Assembly: GCA_022709385.1 (NCBI GenBank)
Contig: JAKLIX010000005.1
Location: forward strand, 124,001-188,000
Direction: 5' to 3'
DNA: 64,000 nucleotides
Origin: Bacteroidota bacterium
GTDB taxonomy: Bacteria > Bacteroidota > Bacteroidia > Bacteroidales > CAIXZF01
Part shown: piece by piece, positions 1 to 64,000 of the stretch
How the letters are laid out: every line of letters starts with the position of its first letter
Position numbering within the stretch: position 1 is the first letter of the stretch
Translations under genes and position numbers: made by a program
Notes under the pieces: generated by a model
The model's database searches: none
What the model was told of the DNA's origin: nothing
What the model saw: the letters and a program-made list of their open reading frames with translations, nothing else

Positions 1-35
1 ATATAGCAAACAAGCGACCCAAACCTGATCACACC

Positions 36-470
36 ATGAATACAGATCATACTTCCCCTCGTTTCCTGAATAATCTTGAAAGTCTGACCATGATCCTGCT
101 GCTGGCAGCACTGCTGTGTCTGTCAGCCACCGTTGGATATGAGCGTGGCAGCCGTCACAGCGACATCCGGGTTAAAATACCCCTGGTCCGGACCCATCTC
201 CCGGACACCATCCTTCCTGAAGACACGAACCATCAGCAATACTGGATCAGCGAAATCATCAAGGCATCAGGAAGAAGCAGTTGCGACCGGACTGCCCTGG
301 CCGACACTGCCGGTCCGATCGCGTCATCCACAAAGCTTCCGGCCGATTACTGGAAAAAGGAAGTTCACAGGATCGTTGACCGGGAACAGAACAAACCGCT
401 CGAGATGATGTTGTTCGATAAGTATTACTGGACACACTACCTGCTTGAGCACAGGCTCGAAGTGGAATAG
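36..470 (+). CDS. Small membrane-anchored hypothetical protein
   Basis: I do not recognise this 144-residue protein. Residues about 18-36 form a hydrophobic segment (MILLLAALLCLSATVGYERG), either an N-terminal signal anchor or an uncleaved signal. The rest is polar and has no repeat or catalytic motif that I can name; the C-terminal third (about residues 105-144) is rich in charged and aromatic residues. It converges on the S46 peptidase gene with an 11-bp gap. The ATG at 36 is the first in the frame, so an upstream start outside the window cannot be excluded. It could be a small envelope protein. Codon use and base composition resemble the neighbours, which favours a real gene. Confidence 0.55.
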   Translation: MNTDHTSPRFLNNLESLTMILLLAALLCLSATVGYERGSRHSDIRVKIPLVRTHLPDTILPEDTNHQQYWISEIIKASGRSSCDRTALADTAGPIASSTKLPADYWKKEVHRIVDREQNKPLEMMLFDKYYWTHYLLEHRLEVE

Positions 471-481
471 TCCCCGCCTTT

Positions 482-2635
482 TCAGTAAACGAGCTTCATT
501 TCATTCAGCAGGTGTCCCGCACCGCAGACTTTATCCACCACAAACAGGCAGTAGCGGACATCGAGGGTGATATTGCGGCACTGCCTGATGTCGTAGTTGA
601 TGTCGCTCATGGTGCCTTCCCAGTTCCTGTCGAAGTTGATCCCGATCAGTTGGCCGTCGGCATTGAACACCGGGCTGCCTGAGTTCCCGCCAGAGGTATG
701 GTTGGTTGCAATGAAACAGGTACGAAGCATCCCGCGCTGATCGGCATATTTTCCAAAGTCCCTTGCCTGGTAAAGCGCTTTGAGCCTCGGATCCACGGCA
801 TAATCTTCCACCGCGGGATCCTCTTTCTCCAGGATACCTGCCAGGGTAGTATAGTAATCGTAATGCACGGCATCGCGGGGGGTGTAATCCATCACCTGGC
901 CATAGGCAACACGCAGGGTCAGGTTGGCATCGGGATAAAAACGCTTGCCCGGCGACATTTCCATTAAAGCCTTCACATATACCCGCTGGAGACTGTCGGT
1001 AATATCGCGGTAGCCCGATAATTCATCCGCGATCTTTTCGCGGTAGGTGTCTGAGAAGCTTACGGCCAGACGGACAAAGGGGTCTTTTAGCAGTTTCTTG
1101 TGACGGGAAGGCTTATAATGTTCCAGAAAGTCAAGCAGTTTTTCTTTGGAAACCAGCATGGATTCCTGAAATGCGTCATTAGTAAACCGCTGATAATCTG
1201 TTCCGTACTTTTTCCTGATCTCCGCGAAAACCCCGGGCAGGTAGGCCTGGTCGGTATGTGTGGCATACTCCGACAGCAGATAGGGCATCACTGCCCGGTC
1301 GACGGAAGGATTGTAGTTCTTGTAGAAATCGGGGATGCTGCTGATGAGCCGGGAAAGCTCCTCATCTACCGCTTTTCCCTGCTCCGACAGCATGATCAGC
1401 TTGTTGAAGCGTCCGGCCAGCCTCACCAGTTCGATCCCGAGCCCGGCTTCGGTATAGTAAACATAGGCCAGGGATACAGGCGTCATCTTTTTATACACCG
1501 CTTCGAATGCGCCAAGCAAGCCCTGGTAGGTAGTTTTGCGGTTGCGTTCACCCATCACCCAGGTGCTGAATTCCCTCTCCGCTTCCCTTTTGTTTTGTAC
1601 CGTTCCGAGCCGTTTCAGACCATTGTTCTCTCCTGTCCATTTTTTCCAACCGTTGGCAATACCGGCTGCCTTGGCGGCATACTGTATCCTGGTGAGCGGA
1701 TCCTGCGCCATGAATTGATTGATGGCATCCAGCCTCCTTCCCCTGAGCCGGATGCGCACCGGATTCTCCACTTCCGAGACCAGGCTCACCGCCCAGGAAG
1801 GGATGAACTGCTGGGTTCGCCCGGGATAACCAAACACAAAGGTAAAATCCTCCTTTTCATAGCCTTTCATGCTGATTGTCAGACTCTTCTTCGGCTTATA
1901 CGGAACATTCTCCTCCGACCATTCCGCAGGAAGGTTATCTTTCCCTGCATAGATGCGGAACATACTGAAGTCCCCGGTATGCCTCGGCCACATCCAGTTG
2001 TCGGTGTCGCCGCCGAATTTACCGATGCCGCCCGGAGGTGCACCCACAAGCCGGACGTCTTTAAAAACCTCGGTGATAAAGAGGTAATATACATTCCCGT
2101 AATAAAAAGCCGTGATCTTTCCGGTATAGTGACTGTCTTTGGTTTCCCTGTCAATGATCTTCTTCTGGTTGACTGCGACGATGCTGTCGCGCACAGCTTC
2201 CGTCATCTTATCCGTAATCCCGGCCAGGACTTCCCCGGTCACATCCTCCATCCTGATGAGCAGTTCCACGGTCAAACCCTTGCAGGGCAGTTCCTCTTCG
2301 CGGCGCATGGCCCAGAAACCATTGGTCAGGTAATCCTTTTCCAGGCTGCTGTGAGCCTGTATCTGCCCATAGCCGCAGTGGTGATTGGTCAGGATCAGGC
2401 CTTCCTCAGAGATGATACCGGCGGTACAGCCGCTTCCGAACAATACGACGGCATCCTTCAGACTTGAACGGTTGATGCTGTATATATCCTCAGCCGTCAG
2501 ACGAAATCCCATCTGTCGCATTTCCTTCTCATTCATCTGCTCCAGCAATGACGGTATCCACATGCCCTCACCGGCCGTGGCAGGCAGCATGAAGCACAAC
2601 AACGGCAACAACATGCTGATAATTAACTTCTTCAT
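482..2635 (-). CDS. S46 family serine dipeptidyl peptidase, DPP11-type (acidic P1 specificity)
   Basis: This 717-residue exported peptidase should remove dipeptides from the N-terminus of oligopeptides in the periplasm. A signal peptide covers residues 1 to about 21. The chymotrypsin-like triad is visible: His85/86 in TNHHCGYG, Asp222 in RHTGDF and Ser652 in GGNSGSP. In the S46 family the residue 18 positions after the catalytic Ser sets specificity: Arg in Porphyromonas gingivalis DPP11 (Asp/Glu at P1), Gly in DPP7. Here it is Arg670 (NFDRNWEG), so an acidic preference is predicted. Length matches the family (about 700-720). It is the last gene of a minus-strand operon with RidA (15-bp gap) and the DUF5916 protein. 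A second S46 gene at 22531 has Gly at this position. Confidence 0.93.
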   Translation of the reverse strand: MKKLIISMLLPLLCFMLPATAGEGMWIPSLLEQMNEKEMRQMGFRLTAEDIYSINRSSLKDAVVLFGSGCTAGIISEEGLILTNHHCGYGQIQAHSSLEKDYLTNGFWAMRREEELPCKGLTVELLIRMEDVTGEVLAGITDKMTEAVRDSIVAVNQKKIIDRETKDSHYTGKITAFYYGNVYYLFITEVFKDVRLVGAPPGGIGKFGGDTDNWMWPRHTGDFSMFRIYAGKDNLPAEWSEENVPYKPKKSLTISMKGYEKEDFTFVFGYPGRTQQFIPSWAVSLVSEVENPVRIRLRGRRLDAINQFMAQDPLTRIQYAAKAAGIANGWKKWTGENNGLKRLGTVQNKREAEREFSTWVMGERNRKTTYQGLLGAFEAVYKKMTPVSLAYVYYTEAGLGIELVRLAGRFNKLIMLSEQGKAVDEELSRLISSIPDFYKNYNPSVDRAVMPYLLSEYATHTDQAYLPGVFAEIRKKYGTDYQRFTNDAFQESMLVSKEKLLDFLEHYKPSRHKKLLKDPFVRLAVSFSDTYREKIADELSGYRDITDSLQRVYVKALMEMSPGKRFYPDANLTLRVAYGQVMDYTPRDAVHYDYYTTLAGILEKEDPAVEDYAVDPRLKALYQARDFGKYADQRGMLRTCFIATNHTSGGNSGSPVFNADGQLIGINFDRNWEGTMSDINYDIRQCRNITLDVRYCLFVVDKVCGAGHLLNEMKLVY

Positions 2636-2650
2636 AATATCTTAGGTGTT

Positions 2651-3034
2651 TTATGCTGATTTAACGGCGATGGCATCCACCTCGAGCAGGGATCCCAGGG
2701 GAAGGTTGGCCACTTCATAGGTAGCCCGTGCGGGCGGATTGTCTGCAAACATTTCGCTGTAAAGCTGGTTCACTTCCGCAAAATGCCTGATGTCTTTCAA
2801 TAAAATGGTCACTTTCACCACCTCTTCGATGCCGTAACCGGCCTCCTTCAGGATGTTGCGGATATTGACGAGGACGCGCCCGGTCTGCTCAACGATCCCG
2901 CCTTCCACAAGGCGCTGGGTGGCGGGATCCAGGGCGATCTGACCCGAAACAAACAGCATGCCGTTCACCTCAACTGCCTGGCTGTACGCACCAATGGCCT
3001 TCGGTGCTTCAGGAGTGTAAATCACTTTCTTCAT
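2651..3034 (-). CDS. ridA: RidA family reactive imine/enamine deaminase
   Basis: This 127-residue protein belongs to the RidA (YjgF/YER057c/UK114) family, which hydrolyses 2-aminoacrylate and other reactive enamine/imine intermediates released by PLP enzymes, in the cytoplasm. Family residues are present: Tyr17 and Ser30 (GAYSQA, FVSGQI), the substrate-binding Arg103 in PPARATYEV, and Glu118 in LLEVDAIA. Length is typical. Its ATG overlaps the stop of the upstream DUF5916 gene by 4 bp, so the two are probably translationally coupled, and the S46 peptidase follows after 15 bp. Grouping with a peptidase fits amino-acid catabolism, where RidA removes by-products of serine/threonine dehydratases; that link is inference. 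Confidence 0.95.
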   Translation of the reverse strand: MKKVIYTPEAPKAIGAYSQAVEVNGMLFVSGQIALDPATQRLVEGGIVEQTGRVLVNIRNILKEAGYGIEEVVKVTILLKDIRHFAEVNQLYSEMFADNPPARATYEVANLPLGSLLEVDAIAVKSA

Positions 3035-5460
3035 TTCTTTCTTTTAATGTTTTGATAATCAATATAATATAAAAATTTAACCGTAAAGATATTATCCTGT
3101 GGTGATTCCAGTACATTTCTGAGGTTTTTCCAGTATTCCCTGACGAGTCCCTGTGCTTCCGCCAATATAGCATTCTTCCAGATGAGGTTCAGCCGGCTGC
3201 CGGGCGCAAACTCCCACCAGAGCATCAGATCAATATTCCAGGCGTTGAAAGTGAAATCAAAGTTGCCGGGATCGTAATCATGCGGACTGAGCCTGCCATC
3301 CTCCCCAAGCAGGAAATAACGCCGGTAATCTCCGGCCGACCAGTAATGGCGTAACCTGAGATTGAGCGACAGTTTGTTATTGAACAGATAGCGCCCCGAC
3401 AGGCTGTTTTCGATTTCCCTGACATTTCTGTTTCCGAAAATGATTCCTGTATCCTCCAGGGTGGTAAAACCGATATCATTGTGAATGATCTCATTATAAA
3501 ACGAATACGTAATGAAAAGGTGGTTGTTTACCCGGAGCAGGGGGTTGATCCGGTAATGGAAAACGGAAGTTAAGTCACGCTGCCCGGCGTAGTATCCGAA
3601 ATTACCGTCAAGTGCCAGTGTTTTCCTGTAGTCGGAGCTGTAGCCGAGATCGGCACCGTAAGACCTGGGTTTGATGAAAAACCTTCCGGGGACACGAGGC
3701 TCGTAGTAATCATAGCCTTCGGTCAGTTCCATCCAGCTTTCGAACCAGAGGGTCAGATACTTGAGGGTAGTGCAGTATGAATTCAACTGCAGTCCCGTAT
3801 TCGACGACTTTCCCGTGGTCCAGTGATAATTGTCGTACCAGGCCAGGCGCAGCATCCCGTCGCGCAACAGGCGGTTCGGTTCGAACTGGTACAAGGTGGT
3901 ATTGAACCCAAGGGAGGCCTCGTTATTATGTAACGTCACTCCCATATCATTGGCAGAGAAGCGGTTGTCCATCACATGATAAAAGCCTTCAAGTTGCCAG
4001 TTGCCTTTGACCTTACCGCCGCTGATCTCATATTTATATCCCGTGGTGGATTTGAATCTGCCGGGTTTTCCCTCCAGGGTATCGATAAGGTTGCTGACGG
4101 CTCCGCCCGCGGAGATATTCAGGGTATTGGCCTTGTTGAACAGGCTGAAACCTCCGCCGCTCACATTGGCGTCCCTGTATTGGCGGCTCCTGACAACCGA
4201 GGTGTTGATCAGGTAGAAGGAGGAGTTGTTTTTCAGGGCCTGGTCGATGACCGCGATGTTGTAATTGCTTGCAGGATCGGTAAGGATCTTTCGTTGTTTT
4301 CCTTCACTGTCTCCGGCCGTGGCCCATGTATCGGCGGTAACGGCATTGAACAGTCCGATGGCCAGCCCGTGCCTGTTCCGGCCGGAAAATTTGGTTGCAT
4401 TGAGCAGTTTGGCCACGGGAGGGTTTTTCTTCAGGACTTCACCCGTTGCAAGCTGATCATTCACTGAGAAAAACCCAAGGGGAATCCGGCCGATCCTGCG
4501 GGAATAGAAGAGGTCGCCCTTGGAAAACAGATCGGTGGCCTCGGTAAAGAAAGGCCGCTGTTCCTTGTAGATCGTCTCAAAAGCAGTCAGGTTCTTCACC
4601 TGGTCATCGCTCTGAACCTGGCTGAAATCGGGCATCAGGGATACGTCGAGGGTAAAACTTTCATCCAGTCCCCACTTCAGGTCGGCGCCGCCCGACCAGG
4701 AATACAGGTCGTTTCTGCCTCCGCTACCTTCTGAAGGGTAATTTTCGTAAGACAGCGAGCAGTAGGGTGTCAGCGACAGCCGGAGTGAGGGGCTGATCTT
4801 TTCCAGCCCTCGCAGCATCCCCCAGTAAACCATATAGTTGGGTGATCCTTTGGTTTCCAGTGCCCATTGGTCTATCTCGCGGTAGCGGCGAACGGAACGG
4901 GTAAACTGTATCCGCCAGGTTTGTGTTTCAGCGACCGGAAAACGGATGGCAGACCAGGGGATGCGGATTTCCACCGTCCAGCCGAGGCTGTCGATATGCA
5001 CGGCACTGTGCCAGACGGCATCGAAGGAATCGTCGTTTACGCGGCTGTCGGCCTGCACTCCCGCAGCATTCACCTGGAAGCGGTACGCATCAAGCAGTTT
5101 GTTGTAAGTGTCGAACTGCACTGCAAACCAGTCGGCGTTCAGGTTGCCCTCGTCGCGGTTTCCGAGTTGCCGGAGGATGCTGTCGGGATGAGGGTCAAGC
5201 ATGCGGGCGCCGACATATATGGCATGATCGTCGTAAAGCAATCGCACCTCCGTTGGAAATGCTGCTCGGATGTCATACAGCGGGATATACTGCCGGAAAT
5301 TCCCGGCAGGGATGGCTTCACTCCAGGCAGCCTCGTGGAGGAAACCGTCAATTCTCGGCGCAATTTCCGTCCGCTTTGCATTCACTTCCGGTAATGGCAG
5401 CTGTGCAAGGCAGGTGTGAAGCCAGAAGATCAAACCCGGTAGAAGGAGATGGCGTTTCAT
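3031..5460 (-). CDS. DUF5916 protein: CBM9-like domain plus outer-membrane beta-barrel
   Basis: This 809-residue protein has a signal peptide (residues 1-19, ending LAQ), then a domain of about 35-200 that resembles family 9 carbohydrate-binding modules (IDGFLHEAAW, YVGARMLDP, EIRIPWSAIRFP), followed by a long region of alternating aromatic/polar strands typical of a barrel. This is the DUF5916 arrangement, common in Bacteroidetes; its biochemical role is not established. It is the first gene of the operon with RidA and the DPP11-like peptidase, so a part in uptake or surface processing is plausible but unproven. The promoter-like TACCTTTG box ends only 8 bases before the ATG (see the promoter entry). 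The start agrees with the signal peptide. Confidence 0.85.
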   Translation of the reverse strand: MKRHLLLPGLIFWLHTCLAQLPLPEVNAKRTEIAPRIDGFLHEAAWSEAIPAGNFRQYIPLYDIRAAFPTEVRLLYDDHAIYVGARMLDPHPDSILRQLGNRDEGNLNADWFAVQFDTYNKLLDAYRFQVNAAGVQADSRVNDDSFDAVWHSAVHIDSLGWTVEIRIPWSAIRFPVAETQTWRIQFTRSVRRYREIDQWALETKGSPNYMVYWGMLRGLEKISPSLRLSLTPYCSLSYENYPSEGSGGRNDLYSWSGGADLKWGLDESFTLDVSLMPDFSQVQSDDQVKNLTAFETIYKEQRPFFTEATDLFSKGDLFYSRRIGRIPLGFFSVNDQLATGEVLKKNPPVAKLLNATKFSGRNRHGLAIGLFNAVTADTWATAGDSEGKQRKILTDPASNYNIAVIDQALKNNSSFYLINTSVVRSRQYRDANVSGGGFSLFNKANTLNISAGGAVSNLIDTLEGKPGRFKSTTGYKYEISGGKVKGNWQLEGFYHVMDNRFSANDMGVTLHNNEASLGFNTTLYQFEPNRLLRDGMLRLAWYDNYHWTTGKSSNTGLQLNSYCTTLKYLTLWFESWMELTEGYDYYEPRVPGRFFIKPRSYGADLGYSSDYRKTLALDGNFGYYAGQRDLTSVFHYRINPLLRVNNHLFITYSFYNEIIHNDIGFTTLEDTGIIFGNRNVREIENSLSGRYLFNNKLSLNLRLRHYWSAGDYRRYFLLGEDGRLSPHDYDPGNFDFTFNAWNIDLMLWWEFAPGSRLNLIWKNAILAEAQGLVREYWKNLRNVLESPQDNIFTVKFLYYIDYQNIKRKK

Positions 5461-5468
5461 TGAAGCTG

Positions 5469-5476
5469 CAAAGGTA
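5469..5476 (-). promoter_or_regulatory. Bacteroidetes-type -7 box for the DUF5916-ridA-S46 operon
   Basis: Read on the minus strand this is TACCTTTG, an exact match to the TAnnTTTG -7 element of Bacteroidetes promoters. Its last base lies 8 nt before the ATG of the DUF5916 gene (5460), so initiation 5-7 nt downstream would give a leader of only about 0-4 nt. No clear TTTG -33 element was found at the usual distance. Confidence 0.55.
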
Positions 5477-5617
5477 GTAATTGTCCTACATTCATTGCAG
5501 CAGCAGGCCTTGGTTCCGGGTAATTGTCATACTTCACTTGTACCCTCAATTTTTTACCTTTTACCTTTTTCCGCTCAGGCCGCGGGGCTGGAGCAGTGTG
5601 AGCGGGAGAGCGGGAGC

Positions 5618-5641
5618 GAGAATGAGAATGAGAATGAGAAT
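5618..5641 (+). repeat. Four-copy GAGAAT hexanucleotide tandem repeat
   Basis: Four perfect copies of GAGAAT run from 5618 to 5641, inside a purine-rich GAGCGGGAGAGCGGG stretch. The block lies in the 288-bp divergent gap between the DUF5916 gene and the barrel gene, 52 bp upstream of the -7 box of the latter. Such repeats can change length by slippage. Nothing else but two promoters was seen in this gap. Confidence 0.8.
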
Positions 5642-5693
5642 GTGAGCAGGGATAGGGATTAATAAACCGGGTTCATCCTTTTAGAAAAAACTA

Positions 5694-5701
5694 TATCTTT
5701 G
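5694..5701 (+). promoter_or_regulatory. -7 promoter box for the barrel / giant-protein cassette
   Basis: TATCTTTG matches TAnnTTTG exactly and lies 47 bp before the ATG at 5749. No exact TTTG at -33 is present; the upstream sequence is AT-rich (TTTTAGAAAAAAC). It probably drives the genes from 5749 onwards, which follow with short gaps. Confidence 0.6.
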
Positions 5702-5748
5702 AATACTCCGGTTTAGCCCGTCTTGTCGATAACATCAATCCTGCCCGC

Positions 5749-7413
5749 ATGTTAAAAACATTTACGCTTTGTATATTCCTGATTATCACGTTTGCATCTC
5801 TCAATGCCCAGGATCTTTCCACTTTGTCGTCGCAAAAACCGATCACCTTCTCAGGCTCACTGGAACTGAGAGGGATAAGCTATAATGCCGAGGGCATCCC
5901 GGCCCGGAGAAATCCCTTCACCTGGTACCTGTTCGGCGCTCCCACCATCTCTGTTTACGGCATCACCATCCCTTTCACCTTTGCACTGAGCGAGGAGGAA
6001 AAGACTTACAGCCAGCCCTTTAACCGCTATGGCCTGAGTCCGCGCTACAAATGGATCACCCTTCACCTGGGATACCGCAACCTGAATTTCTCTCCTTACA
6101 CCCTTGGCGGCCATACGCTCTATGGTGCCGGCATTGAACTCACTCCGGGAGCCTTCCGTTTCGGAGCCGCTTACGGCCGGCTGAACAAAGCCACCGAACT
6201 GGATACCAACCTGGGCTACGTCAGACCGGTGAGCTTCACCCGGAAAGTATATGCGGTGAAAACCGGGTTCGGCCGTAAAGGCAGCTTTATCGACTTCAGC
6301 TTCCTGAAGGCCATGGACGATTCCAACAGTGTCAGCTACCAGGGAACGGATACCGCCGCGTTTGTCAACCCGGCCGCCAACATGGCCGCCTCCGCAGCCT
6401 TGCGGCTGCAGTTTTCATCTAAACTGATTCTCGAAGCCGATGGCGGCCTCAGCCTCTATACCAATAATATGCGGTCGGTAAACCCCATTAAAGAACTCGA
6501 TCTCTACAAACATATCCTGCCCGTGAACCTTTCCACTGAAAAATATATGGCCTGGTCAGCCGCCCTTACCTATAAACAAAAGTACTTCTCCCTGAAAACC
6601 AACTACAAATGGGTGGAACCGGGCTTTAAAAGCATGGGAGTGTACTATTTCAACAACGATATCGAACAAATCACCTTCGCACCCTCGGCCCAGCTTCTGA
6701 AAAGCAGGCTGCGCATCAGCGGAAGCCTGGGACTGCAGCACGACAATCTCAGAGGACAGAAAGCCATGCGTACGGACCGGACCATCTGGTCGGCCAATGC
6801 CGGCATGGACTACACCCGCAAACTCGGCCTCGACCTCAACCTGAGCAATTACGCCATGAGCGCCACACCACAGGTGACCCTTGTCAACCAGAAATACAAA
6901 CTGACCAACGCCTCCCGCACCTACTCCGCCGCCCCCAGGTTTATCCATGTCACCAAAACGAACAGCCATTCCGTACTCGGCAATGTGACCCTCGCGGAAA
7001 TGACCGATGCCAACGACTCCACCACCGCCCTGAATACCATCCGTACCCAATTGGCATTCATCTCATACAATCTTGGATTTCAGCAACATAATCTCAATTT
7101 CACTTTCACTGCCAATTCCAGCTCCACCGAATTCCGGTCGAACCGGACAACGTATACCGGTTTTGGCCTCGGGATCAATAAAGGATTCTATTCCAACAAG
7201 CTGCAGATCGGAAGCAATGCCGCATTCACCACCAGCAAATCCCAGACCGGCAGCGACATCCTCAACCTGTCGCTCCAGCTTCAATACAGCATCAACAAAC
7301 ACCACCGCCTTCACCTGCGCTGGCTCATGACCGGCAACCGGCCCGTCGACACAGAACTCGCTCCAGCCTATACCGAAAACACCGGTGAGATCGGTTATCA
7401 TTTTTCATTTTGA
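5749..7413 (+). CDS. Outer-membrane beta-barrel protein of unknown function
   Basis: This 554-residue protein has a clear signal peptide (residues 1-20, ending LNAQ) and then alternating strands rich in Tyr, Phe and Asn with short turns throughout. It ends in GYHFSF, a terminal aromatic typical of barrels inserted by the BAM complex. I cannot place it in a named family. It is followed after 17 bp by the 2373-residue secreted protein, so the pair is almost certainly co-transcribed. The barrel could serve as an outer-membrane partner or conduit for that protein; this is inferred from position only. Confidence 0.85.
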   Translation: MLKTFTLCIFLIITFASLNAQDLSTLSSQKPITFSGSLELRGISYNAEGIPARRNPFTWYLFGAPTISVYGITIPFTFALSEEEKTYSQPFNRYGLSPRYKWITLHLGYRNLNFSPYTLGGHTLYGAGIELTPGAFRFGAAYGRLNKATELDTNLGYVRPVSFTRKVYAVKTGFGRKGSFIDFSFLKAMDDSNSVSYQGTDTAAFVNPAANMAASAALRLQFSSKLILEADGGLSLYTNNMRSVNPIKELDLYKHILPVNLSTEKYMAWSAALTYKQKYFSLKTNYKWVEPGFKSMGVYYFNNDIEQITFAPSAQLLKSRLRISGSLGLQHDNLRGQKAMRTDRTIWSANAGMDYTRKLGLDLNLSNYAMSATPQVTLVNQKYKLTNASRTYSAAPRFIHVTKTNSHSVLGNVTLAEMTDANDSTTALNTIRTQLAFISYNLGFQQHNLNFTFTANSSSTEFRSNRTTYTGFGLGINKGFYSNKLQIGSNAAFTTSKSQTGSDILNLSLQLQYSINKHHRLHLRWLMTGNRPVDTELAPAYTENTGEIGYHFSF

Positions 7414-7430
7414 ATTAATCACACCTGCCC

Positions 7431-10400
7431 ATGAAAAGGTTCGTCCCCGTTTTCCTCCTCCTGCTGAGTGCCATCACTGTCCGGGCCCAATATCCCCTCA
7501 GTGTGCAGGTCAGTGTCCTGCCGCCTTATTCCACCCGCCTGAGCGACTATACCGACAACCCGGGCAAGATATTCATCACGATTCAAAACACCGGAGCGGA
7601 AACGCAGGACTTCTACCTGCAATTATCCCTGCGCTGCGATGATCACGGCATCCTGCTGATGGCCAACCGGAACAACAGCTCCGGCATGCAGCTCAGCATT
7701 CCGCCTTACCAGATGATGCAGGTGAATTACTATACGCTGCAGCGCTTTTTCAATAGAAATGTCATTGAATATCAAGGTATTACCGAGAAAGAAATCCTCC
7801 GGATGAACGGATTGCCCGAGGGTTTGTACTCGCTTTGCGTACAAGCCTTCAGTTTTGCCGACCCGTTGGTAGCCCTGTCGAACGACCTGAGCTGTTCGAA
7901 CTTTTTTATTCAGAGTATACAGCCGCCGATGTTGATACTTCCGGAAGACCAGGCCGGGCTCCCTTTGCAGCAGCCGCAGAACCTTGTCTTCAGCTGGACG
8001 ATTCCTCCGGGAGCGCCTCCGGGGTCATTTTACCGGCTCACCCTCATTGAAATGCTTGATACCACACGCCCAAAGGAAGATTATTTCAATTCGGGCCACT
8101 TCCCGCCATTTTTTGAAACCACGGTCAGCAGCAGTGTTTTCCTGTACGGTCCGGCCCAGCCTCCGCTGGTCACCGGCCGGAAATACGCCTGGGCGGTCAC
8201 CCTCACCGGCAGTTGGGAAGAACCCGGCCAGAGCGGTACCAGCGGCGCACTTTTTATCAACAACGGCCGGAGTGAGGTCAGGGAGTTCACCTGTGTGCCG
8301 CCGGAACCGGTCATTCCTGCCGTGATTACAGACACCCTCACCGATACCGTCCTGGTAAGGGGCAAGCTGCTGTACCGTTTCGGGGACTATGCCGAGACCC
8401 ATCCCGTAGCCGGCACCCAGGTGAGGATCACCCGCACCGGCACCGGGGGGGTTACAAAGCCGGGCAGTAATATGCTGCAGGTTTTCCCGCTGTTTTTCAA
8501 GCCCCTGTCGGAAGAATCATGGTATACCACCACAGGAGCCGACGGCAGCTTTTCATTCGAAATCCTGGTCCCGGGCGGCACCCCGCCCATCCAGCGGAAA
8601 TACCGGCTGGAGATCCTCAGCAAGTATTACAGCCAGCCACAGGAAGATATCGTAGTGGACTCGGTGGGCGAAGTCCAGGAGGCCGGGCAGATCGTTACGG
8701 AAGTATTCAGTTACAGTCTGAAACTTTATGTAAACAAGCTATTTGCAAGTGAATACACCCCGGTGATCAACAACGGGCAACCGGGTTCGGGCGCAGGATT
8801 CCATTTCCAGCACAGCGTAGCAATCGACAGCACTATCATGGAGGCTGTCAGGGAAGGCATTCCGGTTTACATCTACCGTAAAACAAAAATACCCGGACAA
8901 CCCCCGGTGGAAGGCGACCAGAAAGGTCCGCCCAACCCTGGCATACCCGGCTTTATCAAGATTGCCACGGCCAAAACCGTCAGGGCCATGGAAGACGGGC
9001 AAATACGTTCATATGTGCTGTTCAAAAAGCTTGTCTGCAACGTAAAAGAATACAGCGACGATGTATATTACATCATTGCCGGGGAAGACCCTGCAGCCGG
9101 CCAGGGAAGCAGCCAGGGAGGCAGCTACGGCGGAGGCTGGTATTCTCCCGGTGTCCAATTGCAGAATCTTCTGGTACAGGCATTTACCGATACTTCCTTC
9201 GTTGCTGAAGAAATGCCCTTCCGCTATTCACCCTTCGACAATGTCATCCAGGTTTCAGCCCCTCAAACAAGTAAATACAACACTGAGGCGCAATATAATA
9301 TTGTATCGCTGGAACCTCCGAAATCGAGGATCAGGGGAAGAATGGTTTACCAATGGCCGGGCGACGGCCAGCAGGTGGTTCGCCCCCTGGCCAACATGCC
9401 CTTCAAAGTGCAGGTGGAATACCTGATCAACGGCATTCCCGTTCCCACCTATGCCGTCAATAACCTCAATCAGTACGTCATGAGCTCCAGCGCCGCCGGC
9501 TTTGTGGTCAGCGAGAACGGCGTACCCATGATACTCAACACCCCCGATTCCCGTATGATCGCCGGCACCGGGGTCACCGACAATGACGGGAACTTCGACA
9601 TTGAAGTGCTGAACATCAACCACAAAGGTTATGTCGGCTATGGCTCATACATGATCAGCACTACCACCACTGAAACGCCGAGCACGACTGATCCGCTGAC
9701 CGAACTCGAACAGATGCTTGCCAATCCTGATGCACCCATTGTCAATCCCAACTGGGGAGTGATGGGTGTCCTAGACCAGAACGGCCTGCTGAATTTCGAA
9801 AACGGGATGCCGGGTATCCAGGTGATCGGTAACAATCTGGGAGGGACCCAATTGCTCGGAGGCGGCAATGTATTGAATCCGGGAGCGGGGGGCTTCAAAG
9901 GAACCGGCCCTTTTGCCGGGGAAGCTGCTGCGGATGCAAGCCTGGATGCACCGCCGGATACCCAGCATGATGACTCCGTGGTAGCCACCGGTCCCATCCA
10001 CCGGGTATACCGGATACAACTCGCAGGGAATGCAGCCCCCTTCTATTACAATCCCTCCACCAACATCATTTGTGATGCGTTTGAGGTAAACACCATCATA
10101 GAACCTGTCAGGGTATATGTGCAGGAAATGAAACTGACTGCCACCATACAGAAACAATCCAAAGAAAACTCCAAAGTTGTGGGGGGCGGCATACAAACCG
10201 TCCTCTTCCGTCATCCTGCCGATAAAATCCCGGGACTTCCTGCCGGGGAGGGCGACGGGCTTTACCGCATGAAACGGCTGCTCTGGCCCGATTTCGGGAT
10301 ACCTACCGCCCCCGGTTTCACCAACGAGATGGAATGGCTGTGGGATGAGTCCAGCCTGCCCCAGCCTTCAGGGTCAGGGACTACCGTCAATCCCGATATT

Positions 10401-13400
10401 GCCGGATTTGAGCGCCTGCTGATCAATTTCGACCGTTACCAGGTGGAAGCCTGTTCAGATCCTTCGCAGGGAAGCCAGTATTATGAACCGAAGATCCTTG
10501 CAAACCTCCCGAAGATCAGCAATGCAGGCTACGGTACCTATTGGGATACGCGCAAGCAGAAATCCGGGCTGCCCGAGCTGAAAGTCAGCCTCAGCCTCAA
10601 TCCCCTTCCCAGCCGTATCGGTGCCAGGGTGATCAATCATGCAAGCGACAAAGCCATGGGTGATGTGCAGGTCAGCCTGTGGCAGAAAATGCTGGGGGTT
10701 TATTTCAACATGGCATCCGGACTCAGCGACAAGGATGGGTATATCGAATTCAAGGGGCTGGTTCAGCAAAACAACCAGCAGTTCAAGCTGAAGGCTTCCC
10801 ATCCCGGCTTTCACCAGTTGGGCACTTACAATACCGGTCCGATGGACAAGTACGGATCGCAATACATTCAGACCGCCCTGCTGATGGAACCCGATGCCAT
10901 GCTTACAAGCCGCGTGGTGAACGAGAAAAACCAGGGCGTTCAAAGCTATGTGATGCGCACCGACACCAGCTATGTGCTCAGCCAGCCCGACGGCCGCTTC
11001 AGCATCGCCCTGCCCTCTGGCAGCAACACCCTGTACATTGTGCCGGTGGATGTAGGCTATTTTCCTGACACTCTCGATCTTACACTGACCATGGGCAATA
11101 ATACCCGGCCCGACATCACGGTTTTCCGTAGGAAACACAGGATCAACTTCGTGGTCAGCGAACAGGGAAATGCGGCGCAAAAGATTGCAGGCGCCAGGCT
11201 CAGCATGAACACAGACCTGGTAAAAACCACCAACCAGCAGGGGGAGGCAAGCTTTGAATTCGAAAACATCTCTTATCAGCACTTCACCGTCAAGGTCAGC
11301 GGCCCCGCGGGATCGAACTATATTCCGCAGCTCATCAACTTCACCAATCCCGAGACCAGTATCCCGCTGACCTATGAGATCAGGCTGCGCAAAGGCGGCG
11401 CCCTGAGCGGAAAGGTACGTTTGAACGGAACTGCCGTCGGGGGGGCCAGAATCTGTCTGGTGCAGCAGCAGCAAAGCACCCAGGGAAACCCCCTCGTATT
11501 GCCCCTGCTGCCCGGAGGACAAAGCGGATTCAACATGCAGAACAGCGGGTTTGGGCAGAGCGGCCTGATCCAGAACCTTATCGTCACCGGTCCGGAAGCA
11601 GGCGGCGGCAATGCGGTGCAGGTACTCCAGGAAGGCGCCCTCCCCCTGGCTGAAGCCTATACCGATAAACAAGGCAACTACATCCTGCGCGGGATCCCTG
11701 TTTCCGCTTCCCCTTTGACATTTACCGCTACCCTCGACACCACCTTCACGGTGATCGGAGACTCGAAACAGGCTGCCATACAGGCCGGCCAAACAGCGGT
11801 TCTGGATTTCGATCTTACGCGCTATGACTACATGACCATTGCTTCGGTGTTCGGCTTCCCTTTGAAAATTGAAAAACTCACTCCCACCGGCGATGAGAAC
11901 GTGGTGAAAGTCACCGGCGTAGTCGATCTGCGTTTCAGCGAATCGGCCTTCATCTTCCAGCAGGGCATCGAGTCGGCCAGGGTGAGGGACGTGACGTTCA
12001 CCGGGCAGATGGTGAACGGAAAAAGGATAGGATTTGCAGAAGACAAGCCCATTTCCCTGGAAGGAATGAGCCAAATAAAACTCAGATACACAGAGAAATA
12101 CAATGTAGCACTATCCACCGCCACAACGAACGGGCAGGCCAACTGGATGCAGCAGTTTCCACCTGCCGAGCTGGCACTGAGAAAGGGGAACCAGGGAAAG
12201 GGTTATGTGGAGGGCTATGCCAGGATTACGGACAATTCGTTCAATTACCCTTCTTCCTATCTGAAATTCAACAGCAACCAGGATTTCTACCTGTGCAGGA
12301 TCGTCGACCAGGCTCCTGATCTGAAGATCCGTGCCATCACGGCCCGTTACAATGAGACGGAGGCGGCGGAAAAGATGGCTCAGTACACACCACTTTACTC
12401 ATACGGACAGTGGAGTTTGAACAACCTGGGCAATACCGCTCCCGTGGCCGGCGGGAACTACCAGGTCACCTTGCAGCAACCACCCTCAGGGGGCATGACG
12501 CAGGCCATCACCGGCATGCTTGGACTTTACGGTCCTTTTTCCTACCTGAACAATGTGGAGTTCAACCTCTGCAATGCCGCCAAAGACTCCCTGCGCATGA
12601 AACTGATTCTTTTCAATGCCGCGGCCGACCCATTCGGATCCTTCATCAGCAGCAACGGCAGCATTCACCTGAAAGTACGCATGAAGTGTCACATTCCCAA
12701 TGCCCAGCCGCCAAATTTCACGGTGGATATCCCCAGCCTGGTGCTCGACAATAACCAGATCCAGCCGGCCTCTTCCACGCTGCCGCTGAAAATCAACATG
12801 GAAAAATGGACACTGGAAGTGAAAGACTGGTCGCTGAATCCCGTGAAAGGAGGGTTTTACAGTGAAAATGCCATGTTGCGTACCGGGCAGCTCGACGTAC
12901 CCAGCCGCTATTTCAACCTGCGTAACGACATGCTGGCCATCGGCAGCTTTGAACTGCAGTCGGTCAGCCTGGGAAACGGCCTCATTTTGCTCAAGGACAT
13001 TGATCCTACGAGGGTTTCGCTGCTTTACGACTACAAGACGGGCAGCGAAATGAGCGGGCATTGGAGACTGAGCATGAGCGGCGAAGGGAACCAGCCGGCC
13101 GCCCGTATCTACGGCTTTGCTCAGCATCTCCAGGAAGACCTGGTGGAGCTGGAATACGTGCAATTGCTCAGCAATGGGGAAAACCTGCTCAGCATCAAAC
13201 AGGGCAAACAATACAGGATACACAAAAATCCGCTGGCGGTGTTCACTCCGACTGCCATCAGCAGCAGCGACAATATGTTCGCACTTTCGGGGGGGCTCAG
13301 CCTGAATGCTCCCCGTATCGCTCCTTTCGGTGTGGTGGTCAATTTCACAAAAGGACAGGGAACAGGCCTGGTATCCCAGCTTCAACCCGTCAATATGTCT

Positions 13401-14552
13401 TTTACGGGCAAAGGCAATGTCATTTTTCAGTCATCTGCCACTGTGATGCCCAAATGCACCAAAGATTCCCTGCTGATGGCCGGCACGGTGGAAGAACCAG
13501 GTTCCCTGCCCGCACTGAACGCCACTTTCAGGGCCATCGCACAGCCGGAACGATATGACGTACTGCTGAAAAAGCATGAAGCCTTCCGCCTGTTCGAAAA
13601 AGGCGGGAACGATTTCCAGTTTGTGCCGGATTCGGGCGGCATGCATGTGGACAAACAGGCAGGCGACTGGGGTTACCTTTGTTTTGCCGGCAAGATGCTG
13701 AAAAAGACCGCAGCCGACAACATAGGGGATAATCGCATGAAATTCACAGTTTTCGGAGAGATCCAGGTCAGCGGAGGCGGCATGCAGGCAGGCGACCTGC
13801 CGGGCTTCCCCGGCTTTAAACTGGTTTACATTCTTCCCGAAAAACGCCTGATCGGCACCATGCATATCGACAAGCTGGAACTGGGTGCCATCACCCTGAA
13901 CGGCATGGACGCCGAGATGCGCATCGACCAGGCGGGATGGTACCTTTCCTCTTTCGGTGAGATCCTCGTCAATGCATTCCCTATAGCAAACCTGAAAGCC
14001 GGACTGGTGATCGGAAATTACCCTTCCTTTACACCAACCCTGAAACAAACCCTGCTGCAGTACTCTCCGACTGCCAGCCCGTGTAAATTCAAATCAGGCA
14101 TATCAGGCTTTTACATGCTTGCCGGCAAACCCCTTATCAATAAGAGCTGGAGCCAGGGTTTCGGGCCCGTGGGCGGATCCGTCAGGGTCAATGTGGGACT
14201 GGAAGCCGATTTCCTGATGAATTTCGCCGAAGGTTCAGGCACGGTTTACACGGGTGCCGGGATTTATGGCCTGGCCAAAGCGGAACTGTCGTCCATCACC
14301 TGTACCGACATCTATGGTGAAGTAGATGTCCGCGGCCGCGTCGAGGGTGGTATCTTTCAGAACCAGCTGCAGCTCAACGGACTGATATCAACCGGATTTA
14401 AGGTGAAACTGGAACAGGGCGTTCCTTCCTACGACGGCTGCTGCTGTTACAGCACCCTGTTCGATGCCTGTGTCGGCTCCAGGATCAGCGTCGGAAGCTC
14501 CGGTTTCCACTTTTCCTTTGAAGGAGATTGCAGCACACCTGAATGCGAGTAA
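7431..14552 (+). CDS. Giant secreted protein (2373 aa) with several carboxypeptidase-regulatory-like domains
   Basis: A signal peptide covers residues 1-20 (ends VRAQ). The first 150 or so residues (SVLPPYSTRLSDY, NPGKIFITIQNTG) resemble, from memory, the TANFOR-type N-terminal domain of large Bacteroidetes surface proteins. At least six beta-sandwich domains of the carboxypeptidase-regulatory-like type follow, near residues 300-385, 630-745, 1060-1120, 1155-1210, 1237-1310 and 1320-1460, each with a 'transmit then D-G-F' pattern (GADGSFSFEI, DNDGNFDIEV, DKDGYIEFKG). Residues about 1500-2373 have no family I recognise. The tail is cysteine-rich (GCCCYS, DAC, CSTPEC) and lacks an obvious T9SS sorting domain. 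It is likely surface-exposed and held by the barrel encoded upstream. Function unknown; the reading frame is intact over 7.1 kb. Confidence 0.88.
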   Translation: MKRFVPVFLLLLSAITVRAQYPLSVQVSVLPPYSTRLSDYTDNPGKIFITIQNTGAETQDFYLQLSLRCDDHGILLMANRNNSSGMQLSIPPYQMMQVNYYTLQRFFNRNVIEYQGITEKEILRMNGLPEGLYSLCVQAFSFADPLVALSNDLSCSNFFIQSIQPPMLILPEDQAGLPLQQPQNLVFSWTIPPGAPPGSFYRLTLIEMLDTTRPKEDYFNSGHFPPFFETTVSSSVFLYGPAQPPLVTGRKYAWAVTLTGSWEEPGQSGTSGALFINNGRSEVREFTCVPPEPVIPAVITDTLTDTVLVRGKLLYRFGDYAETHPVAGTQVRITRTGTGGVTKPGSNMLQVFPLFFKPLSEESWYTTTGADGSFSFEILVPGGTPPIQRKYRLEILSKYYSQPQEDIVVDSVGEVQEAGQIVTEVFSYSLKLYVNKLFASEYTPVINNGQPGSGAGFHFQHSVAIDSTIMEAVREGIPVYIYRKTKIPGQPPVEGDQKGPPNPGIPGFIKIATAKTVRAMEDGQIRSYVLFKKLVCNVKEYSDDVYYIIAGEDPAAGQGSSQGGSYGGGWYSPGVQLQNLLVQAFTDTSFVAEEMPFRYSPFDNVIQVSAPQTSKYNTEAQYNIVSLEPPKSRIRGRMVYQWPGDGQQVVRPLANMPFKVQVEYLINGIPVPTYAVNNLNQYVMSSSAAGFVVSENGVPMILNTPDSRMIAGTGVTDNDGNFDIEVLNINHKGYVGYGSYMISTTTTETPSTTDPLTELEQMLANPDAPIVNPNWGVMGVLDQNGLLNFENGMPGIQVIGNNLGGTQLLGGGNVLNPGAGGFKGTGPFAGEAAADASLDAPPDTQHDDSVVATGPIHRVYRIQLAGNAAPFYYNPSTNIICDAFEVNTIIEPVRVYVQEMKLTATIQKQSKENSKVVGGGIQTVLFRHPADKIPGLPAGEGDGLYRMKRLLWPDFGIPTAPGFTNEMEWLWDESSLPQPSGSGTTVNPDIAGFERLLINFDRYQVEACSDPSQGSQYYEPKILANLPKISNAGYGTYWDTRKQKSGLPELKVSLSLNPLPSRIGARVINHASDKAMGDVQVSLWQKMLGVYFNMASGLSDKDGYIEFKGLVQQNNQQFKLKASHPGFHQLGTYNTGPMDKYGSQYIQTALLMEPDAMLTSRVVNEKNQGVQSYVMRTDTSYVLSQPDGRFSIALPSGSNTLYIVPVDVGYFPDTLDLTLTMGNNTRPDITVFRRKHRINFVVSEQGNAAQKIAGARLSMNTDLVKTTNQQGEASFEFENISYQHFTVKVSGPAGSNYIPQLINFTNPETSIPLTYEIRLRKGGALSGKVRLNGTAVGGARICLVQQQQSTQGNPLVLPLLPGGQSGFNMQNSGFGQSGLIQNLIVTGPEAGGGNAVQVLQEGALPLAEAYTDKQGNYILRGIPVSASPLTFTATLDTTFTVIGDSKQAAIQAGQTAVLDFDLTRYDYMTIASVFGFPLKIEKLTPTGDENVVKVTGVVDLRFSESAFIFQQGIESARVRDVTFTGQMVNGKRIGFAEDKPISLEGMSQIKLRYTEKYNVALSTATTNGQANWMQQFPPAELALRKGNQGKGYVEGYARITDNSFNYPSSYLKFNSNQDFYLCRIVDQAPDLKIRAITARYNETEAAEKMAQYTPLYSYGQWSLNNLGNTAPVAGGNYQVTLQQPPSGGMTQAITGMLGLYGPFSYLNNVEFNLCNAAKDSLRMKLILFNAAADPFGSFISSNGSIHLKVRMKCHIPNAQPPNFTVDIPSLVLDNNQIQPASSTLPLKINMEKWTLEVKDWSLNPVKGGFYSENAMLRTGQLDVPSRYFNLRNDMLAIGSFELQSVSLGNGLILLKDIDPTRVSLLYDYKTGSEMSGHWRLSMSGEGNQPAARIYGFAQHLQEDLVELEYVQLLSNGENLLSIKQGKQYRIHKNPLAVFTPTAISSSDNMFALSGGLSLNAPRIAPFGVVVNFTKGQGTGLVSQLQPVNMSFTGKGNVIFQSSATVMPKCTKDSLLMAGTVEEPGSLPALNATFRAIAQPERYDVLLKKHEAFRLFEKGGNDFQFVPDSGGMHVDKQAGDWGYLCFAGKMLKKTAADNIGDNRMKFTVFGEIQVSGGGMQAGDLPGFPGFKLVYILPEKRLIGTMHIDKLELGAITLNGMDAEMRIDQAGWYLSSFGEILVNAFPIANLKAGLVIGNYPSFTPTLKQTLLQYSPTASPCKFKSGISGFYMLAGKPLINKSWSQGFGPVGGSVRVNVGLEADFLMNFAEGSGTVYTGAGIYGLAKAELSSITCTDIYGEVDVRGRVEGGIFQNQLQLNGLISTGFKVKLEQGVPSYDGCCCYSTLFDACVGSRISVGSSGFHFSFEGDCSTPECE

Positions 14553-14583
14553 TGAACAACCTGAATATAAAGCAAAAACGGCC

Positions 14584-16275
14584 ATGCTTAGCGGGGAGGA
14601 GTTTGAAGTCTTGCTTATAAAAGGGGAGGGTAAACGAATTGAGTTCAAAGAAGCTCAACAATCTGTCCCATCTTCCTTATACACCTCAGTCACATCTTTT
14701 CTTAACAAGGAAGGTGGTATTGTTTTACTGGGGATTACAAATGATGGTATTGTAAAAGGATTACCAGATCATAAGCGGTTGCAGTATAAGCAGGATATTG
14801 TCACTGCTTTGAACAATCCTGAGATCATTTCCCCTGTTTACCCACTTGATGTCAGAGAGGTAGACTTCCAGGGGAAACAAGTATTATACATCAGGGTTCC
14901 AGTTAGTTCCCTTGTTCATAAACATGCCGGTATTATTTATGATCGTGAAAATGACAGCGACATTAAAGTGAATGATGACAGACTAATCAGTGATATTTAT
15001 TTCAGGAAAAGGCAGACTTTTACTGAAACACAGATATTTCCCGGATTAAAAATGGAACACCTGAGTCAGGAAGTTTTCAATAAAGTCAGAAAACTGATCG
15101 CAGCTGTCAACACCACACATCCCTGGCTTACCGCTTCAAATGAAAGGATTTTAAGGGATGTGAGTTTTTACAGGAAAGATTTCAGCAGCGGGGCAGAAGG
15201 TTTAACGCTGGCAGCGGCTTTGGTATTCGGGAAGGATGAAACAATCGGCAACATATTGCCTGCATACAAATTTGATGTCATTGTCAGACGTGAAAACACG
15301 GACAGGTGGGATGACCGTTTGCCTCCTTTGCGCACCAACCTCATTGACACTTACTTGTTGGTTCTGGATTTTGTTAAATCAAAACTGCCGGAGAAATTCT
15401 TTCTCGAAGGAACACAACGAAAAGATCTCCGTGAATTGATTTTCAGAGAGTTGGTTGCTAATATGATTATTCACAGGGAATACCAGACTGCGATTGCAAG
15501 CGAGATTGTCATTTACTCTGACCGGGTTGAAGCAAAGAATCCCAATAAACCAAGATTCACAGGGCCACTCGATCTTGACACTTTCAGTGCAGAACCAAAA
15601 AACCCAAACATCAGGCGGTTCTTCAGTGAACTAAACTGGGCAGACGAAATTGGCTCAGGGGTTAAAAACATCAATAAATACCTTGAATATTACATAGCAG
15701 GCTCAAAGCCATCATTCATTGAAGATGACATTTTCCTCACTACAATTCCATTAATATCACAAAGACTTGATCATTTTTTCATTATTGTAATCCATCTGGC
15801 TCGCTTATCACCATATCAGTTAGGAGACAGTAAAAAGGCTGTTCTAATGACACTCCCATTAAACCCGGTTTTTGCCAACATCCCTGATCTTGATCATTTC
15901 GCCCATAAAATTGTGTCCACCTGGGCTGAAAAAAGCAGGAAGCTAAACCAGCTAAGATTCATGATATTCAATAACACACAAATTTCAGATGTAAAAAAAG
16001 CAGGAACCTGGGAAGAAAAAAGCAAGAAGTTGTTAAAAAAAAGGGGAAATACCATCCTAAGCACCCTTTTACTTGCACTGGAGCCGATGACCCTGGAAGA
16101 ACTGACAGGAATACTCGGATATAAAAACAAAGAAAGGTATCGGGAAGATTATATCAAGCCACTGAGAATCTGTCACCTGATACGGTATACAAATCCGGAA
16201 AATCCGAATGACCCAAATCAAGCTTATGTCATTACAAAGCGCGGGAAGGATTTCCTTGGAGGATACAATATATAA
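14584..16275 (+). CDS. AlbA_2 (Schlafen-like) DNA-binding / HATPase_c_4 protein, probably acquired
   Basis: The frame is open from 14464, but the first 40 codons overlap the upstream gene; I choose the ATG at 14584 (MLSGEEFEVLLIKGEG), 31 bp after the previous stop, giving 563 residues. Residues about 10-125 form an AlbA_2 domain (RIEFKEAQ, SFLNKEGGIVLLGITNDG); residues about 279-380 an HATPase_c_4-like segment (RELVANMIIHREYQ, GSGVKNINKYL); the C-terminal 80 or so suggest a winged helix. Such proteins are annotated as transcriptional regulators or RecG-related ATPases, and relatives occur in defence loci; the role here is unknown. The gene is far more AT-rich than its neighbours (14701-14760: 21 of 60 G+C by hand count, against 38 of 60 at 13081-13140), which suggests horizontal gain. 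Confidence 0.85.
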   Translation: MLSGEEFEVLLIKGEGKRIEFKEAQQSVPSSLYTSVTSFLNKEGGIVLLGITNDGIVKGLPDHKRLQYKQDIVTALNNPEIISPVYPLDVREVDFQGKQVLYIRVPVSSLVHKHAGIIYDRENDSDIKVNDDRLISDIYFRKRQTFTETQIFPGLKMEHLSQEVFNKVRKLIAAVNTTHPWLTASNERILRDVSFYRKDFSSGAEGLTLAAALVFGKDETIGNILPAYKFDVIVRRENTDRWDDRLPPLRTNLIDTYLLVLDFVKSKLPEKFFLEGTQRKDLRELIFRELVANMIIHREYQTAIASEIVIYSDRVEAKNPNKPRFTGPLDLDTFSAEPKNPNIRRFFSELNWADEIGSGVKNINKYLEYYIAGSKPSFIEDDIFLTTIPLISQRLDHFFIIVIHLARLSPYQLGDSKKAVLMTLPLNPVFANIPDLDHFAHKIVSTWAEKSRKLNQLRFMIFNNTQISDVKKAGTWEEKSKKLLKKRGNTILSTLLLALEPMTLEELTGILGYKNKERYREDYIKPLRICHLIRYTNPENPNDPNQAYVITKRGKDFLGGYNI

Positions 16276-16327
16276 TTCACAACAATAAAGCCAGCATCAT
16301 TCGCTTGCGAACTAAATACAAATCATC

Positions 16328-18322
16328 ATGAGACTATTCTTTAAGTTCCTGCTAATAACAATACCCTGTCTTTCAGGTATTTCGCAGCCTGTGCTGCAGG
16401 TTTATCCCGGACCCTCCGGGATCTTTATTCACTGCACCGACAGTCTTCCGAAGCATTTCCGATGGGAGCTTTCCCGCAGTGAAGCCGGAGGCGAGTTCAA
16501 GGTCATCGCCCAACTGGGCTTCCCTTCCGGCATCCATGAATTCAAAGCCAGGCTTATGGCAGGCTGCAACAGCGGCATCCCCTTCCGCATCCCTGAAGAA
16601 AAAGTGCTTCAGGTCATTTGGGAAAGGCTTACGCAAGGGACAAACACCAGGGTACTCGGCGAATACCGCACCCAGCCCTGTTTCCTCACAGCCGCAGGCT
16701 GCGGGTATTGGGACCACGAGGTGAAACAAGGGAGCAACTACCGCTATAAGCTGCGCATGTTGAACACCGACGGGCGAAGGTTCAGGGAACTGCGGTCGCA
16801 GGACATCAGTCCCGGTGCCGTTACTGCCGGCATCACACTGCAACACAGCGGCACCAGGGTTGAAGCGCCCGGCGTGGCCCTGGAATTTCTGGTGGAAAAA
16901 CACGAACGGATGCAGGGATGCCGGGTTTACCGCAGCCCATACCTGATGAATGACTACAGGGAAATCTTTCCGCTGATCACCTTTGTCGAAAAGGACAGGA
17001 AGAAAAGCATGCGGGTGTATGATGATGCTGTGCATGAGAAAGGGCAATACACTTACCGTATCGTTCCGTACGATTTCTTCGGCAATCAGGGTAAAGCCGT
17101 TGAAAATCTTGACGTGTACGTGGTGGATAAGAGCAGTTTGCAGGCCACCCTTACCGGATTGCAGGCGGAGTCAGCGGCTGATCAGCATGCCATAAGACTT
17201 AGCTGGGATATCGGCAATCCTGACGGTATTGTTTCCATCGACATTTACCGCAGCAGGGATTACGACGGATATTATGTCCGGATGGCCAGTCTGCCGCCTG
17301 CTTCACGAAGCTGGCTTGATTACCGTGCGGAAGCCTTTGTGACGTATTATTACAGTGTGGTGCTTCAGACAGCCTATGCCCGTTCGGCTCCGACGGCCAG
17401 GGTCAGCGGCATGCTGGATGCCATGCTTGCCAACACCCTCCCCCCCGGAAATGTCAGTGCCTCACGTGAAGGTGATCGTGTGGTGATCCGCTGGGAGCGC
17501 TCTTCCGATGACACCCGTGCTTATTATGTGTACCGCTCCTTTTCTTATCTCGATGAACCCGTCCTGCTGGCAGGTCCGGTCGTTTCGGAAGGCAGGGAGG
17601 TCAGTTACACCGACAGTCTGAAGGACATTACTGAAACCAAAGCCGTATATGTGTATGCCGTGAAGGACGAGAACGAATCGGGCAGTCTGAGCCCCTTGTC
17701 TGCCAGGGTGGCCGTCCACGGAGCCGTCAGGAACCTGCCGGTGGCCATGCCGCTTGAAAGCCGGTTCGACAAGGGCAGGGTGACCATCCTCTGGCCGGAT
17801 TATTTCAGTTCCCACAAGGGTCTGGCTGGCTTTAAGCTTTACCGGCGCACCCTCGACACGGACGACCGCCTGGTGGAAGACTGGACCCTGCTGAAGGGCA
17901 GTCCGACCGCCTTCGGTGTCAATGCATTCCACGATGTTACGGTTACGGAAGGTTTACGTTATTTATATACCCTGGAGGCGGTGGGAGTGGACGGGAGCAG
18001 CGGCCTGCGCAGCCCTGCCGTGGCGGTTTACCTGCCCGAGACCCTTCCCATGCCGCCGGCCAATGTCAGGGCCCTGCCCGGCGAGGGTCTGATCCGCCTC
18101 GAATGGGATCCGGTGCTCGACCCTGACATCCGCAGCATCCTGATCCACCGCCTCGACATGCAGGGAAACAAGCTGCCGCTGGCGACGCTTCCCGCTTCTG
18201 CCGGAGAATACACCGATGAAAGCACCCGGGCGGAAGAAACATATTATTACTTCATCCTTACAGAAGACAAGGAAGGGAGAAAATGCAGGGAGGCTGCGGC
18301 AGTGAGTGTACACGGCAGGTAA
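16328..18322 (+). CDS. Secreted fibronectin type III repeat protein
   Basis: This 664-residue protein has a signal peptide (residues 1-20, ending GISQ). Repeated modules with the fibronectin type III pattern follow, including TYRIVPYDFFGNQG, AIRLSWDIGNPDG, RVVIRWERSSDD, RVTILWPDYF and LIRLEWDPVLDPD, each ending in a tyrosine-rich strand (TYYYSV, AVYVYAVKDENE, ETYYYFILTEDKEG); at least four modules span residues about 270-660. No T9SS sorting domain is visible at the C-terminus. It returns to the high-GC composition of the barrel and giant genes, so it probably belongs to the same original operon, from which it is now separated by the AT-rich AlbA_2 gene. Likely a periplasmic or surface binding protein; ligand unknown. 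Confidence 0.85.
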   Translation: MRLFFKFLLITIPCLSGISQPVLQVYPGPSGIFIHCTDSLPKHFRWELSRSEAGGEFKVIAQLGFPSGIHEFKARLMAGCNSGIPFRIPEEKVLQVIWERLTQGTNTRVLGEYRTQPCFLTAAGCGYWDHEVKQGSNYRYKLRMLNTDGRRFRELRSQDISPGAVTAGITLQHSGTRVEAPGVALEFLVEKHERMQGCRVYRSPYLMNDYREIFPLITFVEKDRKKSMRVYDDAVHEKGQYTYRIVPYDFFGNQGKAVENLDVYVVDKSSLQATLTGLQAESAADQHAIRLSWDIGNPDGIVSIDIYRSRDYDGYYVRMASLPPASRSWLDYRAEAFVTYYYSVVLQTAYARSAPTARVSGMLDAMLANTLPPGNVSASREGDRVVIRWERSSDDTRAYYVYRSFSYLDEPVLLAGPVVSEGREVSYTDSLKDITETKAVYVYAVKDENESGSLSPLSARVAVHGAVRNLPVAMPLESRFDKGRVTILWPDYFSSHKGLAGFKLYRRTLDTDDRLVEDWTLLKGSPTAFGVNAFHDVTVTEGLRYLYTLEAVGVDGSSGLRSPAVAVYLPETLPMPPANVRALPGEGLIRLEWDPVLDPDIRSILIHRLDMQGNKLPLATLPASAGEYTDESTRAEETYYYFILTEDKEGRKCREAAAVSVHGR

Positions 18323-18397
18323 GCCGCCGGGAATGAGCATCCAAATGCGACAGCGGGCGGTGAGCCAGAGGCTTCTTCCCACCCTTCTTCCTGCCCG

Positions 18398-18877
18398 TCA
18401 CTTTTCCACCGCTTTCATGATCTGGACGGCGATGCTGCTGAGGGGTTTATAGAGCAGGGATTTTTCCTGGTGTTTTTTGCGTGAAGGGTGGTTTTCGGGG
18501 AAGATACGGTTTAGCAGCAGGATAAGGAAGCTCAGGATGAGGGCCATTTTCATCAGGGCAAAAAAGGCACCGCCAATTTTGTTGAAGAAGCCGAGCATCA
18601 AGGCGCCGGCTGTTTTATCGATCAGTTTGCCGAGCAGCCAGACACCCAGGAAGACGACGAGGAAGACGAGGGCAAAGGCGAGCACGGGGAGCCAGGGAGC
18701 ATCGGCATGGAATTGTTCTTTGAGCCATTGCAGGGCCAGGTGGGAGAAATGAAGGCCGGCATACAGTCCGACCACCCAGCCGATGAGGGTTGCGAGCTCC
18801 AGGATGAGTCCCTTGCGGAAGCCCTTGTACAGTGCCCAGGCCAGGGGTACTGCCAGGAAGAGGTCGGTCAGGTTCAT
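18398..18877 (-). CDS. CvpA family membrane protein
   Basis: This 159-residue inner-membrane protein has four hydrophobic segments and the N-terminal pattern of the CvpA (colicin V production) family: LTDLFLAVPLAWALYKGFRKG followed by a second helix in LIGWVVGLYAGLHF. CvpA proteins are linked to envelope homeostasis, although the mechanism is not settled. It is the last gene of a three-gene minus-strand operon, 3 bp after the MlaF-like ATPase, which supports an envelope role. Length is typical. It converges on the fibronectin gene; the 75-bp gap holds no clear terminator, only a weak CCGCC/GGCGG pairing. Confidence 0.88.
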   Translation of the reverse strand: MNLTDLFLAVPLAWALYKGFRKGLILELATLIGWVVGLYAGLHFSHLALQWLKEQFHADAPWLPVLAFALVFLVVFLGVWLLGKLIDKTAGALMLGFFNKIGGAFFALMKMALILSFLILLLNRIFPENHPSRKKHQEKSLLYKPLSSIAVQIMKAVEK

Positions 18878-18880
18878 GGC

Positions 18881-19624
18881 TTATCTGAGGCGCCGGGTTA
18901 GTTCGGTGGAATAGACGAAGGCGTTGAGTTCGGGATTGGGGGAATGGAGGATCTGGTCTCTGTCTCCTTCCCACCAGAGTTTGCCTTTGTGAAGGAAGGC
19001 GATCTTGTCGCCGATCTCAAGGACCGAGTTCATGTCGTGGGTGTTGATGACGGTGGTGATGTCGTACTCGCGGGTGATCTCGCTGATGAGGTTGTCGATG
19101 ACGTTGGCGGTTTGGGGATCGAGGCCGGAATTGGGTTCATCGCAGAAGAGGTAGCGCGGGTTGACGGCGATGGCGCGGGCGATGGCCACCCTTTTCTTCA
19201 TGCCGCCGCTGATTTCCGAAGGATACAGGTGGTTGGTGTTCACCAGGTTGACCCTTTGCAGGCAGAAGTTTGCGCGGTCGAGTTTTTCGCTGTTGCCGAG
19301 CCCGGAAAACATGGTAAGGGGGAACATGACATTTTCTTCCACAGTCATGGAGTCGAAGAGGGCGCCGCCCTGGAAAAGCATGCCGATCTCCTGGCGGATG
19401 GTCTTCATCTCGGAGAAGGTGAGCTGGGAGATGACCCTTTCGTCGTAGGCGATCTCGCCTTCATCCACCGAAAGCAGGCCGACCAGGCACTTCATCAGCA
19501 CGGTCTTGCCCGAGCCGCTCCGGCCGATGATCAGGTTGGTCCTGCCTTTCTCGAAGGTGACGCTGACATCGTCGAGCACCTTGTTGTCGCGGAACGACTT
19601 GCTGATATGGCGTGCCTGTATCAT
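18881..19624 (-). CDS. ABC transporter ATP-binding protein, MlaF-like (phospholipid transport)
   Basis: This 247-residue ATPase carries Walker A GRSGSGKT (residues 34-41), signature SGGMKKRVAIARA (from 139), Walker B YLFCDEP (158-164) and switch His196 (NTHD). The SGGMKKR signature is characteristic of MlaF/Ttg2A proteins, which power phospholipid movement between the membranes with an MlaE permease and an MCE-domain protein. The MlaE gene lies immediately upstream with a 4-bp overlap, and CvpA follows. No MCE (MlaD-like) gene is present in the window, so that part must be encoded elsewhere. It should act on the cytoplasmic face of the inner membrane to maintain outer-membrane lipid asymmetry. 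Confidence 0.92.
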   Translation of the reverse strand: MIQARHISKSFRDNKVLDDVSVTFEKGRTNLIIGRSGSGKTVLMKCLVGLLSVDEGEIAYDERVISQLTFSEMKTIRQEIGMLFQGGALFDSMTVEENVMFPLTMFSGLGNSEKLDRANFCLQRVNLVNTNHLYPSEISGGMKKRVAIARAIAVNPRYLFCDEPNSGLDPQTANVIDNLISEITREYDITTVINTHDMNSVLEIGDKIAFLHKGKLWWEGDRDQILHSPNPELNAFVYSTELTRRLR

Positions 19625-20361
19625 ATCAGGAGAAGCTGGGTAAGGATGAGGTTAAAGACAATGATGGCGATACTGCTGTGCACCACGGCCCGGGTACTGG
19701 CCTGGCCCACTTCCAGGGCGCCTCCCTTGGTATGGTATCCGTGAAAACCGGAGATGCTGGTGATGAGGTAGGCAAAGACGATGGTTTTGACCAGGGCGTA
19801 GAACACATCGTATGGTGAGAACTCGTACTGGAAGCCATAGATCAGGTCGCTGGAGCTGACCAGTCCGGTGAGCACACCCGAGAGCCAGCCGCCGAAGATA
19901 CCCAGGAACATGCTGATCACCACCAGGATGGGGTTGATGAGCATGGAAGCGATGACTTTCGGCAGGATGAGGTAGCTCGCTGAGTTGATGCCCATGATCT
20001 CGAGGGCATCGATCTGTTCGGTGACGCGCATGGTGCCGATCTCGGAAGCGATGCGGCTGCCCACCTTACCGGCAAGGATGAGGCTGACCATGGTGGGCGA
20101 GAACTCCAGGATGATAGACTGCCGGGTGGCAAAACCCACGGTGTAAAGCGGCACGAGGGGACTGTCGATGTTGAAGGCGGTTTGTATGGTGATGACCGCG
20201 CCGATAAAGACCGAGATGATGGCTACGATCCAGAGGGAGTCGAGGCCGAGGTGGTCGATCTCCAGGATGATCTGCCTGCGGTAGATGCTTTTTTTGTCGG
20301 GTTTACTCAGCACCAGCCGCATCAAAAGCAGGTAACGGCCAAGGTCGGTCAATATTTTCAC
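19621..20361 (-). CDS. MlaE family ABC transporter permease
   Basis: This 246-residue permease has about five hydrophobic segments and strong MlaE signatures: VFIGAVITIQTAF, the conserved block SLILAGKVGSRIASEIGTM, and MRVTEQIDALEIMGI. MlaE forms the membrane part of the phospholipid transporter with the MlaF ATPase encoded directly downstream (4-bp overlap). Length is somewhat shorter than many homologues but all core motifs are present. It is the first gene of the operon; a TAnnTTCG promoter-like box lies 20 bp upstream. The gene diverges from the small lipoprotein / SprT pair. Confidence 0.93.
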   Translation of the reverse strand: MKILTDLGRYLLLMRLVLSKPDKKSIYRRQIILEIDHLGLDSLWIVAIISVFIGAVITIQTAFNIDSPLVPLYTVGFATRQSIILEFSPTMVSLILAGKVGSRIASEIGTMRVTEQIDALEIMGINSASYLILPKVIASMLINPILVVISMFLGIFGGWLSGVLTGLVSSSDLIYGFQYEFSPYDVFYALVKTIVFAYLITSISGFHGYHTKGGALEVGQASTRAVVHSSIAIIVFNLILTQLLLI

Positions 20362-20380
20362 CCGGAAGGCGTTTAGAATG

Positions 20381-20388
20381 CGAAAGTA
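20381..20388 (-). promoter_or_regulatory. -7-like box upstream of mlaE
   Basis: On the minus strand this reads TACTTTCG, one base from TAnnTTTG, 19 bp before the mlaE ATG. The window has several such TAnnTTCG variants. No -33 TTTG is visible, so support is moderate. Confidence 0.4.
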
Positions 20389-20470
20389 ATTTTTTCCCGG
20401 CGAAAAACAGTCCGGACAAGGCGAGTTTTTTTGAACTTTGCAGCCGCTTCACTGTTGAACAACTTCCACT

Positions 20471-20674
20471 ATGCGCATGAATCTGCCCCGACAAAGCCGT
20501 TTGATCCTCATCCTGCTGCTGCTTTACCTGGCAGTGGGAGCTTGCAGCAGCGCCCGCCGGGGCGGGATGTCGCCTCCCAAAAAGAAGCGGAAGAAGTGTG
20601 ACTGTCCGAAATGGACCCATACACCCGGATCCCTGCCTCCCCATACTTACCGTTACAAAACGACCCATGGTTAA
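20471..20674 (+). CDS. Small lipoprotein with basic stretch and CxCPKW motif
   Basis: This 67-residue protein has a lipoprotein signal (hydrophobic 12-24, lipobox LAVGAC, Cys about 25), a lysine/arginine-rich stretch (PPKKKRKK), then KCDCPKW and a short basic tail. I do not know its function. It ends inside the start of the SprT-like gene (8-bp overlap), which implies translational coupling. The conserved look of the CDCPKW motif and the clean lipobox argue that this is a real gene rather than a chance frame. An outer-membrane or periplasm-facing location is expected. The basic segment could contact LPS or peptidoglycan; that is speculation. Confidence 0.68.
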   Translation: MRMNLPRQSRLILILLLLYLAVGACSSARRGGMSPPKKKRKKCDCPKWTHTPGSLPPHTYRYKTTHG

Positions 20675-21299
20675 CCAGGTGGAACTGCTGTCGCGTTTTC
20701 TTCCTCCGGGAAGCGCGGAAATGGTAACGGCCCTGATTATGAAACTGCAGATTCAGTTAAGGATCTCGCGTAAACGCAGCAGCAAGGTAGGCGATTACCG
20801 GCCGCCGCGTTCGGGCCATTTACACCGTATCTCACTGAACCATGACCTGAACCCTTATGCTTTTCTGCTGACCTTTCTCCACGAAGCTGCCCATCTGGTG
20901 GTTTACGAACAGTACGGCAGGGCGGTCCAGCCTCACGGCAAAGAATGGAAGCAGGCCTATGCTTCCCTGCTGGAACCCTTTTTCGCCCGTTACCTTTTTC
21001 CGGCCGATATAGAAACCGCCTTGAAGGACTTTTTCAACAGGCGGGGCGAGAGCAACCGCACCGACCTGGAACTGAATACCATCCTGAGACAGTACGACCC
21101 GCCCAACGGAACCATCACCGTGTCGGAACTGCCCGACAAAGCCCTGTTCAGACTGGCCGACGGCAGGCTGTTCGTAAAAGGAATGCTGCTCAGAAAACGT
21201 TACCGCTGTCTCTGTCTCAACAACCGCAGGCACTACCTGGTGAGCCACCTGATGGAAGTTTACCCGGTTCATTATCAATATAGTTTAAACTTCCCATAG
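20667..21299 (+). CDS. SprT-like putative zinc metalloprotein
   Basis: The frame is open from 20598, but the ATG at 20667 (MVNQVELLSRF) overlaps the lipoprotein stop and gives a natural 210-residue protein. Residues 72-76 form HEAAH, the HExxH zinc motif, and His90 in QPHGKEW is the likely third ligand, as in SprT family proteins. This family relates to the proteolytic core of eukaryotic Spartan; bacterial members are poorly characterised. The protein lacks a signal peptide and should be cytoplasmic. It is followed by the mannose-1-phosphate guanylyltransferase gene, which has its own promoter. Confidence 0.85.
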   Translation: MVNQVELLSRFLPPGSAEMVTALIMKLQIQLRISRKRSSKVGDYRPPRSGHLHRISLNHDLNPYAFLLTFLHEAAHLVVYEQYGRAVQPHGKEWKQAYASLLEPFFARYLFPADIETALKDFFNRRGESNRTDLELNTILRQYDPPNGTITVSELPDKALFRLADGRLFVKGMLLRKRYRCLCLNNRRHYLVSHLMEVYPVHYQYSLNFP

Positions 21300-21358
21300 T
21301 CACAAGCTGAAGACCTGGACAGTGCGGTAGTCATTATTCATTTCTCTGCAGGAAAAAA

Positions 21359-21386
21359 TTTGAGTCTCACGAAATCCCTATCTTTG
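21359..21386 (+). promoter_or_regulatory. Promoter for the mannose-1-phosphate guanylyltransferase gene
   Basis: TTTG at 21359-21362 and TATCTTTG at 21379-21386 match the -33 and -7 elements of Bacteroidetes promoters, with a 16-bp gap, slightly shorter than usual. The ATG follows 20 bp later at 21407. The rest of the 107-bp intergenic region shows nothing else. Confidence 0.65.
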
Positions 21387-21406
21387 CAAGCCAAAAATCA
21401 AAGGGT

Positions 21407-22495
21407 ATGTCAAACGATTATTGCGTGATCATGGCCGGAGGGCTGGGAACACGTTTCTGGCCCATGAGCAGGAATGCTTACCCCAAGCAGTTCATCGATA
21501 TCCTGGGCACCGGAGAAACGCTGATCCAGCAAACTTACCGCCGCTTTCTCCAATGCTGTGAACCCGGTAACATTTTCGTGGTAACCAACGAGATGTACAA
21601 ACCGCTGGTGGAAGAACAGCTCCCCCAGCTGAAGCCCGGTCAGATCCTCAGCGAACCGTTCAGAAGGAATACGGCTCCCTGTATCGCCTATGCCGCCAAT
21701 AAGATTGCCGGTATCAACCCAGCAGCCAGGCTGGTGGTAGCTCCTTCCGACCATATCATCCTGAAAGAGGACGCGTTTGCGGAGATCATTCATTCTGCCC
21801 TCGATGCCGCCGCGAAACAACCCTGGCTCATCACCCTGGGCATCAAACCCTGCCGGCCTGATACGGGTTACGGTTATATCCAGTTTGAAGACCACACCCC
21901 CCTTCCCCATGAAAGCAGGCTGAAAAAGGTAAAAACCTTTACCGAGAAACCGGAACTCGAACTCGCACGCTCCTTCCTGGCCAGCGGCGACTTTCTCTGG
22001 AACTCCGGCATCTTCATCTGGTCGGTGAACAGCATCCTAGAATCCCTCGCCACCTACCTGCCCGAAATCCAGCAACTCTTTGCCGAAGGAAAAGACCAGC
22101 TCAACAGCCCGGATGAAAAGGCATTCATCCAGCAGGTCTACACCCGCTGCAAGAGTATTTCCATTGACTATGGCGTGATGGAAAAAGCGCCGAATGTGTA
22201 TGTCTTTCAAAGCGATTTCGGCTGGTCTGACCTCGGAACCTGGGGTTCGCTTTACGAAACCCGACCCAGGGACGAAAAGGGAAATGCCGTGGTTGGAAAA
22301 AATGTAATGCTTTACGATTCAACAAATTGTATAATAAATCTGCCAAAAGACAAGCTGGCTGTACTCCAGGGGCTCGACGCTTACATCGTGGTGGAGAATG
22401 ACAACATCCTGCTGGTGTGCAGGAAATCGGACGAGCAGCAGATCAGGCAGTTTGTCAATGATGTCATGGTAGAAAAGGGCGATCGTTATGTCTGA
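21407..22495 (+). CDS. manC: Mannose-1-phosphate guanylyltransferase
   Basis: This 362-residue cytoplasmic enzyme makes GDP-mannose from GTP and mannose 1-phosphate, supplying mannose, fucose and related sugars for LPS and surface glycans. The nucleotidyltransferase signature GGLGTRFWPMSR is at residues 11-22, with YPKQF directly after, then SDHII, FTEKP and WNSGIFIW in the expected order. The length corresponds to the short form without the C-terminal phosphomannose isomerase domain of bifunctional ManC/AlgA enzymes. A good promoter lies directly upstream. The DPP7-like gene follows after 35 bp and the O-antigen-ligase-like gene after that, so the enzyme may feed the same glycan pathway. Confidence 0.94.
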   Translation: MSNDYCVIMAGGLGTRFWPMSRNAYPKQFIDILGTGETLIQQTYRRFLQCCEPGNIFVVTNEMYKPLVEEQLPQLKPGQILSEPFRRNTAPCIAYAANKIAGINPAARLVVAPSDHIILKEDAFAEIIHSALDAAAKQPWLITLGIKPCRPDTGYGYIQFEDHTPLPHESRLKKVKTFTEKPELELARSFLASGDFLWNSGIFIWSVNSILESLATYLPEIQQLFAEGKDQLNSPDEKAFIQQVYTRCKSISIDYGVMEKAPNVYVFQSDFGWSDLGTWGSLYETRPRDEKGNAVVGKNVMLYDSTNCIINLPKDKLAVLQGLDAYIVVENDNILLVCRKSDEQQIRQFVNDVMVEKGDRYV

Positions 22496-22530
22496 GACTT
22501 CCGGGTTCAATCACTAAAAAACAAACAATT

Positions 22531-24681
22531 ATGATTAAGCGATTCTTCGTTGTTTTTATCATGCTGCTGCAGGGATTCAGCCATTTGCGGGCTGATGAGG
22601 GGATGTGGCTTCCCCTGCTGATAGACCGCCTGAATTACACCGACATGCAGAAGGCAGGGCTTCGGCTCACGGCCGAAGAGATATACAGCATCAACCATTC
22701 GAGTTTAAAGGATGCCATCGTGCTTTTCGGGCGCGGTTGCACGGGTGAGCTGGTCAGTGCACAGGGACTGCTGTTTACCAACCACCATTGCGGTTACGGC
22801 AGGATTCAGGCACACAGCACGGTGGAGCATGATTACCTGACCGACGGTTTCTGGGCTCTTTCGCTCCATGAAGAACTGCCGAATCCGGGTCTGGAAGTGC
22901 GGATTTTGCTGATGATGGAGAATGTCACCAACAAAATCCTTCCCCTGCTTCCTTCCGGGGCAGGAGAAGAAGCACGGTCGAAAAAGGTCGGTGAGATAGC
23001 CGCCGAACTCGAGAAAAAAGCAAAGAACGGCGTTGATTACCACGAAGCGGTGGTAAAGTCGTTTTTCAACGGGAATGAATACTACCTGTTCCTTTACGAG
23101 GTTTACAAAGATGTCCGCCTGGTGGGTGCCCCGCCCTCTTCCGTCGGCAAGTTCGGCGGCGATACAGATAACTGGATGTGGCCCCGGCATACGGGTGATT
23201 TCTCCATTTTCAGGGTGTACACCGGTCCGGACGGTAAGCCTGCTCCTTACGCCAAAGACAACATTCCCCTGAAACCCAGGCATTTTCTTCCGGTTTCGAT
23301 CAAGGGGGTGGAAAAGAACGATTATGCCATGGTGTACGGTTATCCGGGCAGTACCGACCGTTACCTGACCTCATACGGGGTGAAGCTGGCCATTGAAGAG
23401 ACCAATCCCACCGTGGTGGCCATCCGGGAGAAGCGGCTGGAGATCATCAGGGCGGCCATGAAGGCCGACAAGGCAATCAATATACAGTATGCTTCCAAGT
23501 ATGCGATGATCTCCAATTACTGGAAGTACTTCATCGGTCAGACCAAGGGATTGAAGAGGCTGAAAGTCTATGAAAAGAAACAGGCGCTGGAGGCAGCTTT
23601 TACGGAATGGTACAGTGCGGATCCCGGGCGAAAGGAACGCTACGGAGAGGTATTGGGAGGCATTGCGGCTGCTTATGCTGAGATTGGCAAGGTGGCCAAA
23701 ACACGCATTTATTATACAGAAGGTTTGCTCAGGGGAGCCGAAGCCATCGGGCTTGCCAGAAATTATGTGAGCCTTTACAAACAGTTAAAATCCGGTGACA
23801 AAGCCTTACCGGAGAAGACCCTCAGCGAACTCAGGGAAAAACTGAGCGGCTACTTCAAGGATTACAATGCCTCCGTTGACGAGTCACTTTTCGCCCTGGT
23901 CCTCGGCATTTTCGCCAGGGAAGTGCCTGTTGCCGGCCACCCGGCGATCCTGGCTGAAGTGAACAGGAAATACAAGGGCGATTTCAAAAAATATGCCGCC
24001 GAAGTGTATGCAAAAAGCATCTTCACCAGCAAAGAAAGGCTGACAGCCTTCCTGGACAATCCCCGGGCGAAAGTGCTGGAGAAGGATCCGGTTTTCCGCT
24101 GTGCACAGTCTTTCTCGGAAAGTTATAATCTTCTGAACGACACATACAATGCCGCACAGCAACCGCTTGAAGGGTATGACAGGCTTTTCCTGGCCGGTTT
24201 ACGCGAAATGAACCCGGATAAGAAGTACTATCCTGATGCCAACCAGACCCTGAGGCTCACCTACGGAAAGGTACTGGACTATTTCCCGGCCGATGCCGTA
24301 CACTACGATTTCAAGACCACCCTGGGAGGAGTGATGGAGAAGGAGGAACCCGGAAGCTATGAATTCTCCGTACCGGACAAACTCAAAAGCCTTTATGCGG
24401 CCAAAGATTTCGGCCCCTATGCCTCCAACGGGGAGATCGTCACCTGTTTCATCACCACCAACGACATCACCGGAGGAAACTCGGGCAGCCCGGTGATCAA
24501 CGCCAATGGAGAACTGATCGGGCTGGCCTTCGACGGCAACTGGGAAGCCATGAGCGGCGACATCGCCTTTGAGGAGGAACTGCAGCGTACCATCAACGTG
24601 GATATCCGCTACGTACTCTTCATCATCGATAAGTTTGCCGGAGCGAAAAACCTGATTGACGAGTTAAGCATCCGTCAATAA
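22531..24681 (+). CDS. S46 family serine dipeptidyl peptidase, DPP7-type (hydrophobic P1 specificity)
   Basis: This 716-residue exported protein is a paralogue of the 482-2635 peptidase. The signal peptide covers residues 1-21. The triad residues are His85/86 (TNHHCGYG), Asp223 (RHTGDF) and Ser651 (GGNSGSP). The specificity residue 18 positions after Ser651 is Gly669 (AFDGNWEA), as in P. gingivalis DPP7, so a preference for hydrophobic or aliphatic P1 residues is predicted. Together the two enzymes would cover acidic and hydrophobic peptides in the periplasm. It lies 35 bp after manC and 7 bp before the O-antigen-ligase-like gene, so it is probably co-transcribed with glycan genes rather than with other peptidases. 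Confidence 0.94.
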   Translation: MIKRFFVVFIMLLQGFSHLRADEGMWLPLLIDRLNYTDMQKAGLRLTAEEIYSINHSSLKDAIVLFGRGCTGELVSAQGLLFTNHHCGYGRIQAHSTVEHDYLTDGFWALSLHEELPNPGLEVRILLMMENVTNKILPLLPSGAGEEARSKKVGEIAAELEKKAKNGVDYHEAVVKSFFNGNEYYLFLYEVYKDVRLVGAPPSSVGKFGGDTDNWMWPRHTGDFSIFRVYTGPDGKPAPYAKDNIPLKPRHFLPVSIKGVEKNDYAMVYGYPGSTDRYLTSYGVKLAIEETNPTVVAIREKRLEIIRAAMKADKAINIQYASKYAMISNYWKYFIGQTKGLKRLKVYEKKQALEAAFTEWYSADPGRKERYGEVLGGIAAAYAEIGKVAKTRIYYTEGLLRGAEAIGLARNYVSLYKQLKSGDKALPEKTLSELREKLSGYFKDYNASVDESLFALVLGIFAREVPVAGHPAILAEVNRKYKGDFKKYAAEVYAKSIFTSKERLTAFLDNPRAKVLEKDPVFRCAQSFSESYNLLNDTYNAAQQPLEGYDRLFLAGLREMNPDKKYYPDANQTLRLTYGKVLDYFPADAVHYDFKTTLGGVMEKEEPGSYEFSVPDKLKSLYAAKDFGPYASNGEIVTCFITTNDITGGNSGSPVINANGELIGLAFDGNWEAMSGDIAFEEELQRTINVDIRYVLFIIDKFAGAKNLIDELSIRQ

Positions 24682-24688
24682 AGCCGGA

Positions 24689-26755
24689 ATGAGCCGCGCC
24701 TTGTACCGCGGGCTGCTGTGGGGACCCGTACTGATCATTCCCCTGGCTTTCAGCCGGACCACCCTTGACCCGGTCTTACCGCTCCGGTTCATCCTGTTCT
24801 CGCTATTCCTGATCATCGCTGTCATTCTCCTGGCCTATCCCTGGAAAAAAAACAAAATACCTCCCGCCGGACCCCTGGCAAAACGGTGGCTTGTCGCCTT
24901 CTGCCTTTATCTCACAGTATCTGCAGTCAGCCTGCTGATCAAGGGCGTCAATCCTGCCGACGGTTGGTTCCAATGGCTGAATATCTGCCTTTTCGGCATC
25001 TCTGTCCTGGTCTTTTACATGCTTATCACCTTGTTTCCGCGCTTCCCGGAATGTTTCAGCAGGGCTGTCATCGTGCTTGTGTGTGTTTGCGCCATTTACG
25101 GACTTTACCAGTTTCTCACGCTCCTGTTACCCGCAGGCCTCACCCACCAGGCATCCTACCTGCTTACCTCCACCTTTGCCAATAAAAACATCTTTGCTGA
25201 AATCCTTTCTGTTCTCCTGCCCTTCCAGATTTACGGCCTGTTCAGGCTGGAGAGGCCGTGGAAAGTCGCTGCCGCCTTCACCACTGTGCTGTCCGTATTC
25301 CTGATCGTGATGAGCCTCTCCAGAGCCGCCTGGGTTTCCCTGGCGCTGGGACTTTTCATGGCCGTATTTTACCTTCTGCTGCATTCTGACCGGAAAGCAA
25401 TTGGCAAAATACTGTCCGTCAGAACTTTTATTCTGATTCTCCTTCCCCTTGCTGTATCGGCGGGGAGCATCCTTTTGCTGGAGAAGAAAAGCGGCGAAAG
25501 CGTATTTCGCAAGCAGGTCCATAACCTGTTGCATCCGGGTTACGGTTCGACCAGGGACCGTTTGTTGCTGTGGGAGAAGACCCTGGAGATGAGCCGGGAG
25601 GATCCGGTCTTCGGCAAGGGGCTGGGAAGCTGGAAGATCGCGGTGATGGAACAGGGTAATGAGGGATTGAAGTCGGCAGATAACCTGACCTTTTACCAGC
25701 GGCCGCACAATGATTTTCTCTGGATACTGAGCGAACAGGGCGGTATTGCGCTGCTGTTGTTTCTCCTGCTTGCGGGAATGGCTTTGCTGCCGCTGCTCAG
25801 GGGCAGGGGTGAAGGCGGGTTTGAATGGAGAATGGCCGTTTTCAGCGCAACGGTGATTTACCTTGGCCTTTCTATGTTTGCTTTTCCGAAAGAGCGGACA
25901 GAGCATGTGATGTTTTTCTCGGTTTTTCTTGCCTGCGGTCTTGCCGCCGGCGACGCTGCACGCGCTGCCGGACCGGGCCGGCCGGCCTTGCGCCCCCTGC
26001 CGGCAGCACTCCTGCTCATCCTGCCGGCTGCTGCCCTGGTAACGGGCATCATCCGCTTCCGTTCCGAAGGCTTTACACGCAAAGCATTGCTGGCCCGCGA
26101 CAGGCAGCAATGGCAACAGTCGCTCAGATACCTGGACCGGGCGAACAACCCGCTCTACCGTTTCGATCCCACTACCACCCCGCTTTCCTGGTACGAGGGT
26201 ATGGCCTGGTATAACCTCGGGGAGCAGGACAAGGCGTTGGAACGTTTCACCGATGCCTGGGAAAGATGCCCCTGGCATCCGCATGTGCTGAACAACCTTG
26301 CAGGCAGTTATGCCATCAAAGGTGACAACCGGCAGGCGGTACATTTTTACTCAGAGGCTGTGCGCGTTTCCCCCCATTTCGACGATGCATGCTTAAACCT
26401 GGCCGCGGTGGAATACAACAGCAGCCATTATACGGCGGCATACAAGGCACTGCGCCGGGTCGACACAGCCTTCCGGTCCGAACAATACCCGCTATACAGG
26501 GATGTCATTCTGAAGGACTACCTTGTGTTTGCTCTCGACAGCCTCGGCAATGAAACCCTCAACAGGGGGGCAGCACCCATCCTGGGCGACCCTGAATGGA
26601 TCAGACTTGTCTATTATAAGTCGATCAGAGAAAAAAGAGGACTGCTTCACCAGCTTACCCTCGATGTCATCTGGCTGTTCAATAATAATCAGGACAAAGA
26701 AAGCGTGGCCATCGCCGAAAAACTATTACCTTTGTTACATGAAAACACTCATTAA
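24689..26755 (+). CDS. O-antigen ligase / polymerase family membrane protein with C-terminal TPR-like region
   Basis: This 688-residue protein has about ten to twelve transmembrane segments over residues 10-450, then a soluble C-terminal region of about 230 residues with tetratricopeptide-like helices (WYNLGEQDKALERF, LNNLAGSYAIKGDNRQA). The periplasmic-loop motif of the WaaL/Wzy family is visible as RPHNDFLWILSEQGG. Such proteins join or polymerise lipid-linked glycans at the periplasmic face. In T9SS-bearing Bacteroidetes a WaaL-type ligase helps make the A-LPS to which cargo is attached; whether this protein does so cannot be told from sequence. It overlaps the start of the next gene, a T9SS cargo, by 17 bp, and follows the DPP7-like gene after 7 bp. 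Confidence 0.85.
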   Translation: MSRALYRGLLWGPVLIIPLAFSRTTLDPVLPLRFILFSLFLIIAVILLAYPWKKNKIPPAGPLAKRWLVAFCLYLTVSAVSLLIKGVNPADGWFQWLNICLFGISVLVFYMLITLFPRFPECFSRAVIVLVCVCAIYGLYQFLTLLLPAGLTHQASYLLTSTFANKNIFAEILSVLLPFQIYGLFRLERPWKVAAAFTTVLSVFLIVMSLSRAAWVSLALGLFMAVFYLLLHSDRKAIGKILSVRTFILILLPLAVSAGSILLLEKKSGESVFRKQVHNLLHPGYGSTRDRLLLWEKTLEMSREDPVFGKGLGSWKIAVMEQGNEGLKSADNLTFYQRPHNDFLWILSEQGGIALLLFLLLAGMALLPLLRGRGEGGFEWRMAVFSATVIYLGLSMFAFPKERTEHVMFFSVFLACGLAAGDAARAAGPGRPALRPLPAALLLILPAAALVTGIIRFRSEGFTRKALLARDRQQWQQSLRYLDRANNPLYRFDPTTTPLSWYEGMAWYNLGEQDKALERFTDAWERCPWHPHVLNNLAGSYAIKGDNRQAVHFYSEAVRVSPHFDDACLNLAAVEYNSSHYTAAYKALRRVDTAFRSEQYPLYRDVILKDYLVFALDSLGNETLNRGAAPILGDPEWIRLVYYKSIREKRGLLHQLTLDVIWLFNNNQDKESVAIAEKLLPLLHENTH

Positions 26756-28238
26756 AGCCATACTCTGCCTGCTGCCCTTTGCCGGGGGGTATACACAAAA
26801 CCTGGTGTCGGTCTTTCCCGGCCAGGCAAGCCAGGGGCAGACCCTTCCCGTGATATTCACCGGGCAGAACACCAATTTCCAGCAGGGTACCAGCACCAGC
26901 GTCTGGTTCAGCCAGGGATCATCCACCATGATCCTGGCCAACAGCGTCAGCATCATCAACGGCAACCAGTTATCGGCCCAGTTCAGCTTTCTTTATAATC
27001 ATCAGCCGGGCTATTACACTGCCAATGTGTACACGCCGGGCACAGGCTTTATGAGCTTGCCGAATGCATTCCTTCTTACTCCCGGTTCAAGTCCTCCCTC
27101 ACTGGTAACTGTGAACCCCGGCACGGCAAGCCAGGGACAGACACTCAGCGTGACCTTCACCGGACAGAATACGCATTTCCAGCAGGGAACCACCACCAGC
27201 TTCTGGTTCTCACAGGGAAGCGGTACGATCATCACCCCGGTAAGCCTCAATATCCTCAGCAATACCCAGGCGCAGGCCACCTTTGTGTTTGACTATACGC
27301 ATCCCCTGGGTTATTACCAGGCCAATTCCTATCCGTCGCAGGACGGTCTGCTTACCCTTCCGGATGCCTTCCTGCTTACGCCCGGGGCCAACCCGCCCCA
27401 CCTGGTTTCCGTGAGCCCGTCGACAGCCTATGTGTCACAACCCCTTGCCATCACCATTACCGGGCAAAATACGCATTTCATGCAGTCGTCCAATACCATT
27501 TTCTTTGAGCATCAATGGTTCCAGCTATACCCCTACTCCGTCAACGTGCTCTCCAATACGCAGTTGTCAGTGACACTCGTTCCGCCCTACAACGCGGCCA
27601 CAGGACTCTATTCCACCCGTGTGTCCAATCCCACCGACGGCCTGATGAGCCTGGCCAATTCCCTGAACCTGCTGCCCAATCCTTACACTCCGTTGATTAC
27701 CAACGTTACACCCGATTCTGTCATGACCGGTCCGGCCGTCACCTTTATGGTTTATGCCAACCATACCCACTTCACCTATTCCCCCTACCATACCGCCATC
27801 CTGTCGGGACCGGGCTATGCATACACCTATAATGCCATGGTGATCAACGACACACAGCTCGCGTTCACCTTCAATCTCAATACCCTTCCCACGGGATATT
27901 ATACCTTCGAGATTTCCAACGAAATCGAAGGCACCCTGGTTTATCAGGGAACCATCTACCTTTCGCAGCTGCCCATCCCGGCAGAAGTGCTGCAGGAAGA
28001 AAAACTGAAGGTGTATCCCAACCCCGCGGTCTCGGAGATCATGATATTACCACCTGATAATGAATATATTACATCCGTAACGGTTTACAATACCCTGGGC
28101 CGGCTGGTATGCTCCGCCGCATACCAGCATGTGCGCCTGCCGAGGAGGCTTCAGATCGAAGCCCTTGCTCCCGGGATCTATTATCTTGAGGTGATGACCA
28201 AAGACCGGCGGCTGGTGGAAAAGATCATCAAACACTGA
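26739..28238 (+). CDS. T9SS type A cargo built of ~100-residue Ig-like repeats
   Basis: The frame is open from 26523, but the ATG at 26739 (MKTLIKAILCLLPF) begins a signal peptide and gives 499 residues. Four tandem beta-sandwich modules begin near 26802, 27102, 27402 and 27693 (periods of 300, 300 and 291 nt), each opening with LVxVxP and including QGQTLxVxFTGQNTxFQQG. The C-terminal 75 or so residues, beginning at VYPNP, form a T9SS type A sorting domain with the terminal GxYYLEV...EKIIKH pattern. The protein is therefore expected to cross the outer membrane and be attached to the surface. Its start overlaps the O-antigen-ligase-like gene by 17 bp. Role unknown; adhesion or structural functions are typical of such repeats. 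Confidence 0.88.
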   Translation: MKTLIKAILCLLPFAGGYTQNLVSVFPGQASQGQTLPVIFTGQNTNFQQGTSTSVWFSQGSSTMILANSVSIINGNQLSAQFSFLYNHQPGYYTANVYTPGTGFMSLPNAFLLTPGSSPPSLVTVNPGTASQGQTLSVTFTGQNTHFQQGTTTSFWFSQGSGTIITPVSLNILSNTQAQATFVFDYTHPLGYYQANSYPSQDGLLTLPDAFLLTPGANPPHLVSVSPSTAYVSQPLAITITGQNTHFMQSSNTIFFEHQWFQLYPYSVNVLSNTQLSVTLVPPYNAATGLYSTRVSNPTDGLMSLANSLNLLPNPYTPLITNVTPDSVMTGPAVTFMVYANHTHFTYSPYHTAILSGPGYAYTYNAMVINDTQLAFTFNLNTLPTGYYTFEISNEIEGTLVYQGTIYLSQLPIPAEVLQEEKLKVYPNPAVSEIMILPPDNEYITSVTVYNTLGRLVCSAAYQHVRLPRRLQIEALAPGIYYLEVMTKDRRLVEKIIKH

Positions 28239-28269
28239 GAACTTATCCCTGTTCTCTTTCTTTCGTGCC

Positions 28270-28746
28270 ATGCCCCTCGAGATTGAAAGGAAATTTCTGA
28301 CCACCTCCGACGCCTACCGTGTCATGGCCAAAGCGCGTCATATCATCCAGGGCTACCTCATTATCGGGGAGACGGCCACGGTAAGGCTCAGGATCAGCGA
28401 CGACACTGCCTGGATCACTGTCAAAGGGAAACAATCGGGAATCAGCAGGGCAGAGTTTGAGTACCCTATACCTGTGGCTGATGCAGAAACGATGCTGAAA
28501 CTCAGCCCCTATGCAATCATCGAGAAGTACCGTTACCGCATTCCCTTTGGCGGCTTCGTGTGGGAGGTGGACGAATTCCTGGGAATGAACCACGGCCTGG
28601 TCATTGCCGAGATCGAACTCCCGGAAGAGGCTGCGTTTTTCGAAAAACCGGACTGGATAGGAGAAGAAGTCAGCCAGGACCACAGATATCAAAATTCGAA
28701 CCTGGCAATGCATCCATACCGTTTATGGGGCGGTACCGGGGTATAA
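28270..28746 (+). CDS. CYTH-domain triphosphate tunnel metalloenzyme
   Basis: This 158-residue protein starts with the CYTH signature EIERKFL (residues 4-10). Basic and acidic tunnel residues follow on alternating strands (TVRLRIS, WITVKGK, EFEYPI, EKYRYRIPF, WEVDEFLG, IAEIELP). This is the one-domain bacterial form, members of which hydrolyse inorganic triphosphate or other triphosphates with a divalent metal; the substrate cannot be assigned here. It is cytoplasmic. It lies 31 bp after the T9SS cargo gene and 23 bp before the HMA-like gene, so it could be part of the same transcript. Confidence 0.92.
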   Translation: MPLEIERKFLTTSDAYRVMAKARHIIQGYLIIGETATVRLRISDDTAWITVKGKQSGISRAEFEYPIPVADAETMLKLSPYAIIEKYRYRIPFGGFVWEVDEFLGMNHGLVIAEIELPEEAAFFEKPDWIGEEVSQDHRYQNSNLAMHPYRLWGGTGV

Positions 28747-28769
28747 TCACACTCCTGTCACTGTAACCA

Positions 28770-28988
28770 ATGGCCATCTTAAAATTCAGAACCAACGTGA
28801 AATGCCAGGGCTGCAAAATGGCCATTGCCACCCTGCTGGATGCGGAGCCATCCGTTAAAAAATGGAAGGTGGATATCTACGATCCCGACCGCATCCTGAC
28901 GGTTGATTGCGATCCGCCAGACCCGGCCCGTATCATTGAATTGTTGCACAGGGCGGGGTACCAGGCCGAAGCCTGCGAAACCAACTGA
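28770..28988 (+). CDS. Small heavy-metal-associated (HMA)-like domain protein
   Basis: This 72-residue protein has the ferredoxin-like HMA pattern: strand KFRTNVKCQGCKMAI with a CxxC pair (Cys13, Cys16), a helix, then WKVDIYDPDRILTVDC and a final helix IIELLHRAGYQAE. The metal loop lacks the usual methionine before the first Cys (MxCxxC is here VKCQGC), so metal binding is uncertain; related one-domain proteins in Bacteroidetes are annotated as copper-chaperone-like. It sits 23 bp after the CYTH gene and 37 bp before a methyltransferase gene. No metal transporter is nearby. Confidence 0.82.
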   Translation: MAILKFRTNVKCQGCKMAIATLLDAEPSVKKWKVDIYDPDRILTVDCDPPDPARIIELLHRAGYQAEACETN

Positions 28989-29025
28989 GGGTTTCACTTG
29001 TTATTAGCTTTACCTAGATCAGACC

Positions 29026-29829
29026 ATGCAGGAAAGACACATCGACAGGGAGAAGTACTTCTCGGAGCAGGAATACACCGTCAGCAGGCACGTCATCCCC
29101 ATGCTGGAGCGACTGATGACGATAGATCAAAACACCTCCGTGCTCGAGATCGGCTGCGGAGAGGGAGGGAACCTGAAACCCTTTGCCGACCGCGGCTGCA
29201 AACGGGTGGTGGGGATTGACCTGGCGGAAAACAAGATTGCAAACGCGGGACGGTTTTATGAAAACCACCCGCACAGGGACAAACTCACTTTCATCCACGC
29301 GAACATTTATGACACGGCCGGTCTCGGGACCTTCGACCTCATCTTCACCAGGGACGTGCTCGAACACATCCACGACCAGGAAAGGTTCCTGCATTTCGTC
29401 AAACGTTTTATGAAAGCGGATACACGCTTTTTCCTGGGCTTTCCGCCCTGGTACAATCCCTATGGCGGACACCAGCAGGTTTGCCAAAACAGGCTGTTGT
29501 CAAAGCTTCCCTGGTACCATCTGTTGCCGGTGCCCCTTTACCGGTTCATCCTCAAGCTCGGAGGAGAGCCTGCGGCCAGGATAGAAGGGCTGCTGGAAGT
29601 GAAAGAAACCGGGATTTCCATCGAACGCTTCGAGCGTTTGCTGAAAAAGACGGGATACCGAAAGGAGAAACGTATTTTCTACATGGTAAATCCCAATTAT
29701 GAAGTAAAATTCGGTCTGAAACCCAGGGTGCAGTCGAAACTGATTGCATCCATCCCCTTTCTGAGAAATTTCTTTATCACTACCAATTATTACGTAATTA
29801 AGAGTAATTCCAGCTTGAAGCCGGTGTAG
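29026..29829 (+). CDS. Class I SAM-dependent methyltransferase
   Basis: This 267-residue protein has the SAM-binding motif I VLEIGCGEGGNL near residues 38-49, an acidic motif II (VVGIDLAENKI) and the post-motif FDLIFTRDVLEHI, all in the Methyltransf_11/25 pattern. The C-terminal 120 residues contain FFLGFPPWYNPYGGHQQ and a basic amphipathic stretch, as in methyltransferases acting on lipids, quinones or glycans, but the substrate cannot be assigned. The ATG at 29026 follows the HMA-like stop by 37 bp. The gene is the last before a 689-bp repeat-rich gap. Confidence 0.87.
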   Translation: MQERHIDREKYFSEQEYTVSRHVIPMLERLMTIDQNTSVLEIGCGEGGNLKPFADRGCKRVVGIDLAENKIANAGRFYENHPHRDKLTFIHANIYDTAGLGTFDLIFTRDVLEHIHDQERFLHFVKRFMKADTRFFLGFPPWYNPYGGHQQVCQNRLLSKLPWYHLLPVPLYRFILKLGGEPAARIEGLLEVKETGISIERFERLLKKTGYRKEKRIFYMVNPNYEVKFGLKPRVQSKLIASIPFLRNFFITTNYYVIKSNSSLKPV

Positions 29830-29933
29830 GAGTTTATTGGTTTGGAAGTTGAGTTTAAAGTTTAAGGTTTAGGGTTTAATGAGTTCTGGCCGTCATTGGA
29901 AGCGGGTTTAGGGGTTTAGTGGTTTAGAAGTTG

Positions 29934-30106
29934 AGTTTAGCTGTCATGCTGAAAGCGAAGTCGAGGCATTGTTTCCGACTGACCGTGTTAATTCTCTTTA
30001 TTTTCAACACATAGGCACATAGATCACATAGATGTTTACCCTATGTGTCCTATGTGGTTCAATTAATTCTAGTTTACAGTATAGATGCTTATTGGTTTAG
30101 ACGTTT
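29934..30106 (+). repeat. Tandem repeat copy 1 (173 bp)
   Basis: The first of two direct copies. It begins AGTTTAGCTGTCATGC and contains a REP-like motif with ATGC/GCAT ends (29946-29969) and a compound inverted repeat: CACATAGG (30008-30015) with CCTATGTG (30049-30056), and CACATAG (30016-30022) with CTATGTG (30041-30047). Confidence 0.9.
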
Positions 30107-30276
30107 AGTTTAGCTGTCATGCAAGCGTAGTCGAAGCATTGTTTCCGACTGAGTGTGTTAATTCTCTTTATTTTCAACACATAGGAACATAGATCACATA
30201 GATGTTTACCCTATGTGTCCTATGTGGTTCAATTAATTCTAGTTTACAGTATAGATGCTTATTGGTTTAGACGTTG
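30107..30276 (+). repeat. Tandem repeat copy 2 (170 bp)
   Basis: The second copy follows without a spacer. By eye it differs from copy 1 by six substitutions and one 3-nt deletion in the REP-like motif. The CATAG inverted repeat is kept except for one changed base (CACATAGGAACATAG in the left arm). Confidence 0.9.
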
Positions 30277-30309
30277 AGTATTTGAAAGAAGTGATAAAAA
30301 TGAAGGTAA

Positions 30310-30374
30310 AAAATTGAAGTGAAGTTAAAAAACTGAAATCCAATTCTTTCTACTTCACTTCTAACTTCAATTTT
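30310..30374. repeat. AT-rich imperfect inverted repeat
   Basis: AAAATTGAAG (30310-30319) pairs perfectly with CTTCAATTTT (30365-30374); GAAGTGAAGT-like sequences inside the arms pair partly with ACTTCACTTC. It could fold into a hairpin in DNA or RNA. No T-run in the expected terminator position follows it. Confidence 0.6.
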
Positions 30375-30406
30375 CTTCCCTCCTACTTTAAAAATTCACT
30401 CCATGC

Positions 30407-30441
30407 ATAACTCCGTGTCCGCCGCGGCGGATCCGTGGTTA
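30407..30441. repeat. GC-rich palindrome of the TCCGTG...CCGTGG type
   Basis: The core TCCGCCGCGGCGGA (30418-30431) is a perfect 14-bp palindrome. Imperfect arms ATAACTCCGTG and CCGTGGTTAT extend it to about 35 bp. It lies about 75 bp before the -7 box of the next gene. It resembles short intergenic repeat elements found scattered in many genomes. Confidence 0.65.
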
Positions 30442-30492
30442 TAAAGGCCGGGCGTAAGAACAATTAATAACTGAAATTCATCCTTTCCTTCG

Positions 30493-30500
30493 TATATTTA
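30493..30500 (+). promoter_or_regulatory. -7-like box for the T9SS cargo gene at 30519
   Basis: TATATTTA differs from TAnnTTTG at the last base only and lies 18 bp before the ATG. No -33 TTTG is visible at the right distance, so this is a weak call. Confidence 0.4.
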
Positions 30501-30518
30501 CGGTAAATTTCCACAGGC

Positions 30519-31172
30519 ATGAAAAGGAATGTTTTTACCATGATGCTTATGGGCGGCATGCTGACGTGCGGCGTCACCATGGCCCAGGGGCTGGTTTCGT
30601 TCGTGGTTCAGCCGGCCAATCCCACGGTCGCTGACACCGTGAAACTGGAGGCTGATTTATGGTTCCCCAGCGGACCATGCTGGATCGACCACCAGAGTAT
30701 CACCGTTGACAGCAATGATATCAGGCTCGACGGCTGCTTCAATTCAGGGATGCTCACGGTGATCTGCAACTACACGGATGTCAGGACGCTGGGGATACTG
30801 GCTCCCGGCACTTATACGGCCCTTTACTCCGCCTGTTATCCCTTTCCTGTGCCAAGCTGGTACGACACGGCCACTGTCAGCTTTACGGTCAGCCCTGTCA
30901 CCGGGCAGTCTCCGCCTGAAAAGGATGAAGTCTTCAGTATCTACCCCAATCCCGCTTCTGAGCGTGTTTTTCTCAACATACCCGGCAGGCTCCTGCAACA
31001 ACCCCTGTTCGTGGAGATTGTGGACGTCACAGGCCGCTGCTGCATGCGAACGGAGCATGATCCGGGGGGAAAGCTGCTTGAATTACCATTGCAAATCCCC
31101 CGCGGCCAGTATTTTATCATATTGAGAACCACCGGTCCGGAAGTATTCCGGCTATCCCTGATCATCCTGTAA
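30519..31172 (+). CDS. Small T9SS type A secreted protein
   Basis: This 217-residue protein has a signal peptide (1-22, ending TMAQ), a single beta-sandwich-like domain of about residues 25-127 with four to five Cys (GPCWID, DGCFNSG, VICNY, SACYPF) and a T9SS type A sorting domain from residue about 140 (FSIYPNPASERVFLN ... GQYFIILRT). The cargo domain is not in a family I recognise; its Cys residues could form disulfides in the periplasm. It is the shortest T9SS cargo in the window. Its TAA stop shares a base with the ATG of the downstream rRNA methyltransferase gene. Confidence 0.85.
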   Translation: MKRNVFTMMLMGGMLTCGVTMAQGLVSFVVQPANPTVADTVKLEADLWFPSGPCWIDHQSITVDSNDIRLDGCFNSGMLTVICNYTDVRTLGILAPGTYTALYSACYPFPVPSWYDTATVSFTVSPVTGQSPPEKDEVFSIYPNPASERVFLNIPGRLLQQPLFVEIVDVTGRCCMRTEHDPGGKLLELPLQIPRGQYFIILRTTGPEVFRLSLIIL

Positions 31173-32365
31173 TGTATAAAAGAATCACCCTGAAACAGGG
31201 CAAAGACGAGGCCGTAAGAAGAAGGCACCCCTGGGTGTTTTCGGGAGCCATCATGAAAGCAGAAGCCGGCATCACCGAAGGCGATCCGGTGGATCTACAT
31301 ACAGCGGAAGGGGAATATCTGGCCACCGGGCATGCCCAGTCGGGATCAATCGCGGTGAAGCTGCTCAGGCACACGGCAGGCCTCCTCGACGGGAACTTCT
31401 GGAAAAGCAGCCTGCAACAGGCTTATCAGCACAGGAAAAGCCAGGGTTTGACCGGGAATGCTGACACCAGCGCATACCGCCTGGTTTTCGGGGAAGGGGA
31501 TTTTCTTCCGGGACTCGTGATTGACCATTTTGCCGGTCACCTCGTGATCCAGGCCCAGTCCATCGGCATGTACCTCTCAATCAATGAGATCGTTCAGGCC
31601 TTGCAGGAGTTGTACGGTCCGGATTTACAGACAGTGTACAGCCGCAGCGCCGACATTCTCTCGAAGCAATACGATTATGACGCCACAGACGGATTCCTGT
31701 ACGGAAGTCCTGTTCCGGTTGAGTTTCGTGAGAATAGCCTCCGCTATGCTTTGGATCTGCAGGGACAAAAGACCGGTTTCTTCTGCGACCAGCGCGAGAA
31801 CAGGGCAGTGGCAGGCAGTTACGCGAAAGGGAAAAGCGTACTCGATGTATTTACCTATACCGGCGGTTTCAGTCTGAACGCCCTGGCCGGTGGAGCCAGC
31901 ATGGTGACTGCAGTGGACAGTTCAAAGAGAGCCATACAGGGTTTTGAGGACAACTGCAGCCTGAACGGGATTTCTCCGGAACGATACCGGGCCGTTTGTT
32001 CAGATGCCCGCCACTTTCTGGAGAACACGGATGAAACCTACGACCTGATCATCCTGGATCCTCCGGCCTTTGCCAAGCATCACAGCGACAGGAACAAAGC
32101 CCTCAGGGGTTACCGATCCGTCAATGCATCGGCCCTGAAACGCCTGAACAAAGGAGGCATCTTGTTCACTTTTTCCTGCTCCCAGGCCATCGACCGGCAG
32201 GCATTTCAGTCGGCCGTGATGGCAGCAGCCATAGAAAACGGAGGTAACATCCGGCTGATCCGGCATCTTTGTCAGCCACCCGATCACCCGGTGAGTATTT
32301 TTCACCCGGAAGGCGAATACCTCAAAGGCCTTGTCCTCTGCCTGGACCAGGCTATTCCCGGGTAA
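31172..32365 (+). CDS. Class I SAM-dependent rRNA methyltransferase, RlmI/RlmK-like
   Basis: This 397-residue protein has the RlmI-type arrangement: an N-terminal PUA-like RNA-binding domain (RRRHPWVFSGAI, GDPVDLHTAEGEYLATGHA), a linker domain and a C-terminal Rossmann domain with SAM motif VLDVFTYTGGFSLNAL and the catalytic-loop motif IILDPPAFAKH. RlmI of E. coli methylates C5 of a 23S rRNA cytosine; the exact target in this organism is unknown. The start ATG overlaps the previous stop (TAATG), indicating coupling. The 3' end overlaps the convergent response-regulator gene by 14 bp. Confidence 0.92.
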   Translation: MYKRITLKQGKDEAVRRRHPWVFSGAIMKAEAGITEGDPVDLHTAEGEYLATGHAQSGSIAVKLLRHTAGLLDGNFWKSSLQQAYQHRKSQGLTGNADTSAYRLVFGEGDFLPGLVIDHFAGHLVIQAQSIGMYLSINEIVQALQELYGPDLQTVYSRSADILSKQYDYDATDGFLYGSPVPVEFRENSLRYALDLQGQKTGFFCDQRENRAVAGSYAKGKSVLDVFTYTGGFSLNALAGGASMVTAVDSSKRAIQGFEDNCSLNGISPERYRAVCSDARHFLENTDETYDLIILDPPAFAKHHSDRNKALRGYRSVNASALKRLNKGGILFTFSCSQAIDRQAFQSAVMAAAIENGGNIRLIRHLCQPPDHPVSIFHPEGEYLKGLVLCLDQAIPG

Positions 32366-33047
32366 CCAGTTTGAATCCGACGCCATGGACGTTGATGAGT
32401 TCCACGTCCGGATCTTCCTTAAGGACTTTCCTGAGTTTGACGATGTACACATCCATGCTGCGGGCATTGAAATAACTATCGTCGTTCCAGATCTTTACCA
32501 GGGCAGCTTTACGGTCGAGCACCTGGTTCACGTTTTCACAAAGCATCCGCAACAGATCGGCTTCCTTGGAAGTCAGTTTATGTTCCTGGCTGTTGATTGT
32601 CAGTTGCTGGCGGTTGTAATCGAATGTGAACTTCCCTATCCGGAAGATATTTGATTTCGGCCCGGTTTCGAGGTTCTGCCGCGAACGCCTGAGGATGGCC
32701 GTCATACGGGCCAGCAGCTCTTCCATATTGAAAGGCTTGGTAATATAATCATCGCCGCCCGATTTAAAACCCTGCAGGATGTCGTCCTGCAGCGACTTAG
32801 CCGTTAGAAAAAGTATGGGTATCTTTTTATCCGATTTCCGTATCTGTTCTGCCAGCGTAAAGCCGTCCATCACAGGCATCATCACATCCAGGATACAGAG
32901 ATCATACTGATGATGCTGATAGGCGTGAAGGGCGCTTTCCCCGTTTGCATATAGATGTGTCACATAGTTCTTGGCTTCCAGGTAGTTCTTCAGTATGACA
33001 CCCAGGTTTTTATCGTCCTCAGCCAACAGTACTCTCAGCTTTTCCAT
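32352..33047 (-). CDS. OmpR-family response regulator, RprY-like
   Basis: This 231-residue regulator has a receiver domain with acidic pocket Asp11/Asp12, phosphoacceptor Asp54 (CILDVMMP), Thr82 and Lys104 (TKPF), and a C-terminal OmpR/PhoB winged-helix domain (LTSKEADLLRMLCENVNQVLDR, SMDVYIVKLRKVL). The best-known Bacteroides relative is RprY, partner of RprX. It overlaps the upstream sensor kinase gene by 13 bp, so the two are co-translated. Its 3' end overlaps the convergent rRNA methyltransferase gene by 14 bp. It is the output of the three-gene operon that begins with the beta-helix protein at 36183. Confidence 0.93.
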   Translation of the reverse strand: MEKLRVLLAEDDKNLGVILKNYLEAKNYVTHLYANGESALHAYQHHQYDLCILDVMMPVMDGFTLAEQIRKSDKKIPILFLTAKSLQDDILQGFKSGGDDYITKPFNMEELLARMTAILRRSRQNLETGPKSNIFRIGKFTFDYNRQQLTINSQEHKLTSKEADLLRMLCENVNQVLDRKAALVKIWNDDSYFNARSMDVYIVKLRKVLKEDPDVELINVHGVGFKLVTRE

Positions 33048-34732
33048 GGGAAAGGTGATTGGAAGGGTTTGATCCGTCTTGAATTATTTTCAATCAGTTT
33101 TTGCCGGATATGGAAGGGCAAAAATACGATAAAGCGGCTTCCTTTATTTAATTCGCTTTGAACGCTCACTTTTCCGCCATGCTTTTCAACGATAAACCTG
33201 ACGTAACTCAGTCCCAGTCCGAAACCCTTGACATCGTGAATATTTCCGGTAGATACACGGTAGAGCTTGTCGAATATCCTTTTCTGATTGGCTTTGCTGA
33301 TCCCGAGACCCTGATCCTGCACCACCACATTGACCCCGCCTTTTGCGTCTGCCGTGTAAACGGTGATTACGGGAGCTTCGGGGGAGTACTTGTTGGCATT
33401 ATCCAGCAGGTTGAGGAACACATTGGTAATATGCATGCGGTCGGCCTCAATCAGCGGATTCCCTGCCTGAAAACCGGTACTGATGCCGCCTCCCCTGAGT
33501 TCAACCTGAATCCGCATATTCCTTATAATCTCTTCCAGTACCAGGTGCACATTGATCACCTCATGTTTCAACCTGACCTGGCCTTTTTCCAGGATCGCCG
33601 TCTGCAGGATCTTTTCTGCCATCTTACCCAGGCGCTGGTTTTCCTCCCGGATGATCCCGATATAACCATCCACCAGGCCGGGGGTTCTGGTCACATCCTT
33701 GTCTGTCAGGGTCTCGCAGGCCAGTGATACCGTGGAGATGGGCGTCTTAAACTCATGGGTCATGTTGTTGATGAAATCATTTTTCATTTCCGACAGTTTC
33801 TTCTGCCTGAGAATAGTAAATATCGTATAGGTGAACGACCCGATAATCACCAGGATGAAGACGATGGATATAATGAGCATACCCTTCACCTGGCTGAGGA
33901 TGTAGCGGGTCTCGTGCGGAAAGTACACCATGAGGTATTCCGGGTAGCGCATGACCTCGTTGGGAAAAAGATTGAAAACAAAACTCTTGCGCATGAGTTG
34001 CTGATGGTAATAGCCTGTTTTCTCCATGACCATGAGGTTGCGGCGGGGACTGAAGATCCCGAACTCGAAAGCCGCGCTGATTCCTTTGTTGGAAAGTTCG
34101 GCCGTGATGAGTGAATCCAGCAGCCGGAAATCAATGCGGCTTTCAATGGACTGTTGTTTACGGACATTGAACATGTCTTCCAGCACATCATTGATCAGGC
34201 TGGATTTCTCTTTGTAGAGCTTTTTCAGCCTTTCACGCTGCCGTTTCTGAAGGCTTGCAGGAGTTCCCTTCTCGCTGATGGCCTCCCCCAGGTAAATATG
34301 CCGCTTCATGTCCATGATCCTGCGATTGACCACATTCACGAAAGTGGTGTCATATTCCGGGACGGGCGTTTTGGGTTTTTCCTCCTGGTAACGGATGGTG
34401 ATACCGGAAGTATCGCCGAGGATCAGGCTGTCGGTGGCATTGCGTGCGGAAAGCATCACCAGTTCCGTCAGGTAAAGCCCTTTCACCGAGTCGATCTGCC
34501 CGTAAATCTCCGTACCGCGTTCCAGGAAGCTCATGGTACGCTGAATCTCGTTGATGGCTTCCAGCTTCTCCAGTTTATAGACCACATTATTCACGGCTTC
34601 CGTAACCGAACGGCTGAAATTCTCCTCCTTAACCTTCACTGAGCTCTGGATCCAGTATACCTGGATACCGATCAGCCCGGCCAGGGCAATGGATGTGAGG
34701 ACGATAATGGTGGTCAGGAGTCTTTTCCACAT
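33035..34732 (-). CDS. Membrane sensor histidine kinase, RprX-like
   Basis: The frame is open from 34828, but I choose the ATG at 34732 (MWKRLLTTIIVLTSIAL), 11 bp after the upstream stop, giving 565 residues. Transmembrane helices lie at about residues 3-27 and 284-308 and enclose a periplasmic sensor region of about 255 residues with predicted coiled helices. The H-box is MTHEFKTPIS with phosphorylated His326; the ATP-binding domain has an N-box (VFLNLLDNANKYS), DQGLGIS and GFGLGLSYV. It should phosphorylate the response regulator encoded 13 bp into its 3' end. The signal is unknown; the gene follows a predicted surface beta-helix protein. Confidence 0.93.
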   Translation of the reverse strand: MWKRLLTTIIVLTSIALAGLIGIQVYWIQSSVKVKEENFSRSVTEAVNNVVYKLEKLEAINEIQRTMSFLERGTEIYGQIDSVKGLYLTELVMLSARNATDSLILGDTSGITIRYQEEKPKTPVPEYDTTFVNVVNRRIMDMKRHIYLGEAISEKGTPASLQKRQRERLKKLYKEKSSLINDVLEDMFNVRKQQSIESRIDFRLLDSLITAELSNKGISAAFEFGIFSPRRNLMVMEKTGYYHQQLMRKSFVFNLFPNEVMRYPEYLMVYFPHETRYILSQVKGMLIISIVFILVIIGSFTYTIFTILRQKKLSEMKNDFINNMTHEFKTPISTVSLACETLTDKDVTRTPGLVDGYIGIIREENQRLGKMAEKILQTAILEKGQVRLKHEVINVHLVLEEIIRNMRIQVELRGGGISTGFQAGNPLIEADRMHITNVFLNLLDNANKYSPEAPVITVYTADAKGGVNVVVQDQGLGISKANQKRIFDKLYRVSTGNIHDVKGFGLGLSYVRFIVEKHGGKVSVQSELNKGSRFIVFLPFHIRQKLIENNSRRIKPFQSPFPWKS

Positions 34733-34743
34733 AATCTGCAAAG

Positions 34744-36183
34744 TTACCGAATATTTCCGGGGCAGTGGAGGAATTTCACCGCGCCCTGTCCCTTGACTGA
34801 TCTGAGGCGGCAGAGGTAAATCCCGCAAGGGAAGCCTGACAGGTCAAAATCTCCTGTTCCATGCTCATTACAGCCTTCCCGGGCTGTCAGTCTTCCGTTC
34901 GCATCGTAAACCTCAAAGCTTGCCAGCGGATCGGGCGGGTGAATCCTGAAGCGATATATCCCCGGACCCTGGCAGGAGAGCAGTTGCAGGCCGCTTTCCG
35001 CTCCGAACACGGCAGCGGGCGACACATACTCGTAAGCTCCGATATCGATGGCAGCCTGCTGGGGCCTGACCAGACCGAGGCAGGGATGATGGTACTCCCA
35101 GCCGGGTTGCAGCAGGAAACCGCCTGCAGAACCCGGAAAGCTTCCCTGGTTGACAGCCGCGAGGGAAAGCCCGCTGAGACGGTAATCATAGAGAAGGGTA
35201 TCCGTAAAAAACAACTGACCCTTATTCGCAGCAATGATATTGGTCAGGCTATCCAGCTGCAACGGACTGCCGTTTATCCATGCTGCGGTGGCCGAAACAA
35301 AAATGTTGTTCACAGCCTTCAGCAGGTTTACCCCCGAGGACGGCATACTGATGAAACTGCCGCCAAATCCCCTTTCATCCACTATGGTATTATTCACCAG
35401 GTACAATTCATGCGGCGGGTCGTTGGTCAGGCCCTCATTGCCAAAACCAAGCATATTCCCGTTGGTGGCGGCAGGTCCCTGGTGGATGATGTTTCCGCAT
35501 ACCACAGCAAAGCCGCCGTTGGGAAGGTCGACCTCGCGACTGGCATCCCCTGTGATTTCATTGCTGATCCGGTTGTACAGAATGAAATTCCGGTGTGCCC
35601 TGCTTTTGATCTCATGGCCGATATGTGCATGATGGAAATAGCTGAATCTGACAGTCAGTTCCTGTGCATGATTAATATAGATGTTATGGGAATATCCGTC
35701 ACCATAGCCGTTATGGCCGAATTCGCAATGCTCCACCAGGATCATGCCGGCATGCCCTCCCAGAATACCATTTTCATTATGATGAAAATGACAATGACTG
35801 ACGCTGAGCCCGCTGCCCTCGTGCCGGATGCCCGCCCCGTTGTGATCCGGAACCACGGACCCGGAAAATTCAATGGCCTCCACCCGCATGTTGTCGCCGG
35901 ACACAACCCAGGTCCCTTTACCCTGTACGAAGGCTCCGTTGGCCTGCATATGCGGCATGCCACCTGCACCCCTGACCAGCAGGTTATGTTTCGTCCAGAC
36001 CGCACAGGCATCCATGCCGGAGAAAGTTACTGGATCGATGTCGACGGTGTCTCCGTCATCGACCAGGGCGGCTGCCTGAGAAGGAATCAGCAGGGGACGG
36101 GACGGTCCGACCTGAAAAACAGTGCCCCTGACAAGCTGCAACCAAAAGGTTAACAGACACAATAACAACACCTTATGCTTCAC
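34744..36183 (-). CDS. Secreted parallel beta-helix protein with T9SS-like C-terminal domain
   Basis: This 479-residue protein has a signal peptide (1-20), then a right-handed parallel beta-helix region of about residues 60-300, rich in His, Asn and Gly (SHCHFHHNENGILGG, EHCEFGHNGYGDG, FSYFHHAHIGHE), as in polysaccharide lyase-like or pectate-lyase-like folds. The C-terminal 75 residues (SFEVYDANGRLTAREG, FPCGIYLCRLRS) look like a T9SS type A sorting domain that lacks the usual YPNP start. The enzyme activity, if any, cannot be assigned. It is the first gene of the operon with the sensor kinase and response regulator; no -7 box was found upstream. Confidence 0.82.
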   Translation of the reverse strand: MKHKVLLLCLLTFWLQLVRGTVFQVGPSRPLLIPSQAAALVDDGDTVDIDPVTFSGMDACAVWTKHNLLVRGAGGMPHMQANGAFVQGKGTWVVSGDNMRVEAIEFSGSVVPDHNGAGIRHEGSGLSVSHCHFHHNENGILGGHAGMILVEHCEFGHNGYGDGYSHNIYINHAQELTVRFSYFHHAHIGHEIKSRAHRNFILYNRISNEITGDASREVDLPNGGFAVVCGNIIHQGPAATNGNMLGFGNEGLTNDPPHELYLVNNTIVDERGFGGSFISMPSSGVNLLKAVNNIFVSATAAWINGSPLQLDSLTNIIAANKGQLFFTDTLLYDYRLSGLSLAAVNQGSFPGSAGGFLLQPGWEYHHPCLGLVRPQQAAIDIGAYEYVSPAAVFGAESGLQLLSCQGPGIYRFRIHPPDPLASFEVYDANGRLTAREGCNEHGTGDFDLSGFPCGIYLCRLRSVKGQGAVKFLHCPGNIR

Positions 36184-36226
36184 CGAATGATATTGAACGC
36201 TTCTGGGGCTAATTTACAGAAAAGAT

Positions 36227-36234
36227 TATTTTTG
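36227..36234 (+). promoter_or_regulatory. -7 promoter box for pgi-tadA
   Basis: TATTTTTG matches TAnnTTTG and lies 23 bp before the pgi ATG. A clear -33 TTTG is not seen. The 74-bp gap also has to serve the divergent beta-helix gene. Confidence 0.55.
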
Positions 36235-36257
36235 TAGGTACTTCAATCACATCTTGC

Positions 36258-37607
36258 ATGAAACATATCGGACTGGACATTGACAACATGCTTCCTTTTG
36301 CCGGAAAAGAGGCATTGGCGGCATTGCAAAAAGACCTTTACTATCATTACCAGGTTTTGATAAACAAGACGGGCCGGGGGAATAACTTTTTAGGCTGGAT
36401 GGAACTACCCGTAAATTCTGATCCTGCGCTTGCGGACTCCATCGAACAGGACATGCGTTACCTGAAAGACAGGGTGGAAGTGGTGGTAGTGGCCGGGATC
36501 GGAGGATCGTATCTTGGTGCCAGGGCCGTAATTGAAGCCTTGACCAATCCCTTTTCGTCTTACTGTAATAAGAAGGAACATCCGGTAATCCTGTATGCCG
36601 GACATCACCTGAGCGAGTCCTATATGGCGAGGCTGCTGGAGTTTCTGCAGAGCAGGTCATATGCCCTGGTGGTGATCTCCAAATCGGGGACTACGACGGA
36701 ACCTGCCATCGCCTTCCGTTTACTGAAGAAGCAGCTTGAAGCCAAACACGGTAAAGCGGGAGCCCGGGAAAGGATCATCGCCATCACCGACAAATCGCGG
36801 GGAGCGTTGAAAAGCCTGGCTGACACGGAGGACTATAAAACCTATGTCATTCCGGATGATGTCGGGGGGAGGTTTTCGGTGCTGAGTCCGGTAGGGTTGC
36901 TACCGATTGCCCTGGCCGGGATCAACATCAGGGAATTACTGGAGGGAGCTGCCGCTCAATATGCCATCTGCCATGCCTCTGCGGAGTTCGGGGAGAATCC
37001 GGCGGCACTGTATGCAGCCTGCAGGAATCTGTTGTACCGCATGGGCAAACCGGTGGAGGTGCTGGTGAACTATGAACCATCCCTTTTTTACATGGGTGAA
37101 TGGTGGAAGCAGTTGTTCGGTGAGAGTGAGGGAAAAATGCAGCGGGGGATATTCCCGGCAACTGTCAACTTCACTACCGACCTGCATTCCATGGGGCAAT
37201 ATCTGCAGGACGGGCTGAGAATTCTGTTTGAAACCGTCCTCTCGGTCGCGGAAACCCCTGCCAGGGTTAGCCTGGAGGAGGAACCCAGTAACCTGGACGG
37301 GCTTAATTTCCTGGCTGGTACCAGCCTGACGCGCATCAACCACATGGCAGAGACCGGTACCCTGCTGGCCCATGTAGACGGCGGTGTTCCGGTGATGCGC
37401 ATCACCATCCCCGAACTGAATGCCTTTCATATCGGCGAACTGCTGTATTTCTTTGAATTTGCATGTGCATTAAGTGCTTATATACTGGAAGTTAACCCCT
37501 TTGACCAGCCCGGGGTGGAAGCCTACAAGGCCAATATGTTTGCCCTGCTCGGGAAACCGGGCTATGAAAATGAAGCTGCTGCCATCCGGAAAAGGCTGAA
37601 CTGGTAG
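36258..37607 (+). CDS. pgi: Glucose-6-phosphate isomerase
   Basis: This 449-residue cytoplasmic enzyme interconverts glucose 6-phosphate and fructose 6-phosphate in glycolysis and gluconeogenesis. It is of the short bacterial type found in Firmicutes and Bacteroidetes. Motifs are in place: VVVAGIGGSYLGARAVIEAL, phosphate-binding SKSGTTTEP, PDDVGGRFSVLSPVGLLPIA with the family signature, and the catalytic His/Glu/Lys region (TTDLHSMGQYLQDG, PFDQPGVEAYK). The tadA gene starts on the base after the pgi stop codon (TAGATG). Confidence 0.96.
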   Translation: MKHIGLDIDNMLPFAGKEALAALQKDLYYHYQVLINKTGRGNNFLGWMELPVNSDPALADSIEQDMRYLKDRVEVVVVAGIGGSYLGARAVIEALTNPFSSYCNKKEHPVILYAGHHLSESYMARLLEFLQSRSYALVVISKSGTTTEPAIAFRLLKKQLEAKHGKAGARERIIAITDKSRGALKSLADTEDYKTYVIPDDVGGRFSVLSPVGLLPIALAGINIRELLEGAAAQYAICHASAEFGENPAALYAACRNLLYRMGKPVEVLVNYEPSLFYMGEWWKQLFGESEGKMQRGIFPATVNFTTDLHSMGQYLQDGLRILFETVLSVAETPARVSLEEEPSNLDGLNFLAGTSLTRINHMAETGTLLAHVDGGVPVMRITIPELNAFHIGELLYFFEFACALSAYILEVNPFDQPGVEAYKANMFALLGKPGYENEAAAIRKRLNW

Positions 37608-38051
37608 ATGACTGATCAGGAGACTGACATCCGTTTCATGCAACAGGCCCTGAAGGAGGCCCAGGCTGCTTTCGACAGGGATGAAGTGCCGGTGGGTGCG
37701 GTAATCGTTTCCGGCGGCCTCATCATTGCCCGTGCACACAACCTTACCGAACAACTGACCGATGTGACCGCCCATGCCGAAATGCAGTGTATCACGGCGG
37801 CCTCTGATTACCTTGGCAGCAAATACCTGACGGAATGCACCCTTTACGTGACTGTCGAACCCTGTGTGATGTGCGCGGGAGCCGCTAACTGGGCTCAGAT
37901 CGGGAGAATCGTATTTGGCTGCCGCGATGAAAAAAGAGGTTATTCGCTCCTGGGCAAAGCTGTCCTTCACCCGGAAACCGTCGTGCAGGAAGGAATCCTG
38001 GAAGAAGCATGCCGCCTGCTGATGCAGACCTTCTTCCGACAGAAACGCTGA
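37608..38051 (+). CDS. tadA: tRNA-specific adenosine deaminase TadA-like nucleoside deaminase
   Basis: This 147-residue zinc deaminase has HAEMQ (His56 ligand, Glu58 proton shuttle) and PCVMCAGA (Cys86 and Cys89 ligands), the hallmark of the TadA/CMP-dCMP deaminase fold. In bacteria TadA converts A34 of tRNA-Arg(ACG) to inosine; the Asn/Asp-rich N-terminal helix and the length fit TadA better than guanine or cytosine deaminases, but that choice is inference. It follows pgi without a gap and converges on the DUF2892 gene with 7 bp between. Confidence 0.9.
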   Translation: MTDQETDIRFMQQALKEAQAAFDRDEVPVGAVIVSGGLIIARAHNLTEQLTDVTAHAEMQCITAASDYLGSKYLTECTLYVTVEPCVMCAGAANWAQIGRIVFGCRDEKRGYSLLGKAVLHPETVVQEGILEEACRLLMQTFFRQKR

Positions 38052-38058
38052 AAGCTGC

Positions 38059-38271
38059 TCAGGACTTATCCTTCCGTGGACAAGTGCTGATCCCCAGCAG
38101 GGTATAAAGACCGCAGAATCCGATGACCCCGGTGATCAGGGAGGCCAGGGCCAGGATCACGAATACAATGGCCAGGGTTCCTTCGACTACACCCGCGATG
38201 ACCAGGATACCCAGGATCAGTGCAATCAGTATCCTGATCCACATATCCGCTTTTCCAATATTCTTTTTCAT
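38059..38271 (-). CDS. DUF2892 (YgaP-like) small membrane protein
   Basis: This 70-residue protein fits the DUF2892 family: an N-terminal NIGKADMWIRILIALILGI motif, two transmembrane helices (about 12-30 and 33-52) and the short FCGLYTLLGISTCP end with paired Cys. The same domain forms the membrane part of rhodanese proteins such as YgaP, but here it stands alone. Its function is unknown. It is transcribed divergently from the first DUF3857 gene across a 220-bp gap that holds a perfect dyad. Confidence 0.9.
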   Translation of the reverse strand: MKKNIGKADMWIRILIALILGILVIAGVVEGTLAIVFVILALASLITGVIGFCGLYTLLGISTCPRKDKS

Positions 38272-38354
38272 TTGTATATAATTTAAATCTAAATAATTAC
38301 ATGCCTGCCCCGCTTCATGCGGGAAAATGTCCGGTTTATTATCATTGCCGCTTG

Positions 38355-38369
38355 GTGTTTGCCAAACAC
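38355..38369. promoter_or_regulatory. Operator-like perfect dyad
   Basis: GTGTTTG-C-CAAACAC is a perfect 7-bp dyad around one central base. It lies 84 bp upstream of the DUF2892 start and 70 bp before the -7 box of the divergent DUF3857 gene, a position suitable for a dimeric regulator. No regulator gene is adjacent. Confidence 0.4.
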
Positions 38370-38438
38370 GAACATTTTAAACATGTATCCTTTACCGGGA
38401 ATATAACAATCAACCCCCGTTAATGTTGCAGCTTTCCC

Positions 38439-38446
38439 TAACTTTG
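38439..38446 (+). promoter_or_regulatory. -7 promoter box for the DUF3857 transglutaminase gene
   Basis: TAACTTTG matches TAnnTTTG exactly and lies 45 bp before the ATG at 38492. No exact -33 TTTG is present at 19-21 bp. Confidence 0.55.
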
Positions 38447-38491
38447 CCTTTCCAATTGTATTCAAGTGCAACAATCAACCTATCCTGATTA

Positions 38492-40441
38492 ATGAAAAAT
38501 CTCCTTCTCACCACCGGCTTCATCCTCCTGCTCAGATCGACATTGATGGCCGGTCCTGTCGAAGACCTGATTAAAAATTCAGGCAATGCGGCCGATTATC
38601 CGGATGCCGCAAGCCTTGTCCTTTTCGACAGTACCCGCGTTGAGGTGATGGAAACCGGCCTGGGCTACTTTCACACCAGGCGGCTTTACAAGGTGCTGAC
38701 TGCGGCGGGAGCCCTGGACCTTTCGGTGGTACGTTACGATTATGACCCCTTGTCGGCCATGGCTGAGATTAAAGCAGTCATTATTTACAGGCAGGACGGT
38801 TCAAGTGTCGCACTCGATCCTTCAAAAGTCATGGACTATCCCGCCCCTGCCCGTGCCATCTACTGGGGCGCCCGGGAGGTGATGCTGGAAGTGGGACGAC
38901 TGGAACCCGGCGATGCCGTGGAAATACGTCTTTTCAAGAAAGGATTTACATACGCCTTGCTGCAAACAGACGATGATGAAAGATTCATTCCCCCGATGCG
39001 GGGCCACTTTTACGATATCGTACCCTTCTGGAACGACCAGCCCGTGCTGGAAAAAGTCTACCAGATCAGCCTGCCCGCTTCCAAACAGGTGACCTACAAG
39101 GTTTATAACGGCACAATGGAAGTGGACGAAAAGATAAGCGACCGTTTCCGGCAGTACACCTTCACGGCCCGAAACCTCATGCCGCTGAAGTCAGAACCTT
39201 CCATGGCTGACAGGTCCGACGTAGCCCTGAAGATGATCCTCACCACCAGTCCCGACTGGGAGTCAAAATCGACCTGGTTTTTCAGGGTGAACGAAGATTA
39301 CGGCAGTTTCCATTCCACTGAAGCGATCAAATTGAAAGTCAATGACATTCTCAGAGGCGCCGTGGACGAAACCGACAGCATCTCACGGCTGACCCACTGG
39401 TGTGCCGACGAGATCCGCTATTCCGGGATTTCCATGGGAAAAGGCGAAGGATATACCCTGCATACCGGCGACATGACTTTTACCGACAGGGCCGGGGTTT
39501 GTAAGGACAAAGCCGGCATGCTGATCACCATGCTCCGGGCGGCCGGTTTTGAATCCTATCCGGCCATGACCATGGCAGGAAGCCGGATCGAAAATATCCC
39601 CGCCGACCATTTTAACCACTGTGTAACCGTGGTCAAAAGAAGAGACGGCCGCTACGAACTGCTCGATCCCACCTGGGTGCCCTTCCTGCGCGAGCTCTGG
39701 AGCAGTGCGGAACAACAACAAAACTACCTGATGGGATTGCCAGAGGGGGCCAGCCTGATGGAAACCCCGGTATCCCCTCCGGAAAACCACTGGCTGAAAA
39801 TGCATGCCGTTTCGGAACTCGCAACAGACGGAAGCCTGAAAGGAAGCATCTCGATCAAAGCCGAAGGACAGACCGATGCGGCCATCCGCCGGATGTTCAC
39901 AGGACAATACCGCTCAAAGTGGAAACAACAAATTGAAAAAGAATTACTTAAAATTCACCCCGCCGCAATTTTACTGGACTACGACATGCAGGAGCCCTAT
40001 CACTATTCCGAAGGTCCCTTCCATCTGGAAATCCGTTTTATGATCCCAGGGTTTGCGCTTATCACTGATAAGGAGATCATCATGAAACATCTGCTTACTC
40101 CCGACTTTTTCCGGAATGCGCAGGCTCATCTGAATATTTCCACTGCACCGAAAGAAAGGAAATACCCCTTCCGCGACCGTTGCTCCCGCCTGACCGCACT
40201 GGATCAGACCATCAGGCTTCCGTTCAGGGTGGCAGCTGCCGATATCCCCGTCCCTGAAGCGGTGAACGGAACGCTTGTAAGCTGGCAGGGCAGCATCAAG
40301 GCAAAGGGCAATGAGTTGGTTATGAAACAAAATGCATCTTACGGTCAAAGGATCTATGCACCGGAGCACTGGCCGGATTTCAGACAGGCAGTAATCAACC
40401 AGAAAGAGATGGACGGCTGGATCGTTTTAACAAGGTTGTGA
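38492..40441 (+). CDS. DUF3857 / transglutaminase-like periplasmic protein (active-site triad intact)
   Basis: This 649-residue exported protein (signal peptide 1-20) has an N-terminal DUF3857 domain (residues about 50-220) and a transglutaminase-like cysteine domain (about 285-400) with a complete triad: Cys337 in RAGVCKDKAG, His376 in DHFNHCVTV and Asp392 in ELLDPTWVPF. The remaining C-terminal 240 residues are beta-rich. Proteins of this type are common and multi-copy in Bacteroidetes; proposed activities are peptide or amide bond cleavage or cross-linking, but none is established here. The second DUF3857 gene follows after 117 bp and appears to lack the catalytic Cys. Confidence 0.9.
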   Translation: MKNLLLTTGFILLLRSTLMAGPVEDLIKNSGNAADYPDAASLVLFDSTRVEVMETGLGYFHTRRLYKVLTAAGALDLSVVRYDYDPLSAMAEIKAVIIYRQDGSSVALDPSKVMDYPAPARAIYWGAREVMLEVGRLEPGDAVEIRLFKKGFTYALLQTDDDERFIPPMRGHFYDIVPFWNDQPVLEKVYQISLPASKQVTYKVYNGTMEVDEKISDRFRQYTFTARNLMPLKSEPSMADRSDVALKMILTTSPDWESKSTWFFRVNEDYGSFHSTEAIKLKVNDILRGAVDETDSISRLTHWCADEIRYSGISMGKGEGYTLHTGDMTFTDRAGVCKDKAGMLITMLRAAGFESYPAMTMAGSRIENIPADHFNHCVTVVKRRDGRYELLDPTWVPFLRELWSSAEQQQNYLMGLPEGASLMETPVSPPENHWLKMHAVSELATDGSLKGSISIKAEGQTDAAIRRMFTGQYRSKWKQQIEKELLKIHPAAILLDYDMQEPYHYSEGPFHLEIRFMIPGFALITDKEIIMKHLLTPDFFRNAQAHLNISTAPKERKYPFRDRCSRLTALDQTIRLPFRVAAADIPVPEAVNGTLVSWQGSIKAKGNELVMKQNASYGQRIYAPEHWPDFRQAVINQKEMDGWIVLTRL

Positions 40442-40558
40442 CAGGAGTCCCCCCGCAATCAGCTTTCACCGGGATATCCGGCAATCGAATGCCAGGCTGA
40501 TAACATCAAGCATTTTATTATAAATGGAAATCTGTTTACACTTTTTTATTAACTGCAT

Positions 40559-42397
40559 ATGAATAAATTCCGGTTTTATTTAATGGTTTTGCTGGCAGGG
40601 ATGATGCTCCACGCCAGTATCCCTGTATTGGCAGACGACACAGCCGACGCAGTTTTTGAGCGGGTATTCAAAAAGTACACCCTGCTGGACGACGGCAGTG
40701 TGGAATTTCGCCACCGCAAAGAAGTGAAGCTGTTAAGTCATTTCGCTTTCCACCGTTTATACGGGGAAACCTTTATTGTTTACAATCCCGGGTTCCAGAA
40801 ACTCACCATTAACGAAGCCCATACAGTAATGGCCGACGGGAAAGAGCTCATCACTCCGCCGAATGCCTTTAACGAGGTGTTGCCGAGAATGGCCGAAAAT
40901 GCTGCCTTCGCAAACGGTCTGCGGGAAATGGTGGTAACCCATACCGGGCTTGAAGTGGGTGCCACCATTGTACTTGACTACACCCTTGTAAGCCGGCGGG
41001 GACTCATTCCCTTCTTTATGGGCAGCGAAATCCTTGCCGAACACAGTCCCGTTAAAGACCTGGAGTTCATCATCGAAGTACCCGAAAAGACCAGCCTGAA
41101 TTTCCGTCTCTACCATGCAAGCGCCGTGTCAGATCTTAGAAGGGAAGGCGGTCAGAAGACCTATACCTGGAGGTTCAGCAACCTCCCGGCCCTGCAATCC
41201 GAAGTGATGCAGCCTGATCCTGCGGCTTATGCACCCTGTATTTGTTTCTCCACCTCCTCCGCCTTACACCAGGTTCTGGCGCCATTCATGCTGCAGCAGG
41301 CCTTCCCCCATCCGGCCGATGATCAGATAAAACAGTATGTCGACAGGGTGAACAATCAGGCCCTGTCGCCCCTGCAAAAAGCGCTCAACCTGCAGGAAAA
41401 GATCATCACGGAATTCCGGCTTTTCAGGATTCCTTTGCCTTTGCTTGACTACCAGGTAAGGCCCTCCTGGGAAGTTTTCCGCAGTGCCGGGGGTACCGAT
41501 ATCGAGAAAGCTTTGCTGCTGATGGCTTTCCTCGAACTCGCAGGCATCCGCACGACACTTGCAGCGCAATTCCCGGCGTATTATGACCCGGGAATGGGCA
41601 ATCTCAGCATCATCAGCCAGTATTGCGTACTGGCGAACATCCCCGGTGAAGATCCGGTACTCTTATCCGTTAAAGAAACCCACGACCAGGACTTGCTGTA
41701 CACCCATCCGGGCGGTGCCTGGCTCAGCCTCGATCCGAAAGCCGGTCCCCAGGCCCTGGCTCCGAAAGATCCAGGAGCTTCCATCAGCCTGGACGGAAGG
41801 TTCGAACTTTTTGCCGACCACAGCATGGAAGGCTCCCTCAGCCTTTCCGCCGGCGGGAAGATGAATCCCCGTCTTGCCATAAGCCTCAATCCAAAGGCCG
41901 CAATCAAAGGGATCAAGGGCTTTGTGACTTCTTCCGACCTGAAAGACATCACCACTACCCGGCTTACAGCTCAGATCAGCGAGACGAAAGCACTGACGGG
42001 AAGCAGTAAAAAGTTGTCACCCAAAGCAGAAACCCTTGTGATGGAATGGCCTTATCTGGAAAAAGGCATGGCATCCTGGTCACCCGAAGAATTTTTCAGC
42101 GAAAGAAAAAGTCCTGTATTTCAGCCCCTTGATCTTAGCGAATCCTATCAATATTCGCTTACCCTTCCTGAAGGCAGCATGCTGCTTAATCCGGTAGAAC
42201 GCACCGTTCTGACGAACGAGGCGGGCAAAGTGGTCATCGAATGTAAACAAAAGGGAAACAAAGTATCCTTCAGGAAGGAAATCACCCTGAAACAGAAGGT
42301 GTACAATGATAACCAGGAATCATATTATGCCGGGCTCCGCCAGCTTATAGGCCTCTGGCAGAGTCCGCAGCACAGGCAAAGCCTGATCCGGCCCTGA
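40559..42397 (+). CDS. DUF3857 / transglutaminase-like protein without catalytic cysteine (likely pseudoenzyme)
   Basis: This 612-residue exported protein (signal peptide 1-25, ending VLA) is a divergent paralogue of the upstream protein. It has the DUF3857 domain (about 40-210) and a transglutaminase-like core, but where the paralogue has GVCKDKAGMLI this one reads GGTDIEKALLL: the Cys is replaced and the surrounding motif shifted, and the following His is not preserved in the same context. It is therefore probably not a cysteine enzyme. The frame is intact, which suggests a retained binding or scaffold role, perhaps with the active partner. Both genes are on the same strand and may share a transcript. 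Confidence 0.85.
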   Translation: MNKFRFYLMVLLAGMMLHASIPVLADDTADAVFERVFKKYTLLDDGSVEFRHRKEVKLLSHFAFHRLYGETFIVYNPGFQKLTINEAHTVMADGKELITPPNAFNEVLPRMAENAAFANGLREMVVTHTGLEVGATIVLDYTLVSRRGLIPFFMGSEILAEHSPVKDLEFIIEVPEKTSLNFRLYHASAVSDLRREGGQKTYTWRFSNLPALQSEVMQPDPAAYAPCICFSTSSALHQVLAPFMLQQAFPHPADDQIKQYVDRVNNQALSPLQKALNLQEKIITEFRLFRIPLPLLDYQVRPSWEVFRSAGGTDIEKALLLMAFLELAGIRTTLAAQFPAYYDPGMGNLSIISQYCVLANIPGEDPVLLSVKETHDQDLLYTHPGGAWLSLDPKAGPQALAPKDPGASISLDGRFELFADHSMEGSLSLSAGGKMNPRLAISLNPKAAIKGIKGFVTSSDLKDITTTRLTAQISETKALTGSSKKLSPKAETLVMEWPYLEKGMASWSPEEFFSERKSPVFQPLDLSESYQYSLTLPEGSMLLNPVERTVLTNEAGKVVIECKQKGNKVSFRKEITLKQKVYNDNQESYYAGLRQLIGLWQSPQHRQSLIRP

Positions 42398-42402
42398 GCC
42401 TT

Positions 42403-44349
42403 TCAGCGGGTAACGATACGGCCCAGCTTTTCGCTGATGCGCTTCTTTACCTGCGACAGGCGCTGCTGCTGCTGCAACAGTTCAATCACCCCTTCTTCAT
42501 CATCCATCTGCCTGATCCTTCGCTGATTGCCTGACATCATTTTCTCTACCTGACGGAGTTTGAACGACAATACGGAAGAGGTGACCGCATCCGCAAGCAC
42601 CTGCTTCTCGGTAAGCACACTGATATGCTTTTTCTCAAACCAGTTCTTGCTCAGCAAATAAGGACTGCTGACCATATCTACGGCAAGTTGTGCGATCTTG
42701 CCGTCGGTATGATTGAAAAAAACCTGTTCATCGGGCAGTTTTCCTTCCCGGTAAGCGGCGACAAACTCGTCGAAAACCTGCTGAAACAGGATGTTTGAAA
42801 AGCGGATGTCATCCTTCAGCAGGTCCTGAATGATGAATTCTCCCACTTTCACCTGGATCTGCCGGCTCTCATCCTCCATGTCCTGAATGATGATTTCCTC
42901 CCCGCTGTAATTGATCAGCAGCCGGATGATATCTTTTTCCTGGTACTCCGACTCCGAGGTGGTAAGACTTTCCTGAGGCACCGGCAGCGGGGGCGGCTCA
43001 GGAAGTCCTGCGGCTGCATCCCCGCTTAACGCATGCTTTTTATTGAACTGTTGCCTGGCAATTTTATTGATCTCGTTTGCAAGTGCCTGTTCGGGGATGT
43101 TCATCAGACTGCTGCACTCACGCAGATAGATATTTTTCTGGATCTGGTCGGGAATCAGGGCGATACTCTGGACGATTTCCCTGGTCAGTTGTGCCCTACG
43201 GATGGGATCTTCCCGGGCTTCCTCGTACAATAATTTGGTTTTAAAGAGGATAAAGTTTTTCGCTTCATTCTGAAGGAAGGCTTCCACCACCGATTGGCGG
43301 TTGTTTCTGACGAAAGAATCGGGATCTTCACCGGAGGGGAAAAGGACGATTTTAACCTGCAGGCCTTCTTCCAGTATCATGTCAATCCCGCGGAAAGAAG
43401 CCCTGATCCCGGCTTCATCGCCGTCGTAAAGGATGGTGACATTGGGAGTGAAACGTTTGATCAGTTTGATCTGGTCTGTGGTGAGAGAGGTTCCGGATGA
43501 AGCCACCACGTTCAGGAAGCCGGCCTGGTGGAGGGAGATCACGTCGGTATAGCCTTCCACCAGGTAACATTCGTTTTTGGACAGGATGGCATTTCTTGAC
43601 TGGTAGAGCCCGTAAAGGCCTGCTCCTTTGTGATAAATATCGCTTTCGGGCGAATTGATATACTTGGCCCATTTGCTGCCACTGCCCATGATCCTGCCGC
43701 CAAAAGCGATGACCCTGCCCGACAGGCTGTGCACCGGAAAGATGATCCTGTCGCGGAAACGGTCTACCGCCTTGCCGTCGCGCACAATGCTGAGCCCGGT
43801 TTTCTCCAGGTAGCTAAGCTGATAACCGTCTTTCAGTGCGGCACGGGTGAATGCATCCGCTTCGTCGGGGCAGTATCCGAGCTCGAACTGTTTGATAACA
43901 TCCGTTGAAAAGCCCCTTTCACGAAGGTAGGCAAGCCCGATCGTCCTCCCTTTTTCCGAGTGATGGAGCATTTCCATAAAAAACTTTGCCGCATAGGCCG
44001 TGACCGCCAGCAGGCTTTCCCTTTCATCCCTGGCCAGCTCCTGTTCCGGGCTAAGTGTTTGTTCCTCAATCTCAATTTGATAACGGGCAGCCAGCATTTT
44101 CAATGCCTCCACATAGCTCACCTTGTCGTGTTCCATAATGAACTTCAGGGCATTGCCACCGATACCGCATCCGAAGCACTTAAACAGGTTTTTCGCCGGT
44201 GAAACCGTGAACGACGGGGTCTTCTCATGATGGAAGGGACAGAGCCCGATCAGGTTGACGCCCCGTTTTTTCAGGCTTACGTAATCACCGACGACTTCCT
44301 CTATCCGGGCCGCTTCTAAGATACTTTGTATGGTATGGGGAGGGATCAT
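42403..44349 (-). CDS. dnaG: DNA primase
   Basis: The frame is open from 44568, but the ATG at 44349 (MIPPHTIQSILEAARIEEVV) begins the conserved N-terminus and gives 648 residues. The CHC2 zinc finger uses Cys37, His40, Cys58 and Cys61 (CPFHHEKTPSF, CFGCG); the catalytic Toprim motifs follow (LVEGYTDVISLHQAGF, LYDGDEAGIRAS, SGEDPDSFV), then a C-terminal helicase-binding region. It makes RNA primers for replication with DnaB. The lipoprotein gene upstream ends 10 bp before the start, so the two may be transcribed together. It converges on the DUF3857 gene with a 5-bp gap. Confidence 0.96.
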   Translation of the reverse strand: MIPPHTIQSILEAARIEEVVGDYVSLKKRGVNLIGLCPFHHEKTPSFTVSPAKNLFKCFGCGIGGNALKFIMEHDKVSYVEALKMLAARYQIEIEEQTLSPEQELARDERESLLAVTAYAAKFFMEMLHHSEKGRTIGLAYLRERGFSTDVIKQFELGYCPDEADAFTRAALKDGYQLSYLEKTGLSIVRDGKAVDRFRDRIIFPVHSLSGRVIAFGGRIMGSGSKWAKYINSPESDIYHKGAGLYGLYQSRNAILSKNECYLVEGYTDVISLHQAGFLNVVASSGTSLTTDQIKLIKRFTPNVTILYDGDEAGIRASFRGIDMILEEGLQVKIVLFPSGEDPDSFVRNNRQSVVEAFLQNEAKNFILFKTKLLYEEAREDPIRRAQLTREIVQSIALIPDQIQKNIYLRECSSLMNIPEQALANEINKIARQQFNKKHALSGDAAAGLPEPPPLPVPQESLTTSESEYQEKDIIRLLINYSGEEIIIQDMEDESRQIQVKVGEFIIQDLLKDDIRFSNILFQQVFDEFVAAYREGKLPDEQVFFNHTDGKIAQLAVDMVSSPYLLSKNWFEKKHISVLTEKQVLADAVTSSVLSFKLRQVEKMMSGNQRRIRQMDDEEGVIELLQQQQRLSQVKKRISEKLGRIVTR

Positions 44350-44359
44350 GGGGAAAAGC

Positions 44360-45364
44360 CTACTTGTAAGCAAGCACAATACCCGTCCCGCTTTTGGTGT
44401 ATCCTGCCGCATATCCCCTGGATGCACCGAGCATGTGGATCTCCAGCAGGGTGGCGTTAACATGGCTGTTTTCGCTGGTCCAGGAGATGCCGCCGTCACG
44501 GGTTCTGAAAATTTTTCCGTTCTCCCCTGCCATCCAGCCATCCTGAAGACCGGTGAAACAGATATCATTGATATCGGAATAGGTCAGGGTGCCTGCGCCA
44601 GTCCATTCCGCCCCCCCATCACCGCTTTTCAGCCAGGTACCATTCTCACCCACGGCATATCCCTGGCTGCTCCCGTTGAAGAACACCTTCCGCAGGTGGG
44701 CCGTGGTGGATGAATTGCAGTTTAACCAGGTATTGCCATAATCAGAGGTGCGGATGATCTGTCCGTTCAATCCGCAGGCCCACCCGAGGCTGTCTCTGAA
44801 ATAAACCCCCAGCAGGACCTGTCCGGTAGCTGACTCCCGCCTGATCCAGTTCTGTCCGCCATCACCGCTGTAATAAATAAGTGAAAGCGTATCGGATTCA
44901 GGATTGCCCACAATCCATGCCCTCTGGCCCTCCCAGAACATAGAACGCAGACTGGTTGCAGTATTCAGATTGACAGTACTCCAGTTTGCTCCGCCATCGT
45001 CAGATTTCAGCAGCAAACCCTGGCTTCCGCATATCCATGCAGTCAGCGGATTGCTGAACCTGACACAAAAGAGTTGTTTTCCGGGCCAGGGATACTGAAT
45101 ATTCCAATGCTTTCCGCCATCCGTGGTGACGGCCAGCATGCCGGAATCACCCACACAGATTCCGTGGAGGCTGTCGGTAAAAGCCATTGAATTGACCGGG
45201 ACCCCGGACTGCATGGCTGTAAGCTGCTGCCATTCCGGTTCCGGACCGGCAGGCTGGGGATCATGGTATTTATCCTTGTTACAGGAGGATGCGATCAGAA
45301 AAACAGTTAGAAAATAAACTCCGGTCAGCAAGCTTCTCAGGAGGAAGGCAGAAATTTGATACAT
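44360..45364 (-). CDS. YCF48/BNR-repeat lipoprotein
   Basis: The frame extends to 45472, but the ATG at 45364 (MYQISAFLLRSLLTGVYF) starts a lipoprotein signal with lipobox LIASSC, giving 334 residues. The mature protein consists of about six beta-propeller-type repeats with the consensus G-x-x-G-x-[IL]-x-x-[ST]-x-D-G-G-x-x-W (TTDGGKHWNI, KSDDGGANWS, SGDGGQNWIR, TSDYGNTWLN, SGDGGAEWTG, TRDGGISWTS). This fits the YCF48/BNR family, related to photosystem assembly factor HCF136, used as a structural scaffold in non-photosynthetic bacteria. The surface-exposed role is unknown. It lies 10 bp upstream of dnaG. Confidence 0.88.
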   Translation of the reverse strand: MYQISAFLLRSLLTGVYFLTVFLIASSCNKDKYHDPQPAGPEPEWQQLTAMQSGVPVNSMAFTDSLHGICVGDSGMLAVTTDGGKHWNIQYPWPGKQLFCVRFSNPLTAWICGSQGLLLKSDDGGANWSTVNLNTATSLRSMFWEGQRAWIVGNPESDTLSLIYYSGDGGQNWIRRESATGQVLLGVYFRDSLGWACGLNGQIIRTSDYGNTWLNCNSSTTAHLRKVFFNGSSQGYAVGENGTWLKSGDGGAEWTGAGTLTYSDINDICFTGLQDGWMAGENGKIFRTRDGGISWTSENSHVNATLLEIHMLGASRGYAAGYTKSGTGIVLAYK

Positions 45365-45481
45365 AATTCTGAATTTCAATATATTGGATCGTAACACGGC
45401 CAACAGGCCTGCAAAGACAAAAGTAACACAGTTCAAGGAACAGGGAGTCCGGCCGGATTGCGAGTTATTCACAAAAAAGAT

Positions 45482-45489
45482 TACCTTCG
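45482..45489 (+). promoter_or_regulatory. -7-like box for the small acidic membrane protein
   Basis: TACCTTCG (TAnnTTCG variant) lies 22 bp before the ATG at 45512. It sits inside the longer frame that begins at 45458 and so favours 45512 as the real start. Confidence 0.4.
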
Positions 45490-45511
45490 TGAAAAATTAT
45501 ACGCAGGTAGT

Positions 45512-45991
45512 ATGTTACTATCGATAATCTCCTTATCCGACGGCGGCAATATTGTCATCGTGATCCTGACCATCGCCTGGATCCTCTATTCTTTTTACCG
45601 TAAATCACAGAAGGTCAAGGCTTCCAGGCCGGGACAAGCGCCCGGAGATGCGCCATTGCCAGCTGAGCCGGAGGAAGGCAGGGGCCTGGGAGAATGGTTT
45701 GAGGAAGTCATTCTGGGTGAAGAATTTACAGAAAAGAAGTCCGTACCCCGGGCGCAAGCGGCCCCGGCCTCATCCGCCACCGCTGAGTTGCGCAAAGCCC
45801 CGGAAGAAGTGCCTTTCCTGATGAATGAACTCATGATGTACCGCGGTGGAGAATATGCCCCCTTGGAAGAAAAACCTGCCCCCGTCATCATCCTTGAGGA
45901 AGAGGAAGAAAGCAGCCCCGGCATCATGGAAGATTTTGACATCCGCAAGGCAGTTGTCTTTTCTGAAATTCTGAAACGTCCCTACGCCTGA
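45512..45991 (+). CDS. Small membrane-anchored acidic protein with conserved-looking C-terminus
   Basis: With the ATG at 45512 (MLLSIISLSDGGNIVIVILT) this is 159 residues. One hydrophobic segment covers residues about 12-29, followed by basic YRKSQKVK, so the C-terminal part faces the cytoplasm. The middle is low-complexity, rich in Glu, Pro and Ala. The last 20 residues (EDFDIRKAVVFSEILKRP) form a helix-like motif that I have seen in other small Bacteroidetes proteins, which argues for selection on the tail, perhaps as a docking peptide. The function is unknown. It precedes the TonB-dependent receptor cassette by about 140 bp. Confidence 0.6.
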   Translation: MLLSIISLSDGGNIVIVILTIAWILYSFYRKSQKVKASRPGQAPGDAPLPAEPEEGRGLGEWFEEVILGEEFTEKKSVPRAQAAPASSATAELRKAPEEVPFLMNELMMYRGGEYAPLEEKPAPVIILEEEEESSPGIMEDFDIRKAVVFSEILKRPYA

Positions 45992-46049
45992 AAACCTGAA
46001 TTACGGCATCGTTCCTTCATCCAAAAAATTGGGGCTTTCATCTATTTTT

Positions 46050-46083
46050 TTTGGATTAATGCTGAAAATTCTTTTTACCTTTA
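46050..46083 (+). promoter_or_regulatory. Promoter for the receptor / giant cargo / PorV-like operon
   Basis: TTTG at 46050-46053 and TACCTTTA at 46076-46083 resemble the -33 and -7 elements with a 22-bp spacing; the -7 box differs from TAnnTTTG in its last base. The ATG is 47 bp downstream at 46131. Confidence 0.5.
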
Positions 46084-46130
46084 CCCGCTTTTTCAGGCGA
46101 AATTCAGATTTAACAACTAATATACTGTTT

Positions 46131-49100
46131 ATGTTGCGAAAATTACTACTGACAGTTGGGATCTTGTTTTGTACCAGTGCTTTGGTATTCTCACAATCGG
46201 GAACACTGAAGGGAAAGATCAGGGATGCAGGCACCAAGGAGCCGATTCCATTCGCCAACATTGTGATTGAAGCCGGAGGTACCCAGATCGGAGGTACCAC
46301 ATCAGATTTCGATGGCAACTTCACCATCAAACCCATCACGCCTGGAAAATACGACATGAAAGCCACTTATGTCGGTTATAAGTCAAAAATGATCAAGGGT
46401 GTGGTCATCAATGCCGATAAAATCACCTTCCAGGACATGGAACTTGAGTCGACCACCGTAGCCCTCGACGTAGTGGAAGTGGTTGATTACAAGGTTCCTC
46501 TGATCTCCAAGGATAAGACATCCACGGGAGGGACGGTGACCTCGGAGGAGATCGCCAAAATGCCTAACCGCTCGGCCGACGCTGTGGCCACTACCGTGGG
46601 GGGTGTATTCTCCGCCGACGGGGAAAGGGGAAGCGTCAGGGGTTCCAGAACGGAAGGTACGGTCATGTATATCGACGGGATGAAAGTACGCGGATCCAAC
46701 AACCTTCCGCAATCAGCCATCGAAGAGGTGACGGTGATCACCGGCGGTCTGCCCGCACAGTACGGCGATGCCACCGGTGGTGTAATCAATGTCACCACCA
46801 AAGGCCCTTCACGGCAGTTCGGCGCAGGAGTTGAAGTGGAAACCTCGGAATTCCTCGACAACTATGGGCATAACAGACTGGGAATCAACATGCAGGGACC
46901 GCTGATCAAAAAGCGCAAAGACTCCCTGAACACCCAGGCCATACTCGGTTACTTCATTGCTGCCGATTTCGCTTACAACAGGGACGGAAGGCCTTCTTCC
47001 ATCGATCTTTACAAAGTAAAGGACGATGTGTATGACCGGCTGGTAGCCAACCCGCTTCGCCCTGCCGGCCTGGCCTCCGGAGGTACGTATAAAAATGCCG
47101 ACTTCCTTCGTAAAAACGATCTCGAAATCACCAAAAGCAGCCTGAATACCGAAAACATCGATATTAACCTGTCCGGAAAAATCGACGTGAAAACGACCGC
47201 CACCATCAATCTCACCGTCGGCGGCTCAATGAACTATAACCGTTACAACGCCTATAACTTTGCCGGTTCACTCATGAACTGGAACAACAATGCCCAGGTA
47301 ACCAACAACACCTGGCGCGTGTTTACCCGTTTTACACAGCGTTTCCCCGCCGATAAGGAAAGTAAGTCCATCATCAAGAATGTGTATTATACCTTCCAGG
47401 CCGACTTTACCAAATACAACCAGGTGGTTCAGGATGAAGGGCATAAGGACAAGCTCTTTGATTACGGCTATATCGGAAAATTCACATCTCACAGGGTAAA
47501 AACCTATGAACTGGGCAGCGATACCATTTTTGGTTTCGAGAATGTGTGGCTGCAAACCGGTTACCGCGACACCCTGTTCTGGTTCGAACCTTCCGATAAA
47601 AATCCCGAATTGGCAAACTATACCACTTATTATAGAAATCTTTTTGCCGACCAGATCGAAGACCACCTGGAAAACCCGGTGCAATATGCCCTGGGCGGCG
47701 CCCTGCTGAACGGCGACAATCCCGAATCCATCTATGGCCTCTGGGCTGCCCCGGGCACTCAATACAACGGATACTCAAAAGTGGACAACACCCAGATCGG
47801 TATCAACCTGAATGCATCAGCCGATATCGGCAACCATGCCATCCAGTTCGGTATCCAGTATGAACAGCGGAACGACCGCTATGTGGCCTATGCCCCGGTC
47901 AGCTTCTGGAACCTGATCGATCCGAGAACGGGTATCGTCAACCAGCATATCAGCCAGGCCGGCGATAAACTCAAACCCCTCTACCGCTTCGACGAATTCG
48001 GCGTTTTTCAGGATACCATTGACTATGAGGATCTGATTGACCTTTCCAAACAAAGCTATTTCGATTTCAACCTCAGGAAAAAACTCGGACTTCCGACCGA
48101 CGGCAACCACTGGATCGATGTCGACAGCTACGATCCGGCTCTCTTTACCGTGGATATGTTCTCAGCCGATGAACTCATCCGCGACGGAAGCAACGCCCTG
48201 GTGGCTTATTACGGATTCGACTATACCGGTAAAAAACTCACCAGCAAGCCCAGCCTGTCCGACTTCTTCACCGCCAAAGACGAGTTCGGCAATTACAAAA
48301 GGCAAATCCCCGCCTTCGAACCCATTTATATGGCCGGTTATATCCAGGATAAATTCGCATTCAGCGACCTGATCTTCAATGTCGGTGTGCGTGTCGACCG
48401 TTTCGACGCCAACCAGATGGTGCTCAAAGATCCCTATTTACTCTACGAAGCGAAAACGGTCAAGGAAGTTAAGAATCTCGGCGAACATCCCTCCAATATG
48501 GGCGACGACTTTGTGGTGTATGTGGATAATCCTGCCAGTCCCACCGCCATTAAAGGTTACCGCAGCGGCAGTGTATGGTATACCGCCACCGGTACCGAAA
48601 TTCCTGACCCTGAAGCATACGGACTCGGCACCAATAACCCGCCCTACCTCCTCAACCCCGGCGACAAAGAAGTGAAAATCAGCGCCTTTAAAGACTATGA
48701 ACCGGAAACCAACGTCTTGCCGCGTATCTCCTTCTCCTTCCCGATTTCCGATGAGGCACTGTTCTTTGCTCATTACGACGTATTAACCCAGCGCCCGACC
48801 GGTTTTGTCCGTTTCGACCCCATCGACTACCTGAAACTGGAATACATCGGACAAAACTTTATCAATAATCCCAACCTCAAATCCTCCAAGACCATTGACT
48901 ATGAGGTCGGTTTCATGCAGAAACTCTCCGGATCTTCCTCTCTTAACCTGTCGACCTTCTACCGTGAAATGAGGAACCAAATCCAGGCTTACTTCTTCGC
49001 AGGCGCTTATCCCAAACCCTATTTCTCTTACAACAACATCGACTTCGGAACGGTCAAGGGCTTGATCGTTACCTACGACCTGCGCAGAACCAACAATGCC

Positions 49101-49793
49101 CGTATCCGTGCCAGCTATACCCTCCAGTTTGCCGACGGCACCGGTTCCGACAACGAGTCGGCCCAGGCACTGGTACTGTCGAACGAACCGAAACTGAGGA
49201 ACCTCAGGAGTACCTTCCCGGTTGACTATGACAGAAGACATGCCATCAACCTGGTGTTCGATTACCGCTACGAAGGCGGGCCAAAATACAACGGACCCAC
49301 CATCAGCAAAAGGGTGAAAGGCACAGATAAGAGAAAAACCATCAACCTGCTCGAAAACACGGGGATCAGCGTTACCTTCAACGGAGGATCAGGCACACCC
49401 TACAGCCGTTCGAGCCGTGCCGGTTTCCTCGGAAGCGGAAGCATCCTCATCGGATCGGTCAACGGTTCCCGCCTTCCCTGGCAGTTCAGGATGGACACCC
49501 GTATCGACAAAGACTTTATGCTGTCATTTGGCGGTAAGAACAGTAAGTATGTTTACATGAACGTGTACTTTGAAATCCTCAATGTGCTGAACGCCCAGAA
49601 TATCCTCAGCGTTTACCGGGCTACCGGCAATCCCGACGACGACGGTTACCTGGCTTCTCCCCAGGCGCAACCCGATATCGCCATCAGGACCGACTCACAG
49701 TCCTTTGTCGATCTTTACGAGGTCAGGGTGAATTCACCCGGTAATTACAGCCTTCCCAGAAGGCTAAGACTGGGTGTTGCCATTAATTTCTAA
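46131..49793 (+). CDS. TonB-dependent receptor with N-terminal carboxypeptidase-regulatory-like domain
   Basis: The frame is open from 46029, but the ATG at 46131 (MLRKLLLTVGILFCTSAL) starts a signal peptide ending VFSQ and gives 1220 residues. A carboxypeptidase-regulatory-like domain follows (about 23-105: GTLKGKIRDAGTKEPIPFAN, GNFTIKPITPGKYDM), then a plug domain (about 130-230: RGSRTEGTVMYIDGMKVRG, AQYGDATGGVINVTT), then a long barrel ending RLRLGVAINF with terminal Phe. The arrangement is that of Oar-like/SusC-like receptors, but I see no SusD partner nearby. Instead a 1379-residue T9SS cargo follows after 14 bp and a PorV-like protein after that. Substrate unknown. Confidence 0.92.
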   Translation: MLRKLLLTVGILFCTSALVFSQSGTLKGKIRDAGTKEPIPFANIVIEAGGTQIGGTTSDFDGNFTIKPITPGKYDMKATYVGYKSKMIKGVVINADKITFQDMELESTTVALDVVEVVDYKVPLISKDKTSTGGTVTSEEIAKMPNRSADAVATTVGGVFSADGERGSVRGSRTEGTVMYIDGMKVRGSNNLPQSAIEEVTVITGGLPAQYGDATGGVINVTTKGPSRQFGAGVEVETSEFLDNYGHNRLGINMQGPLIKKRKDSLNTQAILGYFIAADFAYNRDGRPSSIDLYKVKDDVYDRLVANPLRPAGLASGGTYKNADFLRKNDLEITKSSLNTENIDINLSGKIDVKTTATINLTVGGSMNYNRYNAYNFAGSLMNWNNNAQVTNNTWRVFTRFTQRFPADKESKSIIKNVYYTFQADFTKYNQVVQDEGHKDKLFDYGYIGKFTSHRVKTYELGSDTIFGFENVWLQTGYRDTLFWFEPSDKNPELANYTTYYRNLFADQIEDHLENPVQYALGGALLNGDNPESIYGLWAAPGTQYNGYSKVDNTQIGINLNASADIGNHAIQFGIQYEQRNDRYVAYAPVSFWNLIDPRTGIVNQHISQAGDKLKPLYRFDEFGVFQDTIDYEDLIDLSKQSYFDFNLRKKLGLPTDGNHWIDVDSYDPALFTVDMFSADELIRDGSNALVAYYGFDYTGKKLTSKPSLSDFFTAKDEFGNYKRQIPAFEPIYMAGYIQDKFAFSDLIFNVGVRVDRFDANQMVLKDPYLLYEAKTVKEVKNLGEHPSNMGDDFVVYVDNPASPTAIKGYRSGSVWYTATGTEIPDPEAYGLGTNNPPYLLNPGDKEVKISAFKDYEPETNVLPRISFSFPISDEALFFAHYDVLTQRPTGFVRFDPIDYLKLEYIGQNFINNPNLKSSKTIDYEVGFMQKLSGSSSLNLSTFYREMRNQIQAYFFAGAYPKPYFSYNNIDFGTVKGLIVTYDLRRTNNARIRASYTLQFADGTGSDNESAQALVLSNEPKLRNLRSTFPVDYDRRHAINLVFDYRYEGGPKYNGPTISKRVKGTDKRKTINLLENTGISVTFNGGSGTPYSRSSRAGFLGSGSILIGSVNGSRLPWQFRMDTRIDKDFMLSFGGKNSKYVYMNVYFEILNVLNAQNILSVYRATGNPDDDGYLASPQAQPDIAIRTDSQSFVDLYEVRVNSPGNYSLPRRLRLGVAINF

Positions 49794-49807
49794 GAATTTA
49801 AAAAACA

Positions 49808-52800
49808 ATGAATATGAAAAGTGCAGTCCGCTTATTAATCGTGTTGTTTATTGGACTCCTGCTGGCCGATGCCGCTTTCGCCTATAAGCATGTCACTCCC
49901 AAGAGCAAACAGCAGATACCCAAGGGAACAACGGCCGGATGTGCCGCCGGTGCTTCCTTTACCGACCTTTGGGTCAACAATGTCCGCTGCCGTATCAATA
50001 CCGGCGGGGATATGTGGTGGGACCTCCAGGGGGTGGCCAAATACTTTATCCCCGGAAATACGCAAAAAACCTCCATGTTCTCCGCTGCTTTGTGGATCGG
50101 GGGTCTGGACGTGAACGGTCAGCTCAAACTGGCAGCACAGCGTTACCGCGGTAACGGAAATGATTACTGGCCGGGCCCTCTGACCACAGACGGCAATGCC
50201 AATATCTCCGCTGAGGTCTGTAACGAATACGACCGTATTTTCCGCATACACAAGGCAGATGTGGATGCTTTCCGCCGCTGGTGGAACGACAAACCTTCCT
50301 ATCCCGACTATCAAATCCCGGAGTCCATCCTGAAATGGCCCGGCAACGGCGATATCACCAAGGGACAAAGCCCCTACCTGGCGCCTTTTTACGATCATCC
50401 CCCGAAAAACGGCGTGTATGATCCTGAAAATGACGGGGACTATCCATACTATGACTTCAGCAATGAACTCTGCAAGGCCAACGCTCCCACGCCTGAAACC
50501 GTGGAAGGCATCGTCAAGGGCGGCATTCTGGCCGACCAGGTCCTGAAGGGCGATGAAACCCTCTGGTGGGTGTTCAACGACAAAGGAAATATCCACAGCG
50601 AAACCCAGGGCAGCCCCGTCGGCTTCGAAATCCGCGCCCAGGCCTTCGGATTCAGCACCAACGATGAGATCAACAGTATGACCTTCTATTCATACGAAAT
50701 CATCAACCGCTCCACCTACCGGCTTACCGAAACCTATTTCAGCCAGTGGGTCGATACCGACCTTGGATATGCCTGGGACGATTATGTAGGCTGTGATGTA
50801 CAGAGAGGGCTCGGTTACTGCTACAATGGCCGTGCCATCGACGGATCAGGCAAAGATGACGAATACGGCACCCAGCCTCCCGCCGTCGGCGTGGACTTCT
50901 TCCAGGGACCCTATATGGATCCCGACGGGCTCGACAACCCGAAAATCGGTCCTGACGGGCAACCCATGTGTGATGTCAGCATCAATGGCGTGAACTTCGG
51001 CGATTCTATCATCGACAACGAACGTTTCGGTATGCGCCGCTTCGTTTACCACACCAATTGTAATTCCGGTCCTACCTGCGACCCCGACAATGCTCCCGAG
51101 TATTACAACCTGCTCAGGGGAATCTGGAAAGACGGCATCAAGATGATTTACGGAGGAAATGCCCACCCGAATTCTCCGGGCGCTAACGGCCCTCCCTGCG
51201 ACTTTATGTTCCCCGAACTCTCCGACCCCTGTAACTGGGGTACCGCCGGAATCCAGCCGGCTGGTTTCCAGACAGGCGCCGGCGGAACAGGTATCATCTG
51301 GACGGAAGCCAATGTGGGGAACCCTCCCGACGACAGACGTTTTATGCACTCCGCCGGTCCTTTTACCCTTGAACCGGGAGCCGTAAACTATATCACCGTC
51401 GGTATTCCCTGGGCAAGGGCTTCATCCGGTGGCCCCTGGGCCTCAGTGCAAGAACTCAGACGCGTGGACGACAAATGCCAGAAACTCTTCGAAAATTGCT
51501 TCAAAGTCCTTGAAGGTCCCGACCATCCCGATCTCATCGTGCAGGAACTCGACAGGGAAATCCTGCTCTACCTGAAAAATTACACCGGATCGAGCAATGA
51601 ATTCGAAACCTATGAAGAAATCGATCCCAATATCATCACCCCCGACAGCCTTACCATCGTGAACGGCGATTCGATCTATGTACCTCCCGTGATCCAGTGG
51701 GATCCCGTGTACCGTTTCGAAGGATACCAGATCTTCCAGCTGAAAAATGCCAATGTGACCGATCTTACCGATCCGGACGAAGCCAGGCAGGTCGCCCAAT
51801 GCGATATCAAGAACGGTGTCCTCACCCTGATCAACTTCGAATACAACCAGGAACTCCAGGCTAACGTACCGGTGAAAATGGTAGACGGAACCGACAGGGG
51901 AATTCTGCATTCCTTTAAAATTCTGGAAGACCAGTTTGCTTCCGGTGACAAACGGCTGGTGAACCATAAACAGTACTACTTCGTTGCCGTGGCTTACGCG
52001 CACAACAACTACCTCACCTACAGCCAGGATCCCAATGATGCCAACGGGCTGCACGGTCAGAAATTCCCCTACCTGATCGGGCGTAAACAACCTAAAATAC
52101 AAACAGCCATCCCCCATATTCCCAACCCGGAGGCCAGTGGTACCAATCCACTTACAACTTACGGCGACGGTCCCAAGATCACCAGGATCGAAGGCCAGGG
52201 CAATGGCGGCATGTCGCTGGAATGGACCAGAGAAAGCGAAGAGGCGCTGCTCAAAATCACCTCACCTCCCTTTATCGTGAAAAATCCGACCTATGAAAAC
52301 GGCAAAGGCCCGGTGAATGTAAAGGTGATTGATCCGCTCAATGTAGAGAAAGGCAATTATGTGCTGAAGCTGATCCCCGAAAACGGAACCAGCATCGGCA
52401 CTGCAAGCTGGGAACTGACCAACACGCTCACTGGAGAGGTGTACACTTCCGACCGCAACATTTCGGTTGAGAATGAACAACTGCTGCTCGATATCGGTCT
52501 CTCGCTGCAGATAACACAGGTGGCGCCCCCGGGTAATGCCAGCGCAAAGACCAACGGCTATATCGAATCATCCATCACCTTTGCCGACAGCTCTCAAATC
52601 TGGCTCACCGGGATTTCCGACATCGATGTCTGCGGTCCTTGGAACTGGATACGTTCGGGTGTACTGGCCGACCCGAACAATACAGCCTGCAATGACTGGG
52701 ACCTGACGGGTAATTCACAAAGCCCCGGAGTTGCCTTTGACCCCAACGAGGATTACGAAAAAACCGTCGGACGTACCTGGGCCCCTTACAACCTGGTTTC

Positions 52801-53947
52801 GCTGAACAACCAGGATGAAGCCGGGCCCGGCCTGAACAGGCCTTCAAAACTGAAGTTTCAAATGTCGCAACTTGCCAGTATCAACGTGGTGATTACCTCC
52901 GACAAATCGAAATGGACCCGTTGTCCCGTCATCGAGATGTGCCCGGATAAGAACCTTTCACAGGGCGGTGCAGAACGCTTCGACATCAGGAAAGCACCCT
53001 CGGTGGACAAGAACGGGAATCCTTCTTCCACTACAGAACCATCTACCAATCAGAATGATCCCAACTTCATCAGCGGAACCGGCATGGGTTGGTTCCCCGG
53101 CTATGCATATAACCTGGAGACGGGCGAAAGACTGAATATGATGTTCGGCGAAGATTCATGGCTGGTGGCTGAAAACGGCCGCGACATGATCTGGAACCCG
53201 ACCGACATCGATCCCGCCAACCCTTTCCTCAGCCCGCACTTCCTCAGTCCGCTCGGCAGGGTGGTCTTCGGAGGCAAACACTATGTCTATATCATGGCTC
53301 ACACTTACAACGTGGAGCCCGGATATCCCGAACTCGACTGCCCGGCCTATGATTTCGGACAGTGGTCAAGGAACCTGATCCCCGATGTCAATTACAGAAT
53401 CTATGGATACTCCAACGCCATGTGGGTGAATATTCCCATGGCCGTTACCGGTAAAGAATGGCTGAACAACGATGCCACCATCCGTATCCGGGTCGGTAAA
53501 CCCTATGCCAGGAATTACAGCATACCGGGCGTCGGGGCCGATAATCCGGTGAACGATAACTGGCCGATGTACACCTTCAATACGGAAGACATCGCCACGG
53601 TGAAAGGAGACAAGAGCGTGGCAAAATCCGCCCTCGACCTGATCAACGTCGTACCCAACCCCTATTACGGATTCTCCAACTATGAAACAGACCAGCTCGA
53701 TAACCGGGTCCGTATTACCAACCTTCCGGAAAAATGTACCATCTCCATCTATACGGTGAACGGAACCCTCGTCAGGCAGATCACCAAGGACGAAGTGAAA
53801 ACATCGGTCGACTGGGATATGAAAAACTATGCAGGTATTCCGATCTCCGGAGGTATTTACCTGCTACATATCAATGCGCCGGGTATCGGTGAGAAAGTGG
53901 TGAAGTGGTTTGGCGTACAACGCCCCGTCGACCTGAATGCTTTCTGA
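49808..53947 (+). CDS. Very large T9SS type A secreted protein (1379 aa)
   Basis: A signal peptide covers residues 1-25. The N-terminal region includes WWDLQGVAKYFIPG and SAALWIGGLDVNGQLK, then YRGNGNDYWPGPL, a pattern I recall from large T9SS proteins of Bacteroidetes and Ignavibacteria. The middle has several beta-rich domains without a family I can name, with Cys-containing loops. The last 95 or so residues (VVPNPYYGF, CTISIYTVNGTLVRQ, ISGGIYLLHI, EKVVKWFGVQ) form a FlgD-like/T9SS sorting domain. It should be exported through T9SS and attached to the surface, with the PorV-like protein encoded 24 bp downstream as a candidate shuttle. Start: ATG at 49808, with a second Met two codons later. 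Confidence 0.88.
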   Translation: MNMKSAVRLLIVLFIGLLLADAAFAYKHVTPKSKQQIPKGTTAGCAAGASFTDLWVNNVRCRINTGGDMWWDLQGVAKYFIPGNTQKTSMFSAALWIGGLDVNGQLKLAAQRYRGNGNDYWPGPLTTDGNANISAEVCNEYDRIFRIHKADVDAFRRWWNDKPSYPDYQIPESILKWPGNGDITKGQSPYLAPFYDHPPKNGVYDPENDGDYPYYDFSNELCKANAPTPETVEGIVKGGILADQVLKGDETLWWVFNDKGNIHSETQGSPVGFEIRAQAFGFSTNDEINSMTFYSYEIINRSTYRLTETYFSQWVDTDLGYAWDDYVGCDVQRGLGYCYNGRAIDGSGKDDEYGTQPPAVGVDFFQGPYMDPDGLDNPKIGPDGQPMCDVSINGVNFGDSIIDNERFGMRRFVYHTNCNSGPTCDPDNAPEYYNLLRGIWKDGIKMIYGGNAHPNSPGANGPPCDFMFPELSDPCNWGTAGIQPAGFQTGAGGTGIIWTEANVGNPPDDRRFMHSAGPFTLEPGAVNYITVGIPWARASSGGPWASVQELRRVDDKCQKLFENCFKVLEGPDHPDLIVQELDREILLYLKNYTGSSNEFETYEEIDPNIITPDSLTIVNGDSIYVPPVIQWDPVYRFEGYQIFQLKNANVTDLTDPDEARQVAQCDIKNGVLTLINFEYNQELQANVPVKMVDGTDRGILHSFKILEDQFASGDKRLVNHKQYYFVAVAYAHNNYLTYSQDPNDANGLHGQKFPYLIGRKQPKIQTAIPHIPNPEASGTNPLTTYGDGPKITRIEGQGNGGMSLEWTRESEEALLKITSPPFIVKNPTYENGKGPVNVKVIDPLNVEKGNYVLKLIPENGTSIGTASWELTNTLTGEVYTSDRNISVENEQLLLDIGLSLQITQVAPPGNASAKTNGYIESSITFADSSQIWLTGISDIDVCGPWNWIRSGVLADPNNTACNDWDLTGNSQSPGVAFDPNEDYEKTVGRTWAPYNLVSLNNQDEAGPGLNRPSKLKFQMSQLASINVVITSDKSKWTRCPVIEMCPDKNLSQGGAERFDIRKAPSVDKNGNPSSTTEPSTNQNDPNFISGTGMGWFPGYAYNLETGERLNMMFGEDSWLVAENGRDMIWNPTDIDPANPFLSPHFLSPLGRVVFGGKHYVYIMAHTYNVEPGYPELDCPAYDFGQWSRNLIPDVNYRIYGYSNAMWVNIPMAVTGKEWLNNDATIRIRVGKPYARNYSIPGVGADNPVNDNWPMYTFNTEDIATVKGDKSVAKSALDLINVVPNPYYGFSNYETDQLDNRVRITNLPEKCTISIYTVNGTLVRQITKDEVKTSVDWDMKNYAGIPISGGIYLLHINAPGIGEKVVKWFGVQRPVDLNAF

Positions 53948-53971
53948 TCTGAACCATACATTTACAAAAAA

Positions 53972-55069
53972 ATGATTGCTAACATCAAAACATACAGGAC
54001 GATGAAAAATACATTCAGCCAATGCTTTATACTCCTCTTTGTGGCAGCGTGCCTGACTGGCGGGAATCCGGCCTTTGCCGGCAACAAGGACCGTTCCGGT
54101 TCGGCCGGTGCAAGCGAACTGCTGATCAATCCCTGGCCCAGAAGTACGGGCTGGGGCGGAGCCAACGTTGCCAATGTGCACGGCATTGAAGCCATGTTCG
54201 GAAATGTGGCCGGCACCGCTTTCACCAGGAAATCAGAGTTTGCATTCGCCCATACCCAGTGGTTCAAGGGCTCTGACGTGACCCTGAATACCTTCGGATT
54301 CACGCAGAAAGTCGGTGAAGCAGGCGCCCTCGGCCTTTCCATTATGTCGATGCGCTTCGGCGAAATCGAAAAAACTACCGTCGAAAGCCCCGATCCTTCC
54401 CTGGGAAGTATCGGAACCTTCACCCCCAGCTTCCTGAACATCAATCTCTCTTACGCCAAAGCATTCTCCAATGCCATTTACGGCGGACTGAACGTGAAAA
54501 TCATCAACGAAGCCATCGCCGATGTGTCTGCCCAGGGTATCGCCCTTGATGCCGGGATCCAGTATGTAACAGGCGACAATGAAGAAATCAAATTCGGAAT
54601 CGCCCTGAAAAATGTCGGACCCACCATGAAGTTCAAGGGCGACGGAATGTCATTCAGGGGATTCATACCCGGCTTTGAAACCCAGTCGACCATCGAACAA
54701 CGTTCCCAGGCGTTTGAACTGCCCGCACAATTGAATATTGGCGCCTCATACGACTTTAAATTCTCGGACATCCATAAACTCATCCTGGCCGGTTCTTTTA
54801 CTTCCAACTCCTTCTCCAAAGACCAGTTCGGCATCGGCGCCGAGTATTCCTTCCGCGAATACCTGCTGCTGAGAGCCGGATACACATATGAAGAAGGTAT
54901 CACCGAGAAAAAGAACAGAACTACTGCCTACACCGGCCCCAGTGCAGGCCTCTCAGTCGATATTCCCCTGAACAGGGAAAAAGGCTCCTCCTTCTCTGTG
55001 GATTATTCTTACAGGGATACTGATCCTTTCTCCGGTACCCACACCATCGGCGTCAGGATTACATTATAA
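53972..55069 (+). CDS. PorV/PorQ-family outer-membrane barrel
   Basis: This 365-residue protein (355 if the second ATG at 54002, MKNTFSQCFILLFVAACL, is used) has a signal peptide and the PorV/PorQ N-terminal motif GSAGASELLINPWPRSTGWG with ANVANVHGIEAMFGN, followed by FadL-like barrel strands and a C-terminal ...HTIGVRITL. PorV carries sorting-domain cargo from the T9SS translocon to the attachment complex. A PorV-like gene placed directly after one giant cargo and its receptor suggests a dedicated shuttle; that is inference. The upstream sequence is A-rich (ACAAAAAAATG) before 53972, as is common at Bacteroidetes starts. Confidence 0.88.
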   Translation: MIANIKTYRTMKNTFSQCFILLFVAACLTGGNPAFAGNKDRSGSAGASELLINPWPRSTGWGGANVANVHGIEAMFGNVAGTAFTRKSEFAFAHTQWFKGSDVTLNTFGFTQKVGEAGALGLSIMSMRFGEIEKTTVESPDPSLGSIGTFTPSFLNINLSYAKAFSNAIYGGLNVKIINEAIADVSAQGIALDAGIQYVTGDNEEIKFGIALKNVGPTMKFKGDGMSFRGFIPGFETQSTIEQRSQAFELPAQLNIGASYDFKFSDIHKLILAGSFTSNSFSKDQFGIGAEYSFREYLLLRAGYTYEEGITEKKNRTTAYTGPSAGLSVDIPLNREKGSSFSVDYSYRDTDPFSGTHTIGVRITL

Positions 55070-55101
55070 TTTGGTTTTTTAGAAAACTATCCTTATATTT
55101 G
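55070..55101 (+). promoter_or_regulatory. Consensus promoter for greA
   Basis: TTTG at 55070-55073 and TATATTTG at 55094-55101 match the -33 and -7 elements of Bacteroidetes promoters with an ideal 20-bp spacing. It is the best promoter in the window. Initiation would fall near 55108, exactly where a strong hairpin begins. Confidence 0.75.
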
Positions 55102-55107
55102 TAGGTG

Positions 55108-55147
55108 AGAAGACCCTTGAAAGAGGGTCTTCTTGATTTTTTGTTTT
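55108..55147 (+). terminator. Intrinsic terminator-like hairpin in the greA leader
   Basis: AGAAGACCCT (55108-55117) pairs perfectly with AGGGTCTTCT (55124-55133) around a 6-nt loop TGAAAG, followed by TGATTTTTTGTTTT. It could end transcription of the upstream cassette, whose stop lies 38 bp earlier. It also lies just downstream of the greA promoter, so transcripts from that promoter must read through it to reach greA. Confidence 0.75.
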
Positions 55148-55164
55148 AATAAAGTTTAACCCGG

Positions 55165-55641
55165 ATGACCCAGATCAGTTATTATACGGAAGAAGGACTG
55201 CAAAAGCTGAAGGATGAACTGGATTACCTGGTCAATGTTGAAAGACCTATGATCTCTCAACAAATTGCCGAAGCCAGGGATAAAGGCGACCTGTCGGAAA
55301 ATGCTGAGTACGACGCAGCGAAAAACGCACAGGGTATGCTTGAAATGAAAATATCCCGCCTGCAGGAAGTGATCAGCAGTGCAAGGGTGATAGACGAATC
55401 CCGTCTGGATAACAGTAAGGTCTTTATCCTGTCAACCGTCAGTGTAAAAAACCTGAAAACCAATGCCGAAATGAAATATACCCTCGTGCCGGAAAACGAG
55501 GCGGATATCAAATCCGGAAAAATCTCCGTGAGTTCTCCCATCGCCAAAGGCCTGCTTGGCAAAACCGTGGGAGAGAAAGTCGATATACAGGTGCCGGCAG
55601 GAAAAATCTCCCTCGAAATCCTCCGGATCGAAAGATTATAA
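55165..55641 (+). CDS. greA: Transcript cleavage factor GreA
   Basis: This 158-residue protein rescues backtracked RNA polymerase by stimulating cleavage of the nascent RNA. It has the N-terminal coiled coil with the acidic tip (EARDKGDLSENAEYDAAKNAQ) and the C-terminal FKBP-like domain (SPIAKGLLGKTVGEKVDIQVP) at normal positions and length. A consensus promoter and a terminator-like hairpin precede it, leaving a leader of about 57 nt. No Shine-Dalgarno sequence is present. The HIT protein gene follows after 11 bp and is probably co-transcribed. Confidence 0.97.
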   Translation: MTQISYYTEEGLQKLKDELDYLVNVERPMISQQIAEARDKGDLSENAEYDAAKNAQGMLEMKISRLQEVISSARVIDESRLDNSKVFILSTVSVKNLKTNAEMKYTLVPENEADIKSGKISVSSPIAKGLLGKTVGEKVDIQVPAGKISLEILRIERL

Positions 55642-55652
55642 ACCCCAGTATT

Positions 55653-56051
55653 ATGCCCGGCATCTTCAGCAGAATCGTCAGCGGTGAAATTCCCTGCCAC
55701 AAAGTGGCCGAATCTGACCAATTCCTGGCCTTCCTCGATATCAATCCCCTGGCGAAAGGACATACCCTCGTCATCCCGAAAACCGAAGTCGATTATATCT
55801 TCGACATGGATGAAAGCCTCTTTAAAGATTGCTTCAGCTTCGCTCAAAAAGTGGGCAAAGCCATCCATGCAAGCATTCCCTGCGTTAAAGTCGGTATCGC
55901 CGTGATCGGCCTCGAAGTGCCACATGCCCACATACACCTGGTCCCCCTGCAGGATTTGCACGATCTTGAATTCTCACGGCCTAAATTAACCCTGGATCAG
56001 GAGGAACTCTCTGCCATTGCAGCAGCCATTCGTGATAAAATGGTTTACTAA
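55653..56051 (+). CDS. HIT family nucleotide hydrolase (Hint-like)
   Basis: This 132-residue cytoplasmic protein has the histidine triad HAHIHLVPL (His91, His93, His95) and the N-terminal IFSRIVSGEIPCHKV of the Hint branch, whose members hydrolyse adenosine 5'-monophosphoramidate-type substrates. The N-terminal Cys15 in the GEIPCHKV loop is common but is not a full zinc site here. It follows greA after 11 bp and overlaps the convergent ruvC gene by 4 bp. Confidence 0.93.
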   Translation: MPGIFSRIVSGEIPCHKVAESDQFLAFLDINPLAKGHTLVIPKTEVDYIFDMDESLFKDCFSFAQKVGKAIHASIPCVKVGIAVIGLEVPHAHIHLVPLQDLHDLEFSRPKLTLDQEELSAIAAAIRDKMVY

Positions 56052-56614
56052 CCCAACCTGCCCGGGTTCCGGCTGATAAAAGCCTCCCATCCCGAATACC
56101 TGTCTTCTTCCTGCTTCGGAGCCCCCTGAAACATGTGACACATTGCAACTGCCACAGCATCAGTGGCATCCAGATAATCAGGCGGGTTCGAGACCTGCAG
56201 CAGCCGAAACAACATCGCCGCCACCTGCTCCTTGGATGCCGCACCCCTGCCCGTAATGGACTGCTTGACCTTACGGGGTGAATACTCGAAAATGGGAAGC
56301 TGCCTGTAGACCGCGGCAGCAATCGCAACTCCCTGTGCCCGCCCCAGTTTGAGCATCGACTGTACATTCTTACCGTAAAATGGCGCTTCTATGGCAAATT
56401 CATCGGGCCGGTGGGTGTCAATCAACTCAAGCACCTTATGGAAAATCGCCGAAAGCTTTTCACCGGATGTCAGCTTATTGCCTAATTTTAGAACATCCAT
56501 TTGGATCAGGACTAACTGCTTGTTTTTCCGGGAAATAAGCCCGAATCCCATGATATTGGTTCCGGGATCTATACCCAGTACGACCTTGTCGTTTGCCTGA
56601 CCGCTGATGCTCAT
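56048..56614 (-). CDS. ruvC: Crossover junction endodeoxyribonuclease RuvC
   Basis: The frame extends to 56680, but the ATG at 56614 (MSISGQANDKVVLGIDPGTN) gives 188 residues, the usual size. The RNase-H-like acidic residues are Asp16 (GIDPGTN), Glu76 (AIEAPFYGKN), Asp149 and Asp152 (YLDATDAVAVAMCH). RuvC resolves Holliday junctions with RuvAB; those genes are not in the window. The start codon overlaps the start of the divergent flippase gene, and the 3' end overlaps the HIT gene by 4 bp. The best promoter candidate lies inside the flippase coding region. Confidence 0.95.
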   Translation of the reverse strand: MSISGQANDKVVLGIDPGTNIMGFGLISRKNKQLVLIQMDVLKLGNKLTSGEKLSAIFHKVLELIDTHRPDEFAIEAPFYGKNVQSMLKLGRAQGVAIAAAVYRQLPIFEYSPRKVKQSITGRGAASKEQVAAMLFRLLQVSNPPDYLDATDAVAVAMCHMFQGAPKQEEDRYSGWEAFISRNPGRLG

Positions 56615-57647
56615 GATAAAGAAACTGACTCCAAAAGTACGTAAATATTCCAACCTGCTGCTCCGGCTGCTGACCGGCATCTTTGCCTACACCCTGCTGT
56701 TCGGACAACTGAGCGGGAAACAAAAGCAATTTGAACCGCTGATCGTGAAGGAGCGTTTCCTGGATGCCGAGGGATTCTATCCCCTGCTGGTATTCCTCGT
56801 GGCGCTGATGTTGCTGAACTGGGGGCTTGAAAGCCTGAAATGGAGGAGGCTGATCGGCAGCCTGGAAAAACTGTCGTTCACCCGTTGCCTGGGTGCGGTT
56901 CTTACAGGCGTGACAATCAGTTTTTTCAGTCCCAACAGAGCAGGGGAGTTTTTGGGCAGGGTCTTCAGCCTGAGGCAGGCAAACCGGATAGATGCCTCCC
57001 TGGTGACGGTTACCGGCAGTTTTGCCCAGTTCATTGTCACCCTCGTTGCCGGCAGCGGCGCCCTGATCCTTTACCTTGACCGCCATGCAGCATTTTTTGA
57101 GGGAATGCTGCCGGCATTCCGGGCAGGGCAGGTTATCGCATGGCTGCTGGTTTCAGCTGCCTTGTTGCTCCTGTACTTCAATATCGGGCTGTTCTCCGGC
57201 CTGGCACGCCATAGTCAGAAGGGCGGCCGGCTGAGACTGTGGCTGCAGCATCTGCTCATCCTGAGGAGTTTACATACAAGGGATCTCAGCTTTGTCATCC
57301 TCCTCAGCAGCCTGCGTTATGCGGTTTTCAGCTTTCAGGCATGCCTCCTGCTCAGATTCAGCCTCCCGGGTATCAGCTGGACAGACGCCGGCCTCATCAG
57401 CGGTGTGTTTTTCCTCGTAGTAACCCTGATTCCATCCTTCGCACTGGCTGAGATCGGCATCCGGGGATCAGTGGCTGTTTACCTGACAGAATTGTACGGA
57501 CAATCGGCCGGCCTTCCTCCGGGAGAGACCATCCTCCCTGCCCTGCTGACCTTTACCATGCTGTGGGTCATGAACATCGCCCTGCCGGCCCTGCTCGGCG
57601 TGTTTGGGCTGCTGCAACTGAGATTTTTTAAGGAAACAACTTCATGA
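56607..57647 (+). CDS. Flippase-like membrane protein (lysylphosphatidylglycerol synthase TM family)
   Basis: This 346-residue protein has about eight transmembrane helices and the motifs of the UPF0104 / AglD-like family (LLNWGLESLKWRRLIGSL, FSPNRAGEFLGRVFSLRQ, SFALAEIGIRGSVAVYL). Members are thought to move lipids or polyisoprenoid sugars across the membrane or to belong to lipid-modifying systems. ATGs at 56607 and 56613 are both possible; the ruvC start overlaps both on the opposite strand. It overlaps the downstream glycosyltransferase by 4 bp, so the pair probably acts on one glycolipid pathway. Confidence 0.85.
   Translation: MLMIKKLTPKVRKYSNLLLRLLTGIFAYTLLFGQLSGKQKQFEPLIVKERFLDAEGFYPLLVFLVALMLLNWGLESLKWRRLIGSLEKLSFTRCLGAVLTGVTISFFSPNRAGEFLGRVFSLRQANRIDASLVTVTGSFAQFIVTLVAGSGALILYLDRHAAFFEGMLPAFRAGQVIAWLLVSAALLLLYFNIGLFSGLARHSQKGGRLRLWLQHLLILRSLHTRDLSFVILLSSLRYAVFSFQACLLLRFSLPGISWTDAGLISGVFFLVVTLIPSFALAEIGIRGSVAVYLTELYGQSAGLPPGETILPALLTFTMLWVMNIALPALLGVFGLLQLRFFKETTS
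56632..56639 (-). promoter_or_regulatory. -7-like box for ruvC, inside the divergent gene
   Basis: TACTTTTG on the minus strand matches TAnnTTTG and lies 17 bp before the ruvC ATG (56614). It is within the coding region of the flippase gene. No -33 TTTG is visible. Confidence 0.45.
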
Positions 57648-58780
57648 TGTTCCTGCTGATCACCGGAACCCTCAGCCTGTTTCTGATCCTTGGATACGGC
57701 TTCCTCTGCCGTTTCGTCGTGAACACCTGGAAACGCAAAGATTATCAACTTCCTGAGGAAGTGAACGTCTGGCCCTCCGTCAGTCTGATCATCGTATGCC
57801 GCAATGAAGCCGTGAACCTGCCCGGCCTGTTGCAGTTCCTGGCCACCCCCGGCTACCCGGCCGATAAGCTGGAAGTACTGCTGGTGGATGATCACTCGGA
57901 AGATGCAGGCCCGGAGTTGATGAAACAATTCAGGGATTGCAACAAACATCTGAATATCAAGGTAATTCAGCCTGAAGCCAGCGGTAAGAAGCAGTGCCTG
58001 AACACGGCCGCCGAACTGGCATCGGGAACATGGATACTCTGTACCGACGGGGATTGCAGACCGGAAAGCGGATGGATACGCTCCATGATCGCCCGTGCAA
58101 TCACTGCAGAAGCCGTGATGGTTTTAGGACCGGTTCGACTGGAGGGCAGACCCGGTTTTTTGCAACGTTTTCAACAAATGGAATTGTCAGCCCTGATTTC
58201 CCTGACCGCGGCATTTGCCTTTGGCAAAAAAGCCATCATGGGCAATGGCGCCAACCTTCTTTTTAAAAGGACTGCTTTTTTCGAGGTGTCGATGGCGCCT
58301 GCTTCCGCCCGGCATGCATCGGGTGACGATGTTTACCTGGTGCAAGCCGTTAAAGCCCTCTATGGCGGGAATGCCATCACCTTCAACACCGACCCGCAGG
58401 CTGTGGTAAGCACAAATCCCATGGATACCCTGCGGGAGCTGTTTTGGCAAAAAGTACGCTGGATCAGCAAAACCGGTCCTGCTTCTTCCATGGTTTCGAT
58501 GGCGATCGCCATCCTTATCCTGCTCGTAAACCTGATGACAGTGTTGCTGATGATCCTGTCCGTTCTCCGGCCGCTTGTCCTCTGGGTATTGCTCCCTTAC
58601 CTTGTGTTGAAGACCCTGTGCGACCGGCTGATGATCAGGCCGGTATGCCATATTACCCGCCAGAAAATCCCGCTCCGCAGCCAGATAACTGCAGGCCTGC
58701 TGTATCCGTTTTACCTGCTGGTGATTGCCGTACTTGCCGCCAGAGGAAGTTATTACTGGAAAGGCAGGCGTTTAAAGTGA
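57644..58780 (+). CDS. Family 2 glycosyltransferase with C-terminal membrane segments
   Basis: This 378-residue protein has an N-terminal transmembrane segment (about 3-22), a GT-A domain (SLIIVCRNEAVNLPGLLQF, VLLVDDHSEDAGPEL, WILCTDGDC with the DxD-like DGD), a family 2 acceptor region ending in WQKVRWISK (QxxRW-like), and three or four C-terminal helices. It should transfer a sugar to a lipid or glycan at the inner membrane; donor and acceptor are unknown. It overlaps the flippase gene by 4 bp and the convergent ispD gene by 9 bp. Confidence 0.9.
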   Translation: MMFLLITGTLSLFLILGYGFLCRFVVNTWKRKDYQLPEEVNVWPSVSLIIVCRNEAVNLPGLLQFLATPGYPADKLEVLLVDDHSEDAGPELMKQFRDCNKHLNIKVIQPEASGKKQCLNTAAELASGTWILCTDGDCRPESGWIRSMIARAITAEAVMVLGPVRLEGRPGFLQRFQQMELSALISLTAAFAFGKKAIMGNGANLLFKRTAFFEVSMAPASARHASGDDVYLVQAVKALYGGNAITFNTDPQAVVSTNPMDTLRELFWQKVRWISKTGPASSMVSMAIAILILLVNLMTVLLMILSVLRPLVLWVLLPYLVLKTLCDRLMIRPVCHITRQKIPLRSQITAGLLYPFYLLVIAVLAARGSYYWKGRRLK

Positions 58781-59455
58781 TCCTGTTTCCTTTTCCCGGA
58801 GCAGGAAGGCAGCAAACCTGAAATCTTCGGGGCTTGTAATCTTAATGTTGCTTCTGTCGCCTTCTACCAGGTGGATGGCATGTCCGGCCGCTTCAAAAAG
58901 CCCGGCGTCATCGGTGAAGCCGCTATCCCTGACCTGCATATAGGCTTGCGTAATCTGCGCTGTATTGAACAGCTGGGGGGTCTGTACCGTAAACAACCTG
59001 CTCCTGTCGGCAGGGCGGCTGCCGTTAGCGGTGATCTCCCTCACCGAATCGCTGAGCGGTATCACCGGGATGGCATTCCCGTATTGTATCATGCCCTGAT
59101 ACAGCCTTTGAAGGAGTTCCGGGCTGAGGAAGGGTCTGACCCCGTCATGGATGGCGATTCCGGTACTTTGAAGCCCGGGTGACAGGCCATTTCTGACTGA
59201 TTCGAAGCGGCTTGCACCACCGGCAACAATCCGGTGACTTATCCCGAAATGATAACGGGAGCAAAGTTCATTCCAGTAATTTATAGAGTCCGGTGGAAGG
59301 ACTAAAACGATTTCAGCTGCAGGGGCGGCTTTAGCTACTGCCTGCAGGGTATGCATCAGAACAGCTTTGCCTTTCAGCTCCAGAAACTGCTTGGGGACGG
59401 GCGTCTGCATCCGCGTGCCGCTCCCGCCGGCAACGACAAGGAAGCTCAGATCCAC
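58772..59455 (-). CDS. ispD: 2-C-methyl-D-erythritol 4-phosphate cytidylyltransferase
   Basis: This 227-residue enzyme of the non-mevalonate (MEP) isoprenoid pathway joins CTP and 2-C-methyl-D-erythritol 4-phosphate. It has the nucleotide-binding loop VVAGGSGTRM with PVPKQFLELKGK, the SRFESVRNGL motif, IHDGVRPF, and TDDAGLFE in the expected order. Length is typical. It starts 1 bp after the queA stop, at the end of the ftsX-to-ispD minus-strand run. Its 3' end overlaps the convergent glycosyltransferase by 9 bp. Confidence 0.96.
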   Translation of the reverse strand: MDLSFLVVAGGSGTRMQTPVPKQFLELKGKAVLMHTLQAVAKAAPAAEIVLVLPPDSINYWNELCSRYHFGISHRIVAGGASRFESVRNGLSPGLQSTGIAIHDGVRPFLSPELLQRLYQGMIQYGNAIPVIPLSDSVREITANGSRPADRSRLFTVQTPQLFNTAQITQAYMQVRDSGFTDDAGLFEAAGHAIHLVEGDRSNIKITSPEDFRFAAFLLREKETGSL

Positions 59456-59456
59456 G

Positions 59457-60506
59457 CTAGAGGATTAACATGGCATCACCAAAAGTGAAAAACTGGTATT
59501 TCTTATCAATGGCTTCCTGGTATGCACGCATCAGAAAATCATAATCCGTGAAAGCGGCCACCTGCATCAGCATGGGGGTCATGGGAGGGTGGAAATTGGT
59601 GACCATGGCCGTGGCGATGCTGAAATCATAGGGAGGAAAGATAAACTTGTTCGACCAGCCTCTGAAAGGCTTCAGGTGGCCCTGGATAGACACAGAAGAC
59701 TCGATGGCCTTCATGGTGGTGGTACCCACGGCCACAACCTGCTTCCGGATGTCTTTTGCCATGTTTACAATATCGGCCTGGGAAGCTTCAATGAGCACTT
59801 CCTCCGAATCCATCTTATGCTTGGTGAGATCTTCCACATCAATGCTCCTGAAATTTCCGAGTCCGGCATGCAGGGTGACCTCTGCAAAGGATACACCGAT
59901 AAGCTCCAGCCGTTTCATCAGTTCACGGCTGAAGTGAAGACCGGCAGTGGGAGCTACCACGGCGCCTTCATGCTTGGCATAGATGGTCTGGTAACGCTCT
60001 TTGTCTTCAGGCTCAACTTCCCGGTTATGCAATTTGGGAAGCGGCGTTTTACCCAGCTTCTCGATGGTTTTCTTGAATTCTTCGTAAGGCCCGTCGTAAA
60101 GAAACCGCAGCGTCCTTCCGCGTGAAGTGGTATTGTCGATCACCTCCGCCACAAGTGAATCATCTTCACCAAAATACAGCTTATTCCCTATTCTGATTTT
60201 CCTTGCCGGATCCACCAGTACATCCCATAACCTGCTCTCGCGGTTCAGTTCCCTGAGCAAAAACACTTCAATTTTTGCTCCGGTTTTTTCCTTTTCTCCG
60301 TAAAGCCTTGCCGGGAAAACCTTGGTGTTGTTGACGATAAACACATCTCCTTCGCCAAAGTACTCCAGAATGTCCTTAAATGTCCTGTGCTCAATGGATT
60401 GTGTCTTCCTTTGCAGCACCATCAAACGGGATTCATCCCTGTTCTCCGCCGGACGGTCAGGTACAAGGTCAGGTGGAAGATGATAACGAAACTGGGAAAG
60501 CTTCAT
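59457..60506 (-). CDS. queA: S-adenosylmethionine:tRNA ribosyltransferase-isomerase QueA
   Basis: This 349-residue enzyme makes epoxyqueuosine by transferring the ribosyl moiety of SAM onto 7-aminomethyl-7-deazaguanine at the tRNA wobble position. The N-terminus [20 protein letters not shown] and the signatures [19 protein letters not shown] and [10 protein letters not shown] are clear, and length is normal. Its promoter-like box lies 54 bp upstream in a 144-bp gap after truB, so it may be transcribed separately as well as with the upstream genes. ispD follows 1 bp later. Confidence 0.97.
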
Positions 60507-60559
60507 ATTTACCTTTTTCTAATGGCTTTTATTTAACGCATTCCTAAAGAAAAAGTTTG

Positions 60560-60567
60560 CAAAAGTA
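60560..60567 (-). promoter_or_regulatory. -7 promoter box for queA-ispD
   Basis: On the minus strand this reads TACTTTTG, a match to TAnnTTTG, 53 bp before the queA ATG. TTTG occurs upstream at a 12-bp gap, shorter than the usual 19-21. The rest of the 144-bp gap shows nothing else. Confidence 0.5.
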
Positions 60568-60650
60568 AGCATTTTTTCCCAAAGAAGCAAGCACAATGAA
60601 TAGCCATATAACGGGACAAACTCGTTATCAGGTTCATACGAATTACATAA

Positions 60651-61351
<701 letters not shown>

Positions 61352-61352
<1 letters not shown>

Positions 61353-62134
61353 CAGAGAACATCTAATTTACTGCCCGACAGCAGAAGCACCAGAAGGATC
61401 ACACCCAGGCCGATGCGGTACCAGCCGAATGCCCGGAATCCGTGGCGTGTCAGATAATGAATGAAAGTCCGGATCGCCAGCATGGCCACCAGGAAAGAAA
61501 CGAGATTTCCAAGCAGCAATAACCGGATGTCCTGTGTGGTAAAGGTATGGTACTGTCCTCCAAGCTTCAGCAGCGAAGCGGCAAACATGGTCGGAACCGC
61601 CAGGAAAAAGGAAAACTCTGCTGCCGTCTTGCGCGACAGCTTCCTGCTCATTCCGCCCACAATGGTAGCCGCAGACCTGGAAACGCCGGGGATCACCGAA
61701 ATGATCTGGAACAATCCGATAATAAAGGCCGAACGGTATGTGATGGTTCCTTCCTTTTCTTCCTGTCCACCGGCAAACCAACGGTCAACATACAACAGGA
61801 CTATCCCTCCAAGTAAAAGGGCAACAGCTACAACCCACACACTGGCAAGCATCATATCTATCTGCTTTTCAAGTAAATACGCAATCACCAGCGGAAGGCA
61901 GGCCACAAACAGCCTGAAATAAAAATCAAGGCTTCTGAAAAAACTTTTCCAATAGATAACTACCACTGAAAGGATGGCACCAAACTGGATATTGACCGTA
62001 TAGGCCCTGAGAAACGCATCACTTTCCATACCGAGGAGGGCCTGGGTAATCACCATATGACCTGTGGAGGAAACCGGGAGGAATTCGGTGATTCCTTCCA
62101 CGATGGCGATGACGACTGCCTCGAAAAAACTCAT
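61352..62134 (-). CDS. uppP: Undecaprenyl-diphosphate phosphatase UppP (BacA)
   Basis: This 260-residue inner-membrane enzyme recycles undecaprenyl diphosphate to the monophosphate carrier needed for peptidoglycan and surface glycans. The two family motifs are visible: VEGITEFLPVSSTGHMVI near the N-terminus and VIPGVSRSAATIVGGM in the middle. About eight transmembrane helices are apparent. It overlaps the upstream DUF3098 gene by 4 bp and the downstream truB gene by one base, so translation is likely coupled. Overexpression of such enzymes is linked with bacitracin tolerance in other bacteria. Confidence 0.96.
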
Positions 62135-62433
62135 GCGTTTCCTTTGACTTTTGGCTTTTTCATGATGGCAAAGATCTCAACGATATACCCGGCCAGGACC
62201 AGAATGGGAGCCAGGGTCAGCCTTCTGAAGCTGAATATCTCTTCGCTGAATACGTTAGGATCATCAGATCCTCCGCCTATCATCAGCAAGAAGCCAAGTA
62301 CGATCAGTAACAGCCCGGCCAGCATCAGCATATAATTCTCACGGCCAAAAGCAAATTCGGCACTTTTCTCCTGCAAACCCGGCTTTGCGGTTGCCGGTCT
62401 GGAAACGGTATTTTTTTTCTTCTTCAAATCCAT
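62131..62433 (-). CDS. DUF3098 small membrane protein
   Basis: This 100-residue protein has a basic N-terminus, the conserved FAFGRENYMLMLAGLLLIVLG segment and a second hydrophobic helix (LAPILVLAGYIVEIFAIM), with the GGGSDDPNVFSEEIFSFRR loop between them. This is the DUF3098 family, which in Bacteroidetes regularly sits between ftsX and uppP. Its function is unknown; position suggests a part in division or envelope synthesis. It overlaps uppP by 4 bp and follows ftsX by 12 bp. Confidence 0.93.
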   Translation of the reverse strand: MDLKKKKNTVSRPATAKPGLQEKSAEFAFGRENYMLMLAGLLLIVLGFLLMIGGGSDDPNVFSEEIFSFRRLTLAPILVLAGYIVEIFAIMKKPKVKGNA

Positions 62434-62445
62434 GTTTATCTGCGT

Positions 62446-63321
62446 TTAATATAAAAACTCTGATTTGATCTTCAAATATTTACGAACGGCAAAAAAAGTT
62501 GACACCAGGGATATAAATATCCCCAACAGGCATACCATTCCGAGTAATCCAAGGTAAAGGCTGTAGTCATGGAGGTTCACCATATCCGGAAACTGCCTGT
62601 GTGCCAGATAAATAACCCCGGATAACAGGCCAAGGCTGAATAAGGCCCCGTAAAGACCGTTGGTGATCCCCATCAGCAGGAAGGGCCGTCGGATGAAATT
62701 CTCGGTGGCGCCCACCAATTGCATGGTCTTGATCAGGAATCGCTTTGAAAAGACAGCAAGCCGTATGGTATTATTGATCAGGGCAATGGAAATGATTAAC
62801 AGCAAGCCACTGAAACCCAGGATAACCATGCTGATCTTCCTGAGGTTCTCATTCACTGAGTTCACCAGCGACTTCTGGTAAAAGACCTCTTTAATCTCCT
62901 TGCGTGCCGTGAGTTTCTTCTCGATCAACGCAAGGCTGTCTGCATTGGCATAAGCAGCTACCAGCCTGATTTCCAATGAAGGCAACAAGGGATTATATCC
63001 CAGGAAGCCCACGAAATCCTCACCCAGCTCTTCCATCAGCACACGGGCAGCCTCGTCCTTGCTCACATAACTGCTTTCCCTCACATAGGCGCTTGCATCC
63101 AGTTCTTTTTTGAGCTTCAGAATGGAGGTCTCACTCACCTGGTCATGGATCATGGCAGTAAGCCCGATATTCTCTTTAACGTGTTCCGACAGTTTCCTGG
63201 CATGATAAAGCAACATCCCGAGCAATCCCAGCATGAACAACACCAGGGTAATGCTCACCACGGTGGTTACATAGGAGGTTTGCAGCCGTCTTTTGTTATA
63301 TCTTTCCTCTTTTCTGCCCAT
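62446..63321 (-). CDS. ftsX: Cell-division permease-like protein FtsX
   Basis: This 291-residue protein has four transmembrane helices: one near residues 20-42, and three in the C-terminal half. The large extracytoplasmic loop (ECD, about 45-165) and the FtsX core (AVFSKRFLIKTMQLVGATENFIRRPFL in parts) are typical. With FtsE it activates peptidoglycan hydrolases at the septum; ftsE is not in the window. It is the first gene of the minus-strand run to ispD. A TACCTTAG box (63336-63343, minus strand) may be its promoter, one base off the consensus. Confidence 0.92.
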   Translation of the reverse strand: MGRKEERYNKRRLQTSYVTTVVSITLVLFMLGLLGMLLYHARKLSEHVKENIGLTAMIHDQVSETSILKLKKELDASAYVRESSYVSKDEAARVLMEELGEDFVGFLGYNPLLPSLEIRLVAAYANADSLALIEKKLTARKEIKEVFYQKSLVNSVNENLRKISMVILGFSGLLLIISIALINNTIRLAVFSKRFLIKTMQLVGATENFIRRPFLLMGITNGLYGALFSLGLLSGVIYLAHRQFPDMVNLHDYSLYLGLLGMVCLLGIFISLVSTFFAVRKYLKIKSEFLY

Positions 63322-63382
63322 GATTAAACAGCCCGCTAAGGTATAAAAAATATCCCATGGCTCGCAGTTTGTGCGATTTTCC

Positions 63383-63390
63383 TAACTTCG
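63383..63390 (+). promoter_or_regulatory. -7-like box for leuS
   Basis: TAACTTCG (TAnnTTCG variant) lies 30 bp before the leuS ATG. A TTTG is found at 63368-63371, but the gap is only 11 bp. It sits in the divergent ftsX/leuS region, with no other feature visible. Confidence 0.4.
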
Positions 63391-63420
63391 CAGCCCGAAA
63401 AACAAGCCCTTACCCAAGCC

Positions 63421-64000
63421 ATGGATTACCAATTCAACGATGTCGAGAAGAAATGGAGGAAATACTGGTCTGATCACAAAACCTTCAAAGTAGGCATCGA
63501 CAATAACAAACCCAAGTTCTATGTACTCGACATGTTTCCTTATCCTTCCGGAGCAGGCCTGCATGTCGGCCATCCTTTAGGATACATTGCTTCAGATATT
63601 TATGCCAGGTATAAACGACTGAAAGGTTATAACGTACTGCATCCCATGGGTTTCGATGCCTACGGCCTGCCGGCGGAGCAGTATGCCATCCAGACCGGGC
63701 AACATCCTGCCGTTACCACCGCGAACAACATCGCCCGTTACCGTGAACAACTTGACCAGATGGGTTTTACCTACGACTGGGACCGGGAAGTGAGAACCTG
63801 TGACCCGGATTATTATCACTGGACGCAATGGACTTTCATTCAACTGTTTAAGTCGTGGTATAACCGGAAAACACAGCAGGCTGAGCGTATCGAAAGCCTG
63901 GTGACCCACCTGGAAGCGTACGGAACCGAAGGACTGGATGCGGCCTGCAGTCTTGAACAGACACTCCCGCCCGGCACCTGGAGCAGGCTTACCGAAGCGG
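63421..64000 (+). CDS. leuS: Leucyl-tRNA synthetase (5' part; runs off the window)
   Basis: The window holds the first 193 codons of an enzyme that charges tRNA-Leu with leucine. The sequence starts [18 protein letters not shown], then [21 protein letters not shown], where HVGH is the class I HIGH signature, and [38 protein letters not shown] is the typical continuation. The gene has no stop within the window and continues beyond 64000. It is transcribed divergently from ftsX, 99 bp away. Confidence 0.97.

Follow-up and report, generated by a model that had tools for sequence, protein, structure and literature searches.

A widely conserved cassette of a TonB-dependent receptor, a T9SS cargo and a PorV-family barrel in Bacteroidota and other phyla

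Organization of the Locus

The window analyzed is a stretch of 64,000 nucleotides of contig JAKLIX010000005.1 from a Bacteroidota bacterium (Bacteroidales), whose genome comprises 4.08 Mb on 32 contigs. At positions 46131-55069 of the forward strand, a gene for a TonB-dependent receptor is followed by genes for a 1379-aa cargo of the type IX secretion system (T9SS) and for a PorV-family outer-membrane barrel (Table 1). The coordinates, the common strand and the intergenic gaps of 14 bp (receptor-cargo) and 24 bp (cargo-barrel) reported by the first-pass annotation all proved right; the PorV-like gene also has an alternative ATG at 54002 with a better signal peptide behind it, from which the second gap would be 54 bp. 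As to the promoter claimed in front of the first gene, the leader carries a Bacteroidota-type site, and a sigma-70 scan of the leader returned no match. Because this pattern is only mildly enriched in the window (four matches versus 1.55 expected), the site is suggestive only.

An Rfam scan of the window gave no match, and no glycan genes adjoin the trio. Elsewhere in the window lie two alike large peptidase-like proteins (482-2635 and 22531-24681, S46-like by eye) and two neighboring large secreted proteins with a transglutaminase-type look (38492-42397, DUF3857-like by eye).

Table 1. Features of the cassette, in coordinates of the window.
Feature	Position	Strand	Remarks
Promoter-like Bacteroidota-type site TTTG-N22-TAccTTTA	46050..46083	+	~48 bp upstream of receptor ATG
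TonB-dependent receptor, gene 1, 1220 aa	46131..49793	+	ATG 46131 to stop 49793
CarboxypepD_reg-like N-terminal domain of receptor, aa 26-117	46206..46481	+	PF13715, 8.7e-16
TonB-box-like segment ALDVVEVVDYKVPLI between receptor N-domain and plug	46461..46505	+	Putative assignment
Plug domain of receptor, aa 135-218	46533..46784	+	PF07715, 1.4e-8, 35.6 bits (cut-off 23.9)
Cargo, gene 2, 1379 aa, Sec signal peptide by eye	49808..53947	+	
N-terminal region of cargo, aa 46-567, with beta-supersandwich and linker helix	49943..51508	+	AF2 model
Ig-like T9SS C-terminal domain (CTD) of cargo, aa 1269-1371	53612..53920	+	Nearest: uncleaved CTDs of PorZ, PorU
Conserved lysine K1366, last CTD strand	53903..53905	+	Nearly invariant in relatives
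Eight-residue extension RPVDLNAF at cargo C-terminus	53921..53944	+	Nearly fixed length in cassette clade
PorV-family outer-membrane barrel, gene 3, 365 aa	53972..55069	+	NF033709; PorV 6h3i; tree clade
Terminator-like intrinsic hairpin, closes transcription unit	55106..55135	+	13 pairs (13 bp), then T-run ATTTTTTGTT

The Receptor

The product of gene 1 is identified as a TonB-dependent receptor by a Plug domain scoring above the family cut-off, and its N-terminal domain resembles those of the TonB-dependent receptor 6ytc and the SusC homologue 9hfj. Since no SusC subfamily profile matched the receptor and no SusD match was found in the next gene, the pair does not fall within the SusC/RagA group. 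Cassette receptors share an alike hydrophobic stretch followed by P-L-[IV] at the position of the TonB-box-like segment, and almost all cassettes have an orthologous receptor 5′ of the cargo. In two other genomes, the cassette receptor gene is split or interrupted by stop codons (G446:C1:4081718-4084760 and G465:C1:583149-586214), owing to sequencing error or decay.

The carboxypeptidase-like N-domain, the plug and the constant association with a single secreted protein would also fit a helper of secretion analogous to Oar of Myxococcus xanthus, in which TonB energy would place, release or move the cargo; a TonB-dependent transporter required for protein secretion is known (PMC6434023). However, CTD proteins are already exported by SprA, its own motor included, and a helper function of the receptor is considered quite unlikely.

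The Cargo and Its C-Terminal Domain

The cargo was modeled by AF2 over residues 24-760 (pLDDT 76) and, separately, over its CTD (pLDDT 80). In the first model, the N-terminal region resembles the N-terminal domain and linker helix of GH15/GH65/GH94/GH116 enzymes, with the supersandwich that typifies the N-domain of GH15/65/94. VIA-align superimposed this region on 9ju0 with a Z-score of 19.9 over 251 aa at 3.2 Å and about 10-11% identity, and the best Foldseek E-value among the matches listed was 1.5e-4. With regard to the catalytic (alpha/alpha)6 barrel of GH15/65/94 enzymes, the model is mostly strands beyond the linker helix, and it ends before residues 761-1244. On the strength of this predicted fold, a sugar-binding role for the N-domain may be offered as a reasonable guess. 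The cargo body matches neither PorZ nor PorU. Two paralogues of the N-domain, of 686 and 699 aa counted from the first start codon, are encoded in the same genome (L047:8788-10848 and L048:12987-15086), both with ordinary type A ends and without a private barrel or receptor; no second protein in this genome carries the CTD of the cargo.

The sorting domain attributed to the cargo escapes the generic profiles, with 19.3 bits against a cut-off of 23 for TIGR04183 and 16.3 against 27 for PF18962, though a T9SS CTD is supported by its fold and by the profile nearest to it, that of PorZ; the type B CTD profile TIGR04131 found no match in the cargo. Profile NF052228 (PorZ) was matched by 29 of 30 cargos versus 22 of 30 for the generic type A model, the window cargo aligning with it at the CTD of PorZ, which is also the only PDB sequence match of the cargo CTD. 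Among structural matches of the CTD model, PorZ ranked best with a Z-score of 11.3, versus 7.6-8.3 for cleaved type A CTDs (mirolase 8.3, RemA 7.6), and PorU reached 9.2, level with unrelated chains. The domain has the Ig-like beta-sandwich and the last-strand lysine of type A CTDs, and K1366 is taken as the counterpart of the conserved type A lysine described in PMC10994853 and PMC11285876. Published work describes that loops of PorV hold the CTD within SprA and touch one conserved lysine (PMC10994853), and that the CTDs of PorZ and PorU are uncleaved and remain bound to PorQ and PorV, respectively (PMC10202324, PMC11285876). It is mainly because the cargo CTD lies nearest to these two, whose CTDs stay on, that an uncut, barrel-anchored cargo is proposed here.

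The C-Terminal Extension

Past the CTD, the cargo ends in eight further residues, which were predicted with low confidence in the AF2 model. When 166 distinct relatives of the cargo whose C-termini are intact were aligned, 114 had a PorV-family gene directly 3′, and the conserved lysine was followed by 13 residues in 110 of these, by 12 in one and by five in three, the latter belonging to a second type of cassette (see below). A tail of 12-13 residues after the lysine is thus present in 111 of 111 window-type cassettes and is rare elsewhere, and its final residue is hydrophobic throughout, mostly F or Y. Among the 45 relatives that had no downstream PorV-family gene despite room for one, 32 had a short end and 13 a long one. 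The association of tail and adjacent PorV (Fisher P ~1e-19) is overstated by this value because the rows are related; the tail may go back to a single origin and subsequent inheritance, which means that the counts are not independent. Of 137 further CTD proteins encoded at these loci, 101 end exactly at the canonical position, and the longer ones mostly contain long loops rather than tails.

The tailed orphan cargos without a neighboring PorV are a counterpoint to a dedicated shuttle. For several of them, an identical or nearly identical tail occurs in a cassette of the same genome (for example L129/L124, L130/L144, L189/L100), and orphan type B cargos likewise use one common shuttle (PMC12618676). 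Separately, tandem rows of three to five cargo-like genes without PorV neighbors were seen at four loci (L106, L161, L185 and L200), mostly with short ends; the copies at L106 have odd 13-residue ends of the IGGAGISVQ type.

The PorV-Family Barrel

Gene 3 scores 158.5 bits against the PorV/PorQ family profile NF033709 (positions 3-325, cut-off 90) and finds PorV 6h3i by phmmer at 9.7e-5, in agreement with its original description as a PorV/PorQ-like barrel. It remains below the cut-offs of the individual equivalogs, namely classical PorV (NF033710, 69.8 bits, cut-off 250), PorQ (NF033711, 77.5 bits, cut-off 220) and PorV2 (NF052325, 59.6 bits, cut-off 325), and does not adjoin a porU-like gene. 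The PorP/SprF profile TIGR03519 likewise stayed short of its cut-off (21.9 of 90.55 bits), while PF11751 (PorP_SprF) came out just above, at 22.9 against 22.3 bits. A tree of 87 members of the PorV family, in which PorQ itself was not placed, unites the window-type barrels from Bacteroidia to Eisenbacteria in one clade (100/100) separate from classical PorV, and the CTD subtype with the distinctive end goes with this clade.

Three PorV-family genes above the cut-off are encoded in the genome of the window: that of the cassette, a classical PorV that follows a PorU-like gene (G000:C1:554390), and a third on a long tree branch (L045:9300-10355 on C12, 165 bits), which adjoins a recF-like gene and is oriented divergently to four consecutive genes for CTD proteins. 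The suggestion that the cassette barrel is a private copy is supported, since it has its own clade, is inherited with the cargos and receptors, and differs from the general PorV.

This joint inheritance is clear. In 92 cross-genome comparisons, the best-hit partners of PorV and of the cargo coincided 55 times, versus 13.3 expected, and mirror-tree distance correlations are 0.72-0.86 among cassette proteins and 0.74-0.86 with PorV. Of the co-evolution of PorV and cargo that had been put forward as a check, joint inheritance is what the data bear out; it accounts for most of the mirror-tree signal, and the partial correlation given the receptor is 0.15 for PorV-CTD, weaker than the 0.40 for PorV and the cargo N-domain. 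The same explanation would serve a neighborhood conserved without functional coupling of its three products, as joint inheritance alone accounts for most of the tree correlation. Such an uncoupled neighborhood is nevertheless highly improbable, given the same order over several phyla, the CTD end type that tracks the PorV clade, and the many genomes with 8-23 PorV-family genes, of which most sampled ones lie in such cassettes.

A weightier question is whether the barrel is a shuttle at all, or whether the general PorV exports the cargo and the cassette barrel, like PorQ, only holds the uncut CTD after handover. The CTD is nearest to that of PorZ, which PorQ holds (PMC10202324), the barrel scores slightly higher as PorQ than as PorV among the equivalogs, and a high-scoring classical-type PorV occurs in the genome of the window and in sampled cassette genomes. 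On the other hand, the cassette barrels constitute their own clade, and type B cargos need the neighboring barrel for secretion itself (PMC12618676). On balance, a mere holder is regarded as unlikely, and a shuttle that also anchors its cargo is preferred.

Distribution of the Cassette

A search of 395 genomes from the phylum recovered relatives of the cargo in 208; some of these relatives match the CTD only. Inspection of 20-kb neighborhoods revealed receptor, cargo and PorV, in this order on the same strand, at nearly all loci that encode a full-length cargo. Where a full-length cargo has this type of C-terminus, the PorV-like gene lies immediately 3′ and the receptor 5′, a minority of orphan copies excepted. 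The trio was seen in Bacteroidia, Rhodothermia (Rhodothermales), Ignavibacteria (Ignavibacteriales), Marinimicrobia, Calditrichota, Zixibacteria and Eisenbacteria, and its order is more than chance because it recurs on one strand across phyla. The first-pass annotation had made its proposal depend on conservation of the trio, and as this extends far beyond the phylum, the proposal does not fall on that ground. The scan of named contigs used a 14-member alignment, and viral contigs contained no relative.

Within the class of the window, a PorV-like orthologue is present in about 200 of 247 genomes (E < 1e-40, hand count). In each of 23 further genomes of this class examined by coordinates only, the cargo CTD and the receptor lie a few kilobases apart on one strand of a single contig. 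Each of these genomes has a single strong match to the receptor, which in G446 is split, and wherever the position of the PorV-like gene was listed, this gene comes next. The class genomes devoid of a PorV-like orthologue are mostly of isolate quality and belong to families f2-f7 and f11-f13, among which the usual model families would appear to be found. The cassette may have gone undescribed because it appears to be missing from the best-studied Bacteroidota families.

That the cassette is widespread in the class and mostly single-copy may be easier to reconcile with a housekeeping role than with the uptake of one nutrient. The same counts, with one strong receptor match in nearly all checked genomes and no substrate genes nearby, would be in keeping with a structural or surface-layer-like unit. 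In such a unit, the cargo would be a core protein of the envelope, and the receptor-like barrel would serve as a scaffold and transport nothing. The retained plug and TonB-box-like stretch, however, suggest live TonB coupling, and a purely structural unit is judged even less probable than a helper of secretion.

Relation to Known Systems

The cassette is real, widely conserved and built of known parts, and its individual features recall several systems. Type A CTDs have been described as all using one PorV, whereas private shuttles have been described as a trait of type B cargos (PMC12618676, PMC9143113). Like the type B pairs SprB-SprF and PG1035-PorP, in which a FadL-type shuttle of the cargo's own is often the product of the next gene downstream and apparently also acts as anchor (PMC12618676, PMC9143113), the cassette has a FadL-type shuttle gene directly downstream of its cargo; unlike them, it combines a PorV/PorQ-family barrel with a type A Ig-fold CTD and a TonB-dependent receptor at the head of the operon. 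With PorZ-PorQ and PorU-PorV of the T9SS attachment complex it shares the nearest CTD fold and the barrel family, but it differs in the cargo body, the additional eight-residue end, the receptor and the scores below equivalog cut-offs.

TonB-dependent transporters with surface lipoproteins, such as SusC-SusD and BtuB-BtuG, are well known (PMC12578637). There too a receptor gene is followed by that of a surface protein, and the CarboxypepD_reg-like N-domain is as in SusC homologues, whereas the partner in the cassette is a T9SS cargo without lipobox, presumably barrel-anchored, and its receptor matches no SusC subfamily. Membership of the trio in the Bacteroidota BAM complex, of which BamG is also FadL-like, was considered and rejected, as BamP, BamM, BamG and BamH differ in kind by their description. 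No description of a receptor-cargo-PorV cassette was found in open-access papers, which upholds, for that literature, the suggestion of an undescribed system.

Proposed Function

The trio is best explained by a PorV-family barrel that is dedicated to shuttling and anchoring a single uncleaved cargo and so displays it next to the receptor; we assign this reading a probability of roughly 0.55. All three products would be exported via Sec, the receptor and the PorV-like protein becoming outer-membrane barrels and the cargo being held in the periplasm, from which it would exit by the shared SprA translocon. The unit is therefore not self-contained, contrary to what had been supposed, because export would still need SprA, for which the genome has one gene (G000:C32, 2656 bits) alongside at least 150 ordinary type A CTD matches. 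The cargo CTD, probably together with the eight-residue extension, would be bound directly by the private barrel and not by the general PorV, and, left uncut, would keep that barrel as its membrane anchor, comparable to PorZ/PorQ, PorU/PorV and the type B cargos with PorP/SprF. The sugar-enzyme-like N-domain could then lie over or beside the receptor as a ligand-binding partner or lid. On this best reading, the putative complex would be a T9SS-built analogue of SusC-SusD or BtuB-BtuG, T9SS parts doing for the receptor what the surface lipoproteins SusD and BtuG do for SusC and BtuB. The anatomy, the conservation, the clade-specific match between PorV type and CTD end and the predicted CTD fold are established, whereas the 'secretion or uptake' role first attributed to the cassette, the direction of transport and the substrate are, like the receptor complex, presumptive.

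A broader and more tentative proposal, which we hold at slightly less than even odds, is that these receptors represent a widespread class in the FCB group whose surface partner is delivered by the T9SS and anchored through its own PorV-family barrel, a CTD subtype with a nearly fixed eight-residue end selecting the barrel; the class would be found in most sampled Bacteroidia families and apparently be absent from cultured model families. Such a cassette would unite the T9SS and TonB-dependent transport in a single unit, carried by most sampled Bacteroidia, that the usual model families seem to be without. The pairing of a private PorV with a CTD ending of its own also offers a natural experiment on how shuttles select their cargos and on uncut CTDs; why some CTDs stay uncut was left unresolved by a recent structural study (PMC11285876).

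A Second Type of Cassette

Sampled genomes outside the class contain 8-23 PorV-family genes, and most of those examined belong to a second type of receptor-cargo-PorV cassette. It resembles the window type in gene order and in a related cargo N-domain but differs in being multi-copy, in the canonical end of its cargo and in a PorV outside the window clade. The cargos comprise 690-1285 aa and have ends such as GKFAIIK with no extension. The tail was accordingly rejected as a requirement for any private PorV, because these cassettes have such a barrel without it. Examples in non-Bacteroidia classes, several per genome, are L225-L230, L240-L244 and L255-L261, and pairs of a TonB-dependent receptor and a PorV with no recognized cargo in between were observed at L226 and L253, with L263 alike.
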